DNA from: Propioniciclava sinopodophylli
GTDB lineage: Bacteria > Actinomycetota > Actinomycetes > Propionibacteriales > Propionibacteriaceae
Direction: 5' to 3'
DNA length: 64,000 bases
Assembly (NCBI RefSeq): GCF_004324755.1
Contig: NZ_SDMQ01000010.1
Coordinates: 1-64,000 of the forward strand
Each line of letters opens with the position of its first letter. Position 1 is the stretch's first letter. Under the pieces are notes generated by a model. It was not told the DNA's origin. It was given only the letters and a program-made list of their open reading frames with translations, and did not search any database. The position numbers were made by a program, and so were the translations under genes. Shown piece by piece: positions 1-64,000 of this stretch.

Positions 1-288
1 GGCGGCCAGCCCTGCCAGCCCCACGGCCACTGCTCCACGCTCCACGGAGCGTCGCTGGTGCTCAGCACCCTGTCGCGTCTGCCTCGGCCCAGTCACACGG
101 CCATCATGCCTCGGCCGGTCATGCCGCGATGAGCGACTGACGGTCAGTGTTGGCTTGCACCCAGTCTCTCGCGGCGTTCTCGTTGATGGGCCTACCCTGT
201 TGGTGTCTCTTCTGGCTGACGCCCCCAATTCCGAGGAGCCGACCGTGGTCCGCTGTGCAGTGCGTCTGTTCGTCCGGCGGGTGTTGCT
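1..288. other. unassigned left-edge sequence
   Basis: I find no convincing gene here. Reading frames are open in places but their conceptual products are Arg/Cys-rich and resemble no family I know. The base composition is slightly less GC-rich than the housekeeping genes to the right. It may be the remains of an accessory segment, since the next gene also looks degraded. Confidence 0.4.
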
Positions 289-750
289 GTGAGTCGCCAG
301 AGGTGGACTCCGGACGAGCTTGCCCTCTTGGACGGCCCTGCGAGTGATGTCGAGGTGGCCGAGCTGGTGGGCCGGTCGGTGCATGCGGTGGTGATGAAGC
401 GGTGGCGACGCCGGAACCCTGCTGCGGTCGCTCAGGACCGTGTGTATGCGGAGGAGAACCGGGACCGGAACAAGCGTCGCGCGGTGATCTACAGCCACAC
501 GCAGCGGGACAAGATCAACGCTGCTGCTCGAGCTGCCGCGGCAGCGGATCGTGTGGCTGCGACCCGATCGGGACCCTTCACCCCGGAAGAGGATGCGCTG
601 GTGTTGCGTCCCGACCTGACGGCTCGACAGGTGGCCCAGCTGTTGGGTCGAGGCCATGCCAAGGAGCAGGACATGCCTCAGGGCCTGACGGACGCCCACA
701 CCGACACGGACGGCAACGTCTGGCGGCTGGGCCACGGGCTGTCCTACTAG
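289..750 (+). CDS. HTH/SANT-like hypothetical protein with aberrant C-terminus
   Basis: A 153-residue product on a GTG start with no clear Shine-Dalgarno. Two similar segments, near residues 5-42 (beginning RWTPDELALL) and 96-122 (beginning FTPEEDALVL), have the W/F-T-x-E/D-E-x-x-L start and the VAxLxGR helix of SANT/Myb-like or homeodomain-like HTH proteins of phages and islands. The second copy breaks off after LLGR and continues into an unrelated tail ending in GHGLSY, a motif typical of the C-terminal region of GH3 beta-glucosidases. I infer a truncated or rearranged gene. DNA binding is probable for the first half only. Confidence 0.45.
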   Translation: MSRQRWTPDELALLDGPASDVEVAELVGRSVHAVVMKRWRRRNPAAVAQDRVYAEENRDRNKRRAVIYSHTQRDKINAAARAAAAADRVAATRSGPFTPEEDALVLRPDLTARQVAQLLGRGHAKEQDMPQGLTDAHTDTDGNVWRLGHGLSY

Positions 751-753
751 GCT
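748..753 (+). promoter_or_regulatory. -10 hexamer TAGGCT for leaderless S4 gene
   Basis: TAGGCT overlaps the stop codon of the preceding ORF and lies 6 bases before the ATG at 760, the spacing expected when transcription starts at the initiation codon. No -35 box is evident. Confidence 0.4.
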
Positions 754-759
754 GCCCGC

Positions 760-1128
760 ATGGCTCGGCTGGACGCGTGGTTGTGGTCCGTGCGCCTCTA
801 CCGGACGCGTTCGGACGCGACGGCGGGCGTCCGCGGAGGTCACGTGCGTGTGAACGACAAGCCCGCCAAGGCCGCCCAGCCCGTCGCGACCGGCGACACC
901 ATCCGCGTGCGCCGGGGCGACGAGGAGCGCATCGTCGAGGTCGTCGACCCCTTCCTCACCAAGCGGGTGGGGGCCTCGCTGGCGACCCAGGCCTACCTCG
1001 ACCACACGCCCGCCAAGCCCCCGCCCATCCCCGAGATGGCCGGCAAGGTCGCCGTCCGCGACCGGGGCACGGGGCGTCCGACCAAGAAGGAGCGCCGCGT
1101 GATGGATGCGTTCCGCGGCCGACCGTGA
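760..1128 (+). CDS. S4-domain RNA-binding protein, Hsp15 family
   Basis: 122 residues. The N-terminal S4 fold (RLDAWLWSVRLYRTRSDAT, then GGHVRVNDKPAK) matches the heat-shock protein 15 (HslR) family, which binds stalled 50S subunits carrying nascent chains. The C-terminal tail is basic (GRPTKKERRVMDAFRGRP), as usual for the family. It starts 9 bases after the previous stop and is followed 11 bases later by glycerate kinase, so the two may be co-transcribed. Family assignment is firm; the ribosome-rescue role is transferred from E. coli Hsp15. Confidence 0.85.
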   Translation: MARLDAWLWSVRLYRTRSDATAGVRGGHVRVNDKPAKAAQPVATGDTIRVRRGDEERIVEVVDPFLTKRVGASLATQAYLDHTPAKPPPIPEMAGKVAVRDRGTGRPTKKERRVMDAFRGRP

Positions 1129-1139
1129 GGGAGCGCCCC

Positions 1140-2297
1140 ATGCGCATCGTCTGTGCCCCGGACTCGTTCAAGCACTCGCTGACGGCCGCGGAAGCGGCCG
1201 CCGCGATGGCGCGCGGGGTCCGCGCCGTGTGGCCGGACGCCGAGGCCGTCGAGGTGCCGCTGTCGGACGGGGGCGAGGGCTTCACCGACGCGATCGCGGA
1301 CGCCCTCGGCGCGCGCGTGGTCGACGTCCCCGTGCAGGACGCCCGGGGCCGCCCCGCGACCGGCCGCCTCGCCCTGGCCGGCGACGTCGCCGCCTTCGAG
1401 ATGGCCAGCGCCTCCGGGCTGGAGGCCATCGCCGACGACGACCGCGACATCCTGGCCTCCGACACCCGCGGGGTCGGGCAGCTCGTCCGTGCCGCGCTGG
1501 ACGCCGGCGCGACCACCCTGGTCATCGGCCTGGGCGGCTCGGCCACCAACGACGGCGGCGCCGGCATGCTGGCCGAGCTCGGCGTCCGGTTCCTCGACGC
1601 CGGCGGCAGGGTGCTGGCGACCACCCCAGCCGGGTTGGCCGACCTGGCCTCCGTGGATGCAACGGGCCTCGACCCGCGCCTCGTGGACGCCCGCGTCAGG
1701 GTCGCGTGCGACGTGGACAACCCGCTGCTCGGTGAGCGCGGGGCCTCGGCAGTGTTCGGCCCGCAGAAGGGCGCCACGACCCCGGAGCTGGTGACCAGAC
1801 TCGACGCGACCTTGGCCCGGCTCGCCGAGCTGTCCGGGCACGCGGCGGTGGCGGACGCCCCGGGCGCCGGTGCCGCGGGCGGGCTGGGCTTCGCGCTGCT
1901 GGCCTTCGCCGGCGCCGAGCTGGTGCCGGGCATCGAACTCGTCTGCGACACGGTGGGGTTCCACGACACCGTCGCAGGCGCCGACCTCGTGCTGTCCGGC
2001 GAGGGGTCCATCGATGCCCAGACGCTGTCGGGCAAGACGCCTGCCGGGGTCGCGGACGTGGCCGGGGCGCAGGGCGTCCCGGTGGTGCTGTTCGGCGGGC
2101 GGGTGGCCCCGGACGCCGACGCGCTGCGCGCCGACGGGCGCGTCGCCGCGATCGTCGGCATCACGCCCGACGGCCAGTCGCTGCCCCAGGCCCTCGCGAA
2201 CGCCGCGGCGAACCTGGAGCGCGCCGTGGCCGACCACCTCGCAAACCGCCCGCGCCGCACGGCGTCAGGAGAACCCGCGGAGTGGCCGCAGGCGTGA
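1140..2297 (+). CDS. glycerate kinase (GckA/GlxK family)
   Basis: 385 residues, the usual length for this family, which phosphorylates glycerate with ATP in glyoxylate and serine-cycle metabolism. The hallmarks are the start MRIVCAPDSFKHSL, the PLSDGGEGF motif near residues 40-48, GLGGSATNDGGAGM near 130 and the late VLSGEGSIDAQT element. The frame stays open far upstream, but the ATG at 1140 is where family similarity begins. It sits between an S4 protein and obg, where actinomycetes more often carry rplU-rpmA. I cannot tell 2-kinase from 3-kinase activity. Confidence 0.9.
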   Translation: MRIVCAPDSFKHSLTAAEAAAAMARGVRAVWPDAEAVEVPLSDGGEGFTDAIADALGARVVDVPVQDARGRPATGRLALAGDVAAFEMASASGLEAIADDDRDILASDTRGVGQLVRAALDAGATTLVIGLGGSATNDGGAGMLAELGVRFLDAGGRVLATTPAGLADLASVDATGLDPRLVDARVRVACDVDNPLLGERGASAVFGPQKGATTPELVTRLDATLARLAELSGHAAVADAPGAGAAGGLGFALLAFAGAELVPGIELVCDTVGFHDTVAGADLVLSGEGSIDAQTLSGKTPAGVADVAGAQGVPVVLFGGRVAPDADALRADGRVAAIVGITPDGQSLPQALANAAANLERAVADHLANRPRRTASGEPAEWPQA

Positions 2298-2302
2298 CCC
2301 GG

Positions 2303-2308
2303 TAGAAT
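2303..2308 (+). promoter_or_regulatory. possible -10 box upstream of obg
   Basis: TAGAAT lies just after the glycerate kinase stop codon, about 40 bases before obg, with a GGAG ribosome site nearer the gene. No good -35 is seen, so this is tentative. Confidence 0.35.
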
Positions 2309-2347
2309 CCACAGGTCCGTCCGTCGCCTGCCTGACCGGAGAACATC

Positions 2348-3850
2348 ATGGCCATCCCGTCCTTCGTCGACCGCGCGACCCTGCGCGTGTCCGGTGGCAA
2401 CGGCGGCCACGGCTGCACGTCGGTGCACCGCGAGAAGTTCAAGCCGCTGGGCGGCCCCGACGGGGGCAACGGTGGCAACGGCGGGTCGGTCGTCCTGCGG
2501 GTCGACCCGGGACTGACCACGCTCGTCGACTACCACCGCCAGTCGCAGCGCCGCGCCACCAACGGCCAGCCCGGCGAGGGGGACCACAAGCAGGGCGCGA
2601 ACGGCGGCGACATCATCCTGGCCGTGCCTGAGGGCACTGTGGTCTCGGACGCCGACACCGGCGAGGTGCTGGCGGACTTGGTCGGCGAGGGCGACGAGAT
2701 CGTGGTCGCCGCGGGCGGCAAGGGCGGCCTCGGCAATGCCGCGCTGGCAACTTCGGCGCGCAAGGCGCCCGGCTTCGCCCTGCTGGGCGAGGAGGGCGAG
2801 CAGCGCACGATCCTGCTCGAGCTCAAGGTGCTGGCCGACGTCGGGCTGGTGGGCTTCCCCAGCGCCGGCAAGTCGTCGCTGATCGCCGCGATCTCGCGCG
2901 CGCGGCCGAAGATCGCCGACTACCCGTTCACCACGCTGGTGCCGAACCTGGGCGTCGTCGTGGCGGGGGAGACCACCTACACCGTGGCCGACGTGCCCGG
3001 CCTCATCGAGGGAGCGTCCGAGGGCCGCGGGCTGGGCTTCGACTTCCTGCGCCACATCGAGCGCTGCCAGGCCATCGTCCACGTCATCGACTGCGCCACC
3101 TACGAGCCCGGCCGCGACCCGGTCACCGACCTCGACATCATCGAGGGCGAGCTCGCCGCGCACGGCGGCCTGGAGGACCGCCCGCGCCTGGTCGCCCTCA
3201 ACAAGGTCGACATCCCCGACGCCGCCGACCTGGCCGACATCGTCGCCCCCGAGATCGAGGCCCGCGGGCTGAAGGTCTTCCGCACCTCCACCAAGTCGTC
3301 CGAGGGCCTGCAGGCCCTCACGTTCGCGATGGCCGAACTCGTCCGCGAGCGCCGCGCCGCCCAGCCGAAGGCCGAGGCGCAGCGCATCGTCATCCGGCCG
3401 GCGCCCGTGGCCGGCACCGGCCGTGAGTTCACCATCCGCCGCATGGGGGATGGACAGGGCGGCTTCGTGTGGCGCGTCGAGGGCGCCAAGCCCGAGCGCT
3501 GGGTCAAGCAGACCGACTTCACCAACCCCGAGGCCGTCGGCTACCTGGCCGACCGCTTCACCCGCCTCGGCATCGAGGACGAGCTGCTGCGCATCGGCGC
3601 GCGCGAGGGCGACGCGGTCGCCATCGGCGCCGGCGACGACCCCGTCGTGTTCGACTTCGCGCCGCAGATGCAGTCCGGCGCCGAGCTGCTCACGCGCCGG
3701 GGCGACGACGATCGCCTCCACAGCGAGCGCGCATCGGTCACCCGACGCCGTGAACTGGACGCCGAGTACCACGCGGCCAAGGCCGCCGCCGAGGGCCTGC
3801 CGCGCGACCCGAAGCAGAGCTGGCGCGTGGACTTCAACGAGGAGGACTGA
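2348..3850 (+). CDS. obg: Obg GTPase (CgtA)
   Basis: 500 residues. This ribosome-associated GTPase acts in late 50S assembly and stress responses. The glycine-rich Obg fold fills residues 1-160 ([19 protein letters not shown]). The GTPase domain follows, with G1 [10 protein letters not shown] near 168, G3 [16 protein letters not shown] and G4 NKVD. A C-terminal OCT domain (about 345-430) contains the FVWRVEG region, and an acidic-basic tail extends beyond it, as in other actinobacterial Obg proteins. Start ATG is preceded by GGAG. Two bases separate it from proB, so obg-proB are one transcription unit. Confidence 0.97.
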
Positions 3851-3852
3851 CG

Positions 3853-4983
3853 GTGGGTGCCGCCATCCGGCGGTCCGTCGCGGAGGCGCGGCGGATCGTG
3901 GTGAAGGTCGGCAGCTCGTCGCTGACCGACGCGCACGGGCGCATCGACATGGCGCACATGAACGCGCTGGTGGACGCCATCGCCGCGGCCCGCGCGTCCG
4001 ACCGGGAGGTCATCGTGGTCTCCTCGGGAGCCGTGGCCGCCGGGCTGGACCCCCTCGGCATGCGCGCCAAGCCGCGCGACCTCGCCACCCGGCAGGCGGC
4101 CGCGTCGGTGGGGCAGGGCCTGCTGCTGGCCCGCTACACGTCCCTGTTCGCCGCTCACCGGCTGACCGTCGGGCAGGTGCTGCTCACCGTCGAGGACATC
4201 TCACGCCAGGCGTCCTACTCCAACGCCCTGCGCACCTTCACCCGGCTGCTCGAACTGGGCGCCGTGCCGATCGTGAACGAGAACGACACCGTCGCCACCA
4301 ACGAGCTGCGCTTCGGCGACAACGACCGCCTCGCCGCGTTGGTCGCCCACGTAGTGCAGGCCGACGCGCTCTTCCTGCTCTCCGACGTGGACGCCCTGTA
4401 CAGCGACCACCCCTCGCGTCCGGGCGCCAGGCGCATCACCGACGTGACCGAGGTGGACGACCTCGTCGTCGACACGAGCAAGGGGGGCTCGAGCGTGGGC
4501 ACCGGCGGCATGGCCACCAAGCTGGAGGCCGCCCGCATCGCCACCCACGCCGGGGTGACGACGGTGCTGGCGTCCGCGACCGACGTGGCCGCCGCCCTGG
4601 CCGGCGAGCCGGTCGGCACCCTGTTCCACTCGTCCGGGCGCCGCCGCTCCCGCAAGATGCTCTGGCTGGCGTACGCGTCCAAGGTCGAGGGCGTCCTGAC
4701 TCTGGACGCCGGGGCCGTGCGCGCCGTCGTCGAGCGCGGGGCGTCCCTGCTGCCCGCCGGCGTGACCGGGTTCGCCGGGGACTTCCACGCCAGCGACCCC
4801 GTCCGCCTCGACGGACCCGACGGCGAGCTGATCGGCCACGGTCTGGTCAACTACGCCGCCACTGACCTGCCCACCATGATGGGACGCTCGACGCGGCAGC
4901 TGGCGGCCGAGCGCGGCCCCGAGTTCGAGCGCGAGCTCGTGCACCGCGACGCTCTTATCCTGCGCAAGAGGTTCCGGGGCTGA
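3853..4983 (+). CDS. proB: glutamate 5-kinase with PUA domain
   Basis: 376 residues on a GTG start 2 bases after obg. It catalyses ATP-dependent phosphorylation of glutamate, the first step of proline synthesis. The amino-acid kinase domain opens with VVKVGSSSLTD and contains SSGAVAAG, the NENDTVATNELRFGDND substrate loop and the KGGSSVGTGGMATKLEAA nucleotide site. A PUA domain occupies about residues 285-370 (GAVRAVVERGASLLPAGV). The PUA-bearing form is the long, feedback-regulated class. ProA follows after 72 bases with its own likely promoter. Confidence 0.97.
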   Translation: MGAAIRRSVAEARRIVVKVGSSSLTDAHGRIDMAHMNALVDAIAAARASDREVIVVSSGAVAAGLDPLGMRAKPRDLATRQAAASVGQGLLLARYTSLFAAHRLTVGQVLLTVEDISRQASYSNALRTFTRLLELGAVPIVNENDTVATNELRFGDNDRLAALVAHVVQADALFLLSDVDALYSDHPSRPGARRITDVTEVDDLVVDTSKGGSSVGTGGMATKLEAARIATHAGVTTVLASATDVAAALAGEPVGTLFHSSGRRRSRKMLWLAYASKVEGVLTLDAGAVRAVVERGASLLPAGVTGFAGDFHASDPVRLDGPDGELIGHGLVNYAATDLPTMMGRSTRQLAAERGPEFERELVHRDALILRKRFRG

Positions 4984-5042
4984 GGACTCGTCGGGAGCGT
5001 CCGCTCCGGCGGCCGTCACGTTCGGCGTCCGAGGCCCGGCGA

Positions 5043-5048
5043 TACGAT
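5043..5048 (+). promoter_or_regulatory. -10 hexamer TACGAT for leaderless proA
   Basis: TACGAT ends 7 bases before the ATG at 5056, the leaderless spacing seen repeatedly in this window. It overlaps an alternative ATG at 5047, which argues for 5056 as the true start. Confidence 0.5.
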
Positions 5049-5055
5049 GGCGCCC

Positions 5056-6297
5056 ATGACTTTCGACAGAAGGGCCCGCGCAGCCAAGGGGGCGGCGCGC
5101 ACGCTCGCCACGGCGTCCCGGGCCACCAAGGACGCCGCGCTGCACGCCATGGCGGTGCGCCTCCTCGACGCCCAGGAGGCGATCCTCGCCGCGAACGCCG
5201 CCGACGTGGCCGCGGCCGAGGCGTCCGGAACGACCCGCGCCCTGATCGACCGCCTGCGCCTCACGCCCGAGCGCTTGGGCGCCATGGCCGACGGCCTGCG
5301 CCAGCTCGCCGGGCTGCCCGACCCCGTCGGCGACGTCGTGCGCGGTTGGACGAACCCCAACGGGGTGAGCGTCCGCCAGGTGCGGGTGCCGTTCGGCGTG
5401 GTCGGCATCATCTACGAGGCGCGCCCCAACGTCACCGCCGACGCCGCGGGCATCGCGCTGAAGTCCGGCAACGCCGCCCTGCTCCGCGGCTCCAGTTCCA
5501 CGCTGGCGTCCAACCGGGCGATCATGGTCGCCCTCCGCGAGGGCGTCGCGGACGCCGGCCTGCCCGAGGACGCCGTTCAGCTCGTCGAGGGCGACCGCTC
5601 GGTCACAGCCGAGATGATGGCGGCCCGCGGCCTGGTCGACGTGCTCATCCCGCGCGGCGGCGCCGGCCTGATCAACGCGGTCGTCGAGGGCTCCAAGGTG
5701 CCCGTCATCGAGACCGGCACCGGCAACTGCCACCTGTTCGTCGACGCGTCCGCCGACCAGGACATGGCCCTCGACATCCTGCTCAACGCCAAGGTCCAGC
5801 GGCCCAGCGTCTGCAACGCGCTGGAGACCCTGCTCGTGCACGCGGACGCCGCCCCGACGTTCCTGCCCAGGGCGCTCGCCGCGCTGGCGGACGCCGGCGT
5901 GACCGTCCACGGCACGGACGCCGTGCGCAGCTATTCCGACGCGGTCCTGCCCGCCCGCGAGGACGAGTTCGACGAGGAGTACCTCAGCCTCGACCTCGCC
6001 GCGGCCGTCGTCGACGACCTGGACGCCGCGATCGAGCACATCCGCGAGCACACCACCGGCCACTCCGAGACGATCGTCACCTCCGACCTCGTCGCGGCCG
6101 ACCGGTTCGTTGCCGAGGTGGACGCCGCGGCCGTGCTGGTCAACGCGTCCAGCCGGTTCGTGGACGGGGGCGAGTTCGGCTTCGGCGCCGAGATCGGCAT
6201 CTCCACCCAGAAGCTCCACGCCCGCGGCCCCATGGCCCTGCCGGAGATGACCTCCACCAAGTACGTGGTGACGGGACGGGGCCAGACGCGCGCGTGA
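5056..6297 (+). CDS. proA: gamma-glutamyl phosphate reductase
   Basis: 413 residues from the ATG at 5056. An ATG at 5047 would add three residues but lies inside the probable -10 box. The enzyme reduces glutamyl-5-phosphate with NADPH to glutamate semialdehyde, the second proline step. It has the aldehyde dehydrogenase-like fold, with [16 protein letters not shown], the cofactor segment [12 protein letters not shown] and the catalytic Cys in [11 protein letters not shown] (about residue 253). The C-terminal [20 protein letters not shown] block is diagnostic. The next 186 bases carry GC-rich self-complementary runs (GGGCCCGGGCCC near 6325). Confidence 0.97.
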
Positions 6298-6470
6298 GGT
6301 GCGGCGTCCGGCCCCTGTCCGGTCGGGCCCGGGCCCGGTCGATCCGGGCGACGGCTTGGGCACCATCAGCGAGGACCACTCGCGGTCGTAGGCCACCAGC
6401 TCCCGGCCTGCTCCCGCTTCTCTGCTCTCCCGAAGGTGTGCGCCGTGCGGGGGGCCGGAGCGTCTTTCGC
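6298..6470. other. intergenic region proA to small membrane gene
   Basis: This gap holds a GC-rich self-complementary stretch near 6319-6347 that may end proA transcription, though no T-run follows. On the minus strand a short peptide reading VAYDREWSSLMVPKP looks protein-like but has no start or extended frame, so I do not call a gene. Confidence 0.3.
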
Positions 6471-6476
6471 TATGCT
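6471..6476 (+). promoter_or_regulatory. -10 hexamer TATGCT for leaderless small-protein/nadD unit
   Basis: TATGCT is followed by exactly 7 bases and then the ATG at 6484. This would drive the small protein, nadD, rsfS and the phosphatase gene as one unit. Confidence 0.55.
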
Positions 6477-6483
6477 CCCCTCC

Positions 6484-6633
6484 ATGACCCTCCTGCTCGA
6501 AGCCGCCGGTCACGGTGACCCAACCGGCGCCATCATCACCGGCATCGTCGTCTTCCTTGGCCTGGCCAGTCTGCTCGGCATCGTCCTGGGCTTCGGCTCA
6601 GCCCGTCCCCACGCCGTCGCCGAGCGCGAATGA
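6484..6633 (+). CDS. small single-pass membrane protein
   Basis: 49 residues, beginning [16 protein letters not shown] single hydrophobic helix (about residues 15-35, [20 protein letters not shown]) is followed by a short charged tail ending AVAERE. I recognise no family. Coding status is supported by the well-placed leaderless promoter and by the ATGA overlap with nadD, which implies translational coupling. An upstream in-frame start at 6436 is unlikely because the promoter lies within that extension. Confidence 0.7.
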
Positions 6634-7295
6634 CCTCGACCGGCCTGGCCGACGGAGTCGGCCGGCCCGCGTGGCGCCTGGGCGTCATGGGTGGCACCTT
6701 CGACCCCATCCACCACGGCCACCTCGTGGCCGCCAGTGAGGTCGCCGCACGCTTCGACCTCGACGAGGTCGTCTTCGTCCCCACCGGGCAGCCGTGGCAG
6801 AAGGCGCACAAGAAGGTTTCCCCGGCCGAGGACCGTTACCTGATGACGGTCATCGCCACGGCCTCCAACCCTCAGTTCTCCGTCAGCCGCGTGGACGTCG
6901 ACCGTCCCGGCGACACCTACACCGTCGACACCCTCCGCGACCTGCGGCGCGTGCGCGGCCCCGAGACCCAGCTGTACTTCATCACCGGTGCGGACGCCCT
7001 GAGCCAGATCCTCACGTGGCGCGGCGCTGAGGAGTTGTTCGAGCTCGCCCACTTCGTCGGCGTCTCGCGCCCGGGTGTCGAGCTCGACGAGAAGGACATC
7101 GCGCATCTGCCGGCCGACAAGGTCACGCTCATCGAGATCCCCGCGCTGTCGATCAGCTCGACCGCGTGCCGCGAGCGCACGGCGTCCGGCCTGCCCACCT
7201 GGTACTTGGTGCCGGACGGTATCGTCCAGTACATCAGCAAGCGGGGCCTCTACCGCGAAGGCCCCGGTGACAAGGAGATTCATGGCGGCGACTGA
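6630..7295 (+). CDS. nadD: nicotinate-nucleotide adenylyltransferase
   Basis: 221 residues. It transfers AMP from ATP to nicotinate mononucleotide in NAD synthesis. The nucleotidyltransferase signature [12 protein letters not shown] is near residues 21-32, and the [13 protein letters not shown] motif near the C-terminus is the ISSTxxR equivalent. It overlaps the upstream small gene by ATGA and the downstream rsfS by 14 bases. The obg-proBA-nadD-rsfS order is conserved in Gram-positive bacteria. Confidence 0.96.
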
Positions 7296-7665
7296 CCACG
7301 CGCTCCACCTCACCCAGCTGGCCGCCCAGGCGGCCGCGAACAAGCAGGCCACCGACCTGGTGGCCTTCGACGTGTCGGAGCGACTGGCCCTCACCGACGT
7401 CTTCCTCATCGTGACCGCCGCCAACGAGCGGCAGGTCGGTGCCGTCGCCGACGGCATCGAGGAGGCGCTGCACAAGGACGGCTCGAAGGTGCTGCGCCGC
7501 GAGGGCGAGGGCGAGAACCGCTGGGTGCTGCTCGACTTCGGCGACCTCGTCGCCCACATCCAGCACGCCGAGGAGCGCCAGCTGTACTCGCTGGAGCGCC
7601 TGTGGCGCGACTGCCCGGCAATCGAGCTGCGCGTCGACGAGGCCGCAGCGGTCGACGCCTCCTGA
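7282..7665 (+). CDS. rsfS: ribosome silencing factor
   Basis: 127 residues. RsfS (RsfA/Iojap family) binds uL14 on the 50S subunit and blocks subunit joining under starvation. The conserved [19 protein letters not shown] segment (residues 25-43) and the [14 protein letters not shown] motif identify it. The ATG at 7282 is preceded by AAGGAG inside the end of nadD, so the two are coupled. Confidence 0.95.
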
Positions 7666-7666
7666 C

Positions 7667-8317
7667 GTGGACGCGACGCCGCGCACCAAGCTGGTGCTCG
7701 TCCGCCACGGCCAGACCGACTCCAATGCCGCCGGGCGCTTCCAGGGGCAACAGGACGTGCCCCTCAACCGCATCGGGCGCTCGCAGGCGGACGCTCTCGC
7801 CGAGCGCCTCGTCCGTCTGAAGGCCGCCCGCATCGTCACGTCCGACCTGCTGCGGGCGCGTGCGACCGCGGACGCCATCGCCACGGCATCCGGCGTGGGG
7901 GTGTCGGTGGACGAACGCCTGCGGGAGATCGACGTCGGGTCGTGGCAGGGCCGCACGTCGGTCGAGGTCGCCGCCGAGAACCCCTGGTTCGAGGAGGCGC
8001 TGCACTCTGGCCGCGACTTCCGCCGCTCCGAGACCGGCGAGACTGCCGCCGAGGCGGGGGAGCGCGTCGCCGCGGTGCTGCACGAGCTTGCGGAGGCGCA
8101 CCCGCGCGAGACGACTTTCGTCGTCGGGCACGGCCTCGCGCTGCGCGTGGGGATGTGCCTGTTCCTCGGCCTGGGCCTGGACGCCTCGTTCGCGATCAGC
8201 GGCCTGTGGAACTGCTCCTGGACGATCCTCGACCACAACGAACGCTGGCGCCTCCAGAGCTACAACAACGTCGTGGTGGGCCACAGCGGCCCGCTGGCGT
8301 CGCCCTCTTCGCGCTGA
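7667..8317 (+). CDS. histidine phosphatase (phosphoglycerate mutase family)
   Basis: 216 residues on a GTG start one base after the rsfS stop. The RHG motif is in LVLVRHGQTDSN and the second catalytic His in FVVGHGLALRVG, giving a complete histidine-phosphatase active site. The family includes cofactor-dependent phosphoglycerate mutases and broad-specificity phosphatases such as CobC and Gpm2. The position directly after rsfS is common in actinomycetes. The lack of longer mutase-specific regions favours a phosphatase, with substrate unknown. Confidence 0.9.
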   Translation: MDATPRTKLVLVRHGQTDSNAAGRFQGQQDVPLNRIGRSQADALAERLVRLKAARIVTSDLLRARATADAIATASGVGVSVDERLREIDVGSWQGRTSVEVAAENPWFEEALHSGRDFRRSETGETAAEAGERVAAVLHELAEAHPRETTFVVGHGLALRVGMCLFLGLGLDASFAISGLWNCSWTILDHNERWRLQSYNNVVVGHSGPLASPSSR

Positions 8318-8332
8318 CGCGCCACCGCCGCG

Positions 8333-9046
8333 TCAGGCCAGCAGCGCGGCCGCGGCGATGCGGACGGAGTTCGCATACAGGGTCTCGCGCTGCTCGCTGG
8401 TCATGTCCTGCGACCCGTCGAACAGATGGTCGCTGACAGTCAGCACCGTCAGGGCCTCGCCGCCCTCGGCTGCCGCGCACGCGTACAGGCCGGCCGACTC
8501 CATCTCGACGCCCAGGGTGCCGTACTTGGCCAGCCCGCCGATGATGTCAGGGTTGGCGAAGTAGAAGTGGTCGGAGCAGTAGACCGGGCCGGTGTGCACG
8601 GTCGCGTCGGTGAGGGTGGCCGCGGCGTCCATGGCCCCGCGCAGCAGCGGGTAGGACGCCGTCCACGACAGGGAGATGCCGGGCACGAACAGCGTCGACA
8701 GGGATGCGTTGGTGTGGGCGGCCGTGGCGACGATCGTGTCGCCGACGGCGACCTTGTCGGACATGCCGCCGCAGGTGCCGACGCGGACGATGCGCTGCAC
8801 GCCGTAGAACCGGAACAGCTCGGTGGCGTAGATCGACACCGAAGGGACGCCCATGCCCGAGGCCATCACGCTCATCGGGGTGCCCTGCCAGGTGCCCGTC
8901 CAGCAGCCGATGCCGCGGACGTCGGAGACCAGCTCGGCGCCCTCGAGATGCTCGGCGGCGATGCGCGCAGCGCGCTTGGGGTCGCCCGGCATGAGGACGA
9001 GCGGGGCGATCTGGCCGGGCTCGGCGGCGATGTGCGGTGTGGCCAT
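8333..9046 (-). CDS. deoD: DeoD-type purine nucleoside phosphorylase
   Basis: 237 residues, standard for hexameric DeoD. It cleaves purine (deoxy)nucleosides with phosphate in nucleotide salvage. The phosphate-binding APLVLMPGDPKRA is near residue 14, RIVRVGTCGGM carries the active-site Arg and Gly residues, and EMESAGLY and TVSDHLF complete the nucleoside site. The start at 9046 is set by AAGGAGAG on the minus strand; the frame stays open upstream but without family similarity and across the tRNA. It converges with the histidine phosphatase gene, 15 bases away. Confidence 0.95.
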   Translation of the reverse strand: MATPHIAAEPGQIAPLVLMPGDPKRAARIAAEHLEGAELVSDVRGIGCWTGTWQGTPMSVMASGMGVPSVSIYATELFRFYGVQRIVRVGTCGGMSDKVAVGDTIVATAAHTNASLSTLFVPGISLSWTASYPLLRGAMDAAATLTDATVHTGPVYCSDHFYFANPDIIGGLAKYGTLGVEMESAGLYACAAAEGGEALTVLTVSDHLFDGSQDMTSEQRETLYANSVRIAAAALLA

Positions 9047-9082
9047 GGGGCTCTCCTTGACGGTACGTGCTGACAACGTGAA

Positions 9083-9111
9083 ATCCCGCCCAGCCGGGGG
9101 CTGGACGGGAT
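9083..9111 (-). terminator. hairpin downstream of tRNA-Ala
   Basis: Arms 9083-9095 and 9099-9111 form a 13-base stem with one mismatch and a 3-base loop. It begins 6 bases after the tRNA 3' end and precedes the deoD start. There is only a short TTT after it on the minus strand, so termination may be partial, letting deoD be read from the tRNA promoter. Confidence 0.5.
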
Positions 9112-9117
9112 TCTCGG

Positions 9118-9190
9118 TGGAGCTAAGGGGATTCGAACCCCTGGCCTCTTCCATGCCATGGAAGCGCGCTACCAACTGCGCCATAGCCCC
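9118..9190 (-). tRNA. tRNA-Ala (GGC anticodon)
   Basis: 73 bases with the full cloverleaf on the minus strand. The anticodon arm is CTTCC-ATGGCAT-GGAAG, giving anticodon GGC, which reads GCC, the dominant Ala codon here. The T-loop is GTTCGAATC. The acceptor stem carries the G3:U70 wobble pair that specifies alanine in all domains of life. The CCA end is not encoded. Confidence 0.96.
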
Positions 9191-9216
9191 AATGTCCCGG
9201 TGCGGAACGAAGAGGA

Positions 9217-9245
9217 ACTTTACCCCCGAATCGGGATTGCGCCAA
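9217..9245 (-). promoter_or_regulatory. sigma-70-type promoter for tRNA-Ala
   Basis: On the minus strand a TTGGCG -35 box (9245-9240) and a TAAAGT -10 box (9222-9217) are separated by 17 bases, upstream of the tRNA by about 27 bases. This is one of the few places in the window with both hexamers well formed. Confidence 0.65.
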
Positions 9246-9269
9246 ATCGGGCCGCACCGCGGACGTCGC

Positions 9270-9913
9270 TCAGGCGTTCTCCAGTCGGCCGCGGACGACG
9301 AAGCCCGCCTCGGCGAGGTCGGCCTCAAGTTCGGCCGTGTCGGGGGTGTTGATGCCGAGGACCACGTCCGAGGTCTCGCCCGAGCCGCGGTAGACCGCCA
9401 GGTGCTGGATGTTGGCCCCGTGCTTGCCAGTGACCGCACCCAGGCGGGCCAGCGCGCCGGGGACGTCCGGGGCGCCGATCACCAGCCGGGCGCCGTGGTC
9501 GCGGAAGCCCATGATCTCGATGAAGGCGTCCAGCACGTCGGACTCGGTGATGACGCCGACGAGGCGTCCGTCGTCGACCACGGGAAGCATCTCGATCTTC
9601 GCCTCGCGCATCACCACGGCCGCCTGCTCCAGCAGGGCGTCGGAGCCGATGGTGATCGGGTCACGGGACATCACCTTGGCCACGCTCAGCTTGTTGATCA
9701 GGTAGGTGACCTCGTTGACCGACAGGGAGGTCGCCTTCGACGGCAGGTTGGCGTCGATGTCGCCCGCGGAGATGACCCCGACGACGCGGCCGGCGTCCAT
9801 CACCGGCAGGTGCCGGACGTGGCGGTCCTTCATCGTGGCGATCGCCTCGGGGATCGTGGCGTCGGCCCGGACCGTCCACGGGTTGGCGGTCATCTTGTTC
9901 TTCACGAACATGC

Positions 9914-9917
<4 letters not shown>
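9270..9917 (-). CDS. CBS-pair and ACT domain protein
   Basis: 215 residues. Two CBS motifs (about residues 7-60 and 80-135, with HLPVMDAGRVVGVISAGDI and MLPVVDDGRLVGVITESDV) are followed by an ACT domain (about 143-210, APDVPGALARLGAVTGKHG). CBS pairs sense adenine nucleotides and ACT domains often bind amino acids, so the protein is a plausible ligand-sensing regulator of the Liv transporter whose operon it ends. The ATG overlaps the livF stop by 4 bases. The architecture resembles AcuB-like proteins. The target is not known. Confidence 0.85.
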
Positions 9918-10610
<693 letters not shown>

Positions 10611-10618
<8 letters not shown>

Positions 10619-11396
10619 GGTCGACCTCCTCGCCCAGGTAGGCCTCGATCACCTTGGGGTCGGAGCGCACCTCGTCCGGCGTGCCGGACGCGATCACGAT
10701 GCCGTGGTCGAGGACGTAGATGCGCTCGCAGATCTGCATGACCAGGCTCATGTCGTGCTCGATGAGCAGGATGGTGAGCCCGAAGTCCTGGCGGATCTGG
10801 GTGATGAGCCGGGTCAGGTTCGCCGTCTCGGTCGGGTTCATGCCGGCGGCCGGCTCGTCCAGCAGGAGCAGCGTGGGCCGGGTGGCCAACGCGCGGGCGA
10901 TCTCCAGGTGGCGCTGCTCGCCGTAGGAGAGGTTGACCGCGTACTCCTCGGCCTTGTGGCCCAGGTGCATGACCTCGAGCAACTCGCGCGCACCGTCGCG
11001 GATCTCGTCCTCCGCCCTGCCGAAGCCCGGCAGGCGCAGCAGCGAGGTCGGCAGGGGGTAGCGCTGGTTCTGCTGGAAGGCGATCATCACGTTCTCCAGC
11101 ACCGTGAGCTCCTTGAAGAGCCGGATGTTCTGGAACGTGCGACCGATCCCGGCGCGGCAGATGGCGTAGGGGGCCTTGCCGCCGATCGAGGTGGTCTGGC
11201 CGTGCGCGCTGAACACGATCGTGCCCGAGCTCGGCGGGTAGACGCCAGTCAGCAGGTTGAACACGGTGGTCTTGCCGGCGCCGTTGGGGCCGATCAGGCC
11301 GACGAGCTCGCCCTGGTCGAGGGTGAGGTCGACGTGGGAGACCGCGGTGAGGCCACCGAAGCTGCGGGTGAGCTGCTTCACGTCGAGGATGCTCAT
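10611..11396 (-). CDS. livG: branched-chain amino acid ABC transporter ATPase LivG
   Basis: 261 residues from the ATG at 11396, which overlaps the livM stop by ATGA. Walker A is GPNGAGKTT, the signature NLSYGEQRHLEIARALAT and Walker B LLLLDEPAAGMNPTE. The extra NQN-containing segment after Walker A and the GTPDEVRSDPKVIEAYLG tail are typical of LivG. The frame extends far upstream inside livM but only as a shadow. Confidence 0.95.
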
Positions 11397-12370
11397 GCCG
11401 CCTCCGTTCCGGCGTCGTCCCGTCGTCGCTTCCTGAGCCCGGGCAGTAACCGCAGCGACAGTTCGCGGTTGCCGAGCAGGCCCTGGGGACGGAAGATCAT
11501 GATCACGATCAGCAACAGGGCGTACAGGATCATCCGGACTCCGGGGAACGGCTGCAGCAGCGTGGAGATGATCGCCAGCAGGAATGCGGCGATGACCGAG
11601 CCCGACAGGGAGCCCAGACCGCCCAGCACCACGATGACGAGGATGTCGATCGACTTCAGGAAGCCGAACTGCTCGGGCTTGATCACGTAGAAGTACGAGG
11701 CGTACATGCCGCCCGCGACGCCGCCGAAGAAGGCGCCGATCGTGAAGGCGAGCACCTTCGAGCGGGTGGTGTTGACGCCGATGGACTCGGCGGCGATCTC
11801 GTCCTCGCGGACGGCGATGGCGTCGCGGCCCTGGCGGGAGCGGACGAAGTTGCGGATCAGCATGACCGAGCCGACGGTCAGGACGAAGAACCACGTCCAG
11901 TCCATGTATTGCGGCACCGGGGACAGCCCCGCGGCGCCGTTGGTGAACTCGAAGTTCTGCAGCAGGATGCGGATGATCTCGGCCATGCCGAGGGTGGCGA
12001 TGGCGATGTAGTCGCCGCGCAGGCGCAGCGTCGGGAGGCCGATCAGGAAGCCGACCAGCGCGGCGATGATGCCGCCCAGCAGCAGGCCGCCGATGAAGCC
12101 CACGATGGAGTCGAAGCGCATCGTGACCAGCGCTGTCGCGTACGCGCCGATGGCCATGAAGCCGGCGTGGCCGAGGGAGAACTGGCCGGTGAACCCCGTG
12201 ATGAGGTTGAGGGAGACGGCCAGCACGATGTTGATGCAGATGGTGGCGATCGTGACCTGCATGTAGGCGTCGACCACGCCGGCCTGCACGAGCAGCAGCA
12301 CGATGACGTAGGTGAGGACCAGCGGCACCCACAGGGTGAGCGCCTGGCGGACGAGGGGGTTCTTCATCAC
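11393..12370 (-). CDS. livM: branched-chain amino acid ABC transporter permease LivM
   Basis: 325 residues with about nine hydrophobic segments. The signature LVGFLIGLPTLRLRGDYIA and the EAA-like IAVREDEIAAESIGVN loop identify LivM. The cytoplasmic C-terminus is basic (LLPGLRKRRRDD). It overlaps livG and livH by 4 bases each and forms the membrane channel with LivH. Confidence 0.95.
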   Translation of the reverse strand: MMKNPLVRQALTLWVPLVLTYVIVLLLVQAGVVDAYMQVTIATICINIVLAVSLNLITGFTGQFSLGHAGFMAIGAYATALVTMRFDSIVGFIGGLLLGGIIAALVGFLIGLPTLRLRGDYIAIATLGMAEIIRILLQNFEFTNGAAGLSPVPQYMDWTWFFVLTVGSVMLIRNFVRSRQGRDAIAVREDEIAAESIGVNTTRSKVLAFTIGAFFGGVAGGMYASYFYVIKPEQFGFLKSIDILVIVVLGGLGSLSGSVIAAFLLAIISTLLQPFPGVRMILYALLLIVIMIFRPQGLLGNRELSLRLLPGLRKRRRDDAGTEAA

Positions 12371-13251
12371 ACCTTCTCCCGGACGTTGGAGCCCAGCAGG
12401 CCGGTCGGCTTGAAGATCAGCACCAGGATCAGGATGCCGAACACCACCGCGTCGGTGTAGAGGCTCGACCAGTAGCCGGAGACGAGCGTCTCGGCGGCGC
12501 CGATGAAGTAGCCGCCGAGCAGCGCGCCGGGGATCAGGCCGATGCCGCCGAACACGGCGGCGATGAACGCCTTGAGGCCGGGCAGCACGCCCATGAGGGG
12601 ATTGATCGCGTTGTAGTAGACGCCGACCAGCACGCCGGCCGCGCCGGCCAGTGCGGAGCCCAGCGCGAACGTGAAGGAGATCGTGTTGTCGACGCTGATG
12701 CCCATCAGGCGAGCCGCGTCGGCGTCCTGAGAGACGGCGCGCATGGCCTTACCGACCTTGGTGCGCCGCACGATGTACTGCAGGACGACCATGAGGAGCA
12801 CCGAGACGCCGATGATGATGATCTGCTTCATGGTGATGAGGACGCCGCCGACGTTGAAGCTCTGCTCCATGAACGGGGGCAGGACGCCGTAGGTGCGGGT
12901 GTCGGCGCCGACGAAGAACATCATCGTGTACTCGAGCAGCAGCGAGACACCGATCGCGGTGATCAGCACCGCGATGCGGGTCGACTTGCGCAGGGGTTTG
13001 TACGCCACCCGCTCGATGACCACGCCCAGCACGGTGCACACGGCCATGGCGATGACCAGCGACTCCACGAAGCCCAGGTTCAGGTGGACCATGCAGAAGT
13101 AGCCGACGTAGGCGCCGACCATGTACACGTCGCCGTGGGCGAAGTTGATGAGCTGGATGATGCCGTAGACCATCGTGTAGCCCAGCGCGATGAGGGCGTA
13201 GATGCTCCCCAGCGCGAGGCCGTTGACGAGCTGTTGTGCCAGTTGCTCCAC
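12367..13251 (-). CDS. livH: branched-chain amino acid ABC transporter permease LivH
   Basis: 294 residues with about eight transmembrane segments. It begins with the family-typical QLVNGLALGSIYALIALGYT, followed by FAHGDVYMVGAYVGY, and has the EAA loop region AMRAVSQDADAARLMGI. It pairs with LivM. It lies 84 bases downstream of livK, with a strong hairpin in between. Confidence 0.95.
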   Translation of the reverse strand: MEQLAQQLVNGLALGSIYALIALGYTMVYGIIQLINFAHGDVYMVGAYVGYFCMVHLNLGFVESLVIAMAVCTVLGVVIERVAYKPLRKSTRIAVLITAIGVSLLLEYTMMFFVGADTRTYGVLPPFMEQSFNVGGVLITMKQIIIIGVSVLLMVVLQYIVRRTKVGKAMRAVSQDADAARLMGISVDNTISFTFALGSALAGAAGVLVGVYYNAINPLMGVLPGLKAFIAAVFGGIGLIPGALLGGYFIGAAETLVSGYWSSLYTDAVVFGILILVLIFKPTGLLGSNVREKV

Positions 13252-13279
13252 GGGTGTCGAGTCTCCCCCCGGATCGGGC

Positions 13280-13312
13280 GAGGAGTGGGGCGGACGCGCC
13301 GCCCCACTCCTC
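13280..13312 (-). terminator. strong intercistronic hairpin between livK and livH
   Basis: A perfect 14-base stem (13280-13293 with 13299-13312) closes a 5-base loop. No T-run follows on the minus strand. Placed just after the binding-protein gene, it fits a partial terminator or an mRNA 3' stabiliser that makes livK more abundant than the permease and ATPase transcripts. Confidence 0.6.
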
Positions 13313-13335
13313 GTCGAGGTGTCCTGTGTGAGCGG

Positions 13336-14496
13336 TCAGCCCTTCTCGGAGAAGAGCTTCCCGTCCTTGTCGTAGCCGATGAACACGACCGCCTTGACCG
13401 GGTTGTGGTTCTCGTCCACGTCGAAGGTGCCGGTGACGCCGGCGAAGCCCTTGGTCTCGGCCAGGGCCCTTTGGACGCCCTCACCGGTCTTCTCGGTGGC
13501 GCGGGAGACGCCGTCGGCGACGAACTTCAAGGTGTCGTAGCCCAGGGCGTTGAACGCGTTCGGCTCGGCGGAGTACTTCGCCTCGAAGGCCTTGATGAAG
13601 TCCTGGACCTTCGGGTCCTGGTCGGCCGAGCTGTAGTGGTTGGTGAAGTACACGTCCTTCAGCTGCGCGCCGGCCTGCTCGGCGAGCACGGGGGAGTCGA
13701 AGCCGTCGCCACCGAGGATCGGCTGGGTGACGCCGAGGTCGCGGGCCTGCTTGATGGCCTTCCCGGCCTCGGTGTAGTAGCCGGGCAGGTAGATGACGTC
13801 GAACTGCTGGCCCTTGAACTTGGTCATGACCGCGTTGAAGTTGTCCGCGCCCTTGGCGTAGGCATCCTCCGACACGATCTCGCCGCCACCGGCGGTGAAG
13901 GTCTCGCGGAAGGCGTCCGCCAGGCCCTTGGAGTAGTCGCTGGAGCTGTCGCGAAGGATGACGGCCTTCTTGGCGCTGAACTTCTTCACCGCGTAGTTGG
14001 CGGCGGCGGTGCCCTGGAAGGAGTCGTTGAAGCAGGTGCGGAACGCGAACTGCTTGACGCCGTTGCCGTCCACCGTCACGTCGTCGGCGGTCGCGGAGCC
14101 GGAGACCACCGGGACCTTCTGGCGCTCGGCCACGGGGATCGTGGCCTTCATGCCGCCGGAGGTGGCCGGGCCGATGACCGTGATGACCTTGTCCTGCGTC
14201 ATGAGCTTGGTGGCCAGCGTGGTGGCCTCGGCGGCGTCCGACTTGGTGTCGTACTTGACGAGCTCGATCTTCTTGCCGTCGATGCCGCCGGCGGCGTTGA
14301 CCTCCTCGGCCGCCAGCTCGATGCCCTGAACGCTCGCCTCACCGTAGGTGGCGACGTCGCCGGACAGCTCGTAGTTCAAGCCGATCTTGATGGTGTCGCC
14401 CTGCGGTGCCTGGGCCGTGCCCGCGCCGCCCGAGCAGCCGGCGAGCATGGCGAGGCCAACCGTCGCGGCCGCGAGGCCGGTGAGGATGCGCTTCAT
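13336..14496 (-). CDS. livK: branched-chain amino acid-binding lipoprotein LivK
   Basis: 386 residues. The signal peptide MKRILTGLAAATVGLAMLAGC has a lipobox ending at Cys21, so the protein is predicted to be lipid-anchored outside the cytoplasmic membrane. The periplasmic-binding type I fold is shown by IKIGLNYELSGDVATYG, ELAAEEVNAAGGIDGKKIEL and VITVIGPATSGG. An AGGAGAAG ribosome site precedes the ATG. As first gene of livKHMGF it sets substrate specificity, probably branched-chain amino acids. Confidence 0.95.
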   Translation of the reverse strand: MKRILTGLAAATVGLAMLAGCSGGAGTAQAPQGDTIKIGLNYELSGDVATYGEASVQGIELAAEEVNAAGGIDGKKIELVKYDTKSDAAEATTLATKLMTQDKVITVIGPATSGGMKATIPVAERQKVPVVSGSATADDVTVDGNGVKQFAFRTCFNDSFQGTAAANYAVKKFSAKKAVILRDSSSDYSKGLADAFRETFTAGGGEIVSEDAYAKGADNFNAVMTKFKGQQFDVIYLPGYYTEAGKAIKQARDLGVTQPILGGDGFDSPVLAEQAGAQLKDVYFTNHYSSADQDPKVQDFIKAFEAKYSAEPNAFNALGYDTLKFVADGVSRATEKTGEGVQRALAETKGFAGVTGTFDVDENHNPVKAVVFIGYDKDGKLFSEKG

Positions 14497-14558
14497 GTGT
14501 CTTCTCCTGGTCGACCGCCCTGGGAAGCGAGCGGATGTCAGCGCATGCTACAAACGGT

Positions 14559-14617
14559 CGGCCCCGGCCGGGGCCCGGTCTCACGCAGCGTGAGGGGTCG
14601 GGCCCGGCCGGGGCCGG
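14559..14617 (-). terminator. long imperfect GC-rich hairpin upstream of livK
   Basis: The segment folds on a central CTCACGC-A-GCGTGAG palindrome (14580-14594), flanked by near-complementary GGCCCCGGCCGGGGCC-type arms (14559-14578 and 14600-14617). It lies after the gene ending at 14676 on the same strand and before livK, so it most likely separates the two units. On the minus strand it is followed by only a short TTTG. Confidence 0.5.
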
Positions 14618-14675
14618 AATCGTGATCGGTTCGTTATGTGCGACGGACGTCGGTGCTCAGGCCGAGGTCGACGCA

Positions 14676-15230
14676 TCAACCCGGGATCGGGAGAGCCGAC
14701 ATCTGCCGGCCCTGAGCGGTGGTGAGGATCAGGGTCGCGTCGCCCTGCGGCAGCTGCAGGAACAGGTGGCCCTCGATGGACTGGCCGGCCGTCAGCGTGC
14801 CGGAGCCGATCTCCGGCTCGGGCGCGCCGGAGCCCGGCTCGTACACGTCGGTGCCCGTGTTGGAGAACGCCACGAACCCGTAGCTGACGCGGCCGGAGTC
14901 GGCGGTCACCCGGACGCGCACGATGACGCCGTCGCTGGTCCACGTGTGCTCGATCATCTCCCACCGGCCGTGGCTCTGCGTGCTGCCGGGCATCGTGAAG
15001 GGCATGCCGGGCCCGGCGGCGGCCTCGGCCGCCGGGGTGGTCGCCGTCGGAGAGGGAGGGTCAGTGCGCTGGGCCGGCGGGCGCAGGAACAGGGCCGCGA
15101 GGACGGCGCCGACCGCGACGAGACCGATGAGGGCGAACCACCAGCCGCCGCCGGAACGCTTCGGGGGCGCGTAGGCGTCGATGTCGACAGGACGCCGCTG
15201 GTACGGGTCCTGCTGCCACGGCTGGGTCAT
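14676..15230 (-). CDS. membrane-anchored protein with Ig-like extracellular domain
   Basis: 184 residues. A Pro-rich cytoplasmic start (MTQPWQQDPYQRRP) is followed by one helix at about residues 29-50 (WWFALIGLVAVGAVLAALFL), a Pro/Thr/Ala linker and an extracellular beta-rich domain (about 85-184) with the look of DUF4352-type immunoglobulin-like folds. Function unknown. The start at 15230 is supported by a leaderless promoter. It is divergent from the DUF4192 gene across a 111-base gap holding two DnaA-box-like sites. Confidence 0.75.
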   Translation of the reverse strand: MTQPWQQDPYQRRPVDIDAYAPPKRSGGGWWFALIGLVAVGAVLAALFLRPPAQRTDPPSPTATTPAAEAAAGPGMPFTMPGSTQSHGRWEMIEHTWTSDGVIVRVRVTADSGRVSYGFVAFSNTGTDVYEPGSGAPEPEIGSGTLTAGQSIEGHLFLQLPQGDATLILTTAQGRQMSALPIPG

Positions 15231-15237
15231 GGGAGCG

Positions 15238-15243
15238 AGCGTA
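15238..15243 (-). promoter_or_regulatory. -10 hexamer TACGCT for leaderless gene at 15230
   Basis: Read on the minus strand, TACGCT is followed by 7 bases and then the ATG at 15230, again the leaderless spacing. Confidence 0.5.
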
Positions 15244-15253
15244 CCGGGAGGGG

Positions 15254-15294
15254 TGTGGACAGCCAACGGCGCGCAGGGGGGGGCCTGTGGACAA
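15254..15294 (-). promoter_or_regulatory. pair of DnaA-box-like sites
   Basis: On the minus strand, TTGTCCACA (15286-15294) is a perfect match to the actinobacterial DnaA box and CTGTCCACA (15254-15262) differs by one base. The two are in the same orientation with starts 32 bases apart, close to three helical turns. They lie between divergent genes. Confidence 0.35.
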
Positions 15295-15341
15295 CCGGAA
15301 CACGGTGACGGGATCGCGCCCGGACCGCCTCTTGTCGGTGC

Positions 15342-16289
15342 ATGACGGACACATCCCACCCCCAGACGCTGCGCTCCCTGACCGACCTCGTGGAGGTCGT
15401 GCCCACCTTCTTGGGCTTCCACCCCACCGAGTCGGTGGTGGTCATCTCCATCGAGGCGGGCTCGGTCGTGCTGACCGCCCGCGTCGACCTCGACCTGCCC
15501 GGCGGCCACGGAACGGCGGCGGCCCTCCGCGCCGTGTGGCGAAAGGTGCCACACGGCGATCACATCGTCATCGCCTACAGCGACGACCCCGACCGCGCGT
15601 GGTGGGCCCTCGATGATGTCGCCGACGCGATGCCCGGGCACTGCGGGCGCACCCTGCTGCACGCCGACGGCGAGCGGTGGTACGAGGACCCTCACGACAG
15701 CGGGACGCCGTACGACCGGCTCGGCAGCGTCCATCTCGCCCGCGCCGCCTACGACGGACGCCCGGTGCGCCACTCCCGCGCCGAGCTGGCCCGGCTGGTG
15801 GAGCCGGCCCGGACACCGGCCGAGGTGACGGCGTCGCTGGAGCGGGTCGCCGAGAGCTTCGCCACCCTGGGCTGCCTCGTCGCCGAGGCGCGCGCCCTGG
15901 TGGCGGGTCACGACGACGCGCCCGGTGACCTGGACATCGACGAGGCGACGGTCCTGTGCCTGGCCACGCACGAGGCCGCCTTCCTGGACGAGGCGCTGCT
16001 GTTGACCACAAGCGACAACGCCGACGCACGGATCGGGTTGTGGGCCCAGGTGGTGCAGTCCGGCGTCCCGAACTGCGCGGGCGGTGCGCTGGTGGCCCTC
16101 GCGTTGGCGGGCTGGGTGGCGGGCGAGGGGGCGATCGCGTCGATCTGCCTCGAGGCGCTGGAGGGCCGGCCCGGGCCGGGGGAGTGGATCGAGATGCTGG
16201 AGGCGGTCATCGCCGACGCTGTCCACCCCCACATGTGGGAGGAGGTTCGCGCCCGGCAGTTGGCGCTGCGCGTCCCGGAAGCGTCCTGA
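15342..16289 (+). CDS. DUF4192 domain protein
   Basis: 315 residues. The N-terminal sequence SLTDLVEVVPTFLGFHPTESVVVISI is the hallmark of DUF4192, a family almost confined to Actinomycetota and without known function. It is soluble, with no signal peptide or membrane helix. The C-terminal half (LCLATHEAAFLDEALLLTTS, then CAGGALVALALAGWVAGEG) is helical and matches the family's alpha-helical part. The gene precedes the PfkB kinase by 19 bases, but the kinase has its own promoter-like hexamer. Confidence 0.85.
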   Translation: MTDTSHPQTLRSLTDLVEVVPTFLGFHPTESVVVISIEAGSVVLTARVDLDLPGGHGTAAALRAVWRKVPHGDHIVIAYSDDPDRAWWALDDVADAMPGHCGRTLLHADGERWYEDPHDSGTPYDRLGSVHLARAAYDGRPVRHSRAELARLVEPARTPAEVTASLERVAESFATLGCLVAEARALVAGHDDAPGDLDIDEATVLCLATHEAAFLDEALLLTTSDNADARIGLWAQVVQSGVPNCAGGALVALALAGWVAGEGAIASICLEALEGRPGPGEWIEMLEAVIADAVHPHMWEEVRARQLALRVPEAS

Positions 16290-16295
16290 GGGGCC

Positions 16296-16301
16296 TAGCA
16301 T
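16296..16301 (+). promoter_or_regulatory. -10 hexamer TAGCAT for leaderless pfkB-family gene
   Basis: TAGCAT is followed by 7 bases and the ATG at 16309. It overlaps an alternative in-frame ATG at 16300, favouring the later start. Confidence 0.5.
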
Positions 16302-16308
16302 GCGGGTC

Positions 16309-17241
16309 ATGCGACGAATCGTGGTGTGCGGCGAGTCCCTCATCGACCTCGTGCCGACAGCTCCGGCCGGTGACACGCGGGCGTCCGGCTGGCGGGCGTT
16401 GTCGGCCGGCGGGCCGATGAACACGGCCATCGGGCTGGCCCGCCTGGGCAACCCCGTGGAGTTCCTCGGGCGCCTCGGCGACGACGCGTTCGCCGGGCAG
16501 TTGCGCCGCCACCTGGCCGCCAACGGCGTGGGCACCGCCCTGGCCGTGGACGCCCCGCAGCCGACCTCGCTGGCCGTGGTCAGCCTCGACGAGGCGGGCA
16601 AGGCGTCCTACACCTTCCACTTCGCGGGCACGGCCAACTTCGGCTGGCGCGCGGACGAACTCCCGGAGCTGGGGGCCGACGACTGGCTGCACGTCGCCTC
16701 GCTGGTGACGGTGGTCGGCCCCGGCCGCACCGCCCTGCTGGATTGGGTGCGCGCCGGGTCGGGGCCCCTGTCGCTGGACGTGAACGTCCGGCCCACCGTC
16801 CTGCCCGACCTGGCGGCGTACTGGGCGCTGGTCGAGCCGTGGCTCGTCGCGGTCGGGCAGCGGGGTGGCCTGGTCAAGGGCTCGGACGAAGACTTCGAGC
16901 TGTTGGCGGGGGCGTCCGGCCTGCCCACCGACCCCGAGGCACTGGTGGTGGCGCTGAGGGAGCGCTACGGCGCGACGTGGGCCGTGGTCACCCGGGGGCC
17001 CGACGGCGCGGTGGCGGCGGGTCCCGAGGGCGTGGCGTCCGTGCCGAGCCCGTCGGTGGCCCTGGTCGACACGATCGGGGCTGGCGACACGTTCATGGCC
17101 GGGATGCTGGACGCCCTCGTCGTGGCGGGCCTGCCGCTGGCGGACGCCCTGCGCCGCGGGGCCGCGGCCGCGGCGCTGGTGTGCGAGCGCGAGGGGGCCG
17201 ACCCGCCGACCCGCGCCGAGCTGGACGCGGCGCTGGGCTGA
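16309..17241 (+). CDS. PfkB-family carbohydrate kinase (fructokinase-like)
   Basis: 310 residues of the ribokinase/PfkB fold. The N-terminal VVCGESLIDLVP and AGGPMNTAIGLARLG bind sugar, and the C-terminal VDTIGAGDTFMAGMLDAL is PfkB signature 2, with the catalytic Asp and anion hole. Closest in look to fructokinases, though sugar specificity cannot be read from sequence. In-frame sequence upstream belongs to a shadow frame. The gene is followed by the leuS leader region. Confidence 0.88.
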   Translation: MRRIVVCGESLIDLVPTAPAGDTRASGWRALSAGGPMNTAIGLARLGNPVEFLGRLGDDAFAGQLRRHLAANGVGTALAVDAPQPTSLAVVSLDEAGKASYTFHFAGTANFGWRADELPELGADDWLHVASLVTVVGPGRTALLDWVRAGSGPLSLDVNVRPTVLPDLAAYWALVEPWLVAVGQRGGLVKGSDEDFELLAGASGLPTDPEALVVALRERYGATWAVVTRGPDGAVAAGPEGVASVPSPSVALVDTIGAGDTFMAGMLDALVVAGLPLADALRRGAAAAALVCEREGADPPTRAELDAALG

Positions 17242-17255
17242 AGGGTCGGGTGGTC

Positions 17256-17261
17256 TATGCT
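17256..17261 (+). promoter_or_regulatory. -10 hexamer TATGCT for the leuS leader transcript
   Basis: TATGCT is followed by 7 bases and the ATG of the leader peptide at 17269, so the leuS transcript is predicted to begin at the leader's own start codon. No convincing -35 box is visible. Confidence 0.6.
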
Positions 17262-17268
17262 GGCGCGC

Positions 17269-17304
17269 ATGGAGCGCACCACGAGCCAGCGACTTCTTGG
17301 CTAG
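17269..17304 (+). CDS. leuS leader peptide
   Basis: An 11-residue mini-ORF, MERTTSQRLLG, ending in TAG. The two Leu residues are encoded by CTT-CTT, codons that are rare in the surrounding genes, which use CTG and CTC almost exclusively. A leaderless promoter precedes it and an intrinsic terminator follows before leuS. This is the layout of ribosome-mediated attenuation: shortage of charged tRNA-Leu would stall the ribosome at residues 9-10. The peptide itself probably has no function after synthesis. Confidence 0.75.
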   Translation: MERTTSQRLLG

Positions 17305-17329
17305 CCGCGCACCCCACCCGGTGACGCGG
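17305..17329 (+). promoter_or_regulatory. leuS leader hairpin 1 (competes with antiterminator)
   Basis: CCGCG (17305-17309) pairs with CGCGG (17325-17329), and ACC (17311-17313) with GGT (17320-17322). Its 5' arm starts at the base after the leader stop, where a ribosome stalled on the CTT codons would cover it. The alternative pairing CCGGT (17318-17322) with ACCGG (17347-17351) reaches into the terminator loop. This is a by-eye model. Confidence 0.45.
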
Positions 17330-17330
17330 C

Positions 17331-17367
17331 GCCCCTGACATGCCCAACCGGCACGCAGGGGCTTTTT
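17331..17367 (+). terminator. intrinsic terminator (attenuator) in the leuS leader
   Basis: GCCCCTG (17331-17337) pairs with CAGGGGC (17356-17362) and is followed at once by five T residues (17363-17367). An inner TGCC/GGCA stem (17341-17344 with 17350-17353) extends the hairpin. It is the only hairpin-plus-T-run in the window that looks like a classic Rho-independent terminator, and it lies between the leader peptide and leuS, not after a gene. Confidence 0.82.
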
Positions 17368-17409
17368 CATGCCAAGAGTCGAGATCCGTCCACGAGGAGA
17401 ACCACCACC

Positions 17410-19878
<2,469 letters not shown>

Positions 19879-19909
19879 CCCGGGGCGTCATCCCACCACG
19901 TCGTTGGCC

Positions 19910-19946
19910 TGTGGATGGCGGGGCAGGGTGGGGCGAGTTGTCCACA
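19910..19946. promoter_or_regulatory. second pair of DnaA-box-like sites
   Basis: Between leuS and comEA, TTGTCCACA (19938-19946, plus strand) faces CCATCCACA (19910-19918, minus strand). The first is a perfect actinobacterial DnaA box, the second a weaker match. The rest of this 118-base gap shows no other recognisable element. Confidence 0.35.
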
Positions 19947-19996
19947 GCCGCCGAATCGGGTGACCGGGACGGAGCCCCGCCGCCCATCGTCGGGGT

Positions 19997-20821
19997 ATGC
20001 GCCCGCTGAGTCCCCGTCCCGGCCAAGGCGACGTCGTGCGCGCCCGGCTGGCGGCCCTGGCCGCCGAGCTGGGCCCGGCACCGTCGCCCGACGGGGTGCC
20101 ACCCGCCGAGGTTCCCGGGGACGGATCCGCCGAGGGCTTGCCTCCGACGGTCCCTGAGGCGGCGCCCGCCCGTGCGATCGACCGGGGCTCAGTGCTGCGC
20201 CGTGGGGTGGAGTTCGGCCGGGCGCACGCGGCGGTCATCGGCGTGATCGGGCTGGTCGCGCTGCTCGGCGCGGTCTGGGGCATTACGCAGGCGCGGACCG
20301 TGCCGGTGGCCGTGGCTGCGGCTACGCCCGTGCCGGCCTCAGTGGCGCCCACGCCGACGCCGACGTCCACCCCCGAGCCGCTCCGAGTCCACGTGCTCGG
20401 GGAAGTGGCGCGACCCGGCGTCGTCCGGCTGCCGCCCGGCTCGCGGGTCGAGGACGCGATTGCGGCGGCGGGCGGGCTGCTGCCCGACGCGCGTCCCGGC
20501 GACCTCAACCTCGCCGCCGTGGTGGCGGACGGCGCCCAGGTCTGGGTCGGGGGGCGGGCCGAACCGGGCGGCGAGGTGCGCGGGTCGCAGCCCTCGGGTG
20601 CCGCGTCGGCGGGCGGCGGCGGGCCGGGCTCTGACCGCCTCGACCTCAATACCGCGACTCTCGACCAGCTGGACGCCCTCCCCGGTGTCGGCCCGGTGAC
20701 CGCGCAGGCGATCCTCGCCCGGCGCGGGGACGGGCGTTTCACCCGGGTGGAGGAGTTGCTGGAAGTGGACGGCATCGGCCAGAAGACGTTCGAGCGGATC
20801 GAGCCGCATGTCCGGGTCTGA
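19997..20821 (+). CDS. comEA: ComEA-type DNA-binding competence protein
   Basis: 274 residues. A cytoplasmic, Pro-rich N-terminus is followed by one membrane helix (about 72-92, AAVIGVIGLVALLGAVWGI), an SLBB domain (about 132-165, RVHVLGEVARPGVVRLPPGS) and two helix-hairpin-helix motifs (about 214-274, LNTATLDQLDALPGVGPVTA). In naturally transformable bacteria ComEA binds incoming double-stranded DNA outside the membrane. It overlaps comEC by 14 bases. ComEA-ComEC remain common in actinomycetes with no shown competence, so uptake activity is inferred. Confidence 0.92.
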   Translation: MRPLSPRPGQGDVVRARLAALAAELGPAPSPDGVPPAEVPGDGSAEGLPPTVPEAAPARAIDRGSVLRRGVEFGRAHAAVIGVIGLVALLGAVWGITQARTVPVAVAAATPVPASVAPTPTPTSTPEPLRVHVLGEVARPGVVRLPPGSRVEDAIAAAGGLLPDARPGDLNLAAVVADGAQVWVGGRAEPGGEVRGSQPSGAASAGGGGPGSDRLDLNTATLDQLDALPGVGPVTAQAILARRGDGRFTRVEELLEVDGIGQKTFERIEPHVRV

Positions 20822-23135
20822 ACCGGAGCCGGATGACCGGGGCGCCGGCCGCATGCTGGCGCTCGGGGCCACCGCATGGGCGGCGATGGGGTTCGCGACG
20901 GCCGACGACCCGCGCGTGTTGGGCGTGGTGGCCGCGGTGACGGGACTGGTGGCGATCGCGGCGTGGCGGCGGACGAACTGGTTCCTCGCATCAATGGCGA
21001 CGGTGGCGGCCGTCTGCGTGGTGGTGGGAGGCGCCCGGGCCGCCGCGGTGGCATCCGACCCGGTGACGGAGCTCACAGCGCAGCGCGCCACGGGTGTGGT
21101 GGAGGTGCGGGTCTCGGGCGCCGGTCGGTGGTGGGCCCCGGCGGGTCCGCGCCCGGGGATGTGGCGCGGGACGGCCGAGCTGGTCTCGGTCGATGCCCGC
21201 GGCGGGGCGTGGCGGAGCGGTGCTCCGGTGCAGGTGGTCGCGACGGGCGAGGTGGGGCTGGCCTGGGCGGCGGTCCCGATGGGAGCTACGGTGCGGGCGA
21301 CCGTGCGGTTCGGCGCAGCCGACGCGGGCTCGGGCCTGTTCGCGGAGCTGCGCGCCCGGGAGTCTCCTGTGGTGGTCGCGGAGCCGGACGTGTTGAACCA
21401 CATGGTCGGGTCGCTGCGGCGTGGGCTGGTGGAGGCCTGCACGCCGCTGTGGCCGGACGCCCGCGCCCTCGTGCCGGCGCTCGTCGTGGGGGACACGTCC
21501 GCGATGCCGGACGACCTGCGCGAGCGGTTCGTGGTCACCGGTCTCACCCACCTGACCGCCGTCAGCGGCTCGAACCTCACGTTGCTCCTGGGCTTCCTCC
21601 GAGCGTTCGCCGTGGGCTGCGGCGTACGCGGGCGCTGGCTGCTCGGCCTGCAGGTGGGCGGCGTGGCCGGGTTCGTGCTTCTCTGCCTGGGCGAACCCAG
21701 CGTGCTGCGGGCCGCGGCCATGGGGCTGGTCGGCCTGGCGGCGCTCGGCCGGGCTGGCCGGGGGCGACACGGGCTGCGCTTCCTGGGCGTGGCGGTGCTG
21801 GCGGTCGTGCTGGCGGAGCCGGCGATGTCCCGGTCGCTGGGGTTCGCGCTGTCGGTCCTGGCCACGTTCGGCCTGCTGCGGTGGGCGGGCGCGTGGGCGG
21901 ACCTGCTGGCCCGCTGGCTGCCGCGCTGGTGCGCCGAGACGCTGGCCGTCCCGCTGGCCGCCCAGGTCGCCACCGAGCCGGTCGTGGTGGTCCTGTCGGG
22001 GCAGGTCAGCGTCGTGTCCGTGCTGGCCAACCTGGTGGCGGGCCCGATGGTGGGCCCCGCGACCGTGCTCGGCCTGATCACCACGTTGGTCGCCCCGGTG
22101 GTCGGGTCCCTCGCGGTGGCTCCTGCCTGGGCGGCTGGCTGGTTCGCCCAGGGCATCGCCTGGACGGCACGGCTCGGGGAGGCCCTCCCCGGTGCGGCCG
22201 TGCCGTGGCCGGCCTCGGCGGTGGCGGTCGGCGTCGTGGTGCTCGGGTGCGGGGTGCTGGTGCTGCTGGCGCCGGTGGTGCTGCCCCGGCGCTGGCTCTT
22301 CCTCGGGCTGGCGGGGCTGGTCCTGCTTGGGCTGGGGCGGACGCCCACGCCGCCGGGCTGGCCGCCGCGGGGTTGGGCGGTTGCCTCCTGTGACGTGGGG
22401 CAGGGGGACGCCACCGTGCTGGCGGCGGGCCCCGGCCAGGCGGTCGTGGTGGACACCGGCCCCGATCCGGCGCCGCTCTCCCGGTGCCTGGCCCAGCTCG
22501 GGGTCTCCCGGGTGCCGGTGGTGGTGCTGACACACCTGCACGCCGACCACGTCGGCGGTGCGGACGCCCTCGCGGGCCTCGGGGTGGACCTGCTGGTGAC
22601 CTCGGGCGTCCGGACCCCGGAGGCCGCCCACGCCCGCGCCGTCGCGGTCCTCGCCCCGGCCCAGCACGTGGAGGCCGGGCCCGGCTCGGCCTGGCAGATC
22701 GGTGACGTGCGACTGGAAGTGCTGGCCGCCCCGGCGCTGGGCCGCGACCTGGGCGGGGAGGGGGAGTCCTCGGCGGAGAACGACGCGTCGCTGTTGCTGC
22801 GCGCCGACGTGGCGGGCGTCTCGGTGTTGCTGGCGGGCGACGCGGAGGAGGGCGCGCAGACCCGCCACCTGGGGCTGCGCGGGGCGCTCGACGTAGATGT
22901 CCTGCTGGTGCCGCACCACGGGTCGGGGCGGCACAGCCCGGCGTTCGTGGCCGCCTCCCGCCCGGACGTGGCGCTGGTCAGCGTGGGGGAGGGCAACGAC
23001 TACGGGCACCCGGCGGCTCGGACGCTGGCGTCCGTCAACGCGACGGGGGCGGCCACCTTCCGCACCGATGAGCGCGGGTCGATCACCGTGGCGCGCGCTC
23101 CGGACGGCGGGCTGGCCGTCACCACCCAGCGGTGA
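20808..23135 (+). CDS. comEC: ComEC/Rec2 DNA-uptake channel
   Basis: 775 residues. N-terminal membrane helices flank an OB-like DUF4131 region. The competence domain (about 210-490) holds the LVVGDTSAMPDDLRERFVVT and GLTHLTAVSGSNL motifs, and a C-terminal metallo-beta-lactamase domain carries THLHADHVGGAD (about 575-586), LLAGDAE and VPHHGS. It forms the channel that brings single-stranded DNA into the cell, the MBL domain being the proposed strand-degrading nuclease. The metal ligands appear intact. Confidence 0.93.
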   Translation: MSGSEPEPDDRGAGRMLALGATAWAAMGFATADDPRVLGVVAAVTGLVAIAAWRRTNWFLASMATVAAVCVVVGGARAAAVASDPVTELTAQRATGVVEVRVSGAGRWWAPAGPRPGMWRGTAELVSVDARGGAWRSGAPVQVVATGEVGLAWAAVPMGATVRATVRFGAADAGSGLFAELRARESPVVVAEPDVLNHMVGSLRRGLVEACTPLWPDARALVPALVVGDTSAMPDDLRERFVVTGLTHLTAVSGSNLTLLLGFLRAFAVGCGVRGRWLLGLQVGGVAGFVLLCLGEPSVLRAAAMGLVGLAALGRAGRGRHGLRFLGVAVLAVVLAEPAMSRSLGFALSVLATFGLLRWAGAWADLLARWLPRWCAETLAVPLAAQVATEPVVVVLSGQVSVVSVLANLVAGPMVGPATVLGLITTLVAPVVGSLAVAPAWAAGWFAQGIAWTARLGEALPGAAVPWPASAVAVGVVVLGCGVLVLLAPVVLPRRWLFLGLAGLVLLGLGRTPTPPGWPPRGWAVASCDVGQGDATVLAAGPGQAVVVDTGPDPAPLSRCLAQLGVSRVPVVVLTHLHADHVGGADALAGLGVDLLVTSGVRTPEAAHARAVAVLAPAQHVEAGPGSAWQIGDVRLEVLAAPALGRDLGGEGESSAENDASLLLRADVAGVSVLLAGDAEEGAQTRHLGLRGALDVDVLLVPHHGSGRHSPAFVAASRPDVALVSVGEGNDYGHPAARTLASVNATGAATFRTDERGSITVARAPDGGLAVTTQR

Positions 23136-23138
23136 GGC

Positions 23139-23618
23139 TCAGCCGCGCGCCGCCCAGAACAGGCGCGAGCCGTCGAGGTCGGCCCAGGAGCCGCTGAACT
23201 CGATGCCGGCCACCGTGGCGGTGGGATAGTGGTGCAGCACGGACGCCGCGGCGTGCGGGTCGGGGTCCGGCCCGGCGAGCTCGTCGACCAGGGCGGGGAC
23301 GCCCGGGGCGTGCGCCACGAGTGCGGCCACCTCGACGGCGTCCTCGAGGTCGGCGACGACGCTGAGCAGCCCCATCGTGCCGGCGTTGTAGAGCTCCTCG
23401 ACCGGACGCAGGTCGGCGGACAGCCCCATGCCCTGGGCGGTCTGCGTCGCCCGGTCGGCCGTTGAGTGCAGCACCACGGTGATGTGGGCGTCCGCGAGCA
23501 GTTCGCCGAGGTGGCGTGCCTGCGCGTGGCCCTCGTCGGTGAGGACGCGGCCGTGGTCGCCGCGCCCACGGCCCATGAACTCGGCCTCGGCGTGCCGGAT
23601 GAGGTAGAGCCTCTTCAT
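23139..23618 (-). CDS. SixA-like histidine phosphatase
   Basis: 159 residues. LYLIRHAEAEFMGRG supplies the RHG-like motif and LTDEGHAQARHLGELL follows as in SixA, a phospho-histidine phosphatase acting on phosphotransfer proteins. The second His falls in LVAHAPGVPALVDEL. A GTG two codons upstream (23624) is possible, but the ATG at 23618 lies 6 bases after TAAGGT, favouring a leaderless start there. The substrate is unknown. The gene converges with comEC, 3 bases apart. Confidence 0.85.
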   Translation of the reverse strand: MKRLYLIRHAEAEFMGRGRGDHGRVLTDEGHAQARHLGELLADAHITVVLHSTADRATQTAQGMGLSADLRPVEELYNAGTMGLLSVVADLEDAVEVAALVAHAPGVPALVDELAGPDPDPHAAASVLHHYPTATVAGIEFSGSWADLDGSRLFWAARG

Positions 23619-23656
23619 GGGCACACCTTAGGGGCGTGGCGTCGTATCGTCCCCGC

Positions 23657-24076
23657 ATGAGCAACGAGACCCCCGCCTGCGTCGAGGACGTGCACGCCGC
23701 AGCCCTCGCGATGCCCCACGTGACCGTCGAGCGTCCGGGGACGGCCCACCCCGTCTACCGGGTCGGCAGCAAGTCGTTCGTGTTCTTCCGGACGCCGCGT
23801 CCCGACGCCGTCGATCCCACCACCGGCGAGCGGTGGGACGACGTGATCGTCCTGTGGGTCGCCGGCGCTGCCGAGAAGGAGGCGTTGGTGCAGTCGGACG
23901 GCCCCTTCTTCAGCACGCCCCACTTCGACGGGCACGCGTCGGTGCTGGTTCGCGCCAGCAGGCTGGGGGAGACGAGCCGGGGCCACATCATCGAACTCGT
24001 CGAGGACGCCTGGCTGGCGCAGGCCTCGAAGCGGCGGGGCCAGCAGTGGCTGGCGTCCCAGGGGCAGGCGGGGTGA
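23657..24076 (+). CDS. YjbR/MmcQ-like protein
   Basis: 139 residues. The sequence CVEDVHAAALAMPHVTVERP, then VYRVGSKSFVFFR, matches the MmcQ/YjbR family (CyaY-like fold, DNA-binding or unknown function). The C-terminal DAWLAQASKR is also family-like. A TATCGT hexamer 6 bases before the ATG suggests a leaderless start, divergent from the SixA-like gene across only 38 bases. No specific function can be given. Confidence 0.8.
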   Translation: MSNETPACVEDVHAAALAMPHVTVERPGTAHPVYRVGSKSFVFFRTPRPDAVDPTTGERWDDVIVLWVAGAAEKEALVQSDGPFFSTPHFDGHASVLVRASRLGETSRGHIIELVEDAWLAQASKRRGQQWLASQGQAG

Positions 24077-24107
24077 ACTGTCGGCGCGGGCTGGCAGGAT
24101 GGGCCCC

Positions 24108-25118
24108 GTGACTGGAACTTCCCCCGCGGGCGAACCCCTCTTCGGGCGCGTGGTGCTCGTCAGCGGGCCCGAGGCGCTCCTGGCCGAGCGATCCGTGGAG
24201 CGCCTCACCAGCCAGGCGCTCGCCGAGCGGCCCGCGGCGTCCGTCACCAAGGCGGAGGGCGGCGACCTCGACGCGGGCGGGCTCGCGGAGGTGACCGGCG
24301 GCTCGCTGTTCGCCGAGGAGTCCGTGGTGGTCATCACCGCGATCTCCGACCTCGACCCGGGGCTGTTTGACGCCGTGCTGGCCTTCGCGCAGTCGCCGTC
24401 GGACGACCTGGCGCTCATCCTCGTGCACCCCGGCGGCAACAAGGGCAAGGGGCTGCTCGACAAGCTCAAGAAGGCCAAGGTCGTCACGGTCGACTGCCCG
24501 AGCATCAAGGCGTGGGAGCTCCCCGGCTTCGCCGTGAACGAGGCCCGCCTGCTGGGCGGTCGCCTCGACAAGGCTGTCGCCGATCGGCTCGTCGAGGCGC
24601 TGGGCGCCGACGTCCGGGCCGTGGCCGGGGCGATCCGCCAGCTGCTCGCCGACGCCGACGACCGGGTGATCACCGAGGCGGCCGTGCGCCGCTACTTCGC
24701 CGGCCGTGCCGACGTGACCAGCTTCACCGTCGCCGACCACGTCATGGCCGGCCGCCGCGACGAGGCCCTCGGCGCCCTGCGCTGGGCGCTGGAGACCGGG
24801 GTGGCGACCGTGCTCGTCACCTCCGCGCTGGCCAACGCGCTACGCAGCCAGGGCAAGTACACCGACCTCGCCTCGGCCCGCCTGCGCGACGGCGACCTGG
24901 CCCGCGAGTTGGGCGTCCCCCCGTTCAAGGTCAAGGAGATCGTGGCGCGCTCCCGCGACTGGACGCCGCGCGGGCTGGCGTCCGCCCTGCAGCTCGTCGC
25001 CCAGGCGGACGCCGCGGTCAAGGGCCAGTCGGCCGACGCGGCCTTCGCGCTGGAAAGCCTGGTCATCGGCGTGACGGGCCTGCGCGGGCGGCGACCGGAC
25101 TCCGGCATGGGGCGATGA
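24108..25118 (+). CDS. holA: DNA polymerase III delta subunit
   Basis: 336 residues. The delta subunit opens the sliding clamp in the clamp loader. It has an AAA+-like N-terminal domain without a working Walker A (VLVSGPEALLAERSVERL), the mid-region LIDCP-like VVTVDCPSIKAWELPGF, and the conserved C-terminal LAxxLGVPPFKVKEI block near 265-280. The GTG at 24108 is preferred: CAGGAT lies 7 bases upstream, while the alternative ATG at 24099 overlaps that hexamer. Order comEC-holA-rpsT is conserved in many Gram-positives. Confidence 0.92.
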   Translation: MTGTSPAGEPLFGRVVLVSGPEALLAERSVERLTSQALAERPAASVTKAEGGDLDAGGLAEVTGGSLFAEESVVVITAISDLDPGLFDAVLAFAQSPSDDLALILVHPGGNKGKGLLDKLKKAKVVTVDCPSIKAWELPGFAVNEARLLGGRLDKAVADRLVEALGADVRAVAGAIRQLLADADDRVITEAAVRRYFAGRADVTSFTVADHVMAGRRDEALGALRWALETGVATVLVTSALANALRSQGKYTDLASARLRDGDLARELGVPPFKVKEIVARSRDWTPRGLASALQLVAQADAAVKGQSADAAFALESLVIGVTGLRGRRPDSGMGR

Positions 25119-25126
25119 GGCCGATT

Positions 25127-25154
25127 TTGGCCGCCCGGGGAGGGCTGGTAAGCT
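25127..25154 (+). promoter_or_regulatory. rpsT promoter
   Basis: TTGGCC (25127-25132), a 16-base spacer and TAAGCT (25149-25154) form a good sigma-70-type promoter within and after the end of holA. It would give an rpsT leader of roughly 55 bases. Confidence 0.6.
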
Positions 25155-25162
25155 GTTCAATC

Positions 25163-25179
25163 GCGCCCAGCGTGGGCGC
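25163..25179 (+). promoter_or_regulatory. hairpin in the rpsT leader
   Basis: GCGCCCA and TGGGCGC form a perfect 7-base stem with a 3-base loop at the predicted 5' end of the rpsT transcript. It could stabilise the mRNA or form part of an S20 autoregulatory site; the sequence alone does not decide. Confidence 0.4.
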
Positions 25180-25216
25180 ACACCTCATTCATCAACCTGA
25201 ACTGAAGGCTTAGCCC

Positions 25217-25477
25217 GTGGCGAACATCAAGTCCCAGAAGAAGCGAATCCTCACGAACGAGAAGGCGCGCTTGCGCAACAAGGCCGTGAAGTCCGCTCTC
25301 AAGACGCACATTCGCAGGTTCCGCGAGGCCGCCGCCGAGGGTGACGTGGAGAAGGCCCAGCAGGCTGCCAAGGTCGCGTGCCGCGCGCTCGACAAGGCTG
25401 CCAGCAAGGGCGTCATCCACAAGAACCAGGCTGCGAACCGCAAGTCGGCCGTCGCGTCGGCTGCTGCTGCTCTCTGA
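25217..25477 (+). CDS. rpsT: ribosomal protein S20
   Basis: 86 residues on a GTG start. S20 is a primary 16S rRNA-binding protein of the 30S subunit. It begins [21 protein letters not shown] and ends with the [13 protein letters not shown] helix, matching the family over its full length. Unlike its neighbours it uses GCT Ala codons near the end (GCT GCT GCT), typical of highly expressed genes. An inverted-repeat terminator follows. Confidence 0.98.
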
Positions 25478-25487
25478 CGAACTTCTG

Positions 25488-25527
25488 CGACGTCGCCCCG
25501 CACCGAGAGTGTGCCGGGGCGACGTCG
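25488..25527 (+). terminator. inverted-repeat terminator after rpsT
   Basis: A perfect 13-base stem (25488-25500 with 25515-25527) with a 14-base loop begins 10 bases after the rpsT stop. There is no T-run, as often in GC-rich actinomycetes. It separates rpsT from lepA. Confidence 0.6.
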
Positions 25528-25579
25528 TGCCGTACCCGCACACCGTCTCCCATGGCGGTGTCATGACGAGAGGTGAGCC

Positions 25580-27412
25580 GTGACCACGCCGCAGCCGGGC
25601 AGCACGAAGCCGGAGATCATCCGGAACTTCTGCATCATCGCCCACATCGACCACGGGAAGTCGACCCTGGCCGACCGCATGCTGCAGCTGACCGGCGTCG
25701 TCGATGACCGCTCCATGCGCGCCCAGTACCTCGACCGCATGGACATCGAGCGCGAGCGCGGCATCACCATCAAGAGCCAGGCCGTCCGCATGCCGTGGCA
25801 GGTGGACGGCACCGACTACGTGCTCAACATGATCGACACCCCCGGGCACGTCGACTTCACCTATGAGGTCTCCCGGTCGCTGGCCGCCTGCGAGGGCGCG
25901 ATCCTGCTGGTGGACGCCGCCCAGGGCATCGAGGCCCAGACGCTGGCCAACCTCTACCTCGCCATGGGCGCAGACCTCCACATCATCCCGGTTCTCAACA
26001 AGATCGACCTGCCGGGCGCCCAGCCCGAGAAGTACGCCGAGGAGATCGCCAACCTCGTGGGCTGCGACCCCGAGGACGTCTTCAAGGTCTCCGGCAAGAC
26101 CGGCGTCGGCGTCCCCGAGCTGCTCGACGCCGTGGTTGCCCAGGTGCCCGCCCCGACCGGTGACGCGGACGCCCCGGCGCGCGCCATGATCTTCGACTCC
26201 GTCTACGACACCTACCGCGGCGTCGTCACCTACGTCCGCGTGATCGACGGCGAGCTGAGCCACCGCGAGCGCATCCTGATGATGTCCACCAAGGCCACCC
26301 ATGAGGTGCTCGAGGTGGGCGTGATCAGCCCCGAGCCGACCCCGTCCAAGGCGCTCGGCGTCGGCGAGGTGGGCTACCTCATCACCGGCGTGAAGGACGT
26401 CCGCCAGTCGCGCGTCGGTGACACGATCACCGTGCAGCACAAGGCGGCCACCAAGGCGCTGGGTGGCTACAAGCATCCCAACCCGATGGTGTACGCGGGC
26501 CTCTACCCGATCGACGGGGCTGACTTCCCCGAGCTGCGCGAGGCGCTGGAGAAGCTCCAGCTCAACGACGCGGCGCTGACGTATGAGCCCGAGACGTCCG
26601 GCGCGCTCGGGTTCGGCTTCCGCATCGGATTCCTCGGGCTGCTGCACATGGAGATCGTCCGCGAGCGGCTCGAGCGCGAGTTCAACCTCGACCTGATCTC
26701 GACCGCGCCCAACGTCGTCTACCGCGTCGTGATGGAGGACGGGTCGGAACACACCGTCACCAACCCGAGCGAGTACCCCGAGGGCAAGATCGCCGAGGTG
26801 TGGGAGCCGGTGGTCAAGGCCACGATCCTCACCCCGACTGATTACATCGGCACGATCCTTGAGCTGTGCCAGCAGCGCCGGGGGACGCAGACGGGCATGG
26901 ACTACATCTCCTCCGACCGCGTCGAGATCCGCTACACGCTGCCGCTGGCCGAGATCGTCTTCGACTTCTTCGACGCCCTGAAGTCGCGCACCAAGGGGTA
27001 CGCGAGCCTCGACTACGACGAGGCCGGCGAGCAGGCGGCGAAGCTGGTCAAGGTCGACATCCTGCTGCACGGCGAGCCGGTGGACGCCTTCAGCTCCATC
27101 GTGCACACCGACGCCGCCTACTCCTACGGCGTGGCGATGGCGAAGAAGCTCAAGGAGCTCATCCCGCGCCAGCAGTTCGAGGTGCCGATCCAGGCCGCCG
27201 TCGGCGCGCGCGTGATCGCCCGCGAGACCGTCCGCGCCATTCGCAAGGACGTGCTGGCCAAGTGCTACGGCGGCGACATCAGCCGCAAGCGCAAGCTGCT
27301 CGAGAAGCAGAAGGAGGGCAAGAAGCGCATGAAGATGGTCGGACGCGTGGAGGTGCCCCAGGAGGCGTTCGTGGCCGCGCTGTCGACCGGCGAGTCCCGC
27401 GACCCCAAGTAG
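25580..27412 (+). CDS. lepA: elongation factor 4 (LepA)
   Basis: 610 residues on a GTG start preceded by GAGAGG. This translational GTPase acts in 30S assembly and back-translocation. G1 is AHIDHGKST, the switch I region [15 protein letters not shown]3 DTPGH and G4 NKID. EF-G-like domains II, III and V follow, and the C-terminal domain ends with the LepA-specific [20 protein letters not shown]. It converges with the rhomboid gene, 21 bases away, with no obvious terminator between them. Confidence 0.97.
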
Positions 27413-27433
27413 GATCGCGCGACGCCACGTGGG

Positions 27434-28063
27434 TCAGCGCCGCCGCAGCCACCACGCGGCGAGCACGCCACCGACGGCGCCGCCGAGGTGTCCCTGCCAG
27501 CTCACCCCGGGCAGGGTCGGGAACACGCCCCACAGCATGCCGCCGAAGAAGCCGAACACCGCGGCGCTGATCAGGATCTGCTTCCAGTTGCCGTTCATCA
27601 GGCCGCGGACGAGCAGGAACGTCAGCCAGCCGAAGATCAGGCCGGACGCCCCGGCCGTGACGGTGTTGGGCGCCGAGAGCAGCCAGGAGAACAGGCCGGA
27701 GGCGACGATGGACCCCAGCGTCGCGACCCAGAACGCACCGAGTCCGGCCAGGCGCGTCAGCACACCCAGGACGAGGAACGGGAGCGAGTTGGCCATCAGG
27801 TGCTCGAAGCCGAAGTGCAGGAACGGGGCGGTGAGCACCTGCGGCAGCTCGGCCACGTCGCGCGGGCTGACACCGAAGCCGTCGAGGGCGCCGAGGAGGA
27901 CGAGGTCGAGCACCTCGAGGATCCACAGCAGCACGAGCCAGCCGCCCACGAACACGACAGACGCCCCGATCGTGGGGCGCGCGGGGGCGTTGGGCTGCGG
28001 CGCAGGGACGGCCACGCGTCCGTGGCTGGGCGGGGGCGGGGTCCATCCGTACTGCTGGGACAT
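27434..28063 (-). CDS. rhomboid-family intramembrane serine protease
   Basis: 209 residues with six hydrophobic segments after a 35-residue Pro-rich cytoplasmic start. The catalytic Ser is in TVTAGASGLIFG (GxSG in transmembrane helix 4) and the partner His in SWQGHLGGAVGG (helix 6); FLHFGFEHLMAN is the usual loop/helix 2 motif. The active site is therefore complete. Substrates are unknown. The start at 28063 is the first Met of the family-like sequence; the frame stays open further upstream only as a shadow. Confidence 0.9.
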   Translation of the reverse strand: MSQQYGWTPPPPSHGRVAVPAPQPNAPARPTIGASVVFVGGWLVLLWILEVLDLVLLGALDGFGVSPRDVAELPQVLTAPFLHFGFEHLMANSLPFLVLGVLTRLAGLGAFWVATLGSIVASGLFSWLLSAPNTVTAGASGLIFGWLTFLLVRGLMNGNWKQILISAAVFGFFGGMLWGVFPTLPGVSWQGHLGGAVGGVLAAWWLRRR

Positions 28064-28110
28064 GACCCCAGTGTGCCCAGCCGACCCAAGGCATTCCGGG
28101 TGGACGACCC

Positions 28111-28116
28111 TAGGAT
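28111..28116 (+). promoter_or_regulatory. -10 hexamer TAGGAT for leaderless YciI-like gene
   Basis: TAGGAT is followed by 7 bases and the ATG at 28124. Confidence 0.5.
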
Positions 28117-28123
28117 GGCCGCC

Positions 28124-28432
28124 ATGGACAACGTGCTGGTCGTGAACTACACCTACATCGCCGACCCCGACGCGATCGCCGAGCACCGACCGGCCCACCG
28201 CGACTTCCTGCGCGGGCTGGCCGACGAGGGGCTGCTGGTGCTCTCCGGGCCGCTGGCGCCCGGGGTGGGCCAGCCGGACGCCGGCTTGCTCGTTTTCCGC
28301 TCCGACAGCCCCGAGGCCGTGCTCGCGAAGCTCGCAGACGATCCCTTCCAGCGCCAAGGCATCGTCGCGCACGTCGAGGTGCGCGGCTGGACGCCCGTGC
28401 TCGGCGCGTGGCTCGACAAGGTCTCCGACTAG
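28124..28432 (+). CDS. YciI family protein
   Basis: 102 residues of the ferredoxin-like alpha/beta-barrel fold of YciI/YCII proteins. The conserved HRPAHRDFLRGLADEGLLVLSGPL carries the His and Asp of the putative active site, and DDPFQRQGIVAHVEVRGWTP is the typical second half. YciI proteins are small presumed enzymes of unknown reaction. Its 3' end overlaps the convergent gene at 28429 by 4 bases. Confidence 0.88.
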   Translation: MDNVLVVNYTYIADPDAIAEHRPAHRDFLRGLADEGLLVLSGPLAPGVGQPDAGLLVFRSDSPEAVLAKLADDPFQRQGIVAHVEVRGWTPVLGAWLDKVSD

Positions 28433-28896
28433 GCCTTCCGCTCCCAGCGGGCGACCATCACGTCGTAGAGGCCGGCCTCCACGGGTGGGGCGTCCGGCGG
28501 CAGTTGCTCTAGGGCCGAGGCGGGCACGACGTTGCACATCGTCATGGCGGCGTGGTCGTCGGTCAGGTCCAGCGCGATCGTCCAGCCCCACTCCTCGGCG
28601 TAGGTGGCGGCGAGTTCGACGCGGTCCTCCTCCTCGCGGCCCAGCAGGATCATCAGCCCGGGCTGCTGGTGCCAGGTGTCGAACCAGGCGGCCTCGACGC
28701 GTCCCTGCTCGTCGGGCGCCCCGACGACCAGGCCGCCCCGCTGCTCGCCGTCGAGCGGATGGGTCCAGGTGTAGGCGAGCGAGGCGCCGCCGCCCAGCGG
28801 CGCGACGGCGGCCGTGGAGGGGGCGTCCGCCAACGTGTCGGAGGGCATCAGGCGGAAGGCGCAGGTGCCGGACAGGGGCGTCGCGAGGTCATCCAT
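28429..28896 (-). CDS. hypothetical soluble protein
   Basis: 155 residues from the ATG at 28896. Beta-rich, Trp- and acidic-residue-rich sequence (LAYTWTHPLDGEQRGGLVVG, then AAWFDTWHQQPGLMILLGRE and EEWGWTIALDL) with the general look of DUF1579/lipocalin-like domains, but I cannot assign a family. No signal peptide. It is divergent from the MTAP-type gene 31 bases away and convergent with yciI. Codon use is like its neighbours, so it is likely a true gene. Confidence 0.7.
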   Translation of the reverse strand: MDDLATPLSGTCAFRLMPSDTLADAPSTAAVAPLGGGASLAYTWTHPLDGEQRGGLVVGAPDEQGRVEAAWFDTWHQQPGLMILLGREEEDRVELAATYAEEWGWTIALDLTDDHAAMTMCNVVPASALEQLPPDAPPVEAGLYDVMVARWERKA

Positions 28897-28914
28897 GCAG
28901 CACAGTGTGCCCAT

Positions 28915-28920
28915 TAGGCT
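28915..28920 (+). promoter_or_regulatory. -10 hexamer TAGGCT for leaderless MTAP-type gene
   Basis: TAGGCT is followed by 7 bases and the ATG at 28928. Confidence 0.5.
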
Positions 28921-28927
28921 GGCGCGC

Positions 28928-29737
28928 ATGCAGGCTGACATCGGCATCATCGGCGGCTCGGGCTTCTACTCCTTCTTCGAGGACGCGACCCGCGTCGAGG
29001 TCGACACCCCGTTCGGTGCGCCGTCGGGGCCGCTCACGGTCGGTGAGGTGGCCGGACGCCGGGTGGCGTTCCTGCCCCGCCACGGCGAGCAGCACCAGTA
29101 CGCCCCCCACAAGGTCAACTACCGGGCGAACCTGTGGGCGCTCAAGGCCTTGGGCGTCTCGCAGGTGCTGGGTCCCTGCGCCGTCGGGTCGCTGCAGCCA
29201 GAACTCACGCCCGGCACGTTCGTCGTGCCCGACCAGGTCGTCGACCGCACCTACCGCCCGGGCCACACGGTCTGGGAGGCCGAGGGCCCGGTGGTCCACG
29301 TCCCGTTCGCCGACCCCTACTGTGCGCGCGGACGTGCCGCTGTGCTGGGGCAGGCCTCCGACGACACCCCGTTGGTGGACGGCGGGACGCTCGTGGTGAT
29401 CAACGGCCCGCGGTTCTCCTCGCGCGCGGAGTCGCGGTGGCACTCTGCGGCCGGCTGGTCGGTCGTGGGCATGACGGGGATGCCCGAGGCGTCCTGCGCC
29501 CGCGAGCTGGCGATGTGCTTCACGTCGGTGGCGTGCGTGACCGACATGGACGCCGGCCTCGAGGGCGAGGAGGGCGTCACGCACGCCGACGTGTTGGAGG
29601 TCTTCGCCGGCAACGTCGAGCGCCTCAAGGCGCTGCTGTGGCGCACGATCGAGCACCTGCCGACCGGCGAGTGCTCCTGCCACCGCGTGCTGGACGGCCT
29701 GCCGCTGCCGTTCCCGTTGCCCACCCCAGCCAACTGA
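28928..29737 (+). CDS. S-methyl-5'-thioadenosine/purine phosphorylase (MTAP family)
   Basis: 269 residues of the trimeric PNP/MTAP family. N-terminal IGIIGGSGFYSF binds phosphate, PRHGEQHQYAPHKVNYRAN is the family signature, and GTFVVPDQVVDRT and VGMTGMPEASCARELAM complete the site. The late SVACVTDMDAG (Asp-x-Asp) pattern is the purine-recognition region typical of MTAP-like rather than 6-oxopurine PNP enzymes. It would salvage methylthioadenosine, a by-product of polyamine synthesis and SAM enzymes. MTA, methylthioinosine or broad purine specificity cannot be separated here. Confidence 0.88.
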   Translation: MQADIGIIGGSGFYSFFEDATRVEVDTPFGAPSGPLTVGEVAGRRVAFLPRHGEQHQYAPHKVNYRANLWALKALGVSQVLGPCAVGSLQPELTPGTFVVPDQVVDRTYRPGHTVWEAEGPVVHVPFADPYCARGRAAVLGQASDDTPLVDGGTLVVINGPRFSSRAESRWHSAAGWSVVGMTGMPEASCARELAMCFTSVACVTDMDAGLEGEEGVTHADVLEVFAGNVERLKALLWRTIEHLPTGECSCHRVLDGLPLPFPLPTPAN

Positions 29738-29746
29738 GGTGCCCCA

Positions 29747-29784
29747 GGTCCCTGAGGTGCGAGCGAAGCGAGCCTCGAAGGGCC
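29747..29784. repeat. REP-like palindromic repeat upstream of the DUF222 gene
   Basis: A 38-base segment beginning GGTCCCTGAGG and ending CCTCGAAGGGCC, with a GCGAGC-GAA-GCGAGC centre, has partly self-complementary ends. I recall similar elements scattered between genes in Propionibacteriaceae and Micrococcales. It lies 10 bases after the MTAP-type gene. Confidence 0.5.
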
Positions 29785-29866
29785 GGACGCCCTCAGTTCC
29801 CGAAACGGACAATACCTACCCCCACCTGGACAACACCTCCCAACCAGAATTGTCGGTGCGTTCGAT

Positions 29867-29872
29867 TAATCT
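29867..29872 (+). promoter_or_regulatory. -10 hexamer TAATCT before the DUF222 gene
   Basis: TAATCT is followed by 6 bases and the ATG at 29879. The preceding 50 bases are unusually AT-rich for this window, consistent with a promoter and with a different origin for this locus. Confidence 0.5.
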
Positions 29873-29878
29873 GTTCGT

Positions 29879-31237
29879 ATGAGTTCAGTTCAGTTGGCGG
29901 GTGTGGCGGACGCCCTGGCCGCGGTCGCCGAGGGCACCGCGATGGTGGTGGCGGGCGAGGTCACCCAGGTGCTGGGCATCGCGTCCGCGTGCGACCTGCA
30001 CCGGGTCGACGAGAACGTGATCGTGGCCGGTGCTGAGCGATGGGTGCCCGGCGGCGCTGACGGGACGCCGGACATCGGCGAGTTCGTGGCCGCCGAGCTC
30101 GGTCTCGCGCTGGGGGTCTCGCCCGCTTCGGCGATGTGCCGGATCGCGGACGTGTTGAACGTGCGCCATCGTCATCCCGGCCTGTGGGGGGCCGTGCTGG
30201 CCGGCCGCGTGCGGTTCTTTGAGGCCGCCCGCGTCGCGCAGGCGTGCGTCGACGCCGGTATCGACCAGACCGCGTGCGGCGTCGTGGATCGGCACTGCGT
30301 GGTGGCGCTGGCCCTGCAGCCGTGGTCCCGGGTGCGGGGTCGCATCGAGGGCTGGATCCTGCTTGCCGACCCGGCTGCCGCCGCCGAGCGCGAGGCCAAG
30401 GCGGCGCTGGCCCGTCGGGTGGAGGTGGGTGCGGTCAAGGCTGGCCACTGCGACCTGTGGGGCCGACTGGACGCCGCCGACGGCATCGCGTTAGACCACG
30501 CGCTGACCAGCATCGCCAAGACCCTGCCCACCGACCACGACCTCGACGTGCGCCGGGCGGCCGCGGTGGGCGTCTTGGCCCGGCAGGCGCTGGGGCAGGC
30601 CGAGCTCCCGCGCGCCGCCGAGGTCATCGTCCACCTTGACGCCACCCCGACCGCCGACGGAGCGGACCTCGCCGACGCAGCGCAGGTGCAGGGGTGGGGC
30701 GCCGTGCTCACCGACCGGCTCGGCCACGTCCTCGCGGGCTGCCAGGTGACCGTGCGCCCCCTCCTGGACGCGCGCAGCATGGCCCCGACCGACGCCTACG
30801 AGCTCCCCGCGTCCATGCGGCGCGTCCTGGAGGGTCGCTGGCCCGCCGACGCCTTCCCCCACGGCAGCCGGGCCTCGGCTTCCTGCCAGGCCGACCACAC
30901 GGCCGCGTTCGACCACGATGCTCCCGCCGGACACGGCCAGACGCACCCCGACCTGATGGCACCCCTCTCGCCGTTCGCGCACCGCGTGAAGACCCACGGT
31001 GGCTGGGGGTGTGCCCAGCCCGAGCCGGGCCTGCTGGTCTGGACCACCCCCCACGGCTGGCAGGTGGTCACCACACCTGCCGGGACGATCGTGATCCAGC
31101 GTCCCGAACCCCGCGAGCACGCGTGGTGGCACCGGGAACCACCCGACTGGCTCGACGACCCGCCCGAGGAGGTGGATGGCCCCGATCCCGGACCGGCCCA
31201 GCCGCCCCTCGCCCTGGCCTACGCATTCACCGCCTGA
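29879..31237 (+). CDS. DUF222 (13E12-type) protein with degenerate HNH domain
   Basis: 452 residues. The N-terminal DUF222 helical domain (about 1-290) is the type found in mycobacterial 13E12 repeat proteins and many actinobacterial HNH proteins. The HNH region starts at CQADHTAAFDHD (residues 336-347) and runs to FAHRVKTHGGW. The central Asn of the usual THPDN(L)xPL motif is Leu359 here (THPDLMAPL), and the following Cys is Ser, so nuclease activity is doubtful. The gene stands alone between repeats and is probably a mobile or multicopy family member. Confidence 0.85.
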   Translation: MSSVQLAGVADALAAVAEGTAMVVAGEVTQVLGIASACDLHRVDENVIVAGAERWVPGGADGTPDIGEFVAAELGLALGVSPASAMCRIADVLNVRHRHPGLWGAVLAGRVRFFEAARVAQACVDAGIDQTACGVVDRHCVVALALQPWSRVRGRIEGWILLADPAAAAEREAKAALARRVEVGAVKAGHCDLWGRLDAADGIALDHALTSIAKTLPTDHDLDVRRAAAVGVLARQALGQAELPRAAEVIVHLDATPTADGADLADAAQVQGWGAVLTDRLGHVLAGCQVTVRPLLDARSMAPTDAYELPASMRRVLEGRWPADAFPHGSRASASCQADHTAAFDHDAPAGHGQTHPDLMAPLSPFAHRVKTHGGWGCAQPEPGLLVWTTPHGWQVVTTPAGTIVIQRPEPREHAWWHREPPDWLDDPPEEVDGPDPGPAQPPLALAYAFTA

Positions 31238-31242
31238 ACTGG

Positions 31243-31261
31243 GGCTTCGACAAGCTCAGCC
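31243..31261. repeat. short dispersed repeat downstream of the DUF222 gene
   Basis: GGCTTCGACAAGCTCAGCC is, from memory, one of the commonest dispersed intergenic words in several actinobacterial genomes. It begins 6 bases after the DUF222 gene stop and leads directly into a tandem repeat. Confidence 0.5.
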
Positions 31262-31331
31262 ACCGTGCAGCCCTCCGGCACACACCACCGTGCAGCCCTC
31301 CGGCACACACCACCGTGCAGCCCTCCGGCAC
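31261..31331. repeat. 25-base tandem repeat, 2.8 copies
   Basis: The unit CACCGTGCAGCCCTCCGGCA plus CACAC occurs at 31261-31285 and 31286-31310, with a third partial copy at 31311-31331. The copies are identical, which implies recent expansion. No ORF uses it. It sits between the DUF222 gene and hemW. Confidence 0.9.
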
Positions 31332-31415
31332 GCCGCCGCGAGGGCCACAGGCGCGCGCCCAGGCATGGGTCGGACGGGGCGTGCTCGGTGCGTGGCGCTC
31401 GCCTACAGTGCGTGC

Positions 31416-32630
31416 GTGACTCCTTCCGCGCTGCCCGACGGCGAACCGGCCCCCGACGATGGGGCCCTGCCGGCGTCCGCCCTCGCCGAGGTCGGGACGC
31501 GCGGGCTGTCGGCGTACGTGCACGTGCCCTTCTGCGCGACCCGCTGCGGCTACTGCGACTTCAACACCTACACCGCGGCCGAGCTCGGGTCCGCGCCGGG
31601 GGCGTCCCGGGAGGCCTACCTCGAGGCGGTGGCCCGGGAGGTCGCGCTGGCCCGCGGCGTGCTGGGCGACCCACCCCCTTTCGCCACGGTCTTCTTCGGC
31701 GGGGGCACGCCAACCCTGCTCGAACCTGCGGAACAGGGCGGGATCCTGGCCCGGCTCCGCGAGGACTTCCGCCTCGACCCGGACGCCGAGGTGACGACCG
31801 AGGCCAACCCCGATTCGGTGACCCCCGCCTCGTTGGCTGCCCTCGTCGAGGCCGGGTTCACGCGCATCTCCTTCGGCATGCAGTCCTCGGCGCCGCACGT
31901 GCTGCGGATGCTGGAGCGCACCCACACCCCGGGCCGCGCCCTCGACGCCGTGCGCTGGGCCCGCGAGGCCGGCTTCTCCTCGGTCAGCCTCGACCTGATC
32001 TACGGCACCCCGACCGAATCGCTCGACGACTGGCGCGCCACCGTCGAGGACGCCCTGACCGCCGACCCCGACCACGTGAGCGCCTACTCGCTCATCGTCG
32101 AGGACGGCACGCGCTTCGCCGCACGGGTCCGCCGGGGCGAGGTGCCCCTGCCCGACGAGGACGACCTCGCCGACAAGTACGAGGTGGCCGACTCCCTGCT
32201 GCGGCAGGCCGGGCTCGAGTGGTACGAGGTGTCGAACTGGGCGCGCCCCGGCCACGCCTGCCGCCACAACCTCGCCTACTGGCGTGGCGACGACTGGTGG
32301 GGCTTCGGCCCCGGGGCGCACAGCCATGTGGGCGGCGTCCGGTTCTGGAACGTCAAGCACCCCCGCACCTACGCCGGACGCCTCGCCGACGGTCTCTCGC
32401 CGGCGGCGGGCCGCGAGCGCCTCACCGCCGAGGACCGGCGCATCGAGCGCGTCCTGCTGGAGCTGCGCCTGCGCGAGGGCGTCCCGATCGAGGTGCTGAC
32501 CGAGAGTGAGCGGGCGCGGCTGCCGGAGCTGGTCGCGCGCGGCTTCCTCCAGGAGGACGGGGATCGCGTGTCCGTCAGCGACCCCGGTCGTCTGCTCGCG
32601 GACGCGGCCGTGCGCGAGCTCCTCGACTGA
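31416..32630 (+). CDS. hemW: HemW radical SAM heme chaperone
   Basis: 404 residues on a GTG start. The radical SAM cluster motif CATRCGYC is at residues 40-47 within YVHVPFCATRCGYCDFN. GGGTPTLL (GGE-like motif), TEANPDS and ISFGMQSS follow, and the C-terminal HemW domain (about 300-400) includes WWGFGPGAHSH. HemW binds heme and passes it to respiratory proteins; older annotations call it oxygen-independent coproporphyrinogen oxidase, which needs extra residues missing here. TACAGT 6 bases before the GTG suggests leaderless initiation. Confidence 0.93.
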   Translation: MTPSALPDGEPAPDDGALPASALAEVGTRGLSAYVHVPFCATRCGYCDFNTYTAAELGSAPGASREAYLEAVAREVALARGVLGDPPPFATVFFGGGTPTLLEPAEQGGILARLREDFRLDPDAEVTTEANPDSVTPASLAALVEAGFTRISFGMQSSAPHVLRMLERTHTPGRALDAVRWAREAGFSSVSLDLIYGTPTESLDDWRATVEDALTADPDHVSAYSLIVEDGTRFAARVRRGEVPLPDEDDLADKYEVADSLLRQAGLEWYEVSNWARPGHACRHNLAYWRGDDWWGFGPGAHSHVGGVRFWNVKHPRTYAGRLADGLSPAAGRERLTAEDRRIERVLLELRLREGVPIEVLTESERARLPELVARGFLQEDGDRVSVSDPGRLLADAAVRELLD

Positions 32631-32637
32631 GTTCGGG

Positions 32638-32862
32638 TCAGCCGACGCGCAGCTCCACGACCTGCTCGCCGGTGTCGATGGTGACCACGTCGCCCTCGGC
32701 GAGCTGGCGGCCGCGCCGCAGGTCCACCTCTCCGTTCACGCTGACGAGCCCCGCCGCGATGAGCTCCCGGGACATGCCGCCGGTGTCGGCGACGTTCGCC
32801 AGCTTGAGGAACTGTCCGAGCCGAATGTTCCCGCCCACCTCGATGGTCTCGATCTGCGCCAT
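32638..32862 (-). CDS. small S4-domain RNA-binding protein (YbcJ-like)
   Basis: 74 residues, essentially one S4 domain: IRLGQFLKLANVADTGG, then AAGLVSVNGEVDLRRGRQL and GDVVTIDTGEQVVEL. Short S4 proteins of the YbcJ/YaaA type are thought to bind structured RNA. It converges with hemW, 7 bases apart, and is divergent from the DUF3097 gene. The start is the only Met in the domain-like region. Confidence 0.85.
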   Translation of the reverse strand: MAQIETIEVGGNIRLGQFLKLANVADTGGMSRELIAAGLVSVNGEVDLRRGRQLAEGDVVTIDTGEQVVELRVG

Positions 32863-32900
32863 GCCACGATGGTGGCACAGGTTCTGTCCCCGGCCCCGCG

Positions 32901-32906
32901 TAGGGT
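32901..32906 (+). promoter_or_regulatory. -10 hexamer TAGGGT for leaderless DUF3097 gene
   Basis: TAGGGT is followed by 7 bases and the GTG start at 32914. Confidence 0.5.
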
Positions 32907-32913
32907 GTTCGCC

Positions 32914-33777
32914 GTGGATCGATACGCGCGCGATGTCCTGACCCCGGGCTGGCAGAAGGCCAACCGTCTCAGCGCGGTCAAGACCCCCGTCGAGCGCGAC
33001 ATGGTGCTCGAGGAGCCCACCTCGGGGTTCGTCGGTGCGGTGGTCGGGTGGGAGAACGGCGTCGTCGTCCTCGAGGACCGCAAGGGCAAGCGCCGCAGCT
33101 TCCCGTTCGGCCCGAACTTCTGGCTCGACGGCAGGCCCGTCGACCTCGCAGCCCCCGCCCGCCCGGCCCCGACCGCCCGCGACAGATCCCAGCAGTACAA
33201 CCGGACGCACACGGCGTCCGGCTCGCGCGTTGGCCCGGCCGAGAAGGCCAAGGTCGCGCTGCCCAGCCGCATCTACGTCGAGGGCCGTCACGACGCCGAG
33301 CTGGTCGAGAAGGTCTGGGGCGCCGACCTGCGGCACGTGGGCGTCGTGGTCGAGTTCCTGGGCGGCATCGACGACCTGCCCGCCATCGTTGCGGAGTTCG
33401 CGCCGACGAAGGGGCGCCGCCTGGGCGTGCTGGTCGACCACCTCGTGCCCGGCACGAAGGAGTGGCGCATCGTCGAGCAGGTCTCGGGCGAGCACGTGTT
33501 CGTGACCGGCCACGAGTACATCGACATCTGGGCCGCCATCAAGCCGGCCCGCGTCGGGCTGACGCGTTGGCCCGACATTCCGCGCGGCACCGACTGGAAG
33601 AAGGGCACGCTCGCCGCCCTCGGCTGGCCGCACGCCGACCAGACCGACGTCGCGCAGGGCTGGAAGCGGATCCTCGGGCAGGTGAGCGGCTGGAAGGACC
33701 TCGACCCCACCCTGCTCACCGAGGTCGAGAAGCTCATCGACTTCGTCACCGACGACCACATCGACCGGGAGTCCTGA
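32914..33777 (+). CDS. DUF3097 domain protein
   Basis: 287 residues on a GTG start. DUF3097 is an actinobacteria-specific family; recognisable blocks are VLEEPTSGFVGAVVGWENG, IYVEGRHDAELVEKVWGADL, EFLGGIDDLPAIVAEF and GVLVDHLVPGTKEWRI. The VEGRHDAELVEKV and VLVDHLVPGTKE segments recall a Toprim-like fold (conserved Glu, then DHxxxGTK), suggesting nucleic-acid metabolism, but no function is established that I know of. It overlaps the next gene by one base (TGATG). Confidence 0.9.
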   Translation: MDRYARDVLTPGWQKANRLSAVKTPVERDMVLEEPTSGFVGAVVGWENGVVVLEDRKGKRRSFPFGPNFWLDGRPVDLAAPARPAPTARDRSQQYNRTHTASGSRVGPAEKAKVALPSRIYVEGRHDAELVEKVWGADLRHVGVVVEFLGGIDDLPAIVAEFAPTKGRRLGVLVDHLVPGTKEWRIVEQVSGEHVFVTGHEYIDIWAAIKPARVGLTRWPDIPRGTDWKKGTLAALGWPHADQTDVAQGWKRILGQVSGWKDLDPTLLTEVEKLIDFVTDDHIDRES

Positions 33778-34538
33778 TGGACACCGAGGCCGTCGCCGAC
33801 CTCGTCAAGGACGTCTGCGCGCGTGTCATCCTGCCCCGCTTCCGGACGCTGGCCGACCACGAGGTCATTTTCAAGCGCCCGGGGGACGTCGTCACGGTGG
33901 CCGACCGCGAGGCCGAGGCCGAGCTCACCGCCGCCCTGGCGGCAGCGACCCCCGGCGCCCGCGTGGTGGGGGAGGAGGCCGCCTTCGCCGACCCCCGCCT
34001 GGTCGACGGGCTCGCCACGGCCGAACACGCGTGGGTCATCGACCCCGTCGACGGCACCCGCAACTTCGCGGCGGGCAAGGTGGACTTCGGCGTCATGGTG
34101 GCCGAGGTGCGGGGCGGGGTGACCGTCCGCGGCTGGATCTGGCAGCCCCTCCACGACGCCCTCCACGTGGCCGAGCGTGGCGCCGGCGCCACCCGCAACG
34201 GGACGCCCCTGCCATGGCTCGCCGCCACCGAGGCTCCCTGGGAGGTCGCCGTCTGGCCCCGGCTGGCCCGGCAGCGCGCCCGGGGCCTGCGGCTGCGCCC
34301 GACGCGGGGCTCCTGCGCGATCGACTACCCGGCTCTGGCGCGCGGCGAACTGGACGGTCTGGCGTACCGGTCGGTCCACCCCTGGGACCACCTCGCCGGC
34401 ACCCTGCTGGTCGCCGAGGTCGGCGGCACCGTGCGCGTCGACGGCCGCCCCTACGGCCCGGGCGGGTACGGGCGGATGCTCTCGGTCGGGCGCAGCGACG
34501 CGGTCGTCGACGCGATCGCGGGCGAGCTCGACCCCTGA
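33777..34538 (+). CDS. hisN: inositol monophosphatase family phosphatase (HisN-like)
   Basis: 253 residues. Metal-binding motifs of the FIG superfamily are intact: VVGEEAAF (Glu), VIDPVDGTRNF (Asp-Pro-Val-Asp-Gly-Thr) and SVHPWDHLAGTLLVAEVGG (WDxxAG). In actinomycetes such proteins are often the histidinol-phosphate phosphatase HisN or an inositol-1-phosphatase (SuhB, ImpA). The sequence does not separate these, so the gene symbol is tentative. It is translationally coupled to the DUF3097 gene. Confidence 0.75.
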   Translation: MDTEAVADLVKDVCARVILPRFRTLADHEVIFKRPGDVVTVADREAEAELTAALAAATPGARVVGEEAAFADPRLVDGLATAEHAWVIDPVDGTRNFAAGKVDFGVMVAEVRGGVTVRGWIWQPLHDALHVAERGAGATRNGTPLPWLAATEAPWEVAVWPRLARQRARGLRLRPTRGSCAIDYPALARGELDGLAYRSVHPWDHLAGTLLVAEVGGTVRVDGRPYGPGGYGRMLSVGRSDAVVDAIAGELDP

Positions 34539-34550
34539 CGCGCGCCGGGC

Positions 34551-35351
34551 TCAGCTGCCCAGCAGCGGTAGCGTCGGACGCCGGCGTGGCCGACCGGCTT
34601 CCCTCATGCGGAGGATGGCCTGCGCCACGAACCGCTCGGCGGGCTCCTGCGGCCACGGCCAGTCGGAGGCCCATGCGCCCGCGGCTCCCTTGCCCGCGTC
34701 GTACAACGACTGGGCCCGCTCGTGCAGCCACTGCATCTCGCCGCGCTGGGTGCCGGCGCCGTCCATGTCGAGCGCCGGCCCGTGGCCGGGCACGATCACG
34801 CAGTCGCGTGGCAGCATGCCGGCCACCCAGTCCAGCGAGGCGCCCCACTCGCCGGGCCACGAGTCCGGGCCGGCGGACGGCTCGGCGGAGGTCTCCATCA
34901 GGTCGCCCAGGAAGGCCACCTTCCGCCCGGGCACCACCGCGACGACGTCGTGGTCGGTGTGCCCGCGCCCGAAGTGCGCCAGCTCGACGTGGCAGTCGCC
35001 CAGGTTCACCGCGGACGCCATCGCGAAGGCCCGCGACACCGCTGGCGTCCCCTCGGCGCACGCGCGCCCCAGGTGCTCGTGGCCGAGGGTGACGAGGTCG
35101 CCGAAGGCAGCCAGCCCGCCGACGTGGTCGTCGTGCGCGTGGGTGACGACGACGTGGGTCAGCGGGACGCCACCGGTGACACCCTCGGCGGCGGCCCGGA
35201 TGGCCCGGCCCTGGTCGGGCGAGCTGCCGGTGTCGACCAGCAGGGCCCCGCTCGACCCCACCACGACGCCGACGTTCACCCCCTCGGGCTCGGCCACCGC
35301 GACGAGCACGCGGTCGGCGACGGGCACGAACGGTCCCAAGCTGTACTCCAC
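34551..35351 (-). CDS. metallo-beta-lactamase fold hydrolase
   Basis: 266 residues on a GTG start preceded on the minus strand by TAGGGT and 6 bases. The metal site THAHDDHVGGLAAF is complete; HFGRGHTDHDVV, FLGDLMET and IVPGHGPA supply the remaining His and Asp ligands. The shape is like SoxH/quinoprotein-relay-type or generic MBL hydrolases rather than glyoxalase II. No signal peptide, so cytoplasmic. Substrate unknown. It is divergent from hrcA. Confidence 0.85.
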   Translation of the reverse strand: MEYSLGPFVPVADRVLVAVAEPEGVNVGVVVGSSGALLVDTGSSPDQGRAIRAAAEGVTGGVPLTHVVVTHAHDDHVGGLAAFGDLVTLGHEHLGRACAEGTPAVSRAFAMASAVNLGDCHVELAHFGRGHTDHDVVAVVPGRKVAFLGDLMETSAEPSAGPDSWPGEWGASLDWVAGMLPRDCVIVPGHGPALDMDGAGTQRGEMQWLHERAQSLYDAGKGAAGAWASDWPWPQEPAERFVAQAILRMREAGRPRRRPTLPLLGS

Positions 35352-35390
35352 CCGGCCACCCTAGCGAGGGCGTCCGCCCCATGGCGTAGA

Positions 35391-35417
35391 CTGGCACTCT
35401 GTCAGGTCGAGTGCCAA
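35391..35417 (+). promoter_or_regulatory. CIRCE operator of hrcA-dnaJ
   Basis: CTGGCACTC, a 9-base spacer and GAGTGCCAA form an inverted repeat that matches the CIRCE consensus TTAGCACTC-N9-GAGTGCTAA in layout and core. It overlaps a TAGACT -10 hexamer (35387-35392) at its left end and the hrcA Shine-Dalgarno AAGGAGG at its right end, so bound HrcA could block both transcription and translation. Confidence 0.85.
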
Positions 35418-35428
35418 GGAGGTGGAGC

Positions 35429-36451
35429 GTGCTGGACGACCGGAAGCTGGCCATCCTGCGCGCCATCGTCTCCGACTACGTCTCCAGCCAGGAGCCCGTC
35501 GGCTCCCGCGCGCTGGTTGAGCGGCACAACCTCAACGTCTCCTCGGCCACCGTCCGCAACGACATGGCGGTGCTGGAGGAGGAGGGCTACATCACCCAGC
35601 CACACACGTCCGCCGGCCGCATCCCCACCGACAAGGGCTACCGCCTGTTCGTCGACCGCCTCTCGACGGTCAAGCCGCTCTCGGCGGCCGAGAGGCGCGC
35701 CATCAGCGCGTTCATGGCCGGCGCCCTCGACGTCGACGACGTCGTGCGCCGCACGGTGCAACTGCTCGCCCAGATCACCCGGCAGGTCGCGATCGTCCAG
35801 TACCCGGTGCTGTCGTCGCTGGTGATCCGCCACGTCGAGGTCCTGCGGCTGGGCCCCGACCGGGGCCTGGTGATGTGCGTGTCGACGACCGGCACGGTCG
35901 AGCAGCGCATCGTCTCGCTCCCGCCCGACGCCGACGACGACGACGACCTCAACCTCGTCCGCGGCAAGCTCGCGGAGTTGCTCGTGGGCGCCTCCCCGCG
36001 CGAGGCCATCGACCGGCTGGCCGCGTTCGCCGACCAGGTGCCACCCTCGGTGTCCGCCCTCTCCTCGACCGTGGTCGCCGCCCTTCTCGACATCGTCTCC
36101 GACGACCCGGGGGCCCGCGTGGCCGTGGCCGGCGTACCGAATCTGACCCGGTTCGGCGACCAGTTCGAGACCACCGTGAGGCCCGTGCTGGAGGCCCTCG
36201 AGGAGCAGGTGGTGCTGCTGCACCTGCTCGGGGAGGCGACCTCCACCAGCGACGTGACCGTCCGCATCGGGCAGGAGAACCCGTACGAGCCCCTCCAGGA
36301 GACGTCGGTGGTGGCGTCCGGCTACGGTGCGGACGAGCGTGCCTGGGCCACCCTGGGCATCGTGGGCCCCACCCGCATGGACTACCCGTCGGCCATCGCG
36401 TCCGTGCGCGCCGTCGCACGCTACGTCGGCCGATTTCTTGCCGAAGGTTGA
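35429..36451 (+). CDS. hrcA: heat-inducible transcription repressor HrcA
   Basis: 340 residues. HrcA represses class I heat-shock genes by binding CIRCE, helped by GroEL. The winged-helix domain (about 1-75) contains [21 protein letters not shown] and [19 protein letters not shown]. The dimerisation and inserted domains follow, ending [21 protein letters not shown]. The GTG at 35429 is chosen because AAGGAGG is 6 bases upstream; the in-frame GTG at 35411 lies inside the operator. Confidence 0.96.
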
Positions 36452-36484
36452 TCCGCACAGCCTCGCCGAAGGTTGACCGCACAG
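36440..36484. repeat. direct repeat spanning the hrcA stop
   Basis: GCCGAAGGTTGATCCGCACAG (36440-36460) recurs with one base missing at 36465-36484. The first copy contains the last three sense codons and stop of hrcA. The duplication separates hrcA from the dnaJ ribosome site. Confidence 0.85.
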
Positions 36485-36494
36485 AAGGAATGAG

Positions 36495-37676
36495 TTGAGC
36501 GACTACTACGAGGTCCTGGGCGTGCCCCGCGACGCCACCGGCGACCAGATCAAGAAGGCGTACCGAAAGCTGGCAATGAAGTACCACCCGGACGTGGCCG
36601 GCGACCCGGCCTCGGCGGAGAAGTTCAAGGAGATCGGCGAGGCCTACGCCGTCCTGAGCGACGACAAGAAGCGCCAGATGTACGACCTCGGCGGCGACCC
36701 CATGCGCGGCGGCGCGGGCGGCTTCGGCCCCGGCGGCTTCGGCGGGTTCCCCGGCGGCGCGCAGGGCTTCGACGTCGGAGGCCTCTTCGACGCGATGTTC
36801 GGCGGCCAGGGCTCGCGCGGGCCGCGCAGCCGCGTCCGCAAGGGGCAGGACGCCCTCGTCCGGCTCAACCTCACGCTCTCGGAGGCGGCGTTCGGCGCCA
36901 CCAAGCCGATCCGCGTCGACACCGCCGTGATCTGCCCGACGTGCTCGGGCAGGGGCGCGGCGGACGGCACCGAGCCGGTCACCTGCACCACCTGCCACGG
37001 CGCCGGCGACGTCCAGACGGTGCAGCGTTCGTTCCTGGGTGACATCCGCACCGTCCAGCCCTGCCCGACCTGCCGGGGCTACGGCACCGTGATCGAGCAC
37101 CCGTGCGGCGAGTGCACCGGCGAGGGCCGCGTCCGCTCCACCCGCACCATCAACGTGAAGATCCCCGCCGGCGTGAGCACGGGCAACCGCGTCCACCTCG
37201 ACTCCCAGGGCGAGGTCGGCCCCGGCGGCGGCCCCTCCGGTGATTTGTATGTCGAGCTCTCGGTGAGCCCGCACGACGTCTTCAAGCGCGACGGCGACAA
37301 CCTCGAGATGGTCGCCAAGCTGCCCATGACTGCGGCGGCGCTGGGCACCGAGGTGTGGATCGACACGCTCGAGGCCGACGTCGAGGGCACGGTGCCCGAG
37401 GAGTTCCGGGTGAAGCTGGACGTGCCGCCCGGCACCCAGTCCGGCACCCGGCTCGTCGTGCCGGCGCGCGGCGTGCCGCGCCTGCGTGGCACGGGTCGCG
37501 GCGACCTCGGCGTTACGCTGTTGGTGCAGACACCGCAGTCGCTGGACGACTCGCAGCGCGACCTCCTCCGCCAGTTGGCCGAGGCCCGCGGCGAGACCCG
37601 GCCCGCGGCGACGGTGTCGCGCGGCGCAGCGCACAAGGGTTTCTTCAGCAAGCTGAAGGACGCCTTCAGCGACTGA
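36495..37676 (+). CDS. dnaJ: chaperone DnaJ
   Basis: 393 residues on a TTG start preceded by GAAGGAATGAG. The J-domain HPD is at residues 31-33 (KYHPDVAG), the Gly/Phe-rich region at about 70-110 and four CxxCxGxG zinc motifs at about 148-215 ([32 protein letters not shown]). The C-terminal substrate-binding domains are complete. It stimulates DnaK ATPase. Pairing with hrcA, away from dnaK-grpE, marks it as the actinobacterial DnaJ2. Confidence 0.96.
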
Positions 37677-37711
37677 GCCGCACCCGACGCGACGAACCAA
37701 GGCGAGGAGTC

Positions 37712-38458
37712 ATGACCGAAGCCCTCTTCCTGTCCGACCTGCACGCCCCGCAGGTGGGGGACACCTTCACGCTCGACGGTGACGAGGGCCGCCACGCGGC
37801 CACCGTCCGCCGGATCCGGGTGGGGGAGACCATCACCGTCGCCGACGGCGCCGGCACCGGCATCCGGGGGCCGGTGGTGTCCACCGACAAGGCGTCGGTG
37901 ACCCTGGAGGTGGCAGAGTTGCTGACCGCGGGCATCCCGCCGATCCGCTACCACGCCGTCCAGGCGCTCGCCAAGGGCGATCGCTCGGAGCTGGCGGTCG
38001 AGATGCTCACCGAGATCGGCGTCGACCGGATCATCCCGTGGCAGTCCAGCCGGTCCGTGGTGAAGTGGACCCACGACCGCCAGGAGCGCCAGCTCGGGAG
38101 GTGGCGGACGACCGCGCGCGAGGCCACCAAGCAGAGCCGCCGCCTGCGCGTCCCGATCGTGACCGCGGCCATGCCGACCTCGGAGCTGCTGGAGCTCATC
38201 CCGAGCATGGCGATCGCGTTCGTGCTGCACGAGACCGCAGAGATGACGCTGCGCCGCTTCGACCTGCCCACCCAGGGCGACGTCCTCATCATCATCGGCC
38301 CCGAGGGCGGGCTCACCGACCAGGAGGTGGCCGACTTCGTGGCCGCCGGCGCCCACCCGCTGCTCATCAGCGACGGCGTCCTGCGCACCTCGACCGCCGG
38401 GGTGGTGGCGCTTGCGCAGCTCCAGGCCTTCCAGCACCGCGTCAGCAAGGCCAAGTGA
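37712..38458 (+). CDS. rsmE: 16S rRNA m3U1498 methyltransferase RsmE
   Basis: 248 residues of the SPOUT fold. N-terminal PUA-like region (DEGRHAATVRRIRVGETITVAD), then QALAKGDRSELAVEMLTEIGV, QSSRSVVKW, REATKQSRRLRVP and the SAM-binding knot IIIGPEGGLTDQEV with SDGVLRTSTAG. A GGCGAGGAG ribosome site precedes the ATG. The dnaJ-rsmE pairing is widely conserved. It overlaps tgt by GTGA. Confidence 0.96.
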   Translation: MTEALFLSDLHAPQVGDTFTLDGDEGRHAATVRRIRVGETITVADGAGTGIRGPVVSTDKASVTLEVAELLTAGIPPIRYHAVQALAKGDRSELAVEMLTEIGVDRIIPWQSSRSVVKWTHDRQERQLGRWRTTAREATKQSRRLRVPIVTAAMPTSELLELIPSMAIAFVLHETAEMTLRRFDLPTQGDVLIIIGPEGGLTDQEVADFVAAGAHPLLISDGVLRTSTAGVVALAQLQAFQHRVSKAK

Positions 38459-39696
38459 GCGGCCCGGACGCCGACGCGCCCTTCGGCCTCACCCCCGGCA
38501 CGGTCCTGCCCAACGGGCGGGGCCGCACCGGGGTGATCACCACGCCCCACGGCGAGATCGCCACGCCCGCCTTCATCGCGGTGGGTACCAAGGCCACGGT
38601 GAAGGCCGTGACCCCCGAGGCCGTGGCAGGCCTGGGCGCCCAGGCTGTGCTCGCCAACGCCTACCACCTCTACCTGCAGCCCGGCTCGGACCTCATCGAC
38701 GCCGCCGGCGGGCTGGGCCGCTTCATGAACTGGCCCGGGCCCACCTTCACCGACTCGGGTGGCTTCCAGGTGATGAGCTTGGGCGTGGGTTTCCGCAAGG
38801 TGCTGGCGATGGACGCCGCGGGCGTGGCCGACGACGACGTCATCGCCGAGGGCAAGGAGCGCCTGGCCCACGTCGACGAGGACGGCGTGACGTTCAAGAG
38901 CCACCTCAACGGCGACCTGCACCGGTTCACGCCCGAGGTGAGCATGCGCGTCCAGCACGAGATCGGCGCCGACATCATGTTCGCCTTCGACGAACTGACC
39001 ACCCTCAAGAACACCCGCGGCTACCAGGAGGAGTCCGTCGAGCGGACCCACCGCTGGGCCGCGCGCTGCCTGGCCGCCCACCGAGCCCTGACCGACGAGC
39101 GGGTCGGCAAGCCGTACCAGGCGCTGTTCGGCGTCGTGCAGGGCGCCCAGTACGAGGACCTGCGCCGCAAGGCCGCCAGCGGGCTCGCCGCGTTGGAGGT
39201 CGACGGTCAGCGGTTCGACGGGTTCGGCATCGGGGGAGCCCTGGAGAAGGAGAACCTGGGCACGATCGTCGGCTGGGTGGCCGACGAGCTGCCGTTCGAC
39301 AAGCCGCGGCACCTGCTCGGCATCTCCGAGCCCGACGACTTGTTCGCCGCCATCGAGAACGGCGCGGACACCTTCGACTGCGTGAACCCCTCCCGCGTGG
39401 CCCGTAACTCGGCGGTCTACACCGCCGACGGCCGCTACAACCTGCTGACCGCCGCGAACCGCCGCCACCTCGGCCCCATCGAGGACGACTGCGACTGTTA
39501 CACGTGCGCCCACTACAGCCGTGCCTACCTGCACCACCTGTTCAAGGCCAAGGAGATGCTGTCGGCAACGCTGGCCACGATCCACAACGAGCGGTTCACG
39601 GTGCGGCTGGTCGACCACATCCGCGCCTCGATCGAGCAGGGTCGTTTCGACGCCTTCCGCGCCGCGTTCCTCGGCCGCTTCTACGCCCGCCGCTGA
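38455..39696 (+). CDS. tgt: tRNA-guanine transglycosylase
   Basis: 413 residues on a GTG start overlapping rsmE by 4 bases. It exchanges guanine-34 of GUN-anticodon tRNAs for a 7-deazaguanine base. The base-binding Asp100 is in FTDSGGFQVMSL, the nucleophile Asp308 in TFDCVNPSR, and the zinc site is Cys346, Cys348, Cys351 with a following His. The substrate-pocket loop reads IGGALEKENLG (around residues 258-268) where preQ1-specific bacterial enzymes have GGLAVGE and the eukaryotic queuine enzyme GGLSGGE. A YhhQ transporter lies 15 kb away, so queuosine salvage is likely. Confidence 0.93.
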   Translation: MSGPDADAPFGLTPGTVLPNGRGRTGVITTPHGEIATPAFIAVGTKATVKAVTPEAVAGLGAQAVLANAYHLYLQPGSDLIDAAGGLGRFMNWPGPTFTDSGGFQVMSLGVGFRKVLAMDAAGVADDDVIAEGKERLAHVDEDGVTFKSHLNGDLHRFTPEVSMRVQHEIGADIMFAFDELTTLKNTRGYQEESVERTHRWAARCLAAHRALTDERVGKPYQALFGVVQGAQYEDLRRKAASGLAALEVDGQRFDGFGIGGALEKENLGTIVGWVADELPFDKPRHLLGISEPDDLFAAIENGADTFDCVNPSRVARNSAVYTADGRYNLLTAANRRHLGPIEDDCDCYTCAHYSRAYLHHLFKAKEMLSATLATIHNERFTVRLVDHIRASIEQGRFDAFRAAFLGRFYARR

Positions 39697-39803
39697 GGGG
39701 GAGCACTCCCCGTTCCACCCGATCGGCTCGTGGAGTGTCGGTGCCCGCAGCTATGCTCGGCTGAGCGCCGGCACCCCCGTTCGGCGCCGGAGGAGGGGTC
39801 GGA

Positions 39804-40579
<776 letters not shown>

Positions 40580-40583
<4 letters not shown>

Positions 40584-42010
40584 CCACGTGGCCGTTCTCG
40601 TACAGCCCCGGCACGCTGGTCGGCTTCGCCACCGCCGACCTGGTCGCCCTCGTCGACCTGCCCACCGACGACGAACTCGTCGCCCGCATCGCCACCGTCG
40701 TCGCCGGCGAGGCGCCGACGCTGGACGCGGTGCTCGACATCCTGGTCAGCCGCGGCCTGCGCTCCGTCGACACCTTCGGCCTGGCCGCCCGCACCGGACG
40801 CGGCCTGCGTGTGCTCGTCCGCGGCGCCTGCCGCGCGGTGGCCGACGACCACTGCGCGGAGAGCGCCGAGGGCCTGTGGGCCGAGAGCGTCTGGGAGGGG
40901 GTGACGCAGGCCCAGCTCGTGACCGAGGACGCCAGCGCCCGCTCCCTGCCCCTGGCCGGCGGCGTCGTGCTCGCCTCCGCCCTCGGGTTCGGCACCCCCG
41001 GCGTGGCTGTGCCGGAGGCGTCCGCCCCGGTGGCGGCACCCGATCCGGACGAGCAGCCGGGCGAAGCGCCGGAGGGCGACGTCGCGGACGATCCGGACGA
41101 CCTCGCGGGCGAGCTGGCCGAGCCGGCCGAGCCGGTGGCGGAGCCGGCGACGGAGCCCTCCGCGGAACCGGTCGCCCTCGAAGACCCCGACCTTGTCCTG
41201 GCCGTGGCGCCCGACTACGACACCCACCTGGACGCGATCCCGCCGGAGCCGGCCGCACCCTCCGAACCCACCCCGGAGCCGGCCCACGCCACCCTCGCCT
41301 CCCCGCTCACGGGCCCGCCCCCGGGCGCCGAGGGAGAGCCGACCGACGACGACCCCGCCGGCAAGGCCGATCCCGAGCCCCTTGCCGTGCCCGCGGCGTC
41401 CGACGGCTTCATCGCCGCCATGCCGTGGTCGCTGGAGGACGCCTTCGCCGCCCCGCCCGCCCCCTCGCCGCCGGCGGAGGTCGCGGACGCCGGCCACACC
41501 GTCGACGGCCCCGCCCTGCGGGCCGCACAGGCGGCCCAGGCGGGCCGCGAGCCACTGGTCGTCGCCGTCCTCTGCCCGCAGGACCACCCCAACCCGGTGC
41601 ACGCCACCGCCTGCCGCGTCTGCGGCCAGCCGCTCTCGGCCCAGCAGCCCGTGGAGGTGCCGCGGCCGAGCCTCGGCGTCCTCAAGCTGGCCAACGGTGA
41701 CGTGGTCGCGCTCGAGCGCGGTGCCGTCCTGGGCCGCAACCCGCGCCTGCCGCAGGGCTGGACGGGGGAGCAGCCCCACCTCGTCCGCATCGATGATCCC
41801 GAGCGGGACGTGTCGGGCCAGCACCTCGAGGTGCGCCTGGACGCCTGGCACGTGCTGGTGCGTGACCTCGGCTCGACCAACGGCACCGAGGTGGCCCTTC
41901 CCGGCAGCGAGCCCGTCCTGCTGCGCGCCCACGAGCAGCTCTCCATCGAGCCGGGCACCCGCATCGTGCTGGCCGGGGTCTTCGAAGTCACCTACATGGC
42001 AGGCGCGTGA
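40580..42010 (+). CDS. FHA-domain protein with zinc ribbon
   Basis: 476 residues. The N-terminal part (1-150) is a globular alpha/beta region of no recognised family. An acidic Pro/Glu/Ala-rich linker follows (about 150-325), then a zinc-ribbon-like CPQDHPNP...CRVCGQPL (from Cys332) and a C-terminal FHA domain (about 375-476) with [15 protein letters not shown] and [10 protein letters not shown]. The FHA residues Arg, Ser, His and Asn-Gly are all present, so it should bind phosphothreonine. It likely docks on the kinase encoded next, which it overlaps by GTGA. Confidence 0.88.
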
Positions 42011-43554
42011 ACGCCGTCTCGGGCGCACCCCTCATCCCGGGCCTGGAGCACGTTCGACGCCTCGGGTCGGGCGGGTACGCCGACGTCTACCTGTACGAAC
42101 AGCGGATGCCCGCGCGTCGGGTGGCCGTCAAGGTGATGAAGGCCGCGGCGCTCAGTAGCGCCGACGCCCAGCGGTTCGCCGCGGAGGCGAACGCGATGGC
42201 GCTGCTGGAGCACCCGCACATCGTCCCGGTGTACGCCGCGGGCGCGACGGCCGACGGCCGCCCCTACCTCGTGATGATGTACTACCCGCAGGCGTCGTTG
42301 GCCGAGCGGGCCAAGCGCGAGCGGTTCAGTGTGGCCGAGGTGCTGCGCATCGGCATCCAGATCAGCTCGGCCGTCGAGACGGCCCACCGGGCCGGGCTGC
42401 TGCACCGCGACATCAAGCCGGCGAACATCCTGACCAGCCAGTACGGCACGCCCGGGCTCACCGACTTCGGCATCGCCTCCCACATGAGCGAGGCCGCCGA
42501 CGACGACGCGGGCGTCTCCGTGCCATGGTCGCCGGTCGAGACGCTCTACGCCTCCGGCCCCGCCACCGTCCGCTCCGACGTGTACTCGCTGGCCGCGACG
42601 CTGTGGCACCTGCTGGTGGGACGGTCGCCGTTCGAGGAGGTCGGCGGCGACAATTCCACCTACGCGCTGATGCGTCGCATCCGCGACGTGCCGCCCCCCT
42701 CCACGGGGCGCTCCGACGTGCCCGCCTCGCTCGACCGGTTGCTGCGGGCCGCCCTGGCCAAGGACCCGGGCGTCCGGCCGGCGTCGGCCCTCTTGCTGGC
42801 GCGGTCGTTGCAGGCCATCGAGCAGGAACTGCGCCTGACGCGCACCGAGATCATCCTCGCCGCCGAGGACAGGACCATGCGGGTCGCCGACGCACTGCCG
42901 TCCCCGGAGGAGACCCGGCTCAAGCCGCAGCAGGTCGTCGCGGCACCCGCGCCCGGCGGCTCGACCGTTGTTCGCCCCCCGGGGGCGGGCGAGCGGCCCC
43001 GGGCCACCGGGCCCGTCGAGGGGCGCATCCGCGAGGCCACGCAGTTGCGCTCCGACCTGACCTCGCCGCGCGCGGTGGGCGGAGCGCCGGACGACGCCAC
43101 GCACCTGCGATCCCGCGCGGCGCTGGCTGACTCGCCCGACGAGGCCGCGCCCGCGCGACCGGGCCGGGGGATCGTCATGGGCGCGGCCGCCCTGGCGGTC
43201 GTCGCCGTCGCCGTGGGGGCGTTCCAAGTGGTCGCGCGGGGCACCCCGACCGTGCCCGAGCCGGGGCTTACCGCCTCGGTACCGCCGCCCGAGCTCACCC
43301 GCGTGGTGCCCGACCCGGGCCCGGCGACCGTCACGGCCACGCGGTCGGGCGGGCAGGTCGACTTCGCCTGGACGTACGACCACGCGCTGCCCGACGACCA
43401 GTTCCTGGTGGTCGTGGACGGCGGCCAGCCCCAGCCGGTGGGCCGCCCCGAGCTGACTGTCGACGCCGCCGACCGGGCCTGCGCGGCCGTGCGGGTCATG
43501 CGCGCCGACGGGAGCGGCTACCAAGCCGAGTACTCACAGGAGGCCTGCGCATGA
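42007..43554 (+). CDS. membrane Ser/Thr protein kinase (Pkb2-like)
   Basis: 515 residues. The kinase domain (about 12-270) has the Gly loop RLGSGGYADVYLYE, Lys42, HRD at 133-135 (LLHRDIKPANIL) and DFG at 153-155. The activation segment ends GVSVPWSPVE instead of the usual GTxxYxxPE, so its regulation may differ from PknB. A long linker bears three T-x-L-(K/R) motifs (Thr303, Thr345, Thr365). One helix (about 389-411) leads to a short extracellular FN3-like domain; no PASTA repeats. It couples to the next gene by ATGA. Confidence 0.93.
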   Translation: MNAVSGAPLIPGLEHVRRLGSGGYADVYLYEQRMPARRVAVKVMKAAALSSADAQRFAAEANAMALLEHPHIVPVYAAGATADGRPYLVMMYYPQASLAERAKRERFSVAEVLRIGIQISSAVETAHRAGLLHRDIKPANILTSQYGTPGLTDFGIASHMSEAADDDAGVSVPWSPVETLYASGPATVRSDVYSLAATLWHLLVGRSPFEEVGGDNSTYALMRRIRDVPPPSTGRSDVPASLDRLLRAALAKDPGVRPASALLLARSLQAIEQELRLTRTEIILAAEDRTMRVADALPSPEETRLKPQQVVAAPAPGGSTVVRPPGAGERPRATGPVEGRIREATQLRSDLTSPRAVGGAPDDATHLRSRAALADSPDEAAPARPGRGIVMGAAALAVVAVAVGAFQVVARGTPTVPEPGLTASVPPPELTRVVPDPGPATVTATRSGGQVDFAWTYDHALPDDQFLVVVDGGQPQPVGRPELTVDAADRACAAVRVMRADGSGYQAEYSQEACA

Positions 43555-44246
43555 CCCACCCCCTCACCGTCGACTTCCTCGGCGAGCGCTACCACCCCAG
43601 CCGCGACGTCCCGTTCACCATCGGCCGGGACGCCGCCCTCGTCATCGACGACGACAACGGCTTCCTTCACCGACAGTTCCTGTCCATCACGTTCGCCAGC
43701 GGGCTGTGGTGGCTGAGCAACGTGGGCACCCAGCTCACCGCGACGGTCAGCCACGACGAGGGCCGCGTGCAGGCGTGGCTGGCCCCCGAGGCGTCCCTGC
43801 CGCTGGTGTTCGAGCACTCCGTGGTGTGGTTCACCGCTGGGGCGACGACGTACGATTTCGAACTGCACCTCACCGACAGCCTGCTGACCCCGATGACGGC
43901 GGAGCTCAACCCCGACGGGTCCGCGACCATGGGCCGGGTCACCCTCACCCCCGACCAGAGGCTGCTGGTGGTCGCCCTCTGTGAGCACGTGCTGCGCCGC
44001 GGCGACCGCGGGGCCGCTGCGGTGCCCCAGTCGGCGGCTGCCGCCGCCCGCCTGGGGTGGCCCGTCACCAAGTTCAACCGCAAGCTGGACGCCGTGTGCA
44101 GCAAGCTCGCCGACACGGGCGTGCGGGGGCTCCACGGGGGGCCCAGCAAGCTGGCCTCGTCGCGCAAGGCACGGCTCGTGGAGTACGCCATGGCGGCCCG
44201 GATCGTGACGGCGGATGACCTCGAGCTCCTGCCCCCGGTAGTCTGA
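43551..44246 (+). CDS. FHA-like domain protein with C-terminal helical domain
   Basis: 231 residues. The first 110 residues (FTIGRDAALVIDDDNGFLHR, then WWLSNVGTQLTATV) have the beta-sandwich pattern of an FHA domain but without the canonical Ser-x-x-His and Asn-Gly residues, so phosphothreonine binding is uncertain. The C-terminal part (about 120-231) looks like a winged-helix or helical domain (TPDQRLLVVALCEHVLRRG, AAARLGWPVTKFNRKLD). It may be a DNA- or protein-binding effector of the neighbouring kinase. Confidence 0.7.
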   Translation: MTHPLTVDFLGERYHPSRDVPFTIGRDAALVIDDDNGFLHRQFLSITFASGLWWLSNVGTQLTATVSHDEGRVQAWLAPEASLPLVFEHSVVWFTAGATTYDFELHLTDSLLTPMTAELNPDGSATMGRVTLTPDQRLLVVALCEHVLRRGDRGAAAVPQSAAAAARLGWPVTKFNRKLDAVCSKLADTGVRGLHGGPSKLASSRKARLVEYAMAARIVTADDLELLPPVV

Positions 44247-44267
44247 CAAGGAGTTTCTCACCCCACC

Positions 44268-47200
44268 ATGAAGGCACCCACCCTGATGCGACGCACCCCC
44301 GCCCTCCTCCCGGGCGCCCTCGTGACGCTCGCCCTCGCGGTGCTCATGGTGTTCGCCGCGATCGCGCCCGGGTTTCCGGTGCGCAAGCTTCACCTCAACG
44401 ACTCCGGCATCTGGGTCACCAACGACGCCGAAGCGTTGTTCGGGCGGCTGAACAAGTCGGCCGAGTCGCTCGACGGCCTGCTCGGCCCCGCCGGCGGCGC
44501 GCAGGGTGCCACCAGCTTCGCCCTGGACATCACCCAGGACGCCTCCGCGGTGATCGCCCGCGACATGCGCTCCGGCCGCGTCACGTCGCTCGACGTGGCC
44601 GGGGTCGCCCACCGCACCGACCGTGGCGGAACCATCGACCCGGCGTTCCCCCTCGACCTGCGGGCCGGCAGCGCGGCGGTGCTCGACCCCGCCAGCGGCA
44701 AGGTGTGGGCCGTCCGGTACGACCCGGACGCCCCCTCCATCGACGTCCCGCGACTCGAGGCGAGCCAGAAGCCCGTCGCGGACGTGGGCCGCGCGCCCGA
44801 CGGCGTCGTCGCCGGCCAGGCGGGCGACCTTTCCATCGGCCTCGACGGCGTGATCCACGTCGTCTCCACCAGCGGCAAGACGGCCATCATCCGCCCGGAC
44901 GAGGACGGCTTCGCCGAGCCCGAGTACCGCGACGGCCCCGAGCGCGCGTCGGTCCAGGTGGCCGCCGTGGGCGCCGACCACGCGGTCCTGGACGCGCAGG
45001 CCGGCCTCCTTACGCTGCCCAACGGCCAGGAGCACGACCTCGGCAGCGACCCGCAGGCGCGCCTCCAGGGCGCCTCGGCCGCTACGCCGACGGTCGCCGT
45101 GGCCACCAGCCAGGTGCTGCTCGGCATCGGGCGCGAGGCCACCCAGCTCGCCGTCGGCAACGGGGCGGCGCCGGCGCGCCCCGCGGTGCTGGCCGGCTGC
45201 ACCTTTGCCGCGTGGCCGGGGGAGCCCGGCACCGTCGTCCGCTCGTGCGACGGCGTCCCGGCCAGCGCGGAGCCGGGTGCCGAAGGTATGGCGCTGAAGA
45301 CGCCCGCCTTTCGGACCAACCACGGCCAGATCGTCCTGAACGACACCAGCGACGGCAAGATCTACTCCTTCGAGGAGCAGCGCTACGTCCAGAACTGGGA
45401 CGAGACGCAGCCGCAGGAGAGCTCCGACCAGGGCGACCCCAACAAGGAGAGCCGCGCCCGCGACGACCTCCCGCCCCACGCCGCGCCCGACGTCGTCGGC
45501 GCCCGCCCCGGGCGCACCACCGTCGCGCACGTGCTCGACAATGACGCCGACCAGGTCGGCCGCATCCTCGCCGTGGTCGACGTGACCCAGCCCGGCGGGG
45601 GAGCGTCGGCGTCCATCGCGCCCGATGGCCAGACCGTGCTCGTCACCCTGCCCGAGGGCGCCCAGGACACGTCGTTCCACTACACGATCAGCAACGGCTC
45701 CGGCACCGCCACCGCCCGCGTCGACGTCGACGTCCGGTCGAACTCCGAGAACAGCGCGCCCCGCCTGCGCGACGGCGCCGAGCCGCGCACGTTCTCGGTC
45801 GCCTCGTGGGGCACCCTCGTCCTGCCCGCGCTGGGCGACTGGCGCGACGACGACGGCGACCCGGTCGCGATCGACACCGTGACGGCCACGGGCCACAAGG
45901 TCGGCACCACGACCGACGGGCGCCTGACCTTCACCGCGCCCCGCGTCTCAGAGCCGACGATCGTGCCGCTTGCTCACGAGGTGTCCGACGGCCGCTCCCC
46001 GGCGCAGCAGGCGACGATGAACGTCAAGGTGCTCGCCTTCGACGCCACCAACGGCGACGCGCCCATCACCGAGCCGGACGCCGTGCGCGGCGAGGTGGGG
46101 CGCCCCATCCTCGTCCGGCCGCTGGGCAACGACATTCCCGGCGCCGACCCGCTGAACCCGCGCGCCACCCTCGAGCTCGCCTCCCGCATCCAGGCGGTGG
46201 ACGGGCTGGAGGTCGAGACCGACCTCAAGTCCGGCGAGGTGCTGGTCACAGCCCGCGAGGCGCGCACCTACTTCCTCGAGTACACCGCCAAGTTCGGCGC
46301 CGCCAAGTTCGCCCAGGGCAGCATCCGCGTCGACGTGGCCGAGGCGGGACCGACGACACCCACAGCGTCTCCCGACCACGTGACGGTGCGCGGCACGGCG
46401 CCGGCCATGGTCGACGTGCTCGCCAACGACGCCGACCCGTCGGGCCACATGCTCGTGGTGCAGTCCGCCGTCGAGGCGGACGCCGGCGACGACGGCGGCC
46501 AGCTGCAGGTGGCGGTGCTCAGGGGCCGCTGGGTGCGGATCATCCCGCGCACCGACCGTCTGGACCCCAACCCCAAGGTGATCCGGTACACGATCACCAA
46601 CGGCCTGTCCGCGCCCGTCGAGGGCACGATCACGGTGACGCAGCTGCCCGACCCACGGGTCGACGAGGCGATCATCCACGACGATTTCGGCACCGTCCGG
46701 GCCGGCGACACCGTGCTGGTCGACGTGCTCGCCAACGACACCTCCACCTCGGGGCAGGAACTGGTCATCGACCGCAACACCCCGGGCCTGCCCGCGGGCC
46801 AGCTGCGGGTGATCGATCCGAACCTACCCGTGGGGCAGGATCCGCCAGACATGGGCCAGGCCTACGTCGTGGACGACCAGGTGCGCTATGTCGCGCCCCA
46901 GACGGTGGCCGGGCCCCAGGAGCTCCGCGTCGAGTATCAGGCGTCGGTGGCCGGCGGCACGCCGCAGACCGGCGTGGTCACGATCACGGTGAACCCTCTG
47001 CCCACCGAGGAATCGCCCAACCGGGCTCCGGCGCCGCAGAACCTCGAGGCGCGCGCCAGCTCGGGCCAGACCATCGAGATCCCGATCCAGCCGTGGGGCC
47101 AGGACCCTGACGGCGACACCGTCACCGTCCTGGGACTCGCCTCACCGCCGACGAAGGGCCGCGTGCTGGGCTTCACGCCGAACGCGATCACCTACCAGGC

Positions 47201-50200
47201 CTACCCGCACCACGACAACGGCGGCACCGACAGCTTCCGCTATGTGGTGACGGACGCCTTCGGCGCCACCGAGTCCGGCGTGGTCCGCGTGGCGATCGCC
47301 GCTCCGGGCGACGTGCAGCCGCCCGTGGCGGTCGCGGACGTGGTCACGGCCGAGCCGAACACCGACGTGCAGCTGTTCCCCATCACCAACGACCTGGTCG
47401 ACGACACCGACCGCGCCACGATCGTCCCCTTCGAGCAGATGGGCAACGGCGTGCCCGCAGGTATCGAACTGGGCGGCGCCCGCGGCCCCATCACCGCCCG
47501 GACGCCCGCGCGCGACGGCGCGCCGGTCCAGTTCGCCTACGCGCTGGAGTCCTCCGGCGGCGTCGGGCCCGCCGCCCAGGTGACGATCCGCTCGCAGCCG
47601 GGCTACCTCAACCCGCCGCGCCTCTACGACACGGTCGCCGAGGCCTCCGGAACCACGGCGTCGGCCGACGTCCTGGAGCGGGCGTGGGATCCGGACGGCC
47701 CCAATTCCGAGCTGCGCATCAGCCGGGTCAGCCACCCGGAGGCCACGGTCACGGGCGCCCGCATCGCGGTGCCGCTGGCCGAGCGCGCGCAGGTCATCTC
47801 CTTCGAGGTGACCGACGCGACAGGCGCCACCTCCTCCGCGGTCATGTTCGTGCCGGCCGCCGGCGCTGGGCTGCCGTTCCTCAAGCCCGGCGGCCTCATC
47901 GAGATGGCGCCGAACAGCACCCACAGCTTCAACCTGGCCGACTACGTCGAATCGCCCCGCAAGGCGCCGGTGCGGATCACGGTCGCCGAATCGCTCGGCG
48001 CGTCGCCGGCCCAACTCACGGTCGCCGCCGAGAGCGTCGACCGGCTCACGTTGACCTCCACCGACAACTACTCGGGCCCGGCCTCGGTCACCTTCGAGGT
48101 CATCGACGGCGAGCCCGACGAGCCCGGCATCCGCCCGACGCTGATCTCCATCCCGGTGCAGGTCGGCGCGGACACGCCGGTGCTGCGCTGCCCGCCGAGC
48201 ACGCAACGCCTCGTGCAGGGCGGCGCCCCCATCAACCTTCGTGTGGACGCCATCTGCAGCGTCTGGACGCCGACGCCCGGGGCGGCGGCCACCCTGCCGT
48301 ACAGCGCCCAGCTGTCCGGCGGGCTTCCCGACGTGCAGGCCAGCGGCGGCGAGGGCGTCGTCAGCATCGTCGCCGGCTCCAACGCGGTGCCCGGCACGAC
48401 CGGCGTGCTGCGCATCGGCGTGGAGGGCACCCAGGCCATCCCGCAGGAGATCAACGTCCAGGTCGTCGCCGCGCCGCGGCCGAGCCTGGTGGTGCGCGAC
48501 ATCACCGACGTGAAGCAGGGCACCGAGGTCTCCCAACAGATCCAGCTCAGCTCCCCGCTGCGCAACCCGCGCCCGCGCGTGGTCAGCATCGAGCAGGTCG
48601 GCGGCATGCCGGCGACCGCCCGCGCCGACGGGGCCCGCTTCACGATCACGCCCGGCGGAGACACCTCCGGCGTCCTGACGTTCCGCGTGGTGGCCACCGA
48701 CGTCGAGGACGTGCGACGGACCGACCGGCACGTCACCGCCAACCTCAGCGTCACCGTCTACGGCGTGCCCGACAGGCCTACGCCCCCGCAGCCGCTCATG
48801 CAGCTACGCAGCAAGTCCGCCTCGGTGTCCTGGACGCCGGGGGCGGACAACGGCGCGCCCATCACCCGCTTCGAGGTGGAGGGCGGTGGCCGGACGGTCG
48901 ACTGCGGCCGCGCCACTCGCTGCGACATCACCGGCTTGGAGAACGGCACGCCGGTCAACTTCCGGGTGCGCGCGGAGAACAAGGCCGGTTGGTCCGAGTG
49001 GAGCGACGCCGGGCCCAGCGTGACCCCCGACGAGATCCCCGGGCGCGTGCCGTCGTTCAGCGCGGGCACCCCGAGTGACGGGTCGCTCGTGCTGAACTGG
49101 GCCCCGGCGATCAACGAGGGCTCGGCCGTCCAGCGTTACCTGATCACCTACGGCGGCCAGACCATCGAGGCCCCGGGCACGGCGACATCCGCGACCGTGC
49201 GCGGGCTCAACAACAACGCCACCTACACGTTCACGATCGTGGCCCGCAACGCGGCCGGCGTCAGCCAGCAGCCGACGAGCACGACCGGCCAGTCATCCGG
49301 GCGCCCCCGGATGTCCTCGCTCAACGTGGCCGCCAGCGACCTCGGCTCGTCGGCGCAGGTGACGGTGTCGTGGGTGGCCGCCGACCCGCAGGGCCCGCGC
49401 CCGGTCACGTACACGCTGACCCGTTCGGGCGGCTCGGCCGGGTCGCGCACCTGGAGCGGGTTGACCGGCACCTCGGTGGCCGACAGTGTGACCTACGACG
49501 GGTCGACCTACACCTACGCGGTGACCGCGACCAACGCCACCGGCGGGCCGTCGCACACCTCGACGGCGGTCAACAGGACGTTCCGGGCCACAGGCAAGCC
49601 CGCCGCCTGGGGCAGCTGGACGGCCAGGCCGACCGGCTCCAACGGCCAGCTGTCCCTGACCTACACCGTCCCGCCGTCGCGCGGCGGCTCGTCCACGGTC
49701 ACGCTGATCGGCGCGGGAGGGACGCGGACGATGGCCGCGGGCAGCGGTACGCAGCCGACCAGCTTCTCCGGCGTGCTGATCGGCGGGTTGTCCAACGGAC
49801 AGGCCTACGGCATGCAGCTGCGCGTCTGCAACGAGGGCGGGGCCTGCAGCACCTCCTCGACGGTGACCGCGACCCCGTACGGGCCGCTGGGCGACCCGAC
49901 GTTGACGGCCAGCGCGTCCGGCGACAGGTTCACCTGGTCGGCGTCCGGCAACGGCAACGGCCGGACGGCGACCCTGTCGGTCAACGACTCGGTCGGTACC
50001 CCGAGCACCCAGGGCGCGGGCAACCTCGCCCTGGGCCCGACCACCCGTACGGTGGGCCACAGCAGGACCGTCACCATCACCGCGCGCCTGTCCGACCCGG
50101 CAGGCGGACGCACGGCCACGTCGGCGTCCCGGACGGTGACGACCGACCCGCCGCCGCCCCCGCCCCCGCCGCCACCCCCGCCGCCGAAGACCGTGTCGGT

Positions 50201-50450
50201 GTGGAAGGGCGCACGGGCGACCGGCGAGGACTGCGCTTACTACGGGGGCGGGGCCTGCTACTACATCGGCATCACGACGTCGGGGTTCGGGGGCCAGAGC
50301 TACTCCTGCACCGTCTCCTACCCCGGCTACACGTGGGCCTCACCCGAGCGCTACACCGGCAATGTGCGTGACCAGACCAGGAAGTTCCTGGGACACGACA
50401 CCACCGTCACCGTCGATTGCGGCGAAGCGAAGGGATCGGCCAAGTGGTGA
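44268..50450 (+). CDS. giant Ig-like/fibronectin III surface protein (Fn3 of PFNA-type cluster)
   Basis: 2060 residues. One N-terminal helix (about 13-35) without a cleavage site suggests a membrane-anchored protein with all else outside. Residues 40-390 look like beta-propeller repeats; 400-1490 hold successive cadherin-like or Big-type Ig modules (recurring VLANDADPSG, TNGLSAPVEGTITV and FTPNAITYQAY patterns). Two clear FN3 domains span about 1500-1680, the first with a WSEWS motif (1575-1579), then more FN3-like units, a run of about 13 Pro near 1960 and a Cys-bearing C-terminal domain. No sortase or S-layer motif is seen. A bridging or adhesive role is inferred. Confidence 0.88.
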   Translation: MKAPTLMRRTPALLPGALVTLALAVLMVFAAIAPGFPVRKLHLNDSGIWVTNDAEALFGRLNKSAESLDGLLGPAGGAQGATSFALDITQDASAVIARDMRSGRVTSLDVAGVAHRTDRGGTIDPAFPLDLRAGSAAVLDPASGKVWAVRYDPDAPSIDVPRLEASQKPVADVGRAPDGVVAGQAGDLSIGLDGVIHVVSTSGKTAIIRPDEDGFAEPEYRDGPERASVQVAAVGADHAVLDAQAGLLTLPNGQEHDLGSDPQARLQGASAATPTVAVATSQVLLGIGREATQLAVGNGAAPARPAVLAGCTFAAWPGEPGTVVRSCDGVPASAEPGAEGMALKTPAFRTNHGQIVLNDTSDGKIYSFEEQRYVQNWDETQPQESSDQGDPNKESRARDDLPPHAAPDVVGARPGRTTVAHVLDNDADQVGRILAVVDVTQPGGGASASIAPDGQTVLVTLPEGAQDTSFHYTISNGSGTATARVDVDVRSNSENSAPRLRDGAEPRTFSVASWGTLVLPALGDWRDDDGDPVAIDTVTATGHKVGTTTDGRLTFTAPRVSEPTIVPLAHEVSDGRSPAQQATMNVKVLAFDATNGDAPITEPDAVRGEVGRPILVRPLGNDIPGADPLNPRATLELASRIQAVDGLEVETDLKSGEVLVTAREARTYFLEYTAKFGAAKFAQGSIRVDVAEAGPTTPTASPDHVTVRGTAPAMVDVLANDADPSGHMLVVQSAVEADAGDDGGQLQVAVLRGRWVRIIPRTDRLDPNPKVIRYTITNGLSAPVEGTITVTQLPDPRVDEAIIHDDFGTVRAGDTVLVDVLANDTSTSGQELVIDRNTPGLPAGQLRVIDPNLPVGQDPPDMGQAYVVDDQVRYVAPQTVAGPQELRVEYQASVAGGTPQTGVVTITVNPLPTEESPNRAPAPQNLEARASSGQTIEIPIQPWGQDPDGDTVTVLGLASPPTKGRVLGFTPNAITYQAYPHHDNGGTDSFRYVVTDAFGATESGVVRVAIAAPGDVQPPVAVADVVTAEPNTDVQLFPITNDLVDDTDRATIVPFEQMGNGVPAGIELGGARGPITARTPARDGAPVQFAYALESSGGVGPAAQVTIRSQPGYLNPPRLYDTVAEASGTTASADVLERAWDPDGPNSELRISRVSHPEATVTGARIAVPLAERAQVISFEVTDATGATSSAVMFVPAAGAGLPFLKPGGLIEMAPNSTHSFNLADYVESPRKAPVRITVAESLGASPAQLTVAAESVDRLTLTSTDNYSGPASVTFEVIDGEPDEPGIRPTLISIPVQVGADTPVLRCPPSTQRLVQGGAPINLRVDAICSVWTPTPGAAATLPYSAQLSGGLPDVQASGGEGVVSIVAGSNAVPGTTGVLRIGVEGTQAIPQEINVQVVAAPRPSLVVRDITDVKQGTEVSQQIQLSSPLRNPRPRVVSIEQVGGMPATARADGARFTITPGGDTSGVLTFRVVATDVEDVRRTDRHVTANLSVTVYGVPDRPTPPQPLMQLRSKSASVSWTPGADNGAPITRFEVEGGGRTVDCGRATRCDITGLENGTPVNFRVRAENKAGWSEWSDAGPSVTPDEIPGRVPSFSAGTPSDGSLVLNWAPAINEGSAVQRYLITYGGQTIEAPGTATSATVRGLNNNATYTFTIVARNAAGVSQQPTSTTGQSSGRPRMSSLNVAASDLGSSAQVTVSWVAADPQGPRPVTYTLTRSGGSAGSRTWSGLTGTSVADSVTYDGSTYTYAVTATNATGGPSHTSTAVNRTFRATGKPAAWGSWTARPTGSNGQLSLTYTVPPSRGGSSTVTLIGAGGTRTMAAGSGTQPTSFSGVLIGGLSNGQAYGMQLRVCNEGGACSTSSTVTATPYGPLGDPTLTASASGDRFTWSASGNGNGRTATLSVNDSVGTPSTQGAGNLALGPTTRTVGHSRTVTITARLSDPAGGRTATSASRTVTTDPPPPPPPPPPPPPKTVSVWKGARATGEDCAYYGGGACYYIGITTSGFGGQSYSCTVSYPGYTWASPERYTGNVRDQTRKFLGHDTTVTVDCGEAKGSAKW

Positions 50451-50475
50451 CCCGCACGACAACGAGAGGAACACG

Positions 50476-51444
50476 ATGAGCATTTCCCCCGACCAGGCCA
50501 CCTGGTTCTCCTCCACGTTCGACCAGCTGGTCGCGAACGTGGGCCTGGCCATCCGTGGCAAGGAGAAGGTGATCCGACTCGCGCTGACCTGCATGCTGTC
50601 CGAGGGCCACCTCCTGCTGGAGGACAACCCCGGCACAGGCAAGACCGTGCTGGCCAAGGCGCTGGCGGCGACCGTGCAGGGCACGCACCACCGCATCCAG
50701 TTCACGCCCGACCTGCTGCCCAGCGACCTGATCGGCGTCACGGTCTACGACCAGCACAAGCAGACGTTCGAGTTCCACAAGGGCCCGATCTTCGCCACCG
50801 TCGTGCTGGCCGACGAGATCAACCGCGCCTCGCCGAAGACCCAGTCGGCGCTGCTGGAGGTCATGGAGGAGTCGCGGGTCACCGTCGACGGCGAACCGCA
50901 CCCGGTGGGCCGCCCGTTCATGGTCATCGCCACCCAGAACCCCATCGAGCAGGCCGGCACGTACCGCCTGCCGGAGGCGCAGCTGGACCGCTTCCTGATG
51001 AAGACGTCGGTGGGCTACCCCGACCTGGCCGTGGCGGTGGAGCTGATGGCCCAGGCGGCGAACCGCGACCGGGCCGCCGACGTGCGGCCGGTGATCGCCG
51101 CGCAGGCCGTCTCGCAGATGGCGTCGTTTGCCAACCAGGTGCACGTCGATGAGGCCGTCCTGCAGTATGTGGGCACGCTGGCCGAGGAGTCGCGCCGCCA
51201 CACGCACGTGAAGCTCGGCCTGTCGATGCGTGGCTGCCTGGCGTTCATCCGCGCCGCCAAGACATGGGCGCTGTCGCAGGGCCGCGAGTACGTCATCCCC
51301 GACGACATCAAGGAACTGGCCATCCCCGTCATGGGCCACCGGCTGATCCTGAACGCCGAGGCGCAGTTCTCCGGCGTGTCCGCGGAGCGCGTCATCGACG
51401 ACCTGCTCGCCTCCATCGCGGCCCCGGCGGATCGCGTCCGTTGA
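50476..51444 (+). CDS. MoxR-family AAA ATPase
   Basis: 322 residues. Walker A is LEDNPGTGKTVLAKAL, Walker B ATVVLADEINRASPKTQ, sensor 1 VIATQNPIEQAGTYRLPEAQ with LDRFLM. MoxR ATPases act as chaperones or metal-insertion factors, usually with VWA or DUF58 partners, and DUF58 is the next gene, coupled by TTGA. GAGAGG precedes the ATG. Here it probably helps assemble the surface complex encoded by the cluster. Confidence 0.93.
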   Translation: MSISPDQATWFSSTFDQLVANVGLAIRGKEKVIRLALTCMLSEGHLLLEDNPGTGKTVLAKALAATVQGTHHRIQFTPDLLPSDLIGVTVYDQHKQTFEFHKGPIFATVVLADEINRASPKTQSALLEVMEESRVTVDGEPHPVGRPFMVIATQNPIEQAGTYRLPEAQLDRFLMKTSVGYPDLAVAVELMAQAANRDRAADVRPVIAAQAVSQMASFANQVHVDEAVLQYVGTLAEESRRHTHVKLGLSMRGCLAFIRAAKTWALSQGREYVIPDDIKELAIPVMGHRLILNAEAQFSGVSAERVIDDLLASIAAPADRVR

Positions 51445-52703
51445 GTTCCACCGCCGCCGCCCCACGCTTCGTCACCGTCCGCCGCTGGTGGGCGTGGCTC
51501 GGCGACCTCGTACGCCCTGCCTCGGACGCCGTCCGTGCGGGGACCGAATGCGTGTCGACGCTGGGCTGGACGGTCGCCGTGTTCGGCGTGGTCGCGCTGG
51601 TCGCGGGCTGGGTGCTGGGGTGGCAGGAGTTCCGGATCGTCGGTGCGGCCCTGCTGTTGTTGCTGCTGCTGTCCCTGCTGTTCCTCATCGGGCGCACCCA
51701 GCTGGAGGTCGACCTCGAGCTGGAGCCGGCGCGGCTGGTGGCCGGCGAGTCGGCGGCCGGGCACGTGGCGGTCACCAACGTCGCCCGGACGCCGCTGCTG
51801 CCGCTCGGCCTCGAGGTGCCGGTGGGGGACGTCGCCGCGCGCTTCACGCTGCCCGCGCTGGCCCCGCAGGGCGGTTTCGAGGAGGTGCTGGTGATCCCCA
51901 CGCAGGCGCGCGGGGTGATCCCGGTCGGCCCGGTGCGCACGCAGCGCGGCGACCCGTTCGGGCTGGTGCGACGCGAGCTCGAGTGGAGCGAGGGGCTGGA
52001 GCTCTTCGTGCACCCGCGCACGATCGCGCTGGAAACCCTCGGGGCCGGCCTGCTGCGAGACCTGGAGGGCGTCACCAGCAACGACGTGTCCATGAGCGAT
52101 CTCGCCTTCCACACCCTGCGCGAGTACGAGCCGGGCGACGACCGTCGCTACATCCACTGGCGCAGTTCGGCGAAGGTGTCGGGCTCGTCGGGGCAGGGCA
52201 CCTTCCTCGTCCGCCAGTTCCTCGACACGCGCCGCTCGCACGTCGCGGTCATCGTGGACGTTGACGAGGCGTCCTACACGCACCCCGACGAGTTCGAGCT
52301 GGCGCTGTCCTGCGGGGCGTCGGTGACGCTGCGCGCCCTCGCCGACGAGATGGAGACCACCGTCGTGTGCGGCGAGCAGGCCGCCGTGCAGCCGGCCGCG
52401 CACACCGCGCTGGACACTTACAGCCGCGCCGCCTTTGGCCCCTGGCCGTTGCCCGCCGCCACCTCGCGGCTGGGCACGCTGGCCCCCGACGTCAGCGCCG
52501 TGGTGCTCGTGACCGGCCCCCTGACCACCTTCGAGGTGCTGCAGCGCGCCCGCGCCTACTTGGCGCCCCAGGTGCGTCTCGTCGCCGTCCAGGTGGTCCC
52601 CGGCAGCGCGCTGTCGTACAAGGAGGGCGCCGGCATCGTCGTCGTCACCCTCGGTGAGCTCGCCGAACTGCCGCTGGTCCTGGCGGGGGGTGTGACCGCA
52701 TGA
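51441..52703 (+). CDS. DUF58 membrane protein
   Basis: 420 residues on a TTG start overlapping the MoxR stop. Two helices (about 43-85) precede a beta-rich region and the DUF58 signature LREYEPGDDRRYIHWRSSAK, followed by a von Willebrand A-like fold (VAVIVDVDEASY). DUF58 proteins are standard partners of MoxR ATPases. The function is not established. It overlaps the transglutaminase-like gene by ATGA. Confidence 0.92.
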   Translation: MSSTAAAPRFVTVRRWWAWLGDLVRPASDAVRAGTECVSTLGWTVAVFGVVALVAGWVLGWQEFRIVGAALLLLLLLSLLFLIGRTQLEVDLELEPARLVAGESAAGHVAVTNVARTPLLPLGLEVPVGDVAARFTLPALAPQGGFEEVLVIPTQARGVIPVGPVRTQRGDPFGLVRRELEWSEGLELFVHPRTIALETLGAGLLRDLEGVTSNDVSMSDLAFHTLREYEPGDDRRYIHWRSSAKVSGSSGQGTFLVRQFLDTRRSHVAVIVDVDEASYTHPDEFELALSCGASVTLRALADEMETTVVCGEQAAVQPAAHTALDTYSRAAFGPWPLPAATSRLGTLAPDVSAVVLVTGPLTTFEVLQRARAYLAPQVRLVAVQVVPGSALSYKEGAGIVVVTLGELAELPLVLAGGVTA

Positions 52704-55066
52704 GGGTCGTCCAGCCGCGCAGGACCGAGGCGAACACGGCCTCCTCGTTCACCGGGACGTTGCAGCTGCTGCGCCCCTCGTCCGCCGACCTCACCGACGC
52801 CGCCTTCGTGCTGCTGCTCGGCCTGGTGGCGCTCGCCGTCTGGGGCACGACTTTCAGCACCAGCACCTTCCTCGCCGTGGGCGGGTTGGGGGTTCTGCTC
52901 GGCGTGCTCGTCGCCCACCTGACCACGGTCGTGCGCTGGCACTGGCTCGCCGCCGTCGGCCTCACACTGGCCGTGTACGCGCTCCTGGGCGGGGCGGTCG
53001 CTCTGCGCGAGGACACGGTCGCCGGTTTCGTCCCGACGCCCGCCACCCTCGGCGGCCTCGCCCTGGGGGCGGTGCAGGGCTGGAAGGACCTGTTGACGAC
53101 CCTGCCGCCCGTGCCGGGCGAGTCGGCGTTCCTGGTGCTGCCGTGGCTGGTCGGGCTCGCCTTCGGCTGCGGCGCCCACCTGCTCGCGCGACGCAGCCGC
53201 AGCTCCTGGGGGCCGCCCGCTCTAGGCCTGGGGCTGCTGGGCGTGCTCATCCTGCTCGGCGCTCACGAGGCCGGCGTCCCCGTCGCCGTCGGCGCCGTCG
53301 GGACCGTGGCCGCCTTCGCTTGGCTGTTCGTCCGGCACACGCGCCGGCGCTCGCTGGCCGGCACCGGCCTGGGCCGGGCCACGCGCTGGACGGTCGGCTC
53401 CCTGCTGCTGGCCGTCGCCGTGGCGGGTGGGGTCGGCGTGTCTGCGGCCATGCCCGGCCCGGAGCGGACGCCGCGCACCGTGCTCCGCACGTGGGTGCAG
53501 CCGCCGTTCGACGTCGACCGCTACCCCTCGCCCCTGGCCGGCTTCCGCAAGTACTCCTCGGACTCCCAGGCGCTGTACGAGCAGCCGCTGCTGCGGGTCG
53601 CCGGCGCGAGCTCCGGCAGCTTCCTCCGGCTGGCCGTCCTGGACGAGTGGAACGGCACCGCGTGGAGCGCCTCCGGCGGCGTGGTCGGCGACCCCCGCAC
53701 CGGGTTCCAGCGCGTCGGCGCCACGATCCCGGGCACGCCCGAGGGGCAGACCACCACCGTCCGCATCACCGTTGAGCCCGCGTATGCGGCCACCCGCGAG
53801 CTGGCCGTGTGGCTGCCCGCACCCGGCCCGGCCACGCAGATCCGCTTCACCGGTGAGAACGCGCGGGCGCACGCGGACGTCGTCCGGTACAACATCGGCA
53901 CCGGGCAGGGACTCGTCCCCGACTTCCTCCGGGCCGGCGACAGCATCGAGGTCACGTCGGTGACCTTGCCCTCTGCCTCCGGCGAGCTGCCCCGACCCGC
54001 CGGGCCCGTGCTGGTGGCCGACGGTGTGACCGCCCAGCTGGCGCCCACCTTCGACACGATGGCGGCAGCGGCCGGCGACCCTTGGGGCCGCGCCGAGGAG
54101 ATCGCTCGCGTGATGCGGGAGAACGGGTCCTGGAGCAACGGCACCAAGCCCGGCCAGCAGCAGTACCTGCCCGGCCACGGGCTCAAGCGCCTCCTCACGT
54201 TCGGCACCGAGATCGTCGGCAGCGACGAGCACTACGCCGCCACGTACGCGCTGGCGCTGAACCGGCTGGGCTACCCGGCCCGCGTCGTGATGGGGGCCAT
54301 GGTGCCCGGCGACGGCGTTGTCAGGGGTCAGCACGTGCAGGCGTGGGTCGAGGTCAGCCTGGAGGGCCAGGGGTGGGTCACCATCCCGACCGAGACCTTC
54401 ATGCCCGACCGCAACAAGGAACCCAACAACGTCCCGCCCCGTAGCCTCGAGCAGCGCAACGCGCCCAACGTGCCGCCGCCGAACCCGGTGCGCCCACCCG
54501 GCTCGTTCGACTCCCTGTTCAACACCCACGGGGTCGGTGACCAGATGGAGAAGCCGGCCAGGCCGTTCGACTGGTGGAAGGCGGTGCTCGGCGTCCTGCG
54601 CGTCGTCGGCCCCCCGCTGGGGCTCGTCGGCGCGGTCGTCGCGTTCCTGCTGGGCGCCAAGGCCGTCCGCCGCTTCCGCCGCCGCACGCGTGGCGCTGAG
54701 TCCACCCGCGTCGCGAATGGCTGGGCCGAGTTCCTCGACCGCGCCCGCGACCTGGGTCGTCCGGTGCCCGCTCAAGCGACGCGCCTGGAACAGGCCGCTG
54801 CCATTGGCGGGACGGAGGCGCTCGATCTGGCGCGCGACGCCAACCGGGCCGTCTTCGGTGCGGGGGACGTGGACGCCACGGCGTCCGGTGGGTACTGGGC
54901 GAGCGTCATGGCCGCGCGCAAGGCTGTCGTGGCCGGCCTGCCGTGGTGGAGGCGGTGGGCGGTGGCGCTCAACCCGCGCTCGCTGGTGCCGCTGGCCAAG
55001 GACCGTTCGGCCGGTGGGCGTCCGGTCAGCCGTAGTCGGGCTCGCGGCGCTTCACGGCCGCGATGA
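52700..55066 (+). CDS. transglutaminase-like membrane protein lacking the catalytic triad
   Basis: 788 residues. About six N-terminal helices (30-250) are followed by a large extracellular part and a last helix near 632-655, with a cytoplasmic tail. The transglutaminase-core region (about 480-580) is recognisable by EHYAATYALALNRLGYPARVV, but the catalytic Cys position is Asp509 (GSDEHYA), the His of HAWVEV is Gln547 (VQAWVEV) and the Asp of W-x-x-x-D-P-T is absent (WVTIPTET). It is therefore predicted to be a non-catalytic scaffold or peptide-binding module. Its 3' end overlaps the convergent yhhQ gene by 41 bases. Confidence 0.88.
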   Translation: MRVVQPRRTEANTASSFTGTLQLLRPSSADLTDAAFVLLLGLVALAVWGTTFSTSTFLAVGGLGVLLGVLVAHLTTVVRWHWLAAVGLTLAVYALLGGAVALREDTVAGFVPTPATLGGLALGAVQGWKDLLTTLPPVPGESAFLVLPWLVGLAFGCGAHLLARRSRSSWGPPALGLGLLGVLILLGAHEAGVPVAVGAVGTVAAFAWLFVRHTRRRSLAGTGLGRATRWTVGSLLLAVAVAGGVGVSAAMPGPERTPRTVLRTWVQPPFDVDRYPSPLAGFRKYSSDSQALYEQPLLRVAGASSGSFLRLAVLDEWNGTAWSASGGVVGDPRTGFQRVGATIPGTPEGQTTTVRITVEPAYAATRELAVWLPAPGPATQIRFTGENARAHADVVRYNIGTGQGLVPDFLRAGDSIEVTSVTLPSASGELPRPAGPVLVADGVTAQLAPTFDTMAAAAGDPWGRAEEIARVMRENGSWSNGTKPGQQQYLPGHGLKRLLTFGTEIVGSDEHYAATYALALNRLGYPARVVMGAMVPGDGVVRGQHVQAWVEVSLEGQGWVTIPTETFMPDRNKEPNNVPPRSLEQRNAPNVPPPNPVRPPGSFDSLFNTHGVGDQMEKPARPFDWWKAVLGVLRVVGPPLGLVGAVVAFLLGAKAVRRFRRRTRGAESTRVANGWAEFLDRARDLGRPVPAQATRLEQAAAIGGTEALDLARDANRAVFGAGDVDATASGGYWASVMAARKAVVAGLPWWRRWAVALNPRSLVPLAKDRSAGGRPVSRSRARGASRPR

Positions 55067-55745
55067 CACGGTAGGTGACGGGCAGCAGCAGCACCTCGAC
55101 GAGCACCTTGTAGACAAACCCCACGACGATGTAGTTCGCCAACTGCGGCAGCGGGATCGAGCCGCCGCCCAGGAACGCGCCCAGCGGGCCGAACGCGACC
55201 GTGCAGAAGATCCAGGTGTCCACGAACTCGCCGACCACGGTGGAGGTGACCAGCCGCACCCACAGCGAGCGCTCGCCGAAGTGGCGCTTGAGCCGCACCA
55301 GCACCCACGCGTTCAGCAGCTGCCCGGCGAGGTAGCCGAGCAGGCTGGCCAGCACGATGCGGGGCACGAAACCCAGGACTGTCACCCAGGCCTCCTGGTT
55401 CGGCCAGTCGGACGCCGCGGGCGCGGCCCCGACCGCCAGGAACGTGACGCTCATCAGGGCCGACAGCACGAACCCGACCGCGATGGCACGATGCGCCTTC
55501 CGCAGCCCGTAGACCTCGGCCAGCACGTCGCCGAGCACGTAGGTGAGCGGGAACAGGAACGCGCCACCGTCGGTGATGACCGGCAGGACGGGGAAGCCGC
55601 CGACCTCCCAGTCGGGGCCGAACTCGATGAGCTTGGTGGCCCCGACGTTGGAGATGAGCAGGAGCCCGACGAAGACCGCCACGACCACGTCGTAGTTGCC
55701 CCGACCGCCCGTGGCGGCGGCTGCGTCGTCTGGGGGTGTGGTCAC
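55026..55745 (-). CDS. yhhQ: queuosine precursor transporter (YhhQ/VUT family)
   Basis: 239 residues with about six membrane helices. VAVFVGLLLISNVGATKLIEF, FPLTYVLGDVLAEVYGLRKA and VGEFVDTWIFCTVAFG are the signatures of the VUT family (formerly DUF165), whose E. coli member YhhQ imports preQ0 and preQ1. GTG start, with a TAGCAT hexamer 8 bases upstream on the minus strand. No preQ1 synthesis genes are in this window, so with Tgt it suggests salvage. Substrate (preQ0, preQ1 or queuine) is open. Confidence 0.9.
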   Translation of the reverse strand: MTTPPDDAAAATGGRGNYDVVVAVFVGLLLISNVGATKLIEFGPDWEVGGFPVLPVITDGGAFLFPLTYVLGDVLAEVYGLRKAHRAIAVGFVLSALMSVTFLAVGAAPAASDWPNQEAWVTVLGFVPRIVLASLLGYLAGQLLNAWVLVRLKRHFGERSLWVRLVTSTVVGEFVDTWIFCTVAFGPLGAFLGGGSIPLPQLANYIVVGFVYKVLVEVLLLPVTYRVIAAVKRREPDYG

Positions 55746-55837
55746 GGTCAGGGATGCTAGCCGGTCCGCGAATGGCGGCGACGTGTGGTGTCACGCCTTT
55801 CCTCGCGCGGGTGATCGGGAGGTGGCAGGATCGGGGC

Positions 55838-56278
55838 ATGAGCGAGAACGGATACGAGGACCAGTCCTTCGACGGCGAGGACAACGTCGAGCAGCTGCAG
55901 GAGTCGGACACGCTCATCGACCGCGGGGTCGAGGACGTGCTCGACGAGGGCTACATCGCACCCGACCACTGGTCGCCGGCCCAGGGCTACGGCAACACGC
56001 CTGAGGAGATGCGGCAGGGCGAGACCCTCGACATGAGGGTCAAGCAGGAGGAGCCGGAGGCCACGGCCCCCGACGACTCGCCGTGGAATCCCGATGGGGA
56101 GTCCCGCGAGGTGGGTTCAGTTCGGGCCGGACGCCTCGTCGACGCCAACGGCGGCCTCGGTGGCACGGACACCACGGACGAGGCGGTCGCGTTCTCCGTC
56201 GGCATCGCCGGGGGAGCGGCATCGGCGGAGGAGGCCGCGATGCACATCATCGAGCCCGAGGACGACGACGTCGAGTGA
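55838..56278 (+). CDS. DUF5709 family acidic protein
   Basis: 146 residues, strongly acidic (many Glu and Asp, tail EPEDDDVE). The block VEDVLDEGYIAPDHWSPAQGYG, with ETLDMRVKQEEPE, is the DUF5709 signature, found in actinomycetes only as far as I know. It is likely disordered in part. Start ATG at 55838 has CAGGAT 6 bases upstream. Function unknown. Confidence 0.85.
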   Translation: MSENGYEDQSFDGEDNVEQLQESDTLIDRGVEDVLDEGYIAPDHWSPAQGYGNTPEEMRQGETLDMRVKQEEPEATAPDDSPWNPDGESREVGSVRAGRLVDANGGLGGTDTTDEAVAFSVGIAGGAASAEEAAMHIIEPEDDDVE

Positions 56279-56358
56279 CGGACTGATCAGCCCGCCGCGT
56301 ACACTGGCCAGCACGCCCGGCGGCCCTCCCGGACCGCCCGAACACTGGAGGCACGACC

Positions 56359-57378
56359 CTGTCGACCGAGTCCCGTCCCACCGCGACCCGACGCGTGACG
56401 ATCCCCGCGTCCATCCCCATGGTGAACATCGTCGGGCCGCGTGACGGTTTCCTCCGCATCCTCGAGCGCACGTTGGACGCCGATGTGCACGTCCGCGGCA
56501 ACGAGATCACGCTGGACGGCACCCCCGAAGGCGTTACCCAGGGCGCCGAGGTGCTCACCGAGATGGTGACCATCGTCCGCACCGGCCAGGGCCTCACCGA
56601 GGACGCCGTCGAGCGCATCGTCGGCATGACCGGCCAGGTCGGCGAACTGCACCCGGCCGAGGTGCTGACCCAGAGCATCTTGTCGTCGCGGGGGAGGACG
56701 ATCCGGCCCAAGACCCTGAACCAGAAGCGGTACGTGGACGCCATCGACGCCCACACCGTCGTGTTCGGCATCGGCCCGGCCGGCACCGGCAAGACCTACC
56801 TCGCCATGGCGAAGGCCGTCCAGGCGCTGCAGGCCAAGGAGATCAACCGGATCATCCTGACCCGGCCGGCCATCGAGGCCGGCGAGCGGCTCGGCTTCCT
56901 GCCCGGCACGCTGAACGACAAGATCGACCCCTACCTGCGGCCGTTGTACGACGCCCTGCACGACATGGTCGACGCCGAGTCGGTGCCCAAGCTCCTCACC
57001 GCCGGCACCATCGAGGTGGCGCCACTGGCCTACATGCGGGGCCGCAGCCTCAACGACGCGTTCATCATCCTTGACGAGGCCCAGAACACGTCGATGGAGC
57101 AGATGAAGATGTTCCTGACCCGCCTGGGTTTCAACTCCAAGATGGTCGTGACGGGTGACGTCACGCAGGTCGACCTTCCCGGCGGCACGAAGTCGGGCCT
57201 GCGCGAGGTGCAGTCGATCCTCGACGGCGTGGACGACATCGCCTTCTGCCAGCTCACCAACCAGGACGTCGTCCGCCACCGGCTGGTCGGCAAGATCGTC
57301 GCCGCCTACGACCGCTACGACGCCTCCCAGCCCACGCCGCACCGGCGAGAGCGCCAGGACAGGAAGGACCACGCATGA
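56359..57378 (+). CDS. phoH: PhoH-like ATPase
   Basis: 339 residues if translation begins at the CTG at 56359, which has GGAGG with 7-base spacing. The first standard start, GTG at 56395, has no ribosome site and would remove the STESRPTATRR segment. PhoH-like proteins (PhoL type) are RNA-linked ATPases: an N-terminal KH-like region, Walker A GIGPAGTGKTYLAMAKA, and DEAQNTSMEQMKMFLTRLG with TGDVTQVDLP. It overlaps ybeY by ATGA; the phoH-ybeY pair acts in rRNA processing. Confidence 0.93.
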   Translation: MSTESRPTATRRVTIPASIPMVNIVGPRDGFLRILERTLDADVHVRGNEITLDGTPEGVTQGAEVLTEMVTIVRTGQGLTEDAVERIVGMTGQVGELHPAEVLTQSILSSRGRTIRPKTLNQKRYVDAIDAHTVVFGIGPAGTGKTYLAMAKAVQALQAKEINRIILTRPAIEAGERLGFLPGTLNDKIDPYLRPLYDALHDMVDAESVPKLLTAGTIEVAPLAYMRGRSLNDAFIILDEAQNTSMEQMKMFLTRLGFNSKMVVTGDVTQVDLPGGTKSGLREVQSILDGVDDIAFCQLTNQDVVRHRLVGKIVAAYDRYDASQPTPHRRERQDRKDHA

Positions 57379-57827
57379 TCGACCTCAACAACGAGTCCGG
57401 CGTCGAGGTCGACGAGAAGCGCCTCGTCCAGCTCGCCCTCTTCGCGATGGAGGAGCTGCGGATCCACCCGCAGGCCGAGCTGTCGATCCTGCTGGTCGAC
57501 GAGAAGACCATGGCCGACTACCACCTGCGCTTCATGGACCTGCCCGGCCCCACCGACGTGCTCAGCTTCCCGATGGACGAGCTGCGACCGCCCTCCGACG
57601 ACGAGGAGCCCCCGCTGGGGCTGCTGGGCGACATCGTCCTGTGCCCGACCGTGACGGCCGCCCAGGCGGCCGAGAACGGGCGGACGCCGGAGTCGGAGGC
57701 CGACTACCTGCTGGTGCACGGGCTGCTGCACCTGCTCGGCTTCGACCACGCCGAGCCCGACGAGCACAAGGTGATGTTCGGGCTCAACGACCGGATCATC
57801 GCCGCCTGGGACGCCTCGCGCGCGTAA
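57375..57827 (+). CDS. ybeY: endoribonuclease YbeY
   Basis: 150 residues. The zinc-binding HGLLHLLGFDHAEPDEH (H-x3-H-x5-H) is complete, and LPGPTDVLSFPMDE and GDIVLCP are the other conserved blocks. It acts in 16S rRNA 3' maturation and 70S quality control. Coupled to phoH. A long inverted repeat follows 5 bases after the stop. Confidence 0.96.
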   Translation: MIDLNNESGVEVDEKRLVQLALFAMEELRIHPQAELSILLVDEKTMADYHLRFMDLPGPTDVLSFPMDELRPPSDDEEPPLGLLGDIVLCPTVTAAQAAENGRTPESEADYLLVHGLLHLLGFDHAEPDEHKVMFGLNDRIIAAWDASRA

Positions 57828-57831
57828 CTCA

Positions 57832-57862
57832 TGGGGTCGCCGTGCCAGGCACGGCGACCCCA
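57832..57862 (+). terminator. inverted-repeat terminator after ybeY
   Basis: A perfect 15-base inverted repeat (57832-57846 with 57848-57862) has a single central base, so the real loop is the central GCCAGGC. No T-run follows. It separates phoH-ybeY from the CNNM-era unit; the remaining 170 bases up to 58033 show no gene. Confidence 0.6.
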
Positions 57863-58033
57863 CGCGCCAGCTGTGGCCGGGGTGTTGAGCACGTTGTCGA
57901 GCAGCAGCGTGAGGACAGGTCTGTACTTCTGCAGCCCGAGGCACGTGAGCGGGGCCGGGCCCCGCCCACTGCCGACGGGCGTGTCCCCGCTAGACTGGCG
58001 GCCGTCGCCTACGAGGAGTCGTGATTTCAAGCG

Positions 58034-59422
58034 TTGACAGAGACTGAGTGGATCCTGCTCGGGGTCGCCCTCGCGTGCGTTCTGGTGGCGGGGTTCGTCA
58101 CGACGATGGAGACCGCCCTCCAGTCGTTCAGCAAGTCCCGCGCGGAGGGGCACGTCAAGAGGGGCGCCCGCAACGGTGAGCGCCTCCTGGAGGTCATGCA
58201 GGACCCGGCTCCCTTCCTGAACACCGCCCTGTTCCTGCGGATGGTCCTCGAGGTGACCGCGATCGTGCTCGTGGGCGTCGTCGTCTTCGGCCGGTTCGAC
58301 GCCCTGTGGGAGCGCCTGCTGTGGACGATCCTGCCCATGACGATCGTCTCCTTCGTTCTGCTCGGCGTGGCCGCGCGCACGCTGGGGCGCCAGCACGCCG
58401 ACGCGATCGCCCTGCGCACCGTCGGCCTGATCTCCACCCTGACGACGGTGGTCGGGCCCATCCCGCAGGTGCTGATCATCCTCGGCAACCTGGTCACGCC
58501 CGGCAGGGGGTTCACCGACGGCCCGTTCACCTCCGAGGCCGAACTGCGCGAGATGGTCGACATGGCCGAGGCGTCCGACCTCATCGAGGCGGGTGAACGC
58601 CGCATGATCCACCAGGTCTTCGAACTCGGCGACACCATCGTCAAGGAGCTCATGGTGCCCCGCACCGAGATGGTGTGGATCGAGGCCGACAAGACGCTGC
58701 GCCAGGGCCTCAGCCTCGCGCTGCGCAGCGGCTACTCGCGCATCCCCGTCATCGGCAACGATGTCGACGACGTTCTGGGCATCCTCTACCTCAAGGACCT
58801 CATCCGCCGCTCCTACGACAACCCGACCTCGCAGTCGAGTGAGACCGTGGCGTCGCTGATGCGCCCGCCGACGTTCTGCCCCGACTCCAAGCCCGTGGAC
58901 GGCCTCCTCAGGGAGATGCAGCTCACGCGCAGCCACGTCGTGATCGTCGTGGACGAGTTCGGCGGCACCGCCGGCCTGGCCACCATCGAGGACATCCTGG
59001 AGGAGATCGTCGGCGAGATCGTCGACGAGTACGACGAGGAGATCCCGCCGTACGTCCGCCTCGCCGACGGTCGCTTCCGGGTATCCAGCCGCCTGCCCGT
59101 CGACGAGCTGGGTGAGCTGTTCGGTCTGCGCGTGGACGACGAGGACGTCGACACCGTGCTCGGCCTGATGGCCAAGCAGCTGAACAAGATCCCGATCCCC
59201 GGCTCGGTCGTCGAGTGGGAGGGTATCGAGCTGGTGGCGGAGCGGGCGTCCGGTCGCCGCCACGCCATCCAGACCGTGGTCGCCGGCCTGATCGACGAGT
59301 CCGCCGACTCCGAGGTGGCCGTGGACGCCACCGTCGAGTTGGCGGCCGCCTCCGCCCACGAGTCCGGACGCCGTCGCCTCGACGTGCGCTCCCCGGCCAG
59401 CCCGACCAAGGAGGACGCATGA
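58034..59422 (+). CDS. CNNM/CorC-type membrane protein 1 (hemolysin C-like)
   Basis: 462 residues on a TTG start. The DUF21 transmembrane domain (about 1-190) includes ETALQSFSKSRAEGHVK. The CBS pair (about 205-330) has VPRTEMVWIEADKTLRQGL and VVDEFGGTAGLATIEDILEEIVG, and a CorC/HlyC transporter-associated domain (about 345-435) has FRVSSRLPVDELGELFG. The family is linked to Mg2+/Co2+ efflux. Position just before era is conserved in bacteria. It overlaps era by ATGA. Confidence 0.92.
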   Translation: MTETEWILLGVALACVLVAGFVTTMETALQSFSKSRAEGHVKRGARNGERLLEVMQDPAPFLNTALFLRMVLEVTAIVLVGVVVFGRFDALWERLLWTILPMTIVSFVLLGVAARTLGRQHADAIALRTVGLISTLTTVVGPIPQVLIILGNLVTPGRGFTDGPFTSEAELREMVDMAEASDLIEAGERRMIHQVFELGDTIVKELMVPRTEMVWIEADKTLRQGLSLALRSGYSRIPVIGNDVDDVLGILYLKDLIRRSYDNPTSQSSETVASLMRPPTFCPDSKPVDGLLREMQLTRSHVVIVVDEFGGTAGLATIEDILEEIVGEIVDEYDEEIPPYVRLADGRFRVSSRLPVDELGELFGLRVDDEDVDTVLGLMAKQLNKIPIPGSVVEWEGIELVAERASGRRHAIQTVVAGLIDESADSEVAVDATVELAAASAHESGRRRLDVRSPASPTKEDA

Positions 59423-60435
59423 GCGACCCCGACTACGACGCGAGCGGCCTGGACGCCGCCGAGCTGGCGCTGCTCAGGCAGGCCGGCGCGCCGGCCCCCG
59501 GGCCGATTCCCTTCAAGGAGGGCCACCGCTCCGGTTTCGCGTGCTTCGTCGGACGCCCCAACGCCGGCAAGTCGACCCTGACGAACGCGATCGTCGGGGA
59601 GAAGATCGCGATCACCTCCTCCAAGCCGCAGACCACCCGCCGCATCATCCGCGGCATCGTCAGCACCGAGGACGCCCAACTCGTCCTGGTCGACACCCCC
59701 GGCCTTCACCGGCCGCGCACCCTGCTCGGCGAGCGCCTCAACGACCTCGTCCACGAGACGTGGGGCACGGTGGACGTCATCGGCGTCTGCCTGCCCTGCA
59801 GCCAGCGCATCGGCCCCGGCGACGAGTACCTGCTCAAGGAGATCGCCTCCCTGCCGCGGCGTCCGAAGCTGGTGGCCCTGGCCACCAAGACCGACCTGGT
59901 CAGCCGCGAACGCATCGGCCAGCACCTGATGAAGATCGCCTCGCTGGAGGAGGAGCTCGGCATCCGTTGGGAGGCCGTGATCCCCGTCAGCGCGCTGACC
60001 GGCGACCAGGTGCAGATCGTCGTCGACGAGATCATGGCCCACCTGCCGCCCGGCCCGCCGCTGTTCCCGGACGGCGAGGTCACCGACGAGCCCGACGAGA
60101 CGCGCATCGCCGAGTTCATCCGCGAGGCCGCGCTGGAGGGCGTCAGCGACGAGCTGCCGCACTCGATCGCCGTCGTCATCGACGAGATGAACCCGCGCGC
60201 CGACCGCCCAGCCGACAAGCCGATGATGGACATCTTCGCCAGCATCGTCGTCGAGCGGGAGTCCCAGAAGGGCATCCTCATCGGCCACCGCGGCGAGCGC
60301 CTCAAGCAGGTCGGCCAGGAGGCGCGCCTCCAGGCCAAGGAGCTGCTCGGCATGCCCGTGCACCTGTCGCTGCACGTCAAGGTGATGCCGGACTGGCAGC
60401 GCGACCCCAAGTACCTCAACCGCCTCGGCTTCTGA
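59419..60435 (+). CDS. era: GTPase Era
   Basis: 338 residues, with about 38 extra N-terminal residues compared with E. coli Era. G1 is GRPNAGKSTL (from residue 45), G2 TTRRIIRG, G3 DTPGLHRP; G4 is degenerate, reading ATKTDLV. The C-terminal KH domain contains GILIGHRGERLKQVGQEAR. Era binds the 3' end of 16S rRNA in 30S assembly, alongside YbeY. Coupled to the CNNM gene upstream. Confidence 0.95.
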   Translation: MSDPDYDASGLDAAELALLRQAGAPAPGPIPFKEGHRSGFACFVGRPNAGKSTLTNAIVGEKIAITSSKPQTTRRIIRGIVSTEDAQLVLVDTPGLHRPRTLLGERLNDLVHETWGTVDVIGVCLPCSQRIGPGDEYLLKEIASLPRRPKLVALATKTDLVSRERIGQHLMKIASLEEELGIRWEAVIPVSALTGDQVQIVVDEIMAHLPPGPPLFPDGEVTDEPDETRIAEFIREAALEGVSDELPHSIAVVIDEMNPRADRPADKPMMDIFASIVVERESQKGILIGHRGERLKQVGQEARLQAKELLGMPVHLSLHVKVMPDWQRDPKYLNRLGF

Positions 60436-60467
60436 GGACCCTTGTGAGTCCTGACATACTGAGGCCC

Positions 60468-60536
60468 ATGCCGCACGACCCATCGGAGCCTCCCAGTCAG
60501 CGACGTGACCGCGAACACTGGGGGGCTGGGCGATGA
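60468..60536 (+). CDS. 22-residue mini-ORF coupled to the second CNNM gene
   Basis: ATG at 60468 begins MPHDPSEPPSQRRDREHWGA, ending GR. CATACT lies 7 bases before the ATG, the leaderless spacing, and the stop overlaps the CNNM start by ATGA. The following gene has a GGGGGG-rich but no clear ribosome site of its own, so the mini-ORF may exist to bring ribosomes to it. No run of a single regulatory amino acid is present, so attenuation is unlikely. Confidence 0.45.
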   Translation: MPHDPSEPPSQRRDREHWGAGR

Positions 60537-61888
60537 CGCCGATCGTCTCCTTGGGCATCGGCGTCGTGGTGGTGCTGTTCATCACGGCCTTCACCGGCTA
60601 CTTCGTCGCGCAGGAGTTCGCCTACGTGGCGGTCGACCGCTCCCGGCTCGCCAGCCGCGCGGCTGCCGGTGACGAGAGAGCCGTCAAGACCCTCGAGATA
60701 ACGCGCCGCACGTCGTTCATGCTGTCCGGCGCCCAGCTCGGCATCACCGTCACCGGCCTGCTCGTCGGCTACGTGGCCGAGCCGCTGATCGGCCAGGCGC
60801 TCGGCTCCCTGGTCAGCGGTGGTGCCAGCACCGCCATCGCCGTCACCGTCGGCGGCATCGTCGCCATCGTGTTCTCCACGCTGGTACAGATGCTGTTCGG
60901 CGAACTCTTCCCCAAGAACTACGCGATCGCGAGGTCGGCGGAGGTGGCCGACGCGCTCACTCCGTCCACGCGCCTGTACCTGACGATCTTCGGCCCGCTG
61001 ATCTGGATCTTCGACAAGTCCGCCGAGCTGCTGCTGCGCGCCCTGCGCATCGAGCCCGTCCACGACGTCGAGGACACGGCCTCGGCCACCGACCTCGAGC
61101 GCGTCGTGGACGCCTCGCGCCGCGACGGCACGCTGTCGGAGGAACTGGGCCTCATCATCGACCGGATCATCGACTTCCCGCGCCGCGACGTGCAGCACGC
61201 CATGGTGCCCCGGGTCGCGGTCGACACCGTGCGCGACACCGCGACGATCGCCGAGGTCCGCGCGCTGATGGCCACCGGCCACACCCGCTACCCGGTGCTC
61301 GACCCCGAGGAGGGCATCGTCGGCGTGGTCGCGCTCGTCGACGTGCTGGACGCCACCGACCGACCGGACGAGCCCGTCACCACCATCGCCCGCGAGGCGC
61401 TGATCCTGCCCGAGTTCATGTCGCTGCCGGACGCCCAGCAGGAGCTGCGCGACACCGGCCAGGAGATGGCCTGCGTCGTCGACGAGTTCGGCAGCTTCAC
61501 CGGCGTCGTCACGCTGGAGGACCTGGTCGAGGAGATCGTCGGTGAGCTGACCGACGAGCACGACCCCGACGACCCCGACTACCTGCCGAGCGAGACCGAC
61601 GGCGTGTGGGTCATGGCCGGCGACGTGCACGTCGACGAGGTCGAGCGCGCGCTCGGGCTCGACATGCCGCCCGGCGACCACGAGACCATCGCCGGCCTGA
61701 TCATCGAGGTCCTCGGCGCCCTGCCTGAGGTGGGGGAACAGGTCACCCTCGACCTCGAACCGACCGCCGCCCAGCTCGCCCTTGACGGCGATGCCCGCGC
61801 CCGGCGGGTGCTCATCGAGGTGCTCGCCATCGAACGCCACGTGCCCTCGCGTGTGCGCGTGAGCCTCCCGGACGGAGACCCTGCATGA
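60533..61888 (+). CDS. CNNM/CorC-type membrane protein 2
   Basis: 451 residues. DUF21 region with four helices (about 1-190, TGYFVAQEFAYVAVDRSRL, LFGELFPKNYAIAR), CBS pair (about 215-340, MVPRVAVDTVRDTATIAEV, VVDEFGSFTGVVTLEDLVEE) and C-terminal CorC domain (about 350-440). It has the QEF/GELFPKN layout of the YhdP/YfjD (PaeA-like) subgroup. It overlaps the next paralogue by ATGA; such tandem pairs are common in actinomycetes. Confidence 0.92.
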   Translation: MTPIVSLGIGVVVVLFITAFTGYFVAQEFAYVAVDRSRLASRAAAGDERAVKTLEITRRTSFMLSGAQLGITVTGLLVGYVAEPLIGQALGSLVSGGASTAIAVTVGGIVAIVFSTLVQMLFGELFPKNYAIARSAEVADALTPSTRLYLTIFGPLIWIFDKSAELLLRALRIEPVHDVEDTASATDLERVVDASRRDGTLSEELGLIIDRIIDFPRRDVQHAMVPRVAVDTVRDTATIAEVRALMATGHTRYPVLDPEEGIVGVVALVDVLDATDRPDEPVTTIAREALILPEFMSLPDAQQELRDTGQEMACVVDEFGSFTGVVTLEDLVEEIVGELTDEHDPDDPDYLPSETDGVWVMAGDVHVDEVERALGLDMPPGDHETIAGLIIEVLGALPEVGEQVTLDLEPTAAQLALDGDARARRVLIEVLAIERHVPSRVRVSLPDGDPA

Positions 61889-62940
61889 CGCCCCTCGAGA
61901 CCGGCATGGGCGGATGGGCCGTCGCCGGCTGGACCGCCCTGCTCATCGTGCTGAGCGCCTTCTTCGTGGCCGCCGAGTTCGCCCTGATGGCCGCGAAGCA
62001 GCACCGCCTCGAGGAGCGCGCGGGGTCGGCCGCCGGCCGAGCCGCGCTGCGCAACTCCGCCGAGCTGACGCTCGTGCTGGCCGGCTCCCAGCTCGGCATC
62101 ACCGTCTGCACGCTGGCGCTGGGCGCCATCACCAAGCCCGCCGTGCACCATGCGCTGACGCCGCTGCTGGCGGCGTGGGGCATCCCGCTGGCCGTGGCCG
62201 ACGTGGCCTCCTTCGTGCTCGCGCTGGTCTTCGTCACCTTCCTGCACCTGGTGGTCGGCGAGATGGCCCCCAAGTCGTGGGCGATCGCGCACCCCGAGCA
62301 GTCCTCGGTGCTGCTGGCCCTGCCGATGCGCGCCTTCATGTTCGTGATGCGCCCGGTGCTCGTCGCCATGAACTCCGCCGCCAACTGGCTGGTGCGCAAG
62401 GCGGGGGCCACCCCGGTCGACGAGCTGTCGGCCGGTCAGGACGCCGCCGGCCTGCGCCAGCTGGTCGAGCACTCCGCGAACGTGGGGGCCCTGGACGCGC
62501 GCTACCACCAGTCCCTGACCAGCGTGCTGACGCTGCGCGACCAGACGGTCGCCGACGTGCTCCCGCCGGGGCAGGAGCTGGCGTGGGTACCGGCCGACGC
62601 CACGCTGGCTGACGTCCAGGCCGCCACCCGGCAGCACCGCCACCTGCGCGTGCTGCTGCGCGAGGGGGGCCGCACGGTGGGTGTCGTGCACGTCCGCGAC
62701 ACCCTCGCCGAACCGGACCTGACCCGTCCGGCCCGCGAGATCGCCCGCGAGCCGGTCCTGCTGCCTCACGACACGCACCTGGCCGAGGCGCTCAAGCGCA
62801 TCCGGCAGGCACGCACGCAGTTGGCCATCGTGACGCGCGGGGAGGACGAGCTGGGCGTCATCACGCTGCAGGACGTGCTGCCGGCCCTGATGCCGACCGC
62901 CATCCTGGAGGAGGAGACGGTCGCGACGACCGCGCACTGA
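61885..62940 (+). CDS. CNNM-type membrane protein 3 (no CorC domain)
   Basis: 351 residues. DUF21 helices (about 1-185, AEFALMAAKQHRLEERAG, VVGEMAPKSWAIAHPEQ) and a CBS pair (about 205-340) are present, but the C-terminal CorC domain of its two neighbours is missing. The second CBS has ELGVITLQDVLPALMP. It likely forms a heterodimer with the preceding paralogue, given the ATGA coupling and matching DUF21 domains. Substrate inferred to be divalent cations. Confidence 0.9.
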   Translation: MTPLETGMGGWAVAGWTALLIVLSAFFVAAEFALMAAKQHRLEERAGSAAGRAALRNSAELTLVLAGSQLGITVCTLALGAITKPAVHHALTPLLAAWGIPLAVADVASFVLALVFVTFLHLVVGEMAPKSWAIAHPEQSSVLLALPMRAFMFVMRPVLVAMNSAANWLVRKAGATPVDELSAGQDAAGLRQLVEHSANVGALDARYHQSLTSVLTLRDQTVADVLPPGQELAWVPADATLADVQAATRQHRHLRVLLREGGRTVGVVHVRDTLAEPDLTRPAREIAREPVLLPHDTHLAEALKRIRQARTQLAIVTRGEDELGVITLQDVLPALMPTAILEEETVATTAH

Positions 62941-62991
62941 GGTGGCGTCCGTCCGCGTGTCGGACGCCGTGGGCGCCCGCGGAGGTGGGTG

Positions 62992-62997
62992 TAAGGT
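62992..62997 (+). promoter_or_regulatory. -10 hexamer TAAGGT for the leuA leader transcript
   Basis: TAAGGT is followed by 7 bases and the ATG of the leuA leader peptide at 63005, as in the leuS leader. Confidence 0.55.
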
Positions 62998-63004
62998 GAC
63001 GCCC

Positions 63005-63049
63005 ATGGCTTGGGCGAACCTGCTTCTTGGTCGCCGCAGCGAGGCCTAG
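63005..63049 (+). CDS. leuA leader peptide
   Basis: 14 residues, MAWANLLLGRRSEA, with three consecutive Leu codons CTG-CTT-CTT. It lies about 110 bases before leuA, behind a leaderless promoter. Leucine-rich leader peptides before leuA are known in actinomycetes. The CTTCTTGG word followed by GCCGC is shared with the leuS leader at 17293, suggesting one control mechanism for making and charging leucine. Confidence 0.75.
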   Translation: MAWANLLLGRRSEA

Positions 63050-63053
63050 GGCT

Positions 63054-63139
63054 CCTCACCGTCGTCGGAGAGGGTGAGCCGGTCGGGCTTCCTCGTTGCG
63101 GAGAGTCTCCATGCGCCTGGCACCCCCATCCGCCTTTTT
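63054..63139 (+). promoter_or_regulatory. leuA attenuator region
   Basis: CTCACC (near 63054) can pair with GGTGAG (near 63073). A later GCGGA (63098-63102) can pair with TCCGC (63129-63133), which is followed by CTTTTT. The second pairing has a long loop and is weaker than the leuS terminator, so whether this is a terminator or a pseudoknot-type element is open. Confidence 0.45.
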
Positions 63140-63155
63140 CGTGTGAGGAACCACC

Positions 63156-64000
63156 ATGACCACCAGCACCACTTTCGGTACCCGTGTCCAGTCCGGTGTA
63201 CCGGTCCAGCAGCCCAGCCCGATGCCGTTCCACCGCTACAAGGCCTTTGAGCCCGTGGACGTCCCCGACCGCACGTGGCCGTCCAAGAAGATCACCCAGG
63301 CGCCGCGCTGGCTGTCGACCGACCTGCGTGACGGCAACCAGGCCCTGATCGACCCGATGACCGTGGCCCGCAAGCTGAAGATGTTCGACCTGCTGGTCTC
63401 CATGGGCTACAAGGAGATCGAGGTCGGCTTCCCGTCGGCGTCCCAGACCGACTTCGACTTCGTCCGCCGCCTGGTCGTCGAGGACCGCATCCCCGACGAC
63501 GTCCAGATCTCGGTGCTGACCCAGGCGCGCGAGGACCTGATCTCGCGCACCGCCGAGTCGCTGGTCGGCGTCAAGCGCGCCAACATCCACATGTACAACG
63601 CGACCGCGGAGATGTTCCGCCGCGTTGTTTTCGGCATCGACGAGGCCCAGTGCATCGCGATGGCCACCCGCGGCACCGAGATGGTCATGAAGTACGCCGA
63701 GCAGTTCCTGGGCGAGACCGAGTTCGGTTACCAGTACAGCCCGGAGATCTTCACCCAGACCCCGACCGACTTCGCCGTCGAGGTCTGCAACGCCGTCGCC
63801 GACGTGTGGCAGCCCGGCCCCGACCGCGAGATCATCTTCAACCTGCCCGCCACGGTCGAGATGAGCACTCCCAACACCTATGCCGACCAGATCGAGTACT
63901 TCATCCGCAACATCCGCAACCGCGAGTTCGTGGCCGTCTCCCTGCACCCGCACAACGACCGCGGCACCGCGGTGGCGGCGTCCGAGCTGGGGATGATGGC
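63156..64000 (+). CDS. leuA: 2-isopropylmalate synthase (partial, cut by window end)
   Basis: The first 281 codons of a larger gene. The enzyme condenses acetyl-CoA with 2-ketoisovalerate, the first committed step of leucine synthesis. MPFHRYKAFEPVDVPDRTWP at the N-terminus is the actinobacterial (M. tuberculosis-like) long form of about 600 residues. WLSTDLRDGNQALIDPM carries the metal Asp and catalytic Arg, and SLHPHNDRGTA the metal His. GTGAGGAACC precedes the ATG. The C-terminal leucine-sensing domain lies beyond the window. Confidence 0.95.
   Translation, partial: MTTSTTFGTRVQSGVPVQQPSPMPFHRYKAFEPVDVPDRTWPSKKITQAPRWLSTDLRDGNQALIDPMTVARKLKMFDLLVSMGYKEIEVGFPSASQTDFDFVRRLVVEDRIPDDVQISVLTQAREDLISRTAESLVGVKRANIHMYNATAEMFRRVVFGIDEAQCIAMATRGTEMVMKYAEQFLGETEFGYQYSPEIFTQTPTDFAVEVCNAVADVWQPGPDREIIFNLPATVEMSTPNTYADQIEYFIRNIRNREFVAVSLHPHNDRGTAVAASELGMM

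Follow-up and report, generated by a model that had tools for sequence, protein, structure and literature searches.

Does the short sequence in front of leuS act as a leader-peptide attenuator and, if so, what would keep its terminator from forming? The window, that is, the whole stretch of 64,000 nucleotides analyzed here, belongs to a genome of 3.07 Mb. It encodes a leucyl-tRNA synthetase (LeuS) of 822 amino acids at 17410-19878 on the forward strand, identified with Pfam, and the start at 17410 is preceded by GAGGAG. The closest named LeuS proteins, about 70-74% identical, are from Microlunatus and other Propionibacteriaceae, which very probably places the window in this family. An initial annotation placed an attenuator before this putative target gene, and every part it listed (the -10 box, the mini-ORF, CTT CTT, both hairpins, and T5) was found at its assigned position.

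The leuS leader and its parts

All parts of the leader are on the forward strand. A -10 box, TATGCT, is read at 17256-17261, and inspection by eye of the sequence upstream of it gave no convincing -35 element. An ATG follows 7 nt downstream, a spacing consistent with a leaderless transcript. This ATG (17269-17271) opens a leader ORF of 11 codons (17269-17304), probably translated without a leader, which occupies the same position in genus relatives. It reads ATG GAG CGC ACC ACG AGC CAG CGA CTT CTT GGC TAG and encodes MERTTSQRLLG. The two regulatory leucine codons, CTT CTT, lie at 17293-17298, and the CTT bias of the last leucine codon across leaders marks the second as the probable stall codon. 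CTT is rare locally, accounting for 2 of the 178 leucine codons in leuS and the ORFs at 19997-20821 and 20808-23135.

Two hairpins follow. The first, P1 (17304-17330), pairs 17304-17313 with 17320-17330 and is backed by folding and by covariation in an alignment of leaders (A1). Its pairs are 17304-17309/17325-17330 and 17310-17313/17320-17323, with A17324 bulged, and its first base is the G of the stop codon. The second is an intrinsic terminator (17331-17367), recognized from sequence, folds, and conservation. Its outer stem is 17331-17337/17356-17362 and its inner stem 17341-17344/17350-17353. The hairpin (17331-17362) abuts P1 with zero gap and is followed by five T (17363-17367).

Across both strands of the 64 kb, a leaderless Leu-Leu mini-ORF followed by a terminator occurs once, as the leuS leader. 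None of 40 sequences of the same length simulated with a first-order Markov model contained it, an estimate of chance based on this window and on simulated sequence. About 3 kb upstream of leuS, a reverse-strand ORF (13336-14496) encodes a lipoprotein-like substrate-binding protein of an ABC transporter, judged by eye to be of the type for branched-chain amino acids.

Conservation before leuS

We collected leuS loci with LeuS from relatives and from named genomes. The initial annotation had tied its proposal to the presence of the mini-ORF and terminator in close relatives, and the element is carried by 9/9 genus members with the same leuS type (one, G002, from split contigs). Aligned leuS leaders from relatives conserve the mini-ORF and the CTT codons and show compensatory changes in P1. 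The genus peptides include MDRTTSQRLLG, MDRSIDQRLLG, MDHAVSRSRLLG, and MACFEHTARLLR. Across several actinobacterial orders, a mechanical filter finds the same layout before 77 of 127 leuS genes, with a -10 to ATG spacing of 6-7 nt in 75 of these 77 leaders. In the same family, the search for the element upstream of leuS came up empty in many cases, for example in Cutibacterium namnetense and Tessaracoccus OS52, which suggests repeated loss or replacement.

Three further genus members (G001, G011, and G012) have no element before leuS. Their LeuS proteins are only about 45-52% identical and represent another LeuS type. This pattern suggests that leuS has been replaced in part of the genus. Five genomes of genus g26 (G038, G041, G044, G053, and G056) have two neighboring LeuS-like genes, and the covariance model described below finds a separate leader before each.

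A covariance model, R1, was trained on the 30 diverse leaders of alignment A1, none of them from Streptomyces. In the window's genome it has one match, at 17290-17366 (E 1e-8). Across the class it matches 53 of 118 genomes, nearly always once each, and it adds leaders that the mechanical filter missed, including those of Actinomadura and Sphaerisporangium. As judged by tblastn with the window's LeuS, 47 of the 50 fetched matches directly precede leuS; a few of the 50 come from genomes represented in the training set. One strong match in another class of the phylum is also located before leuS. A weak match in another class (L190) has leucine codons immediately followed by a hairpin and a terminator, with no LeuS match behind it. 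Rfam gave no credible match in the leader region, and specifically no T-box at the leader, whether at the gathering score or with E relaxed to 10. R1 thus provides a covariance model for an element with no Rfam match found.

The other three fetched matches (L175, L179, and L180) are all weak. Behind L175 and L179 the gene is ilvB, encoding the acetolactate synthase large subunit (read from the translation), and these leaders contain Ile, Leu, and Val codons; the leader of L180 is of the same kind. This shared layout suggests that leuS and ilvB have one common attenuator design. Two more weak matches, L191 and L192, have the same layout with Ile, Leu, and Val codons.

The last leucine codon and hairpin P1

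The last leucine codon is CTT in 104 of 114 anchored leaders, while the preceding ones mix CTC, CTG, and CTT. Overall, CTT makes up 65 of 120 leader leucine codons, compared with 84 of 2861 (2.9%) in the leuS coding sequences at these loci (Fisher p 4e-58, indicative only since the loci are related). The distance from the last leucine codon to P1 is a constant 5 nt, whether the stop codon falls before or after the 5' arm of P1, and GCC occupies nucleotides 6-8 past this codon in 57/57 representatives. The stop codon itself begins anywhere from 3 to 30 nt past the last leucine codon (3 nt in 27 representatives, at least 12 in 30). A ribosome protects about 10-12 nt downstream of the codon in its A site. 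Waiting at the last CTT, it would thus cover about the first five or six bases of P1, and at the preceding codon only two or three, which would fit selection on the last codon. Neither the CTT rule nor the class-wide spread was described in the papers covered by a limited literature search.

In P1, six of nine pairs vary on both sides. In the alignment, both sides have changed in 35 cells; shuffles give 11.6, and sliding the partner never gives more than 14. On this comparative evidence, the compensatory changes establish that P1 is a genuine helix. In the terminator, most pairs are C-G and do not vary across leaders.

One alternative gives P1 the main role of pausing polymerase in step with the leading ribosome, like the 1:2 hairpin of trp leaders. 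The gap between P1 and the terminator is 0-2 nt in 57/57 representatives, and a TG lies about 8-12 nt 3' of P1 in 82% of them versus 37% of shuffles, a comparison that ignores phylogeny. The distance from P1 to this TG resembles that seen at known hairpin pauses. The TG is possibly a polymerase pause site, but it may also be kept as a preference of the terminator loop. A main role in pausing is doubtful, and it would be compatible with attenuation rather than exclusive of it.

A second alternative holds that the terminator merely ends the transcript of the upstream carbohydrate kinase and that the mini-ORF is accidental. The kinase ORF does end at 17241, 90 nt 5' of the terminator. However, the upstream sequence differs among genus relatives while the element stays with leuS, and the covariation of P1 and the CTT bias also count against this explanation. 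It is very improbable.

The search for an antiterminator

In a classical three-state attenuator, an alternative helix would form when the 5' arm of P1 is occupied. The initial annotation had drawn such a helix between CCGGT and ACCGG. The full candidate (17318-17351), obtained from folds and not above chance, pairs CCGGT (17318-17322) with ACCGG (17347-17351), extended by GGCG (17328-17331) with TGCC (17341-17344). With the 5' arm of P1 masked and the 3' arm of the terminator not yet made, the window folds into exactly this structure at -10.2 kcal/mol. This energy is weaker than that of dinucleotide shuffles (z +0.9), so that the proposed helix exists and folds in the window but is no stronger than in shuffled sequence. 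Nor is it conserved: CCGGT:ACCGG is complete in the window alone and reduced to 4 bp in the nearest relative. Loop-terminator pairing in the window and three relatives leans towards pairing (z -1 to -2), but the combined genus test is not significant (p 0.08, on non-independent sequences) and complementarity between loop and terminator in the 57 representatives is at chance. A three-state switch with this ON structure is unlikely.

Other helices were also considered. An anchored systematic search for alternatives left P1 as the sole covarying helix of the leader. Pairing of the leucine codon run with the 3' arm of the terminator is frequent, but shows no covariation and is at chance. Pairing of the upstream part of the ORF, or of downstream sequence, with the 3' arm of P1 is at or near chance. 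Extension of P1 by GGC (17299-17301) with the first GCC of the terminator appears in window folds, but it overlaps by no more than 3 nt and does not hold generally.

In the window the probability of the terminator stays near 1 at every ribosome position tried, and with the full hairpin present it dominates in most leaders under any masking, several rows being unreliable where the helix was parsed as a single pair. With no selected alternative helix and a dominant terminator, antitermination must be kinetic and clade-specific if it works by pairing, and must otherwise work by other means. The comparative data reveal no textbook antiterminator.

Proposed mechanism

Conservation, P1 covariation, CTT bias, and fixed spacing support the reading with which the initial annotation began: the element is most probably a ribosome-mediated transcription attenuator of leuS. 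The points against it are the lack of a conserved antiterminator and the many family relatives without the element. The leader is very probably functional, and very probably raises LeuS when charged tRNA-Leu is short.

In the proposed pathway, the RNA would start at or beside the leader ATG, as the -10 spacing implies. A ribosome would translate the 11-codon leader as P1 and, after it, the terminator are being transcribed. When Leu-tRNA is ample, the ribosome would finish and leave, P1 and the terminator would form, and most transcripts would end at 17363-17367. Under a shortage of charged tRNA-Leu, the ribosome would stall at the second of the rare CTT codons. With its leading edge over the start of the P1 5' arm, it would hold P1 open, and polymerase would read through into leuS. 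The terminator may be blocked by weak, clade-specific pairings that act kinetically, between the freed 3' arm and loop of P1 and the 5' arm of the terminator.

A more radical version is a class-wide, two-hairpin attenuator with no dedicated antiterminator. Here, a stall at the near-invariant CTT, 5 nt before P1, would open P1, and termination would be controlled by lost pausing or by loss of the hairpin stack beside the terminator, with no alternative stem. We regard this version as tentative and rather improbable.

Relation to known attenuators

In enterobacterial trp-type attenuators, a ribosome stalled on cognate codons decides between structures. The leuS leader differs in having no conserved 2:3 antiterminator, in its probable leaderless start, and in its target, a synthetase gene. 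A 2010 comparative paper by Lopatovskaya and others on aminoacyl-tRNA operons may list more cases.

Related leaders precede other actinobacterial genes. The ilvB leaders, including the Corynebacterium ilvB-II motif, likewise have a uORF with branched-chain codons, a P1, and a terminator P2, but carry Ile, Val, and Leu codons and precede another gene (PMC10272879). The antiterminator proposed for ilvB-II, the P1 loop paired with the 3' shoulder of the terminator (PMC10272879), finds no support in the leuS leaders. Experiments cited in PMC1262725, in which codon changes in the Streptomyces coelicolor ilvB leader had no effect on regulation, count against the attenuator reading. The LEU element before leuA is also an actinobacterial leader ORF with leucine codons; unlike the leuS leader, it has a pseudoknot, no terminator, and another gene downstream (PMC1262725).

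The closest system is leuL2-leuS of Streptomyces. Classical attenuators before leuS were predicted in 2005 in S. avermitilis and S. coelicolor, and set against the T-boxes of Firmicutes (PMC1262725). RNA-seq in S. lividans found leuL2 before leuS to be leaderless, encoding MRAVRLLLSEPR, with a hairpin and U-run (PMC8079986). The leader described here shares the gene, the short ORF with tandem leucine codons, and the hairpin followed by a U-run terminator; the leaderless start is reported there and predicted here. Leaders encoding MRAVRLLLSEPR match R1 with E about 1e-11 in class genomes of 7-10 Mb (group f20), which we take to be Streptomyces because the peptide is that of leuL2. A model built without Streptomyces thus recovers the identical peptide, pointing to a shared sequence-structure pattern. 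The present leader differs in its order, in its peptide MERTTSQRLLG, in a stop codon before the 5' arm of P1 (behind it in Streptomyces), and in an extended inner terminator stem. The initial annotation had called attenuation unusual for leuS, which holds against T-boxes, but not within actinobacteria, where it is published in Streptomyces and is common across the class, with R1 matches in 53/118 genomes. The leuS attenuator of Streptomyces was thus already known; the absence of a visible antiterminator, the breadth, the covarying P1, and the CTT rule are new. Together they extend a regulator described in Streptomyces to many actinobacterial orders and suggest a design rule precise enough to test: the spacing between a rare CTT and a covarying hairpin is constant.
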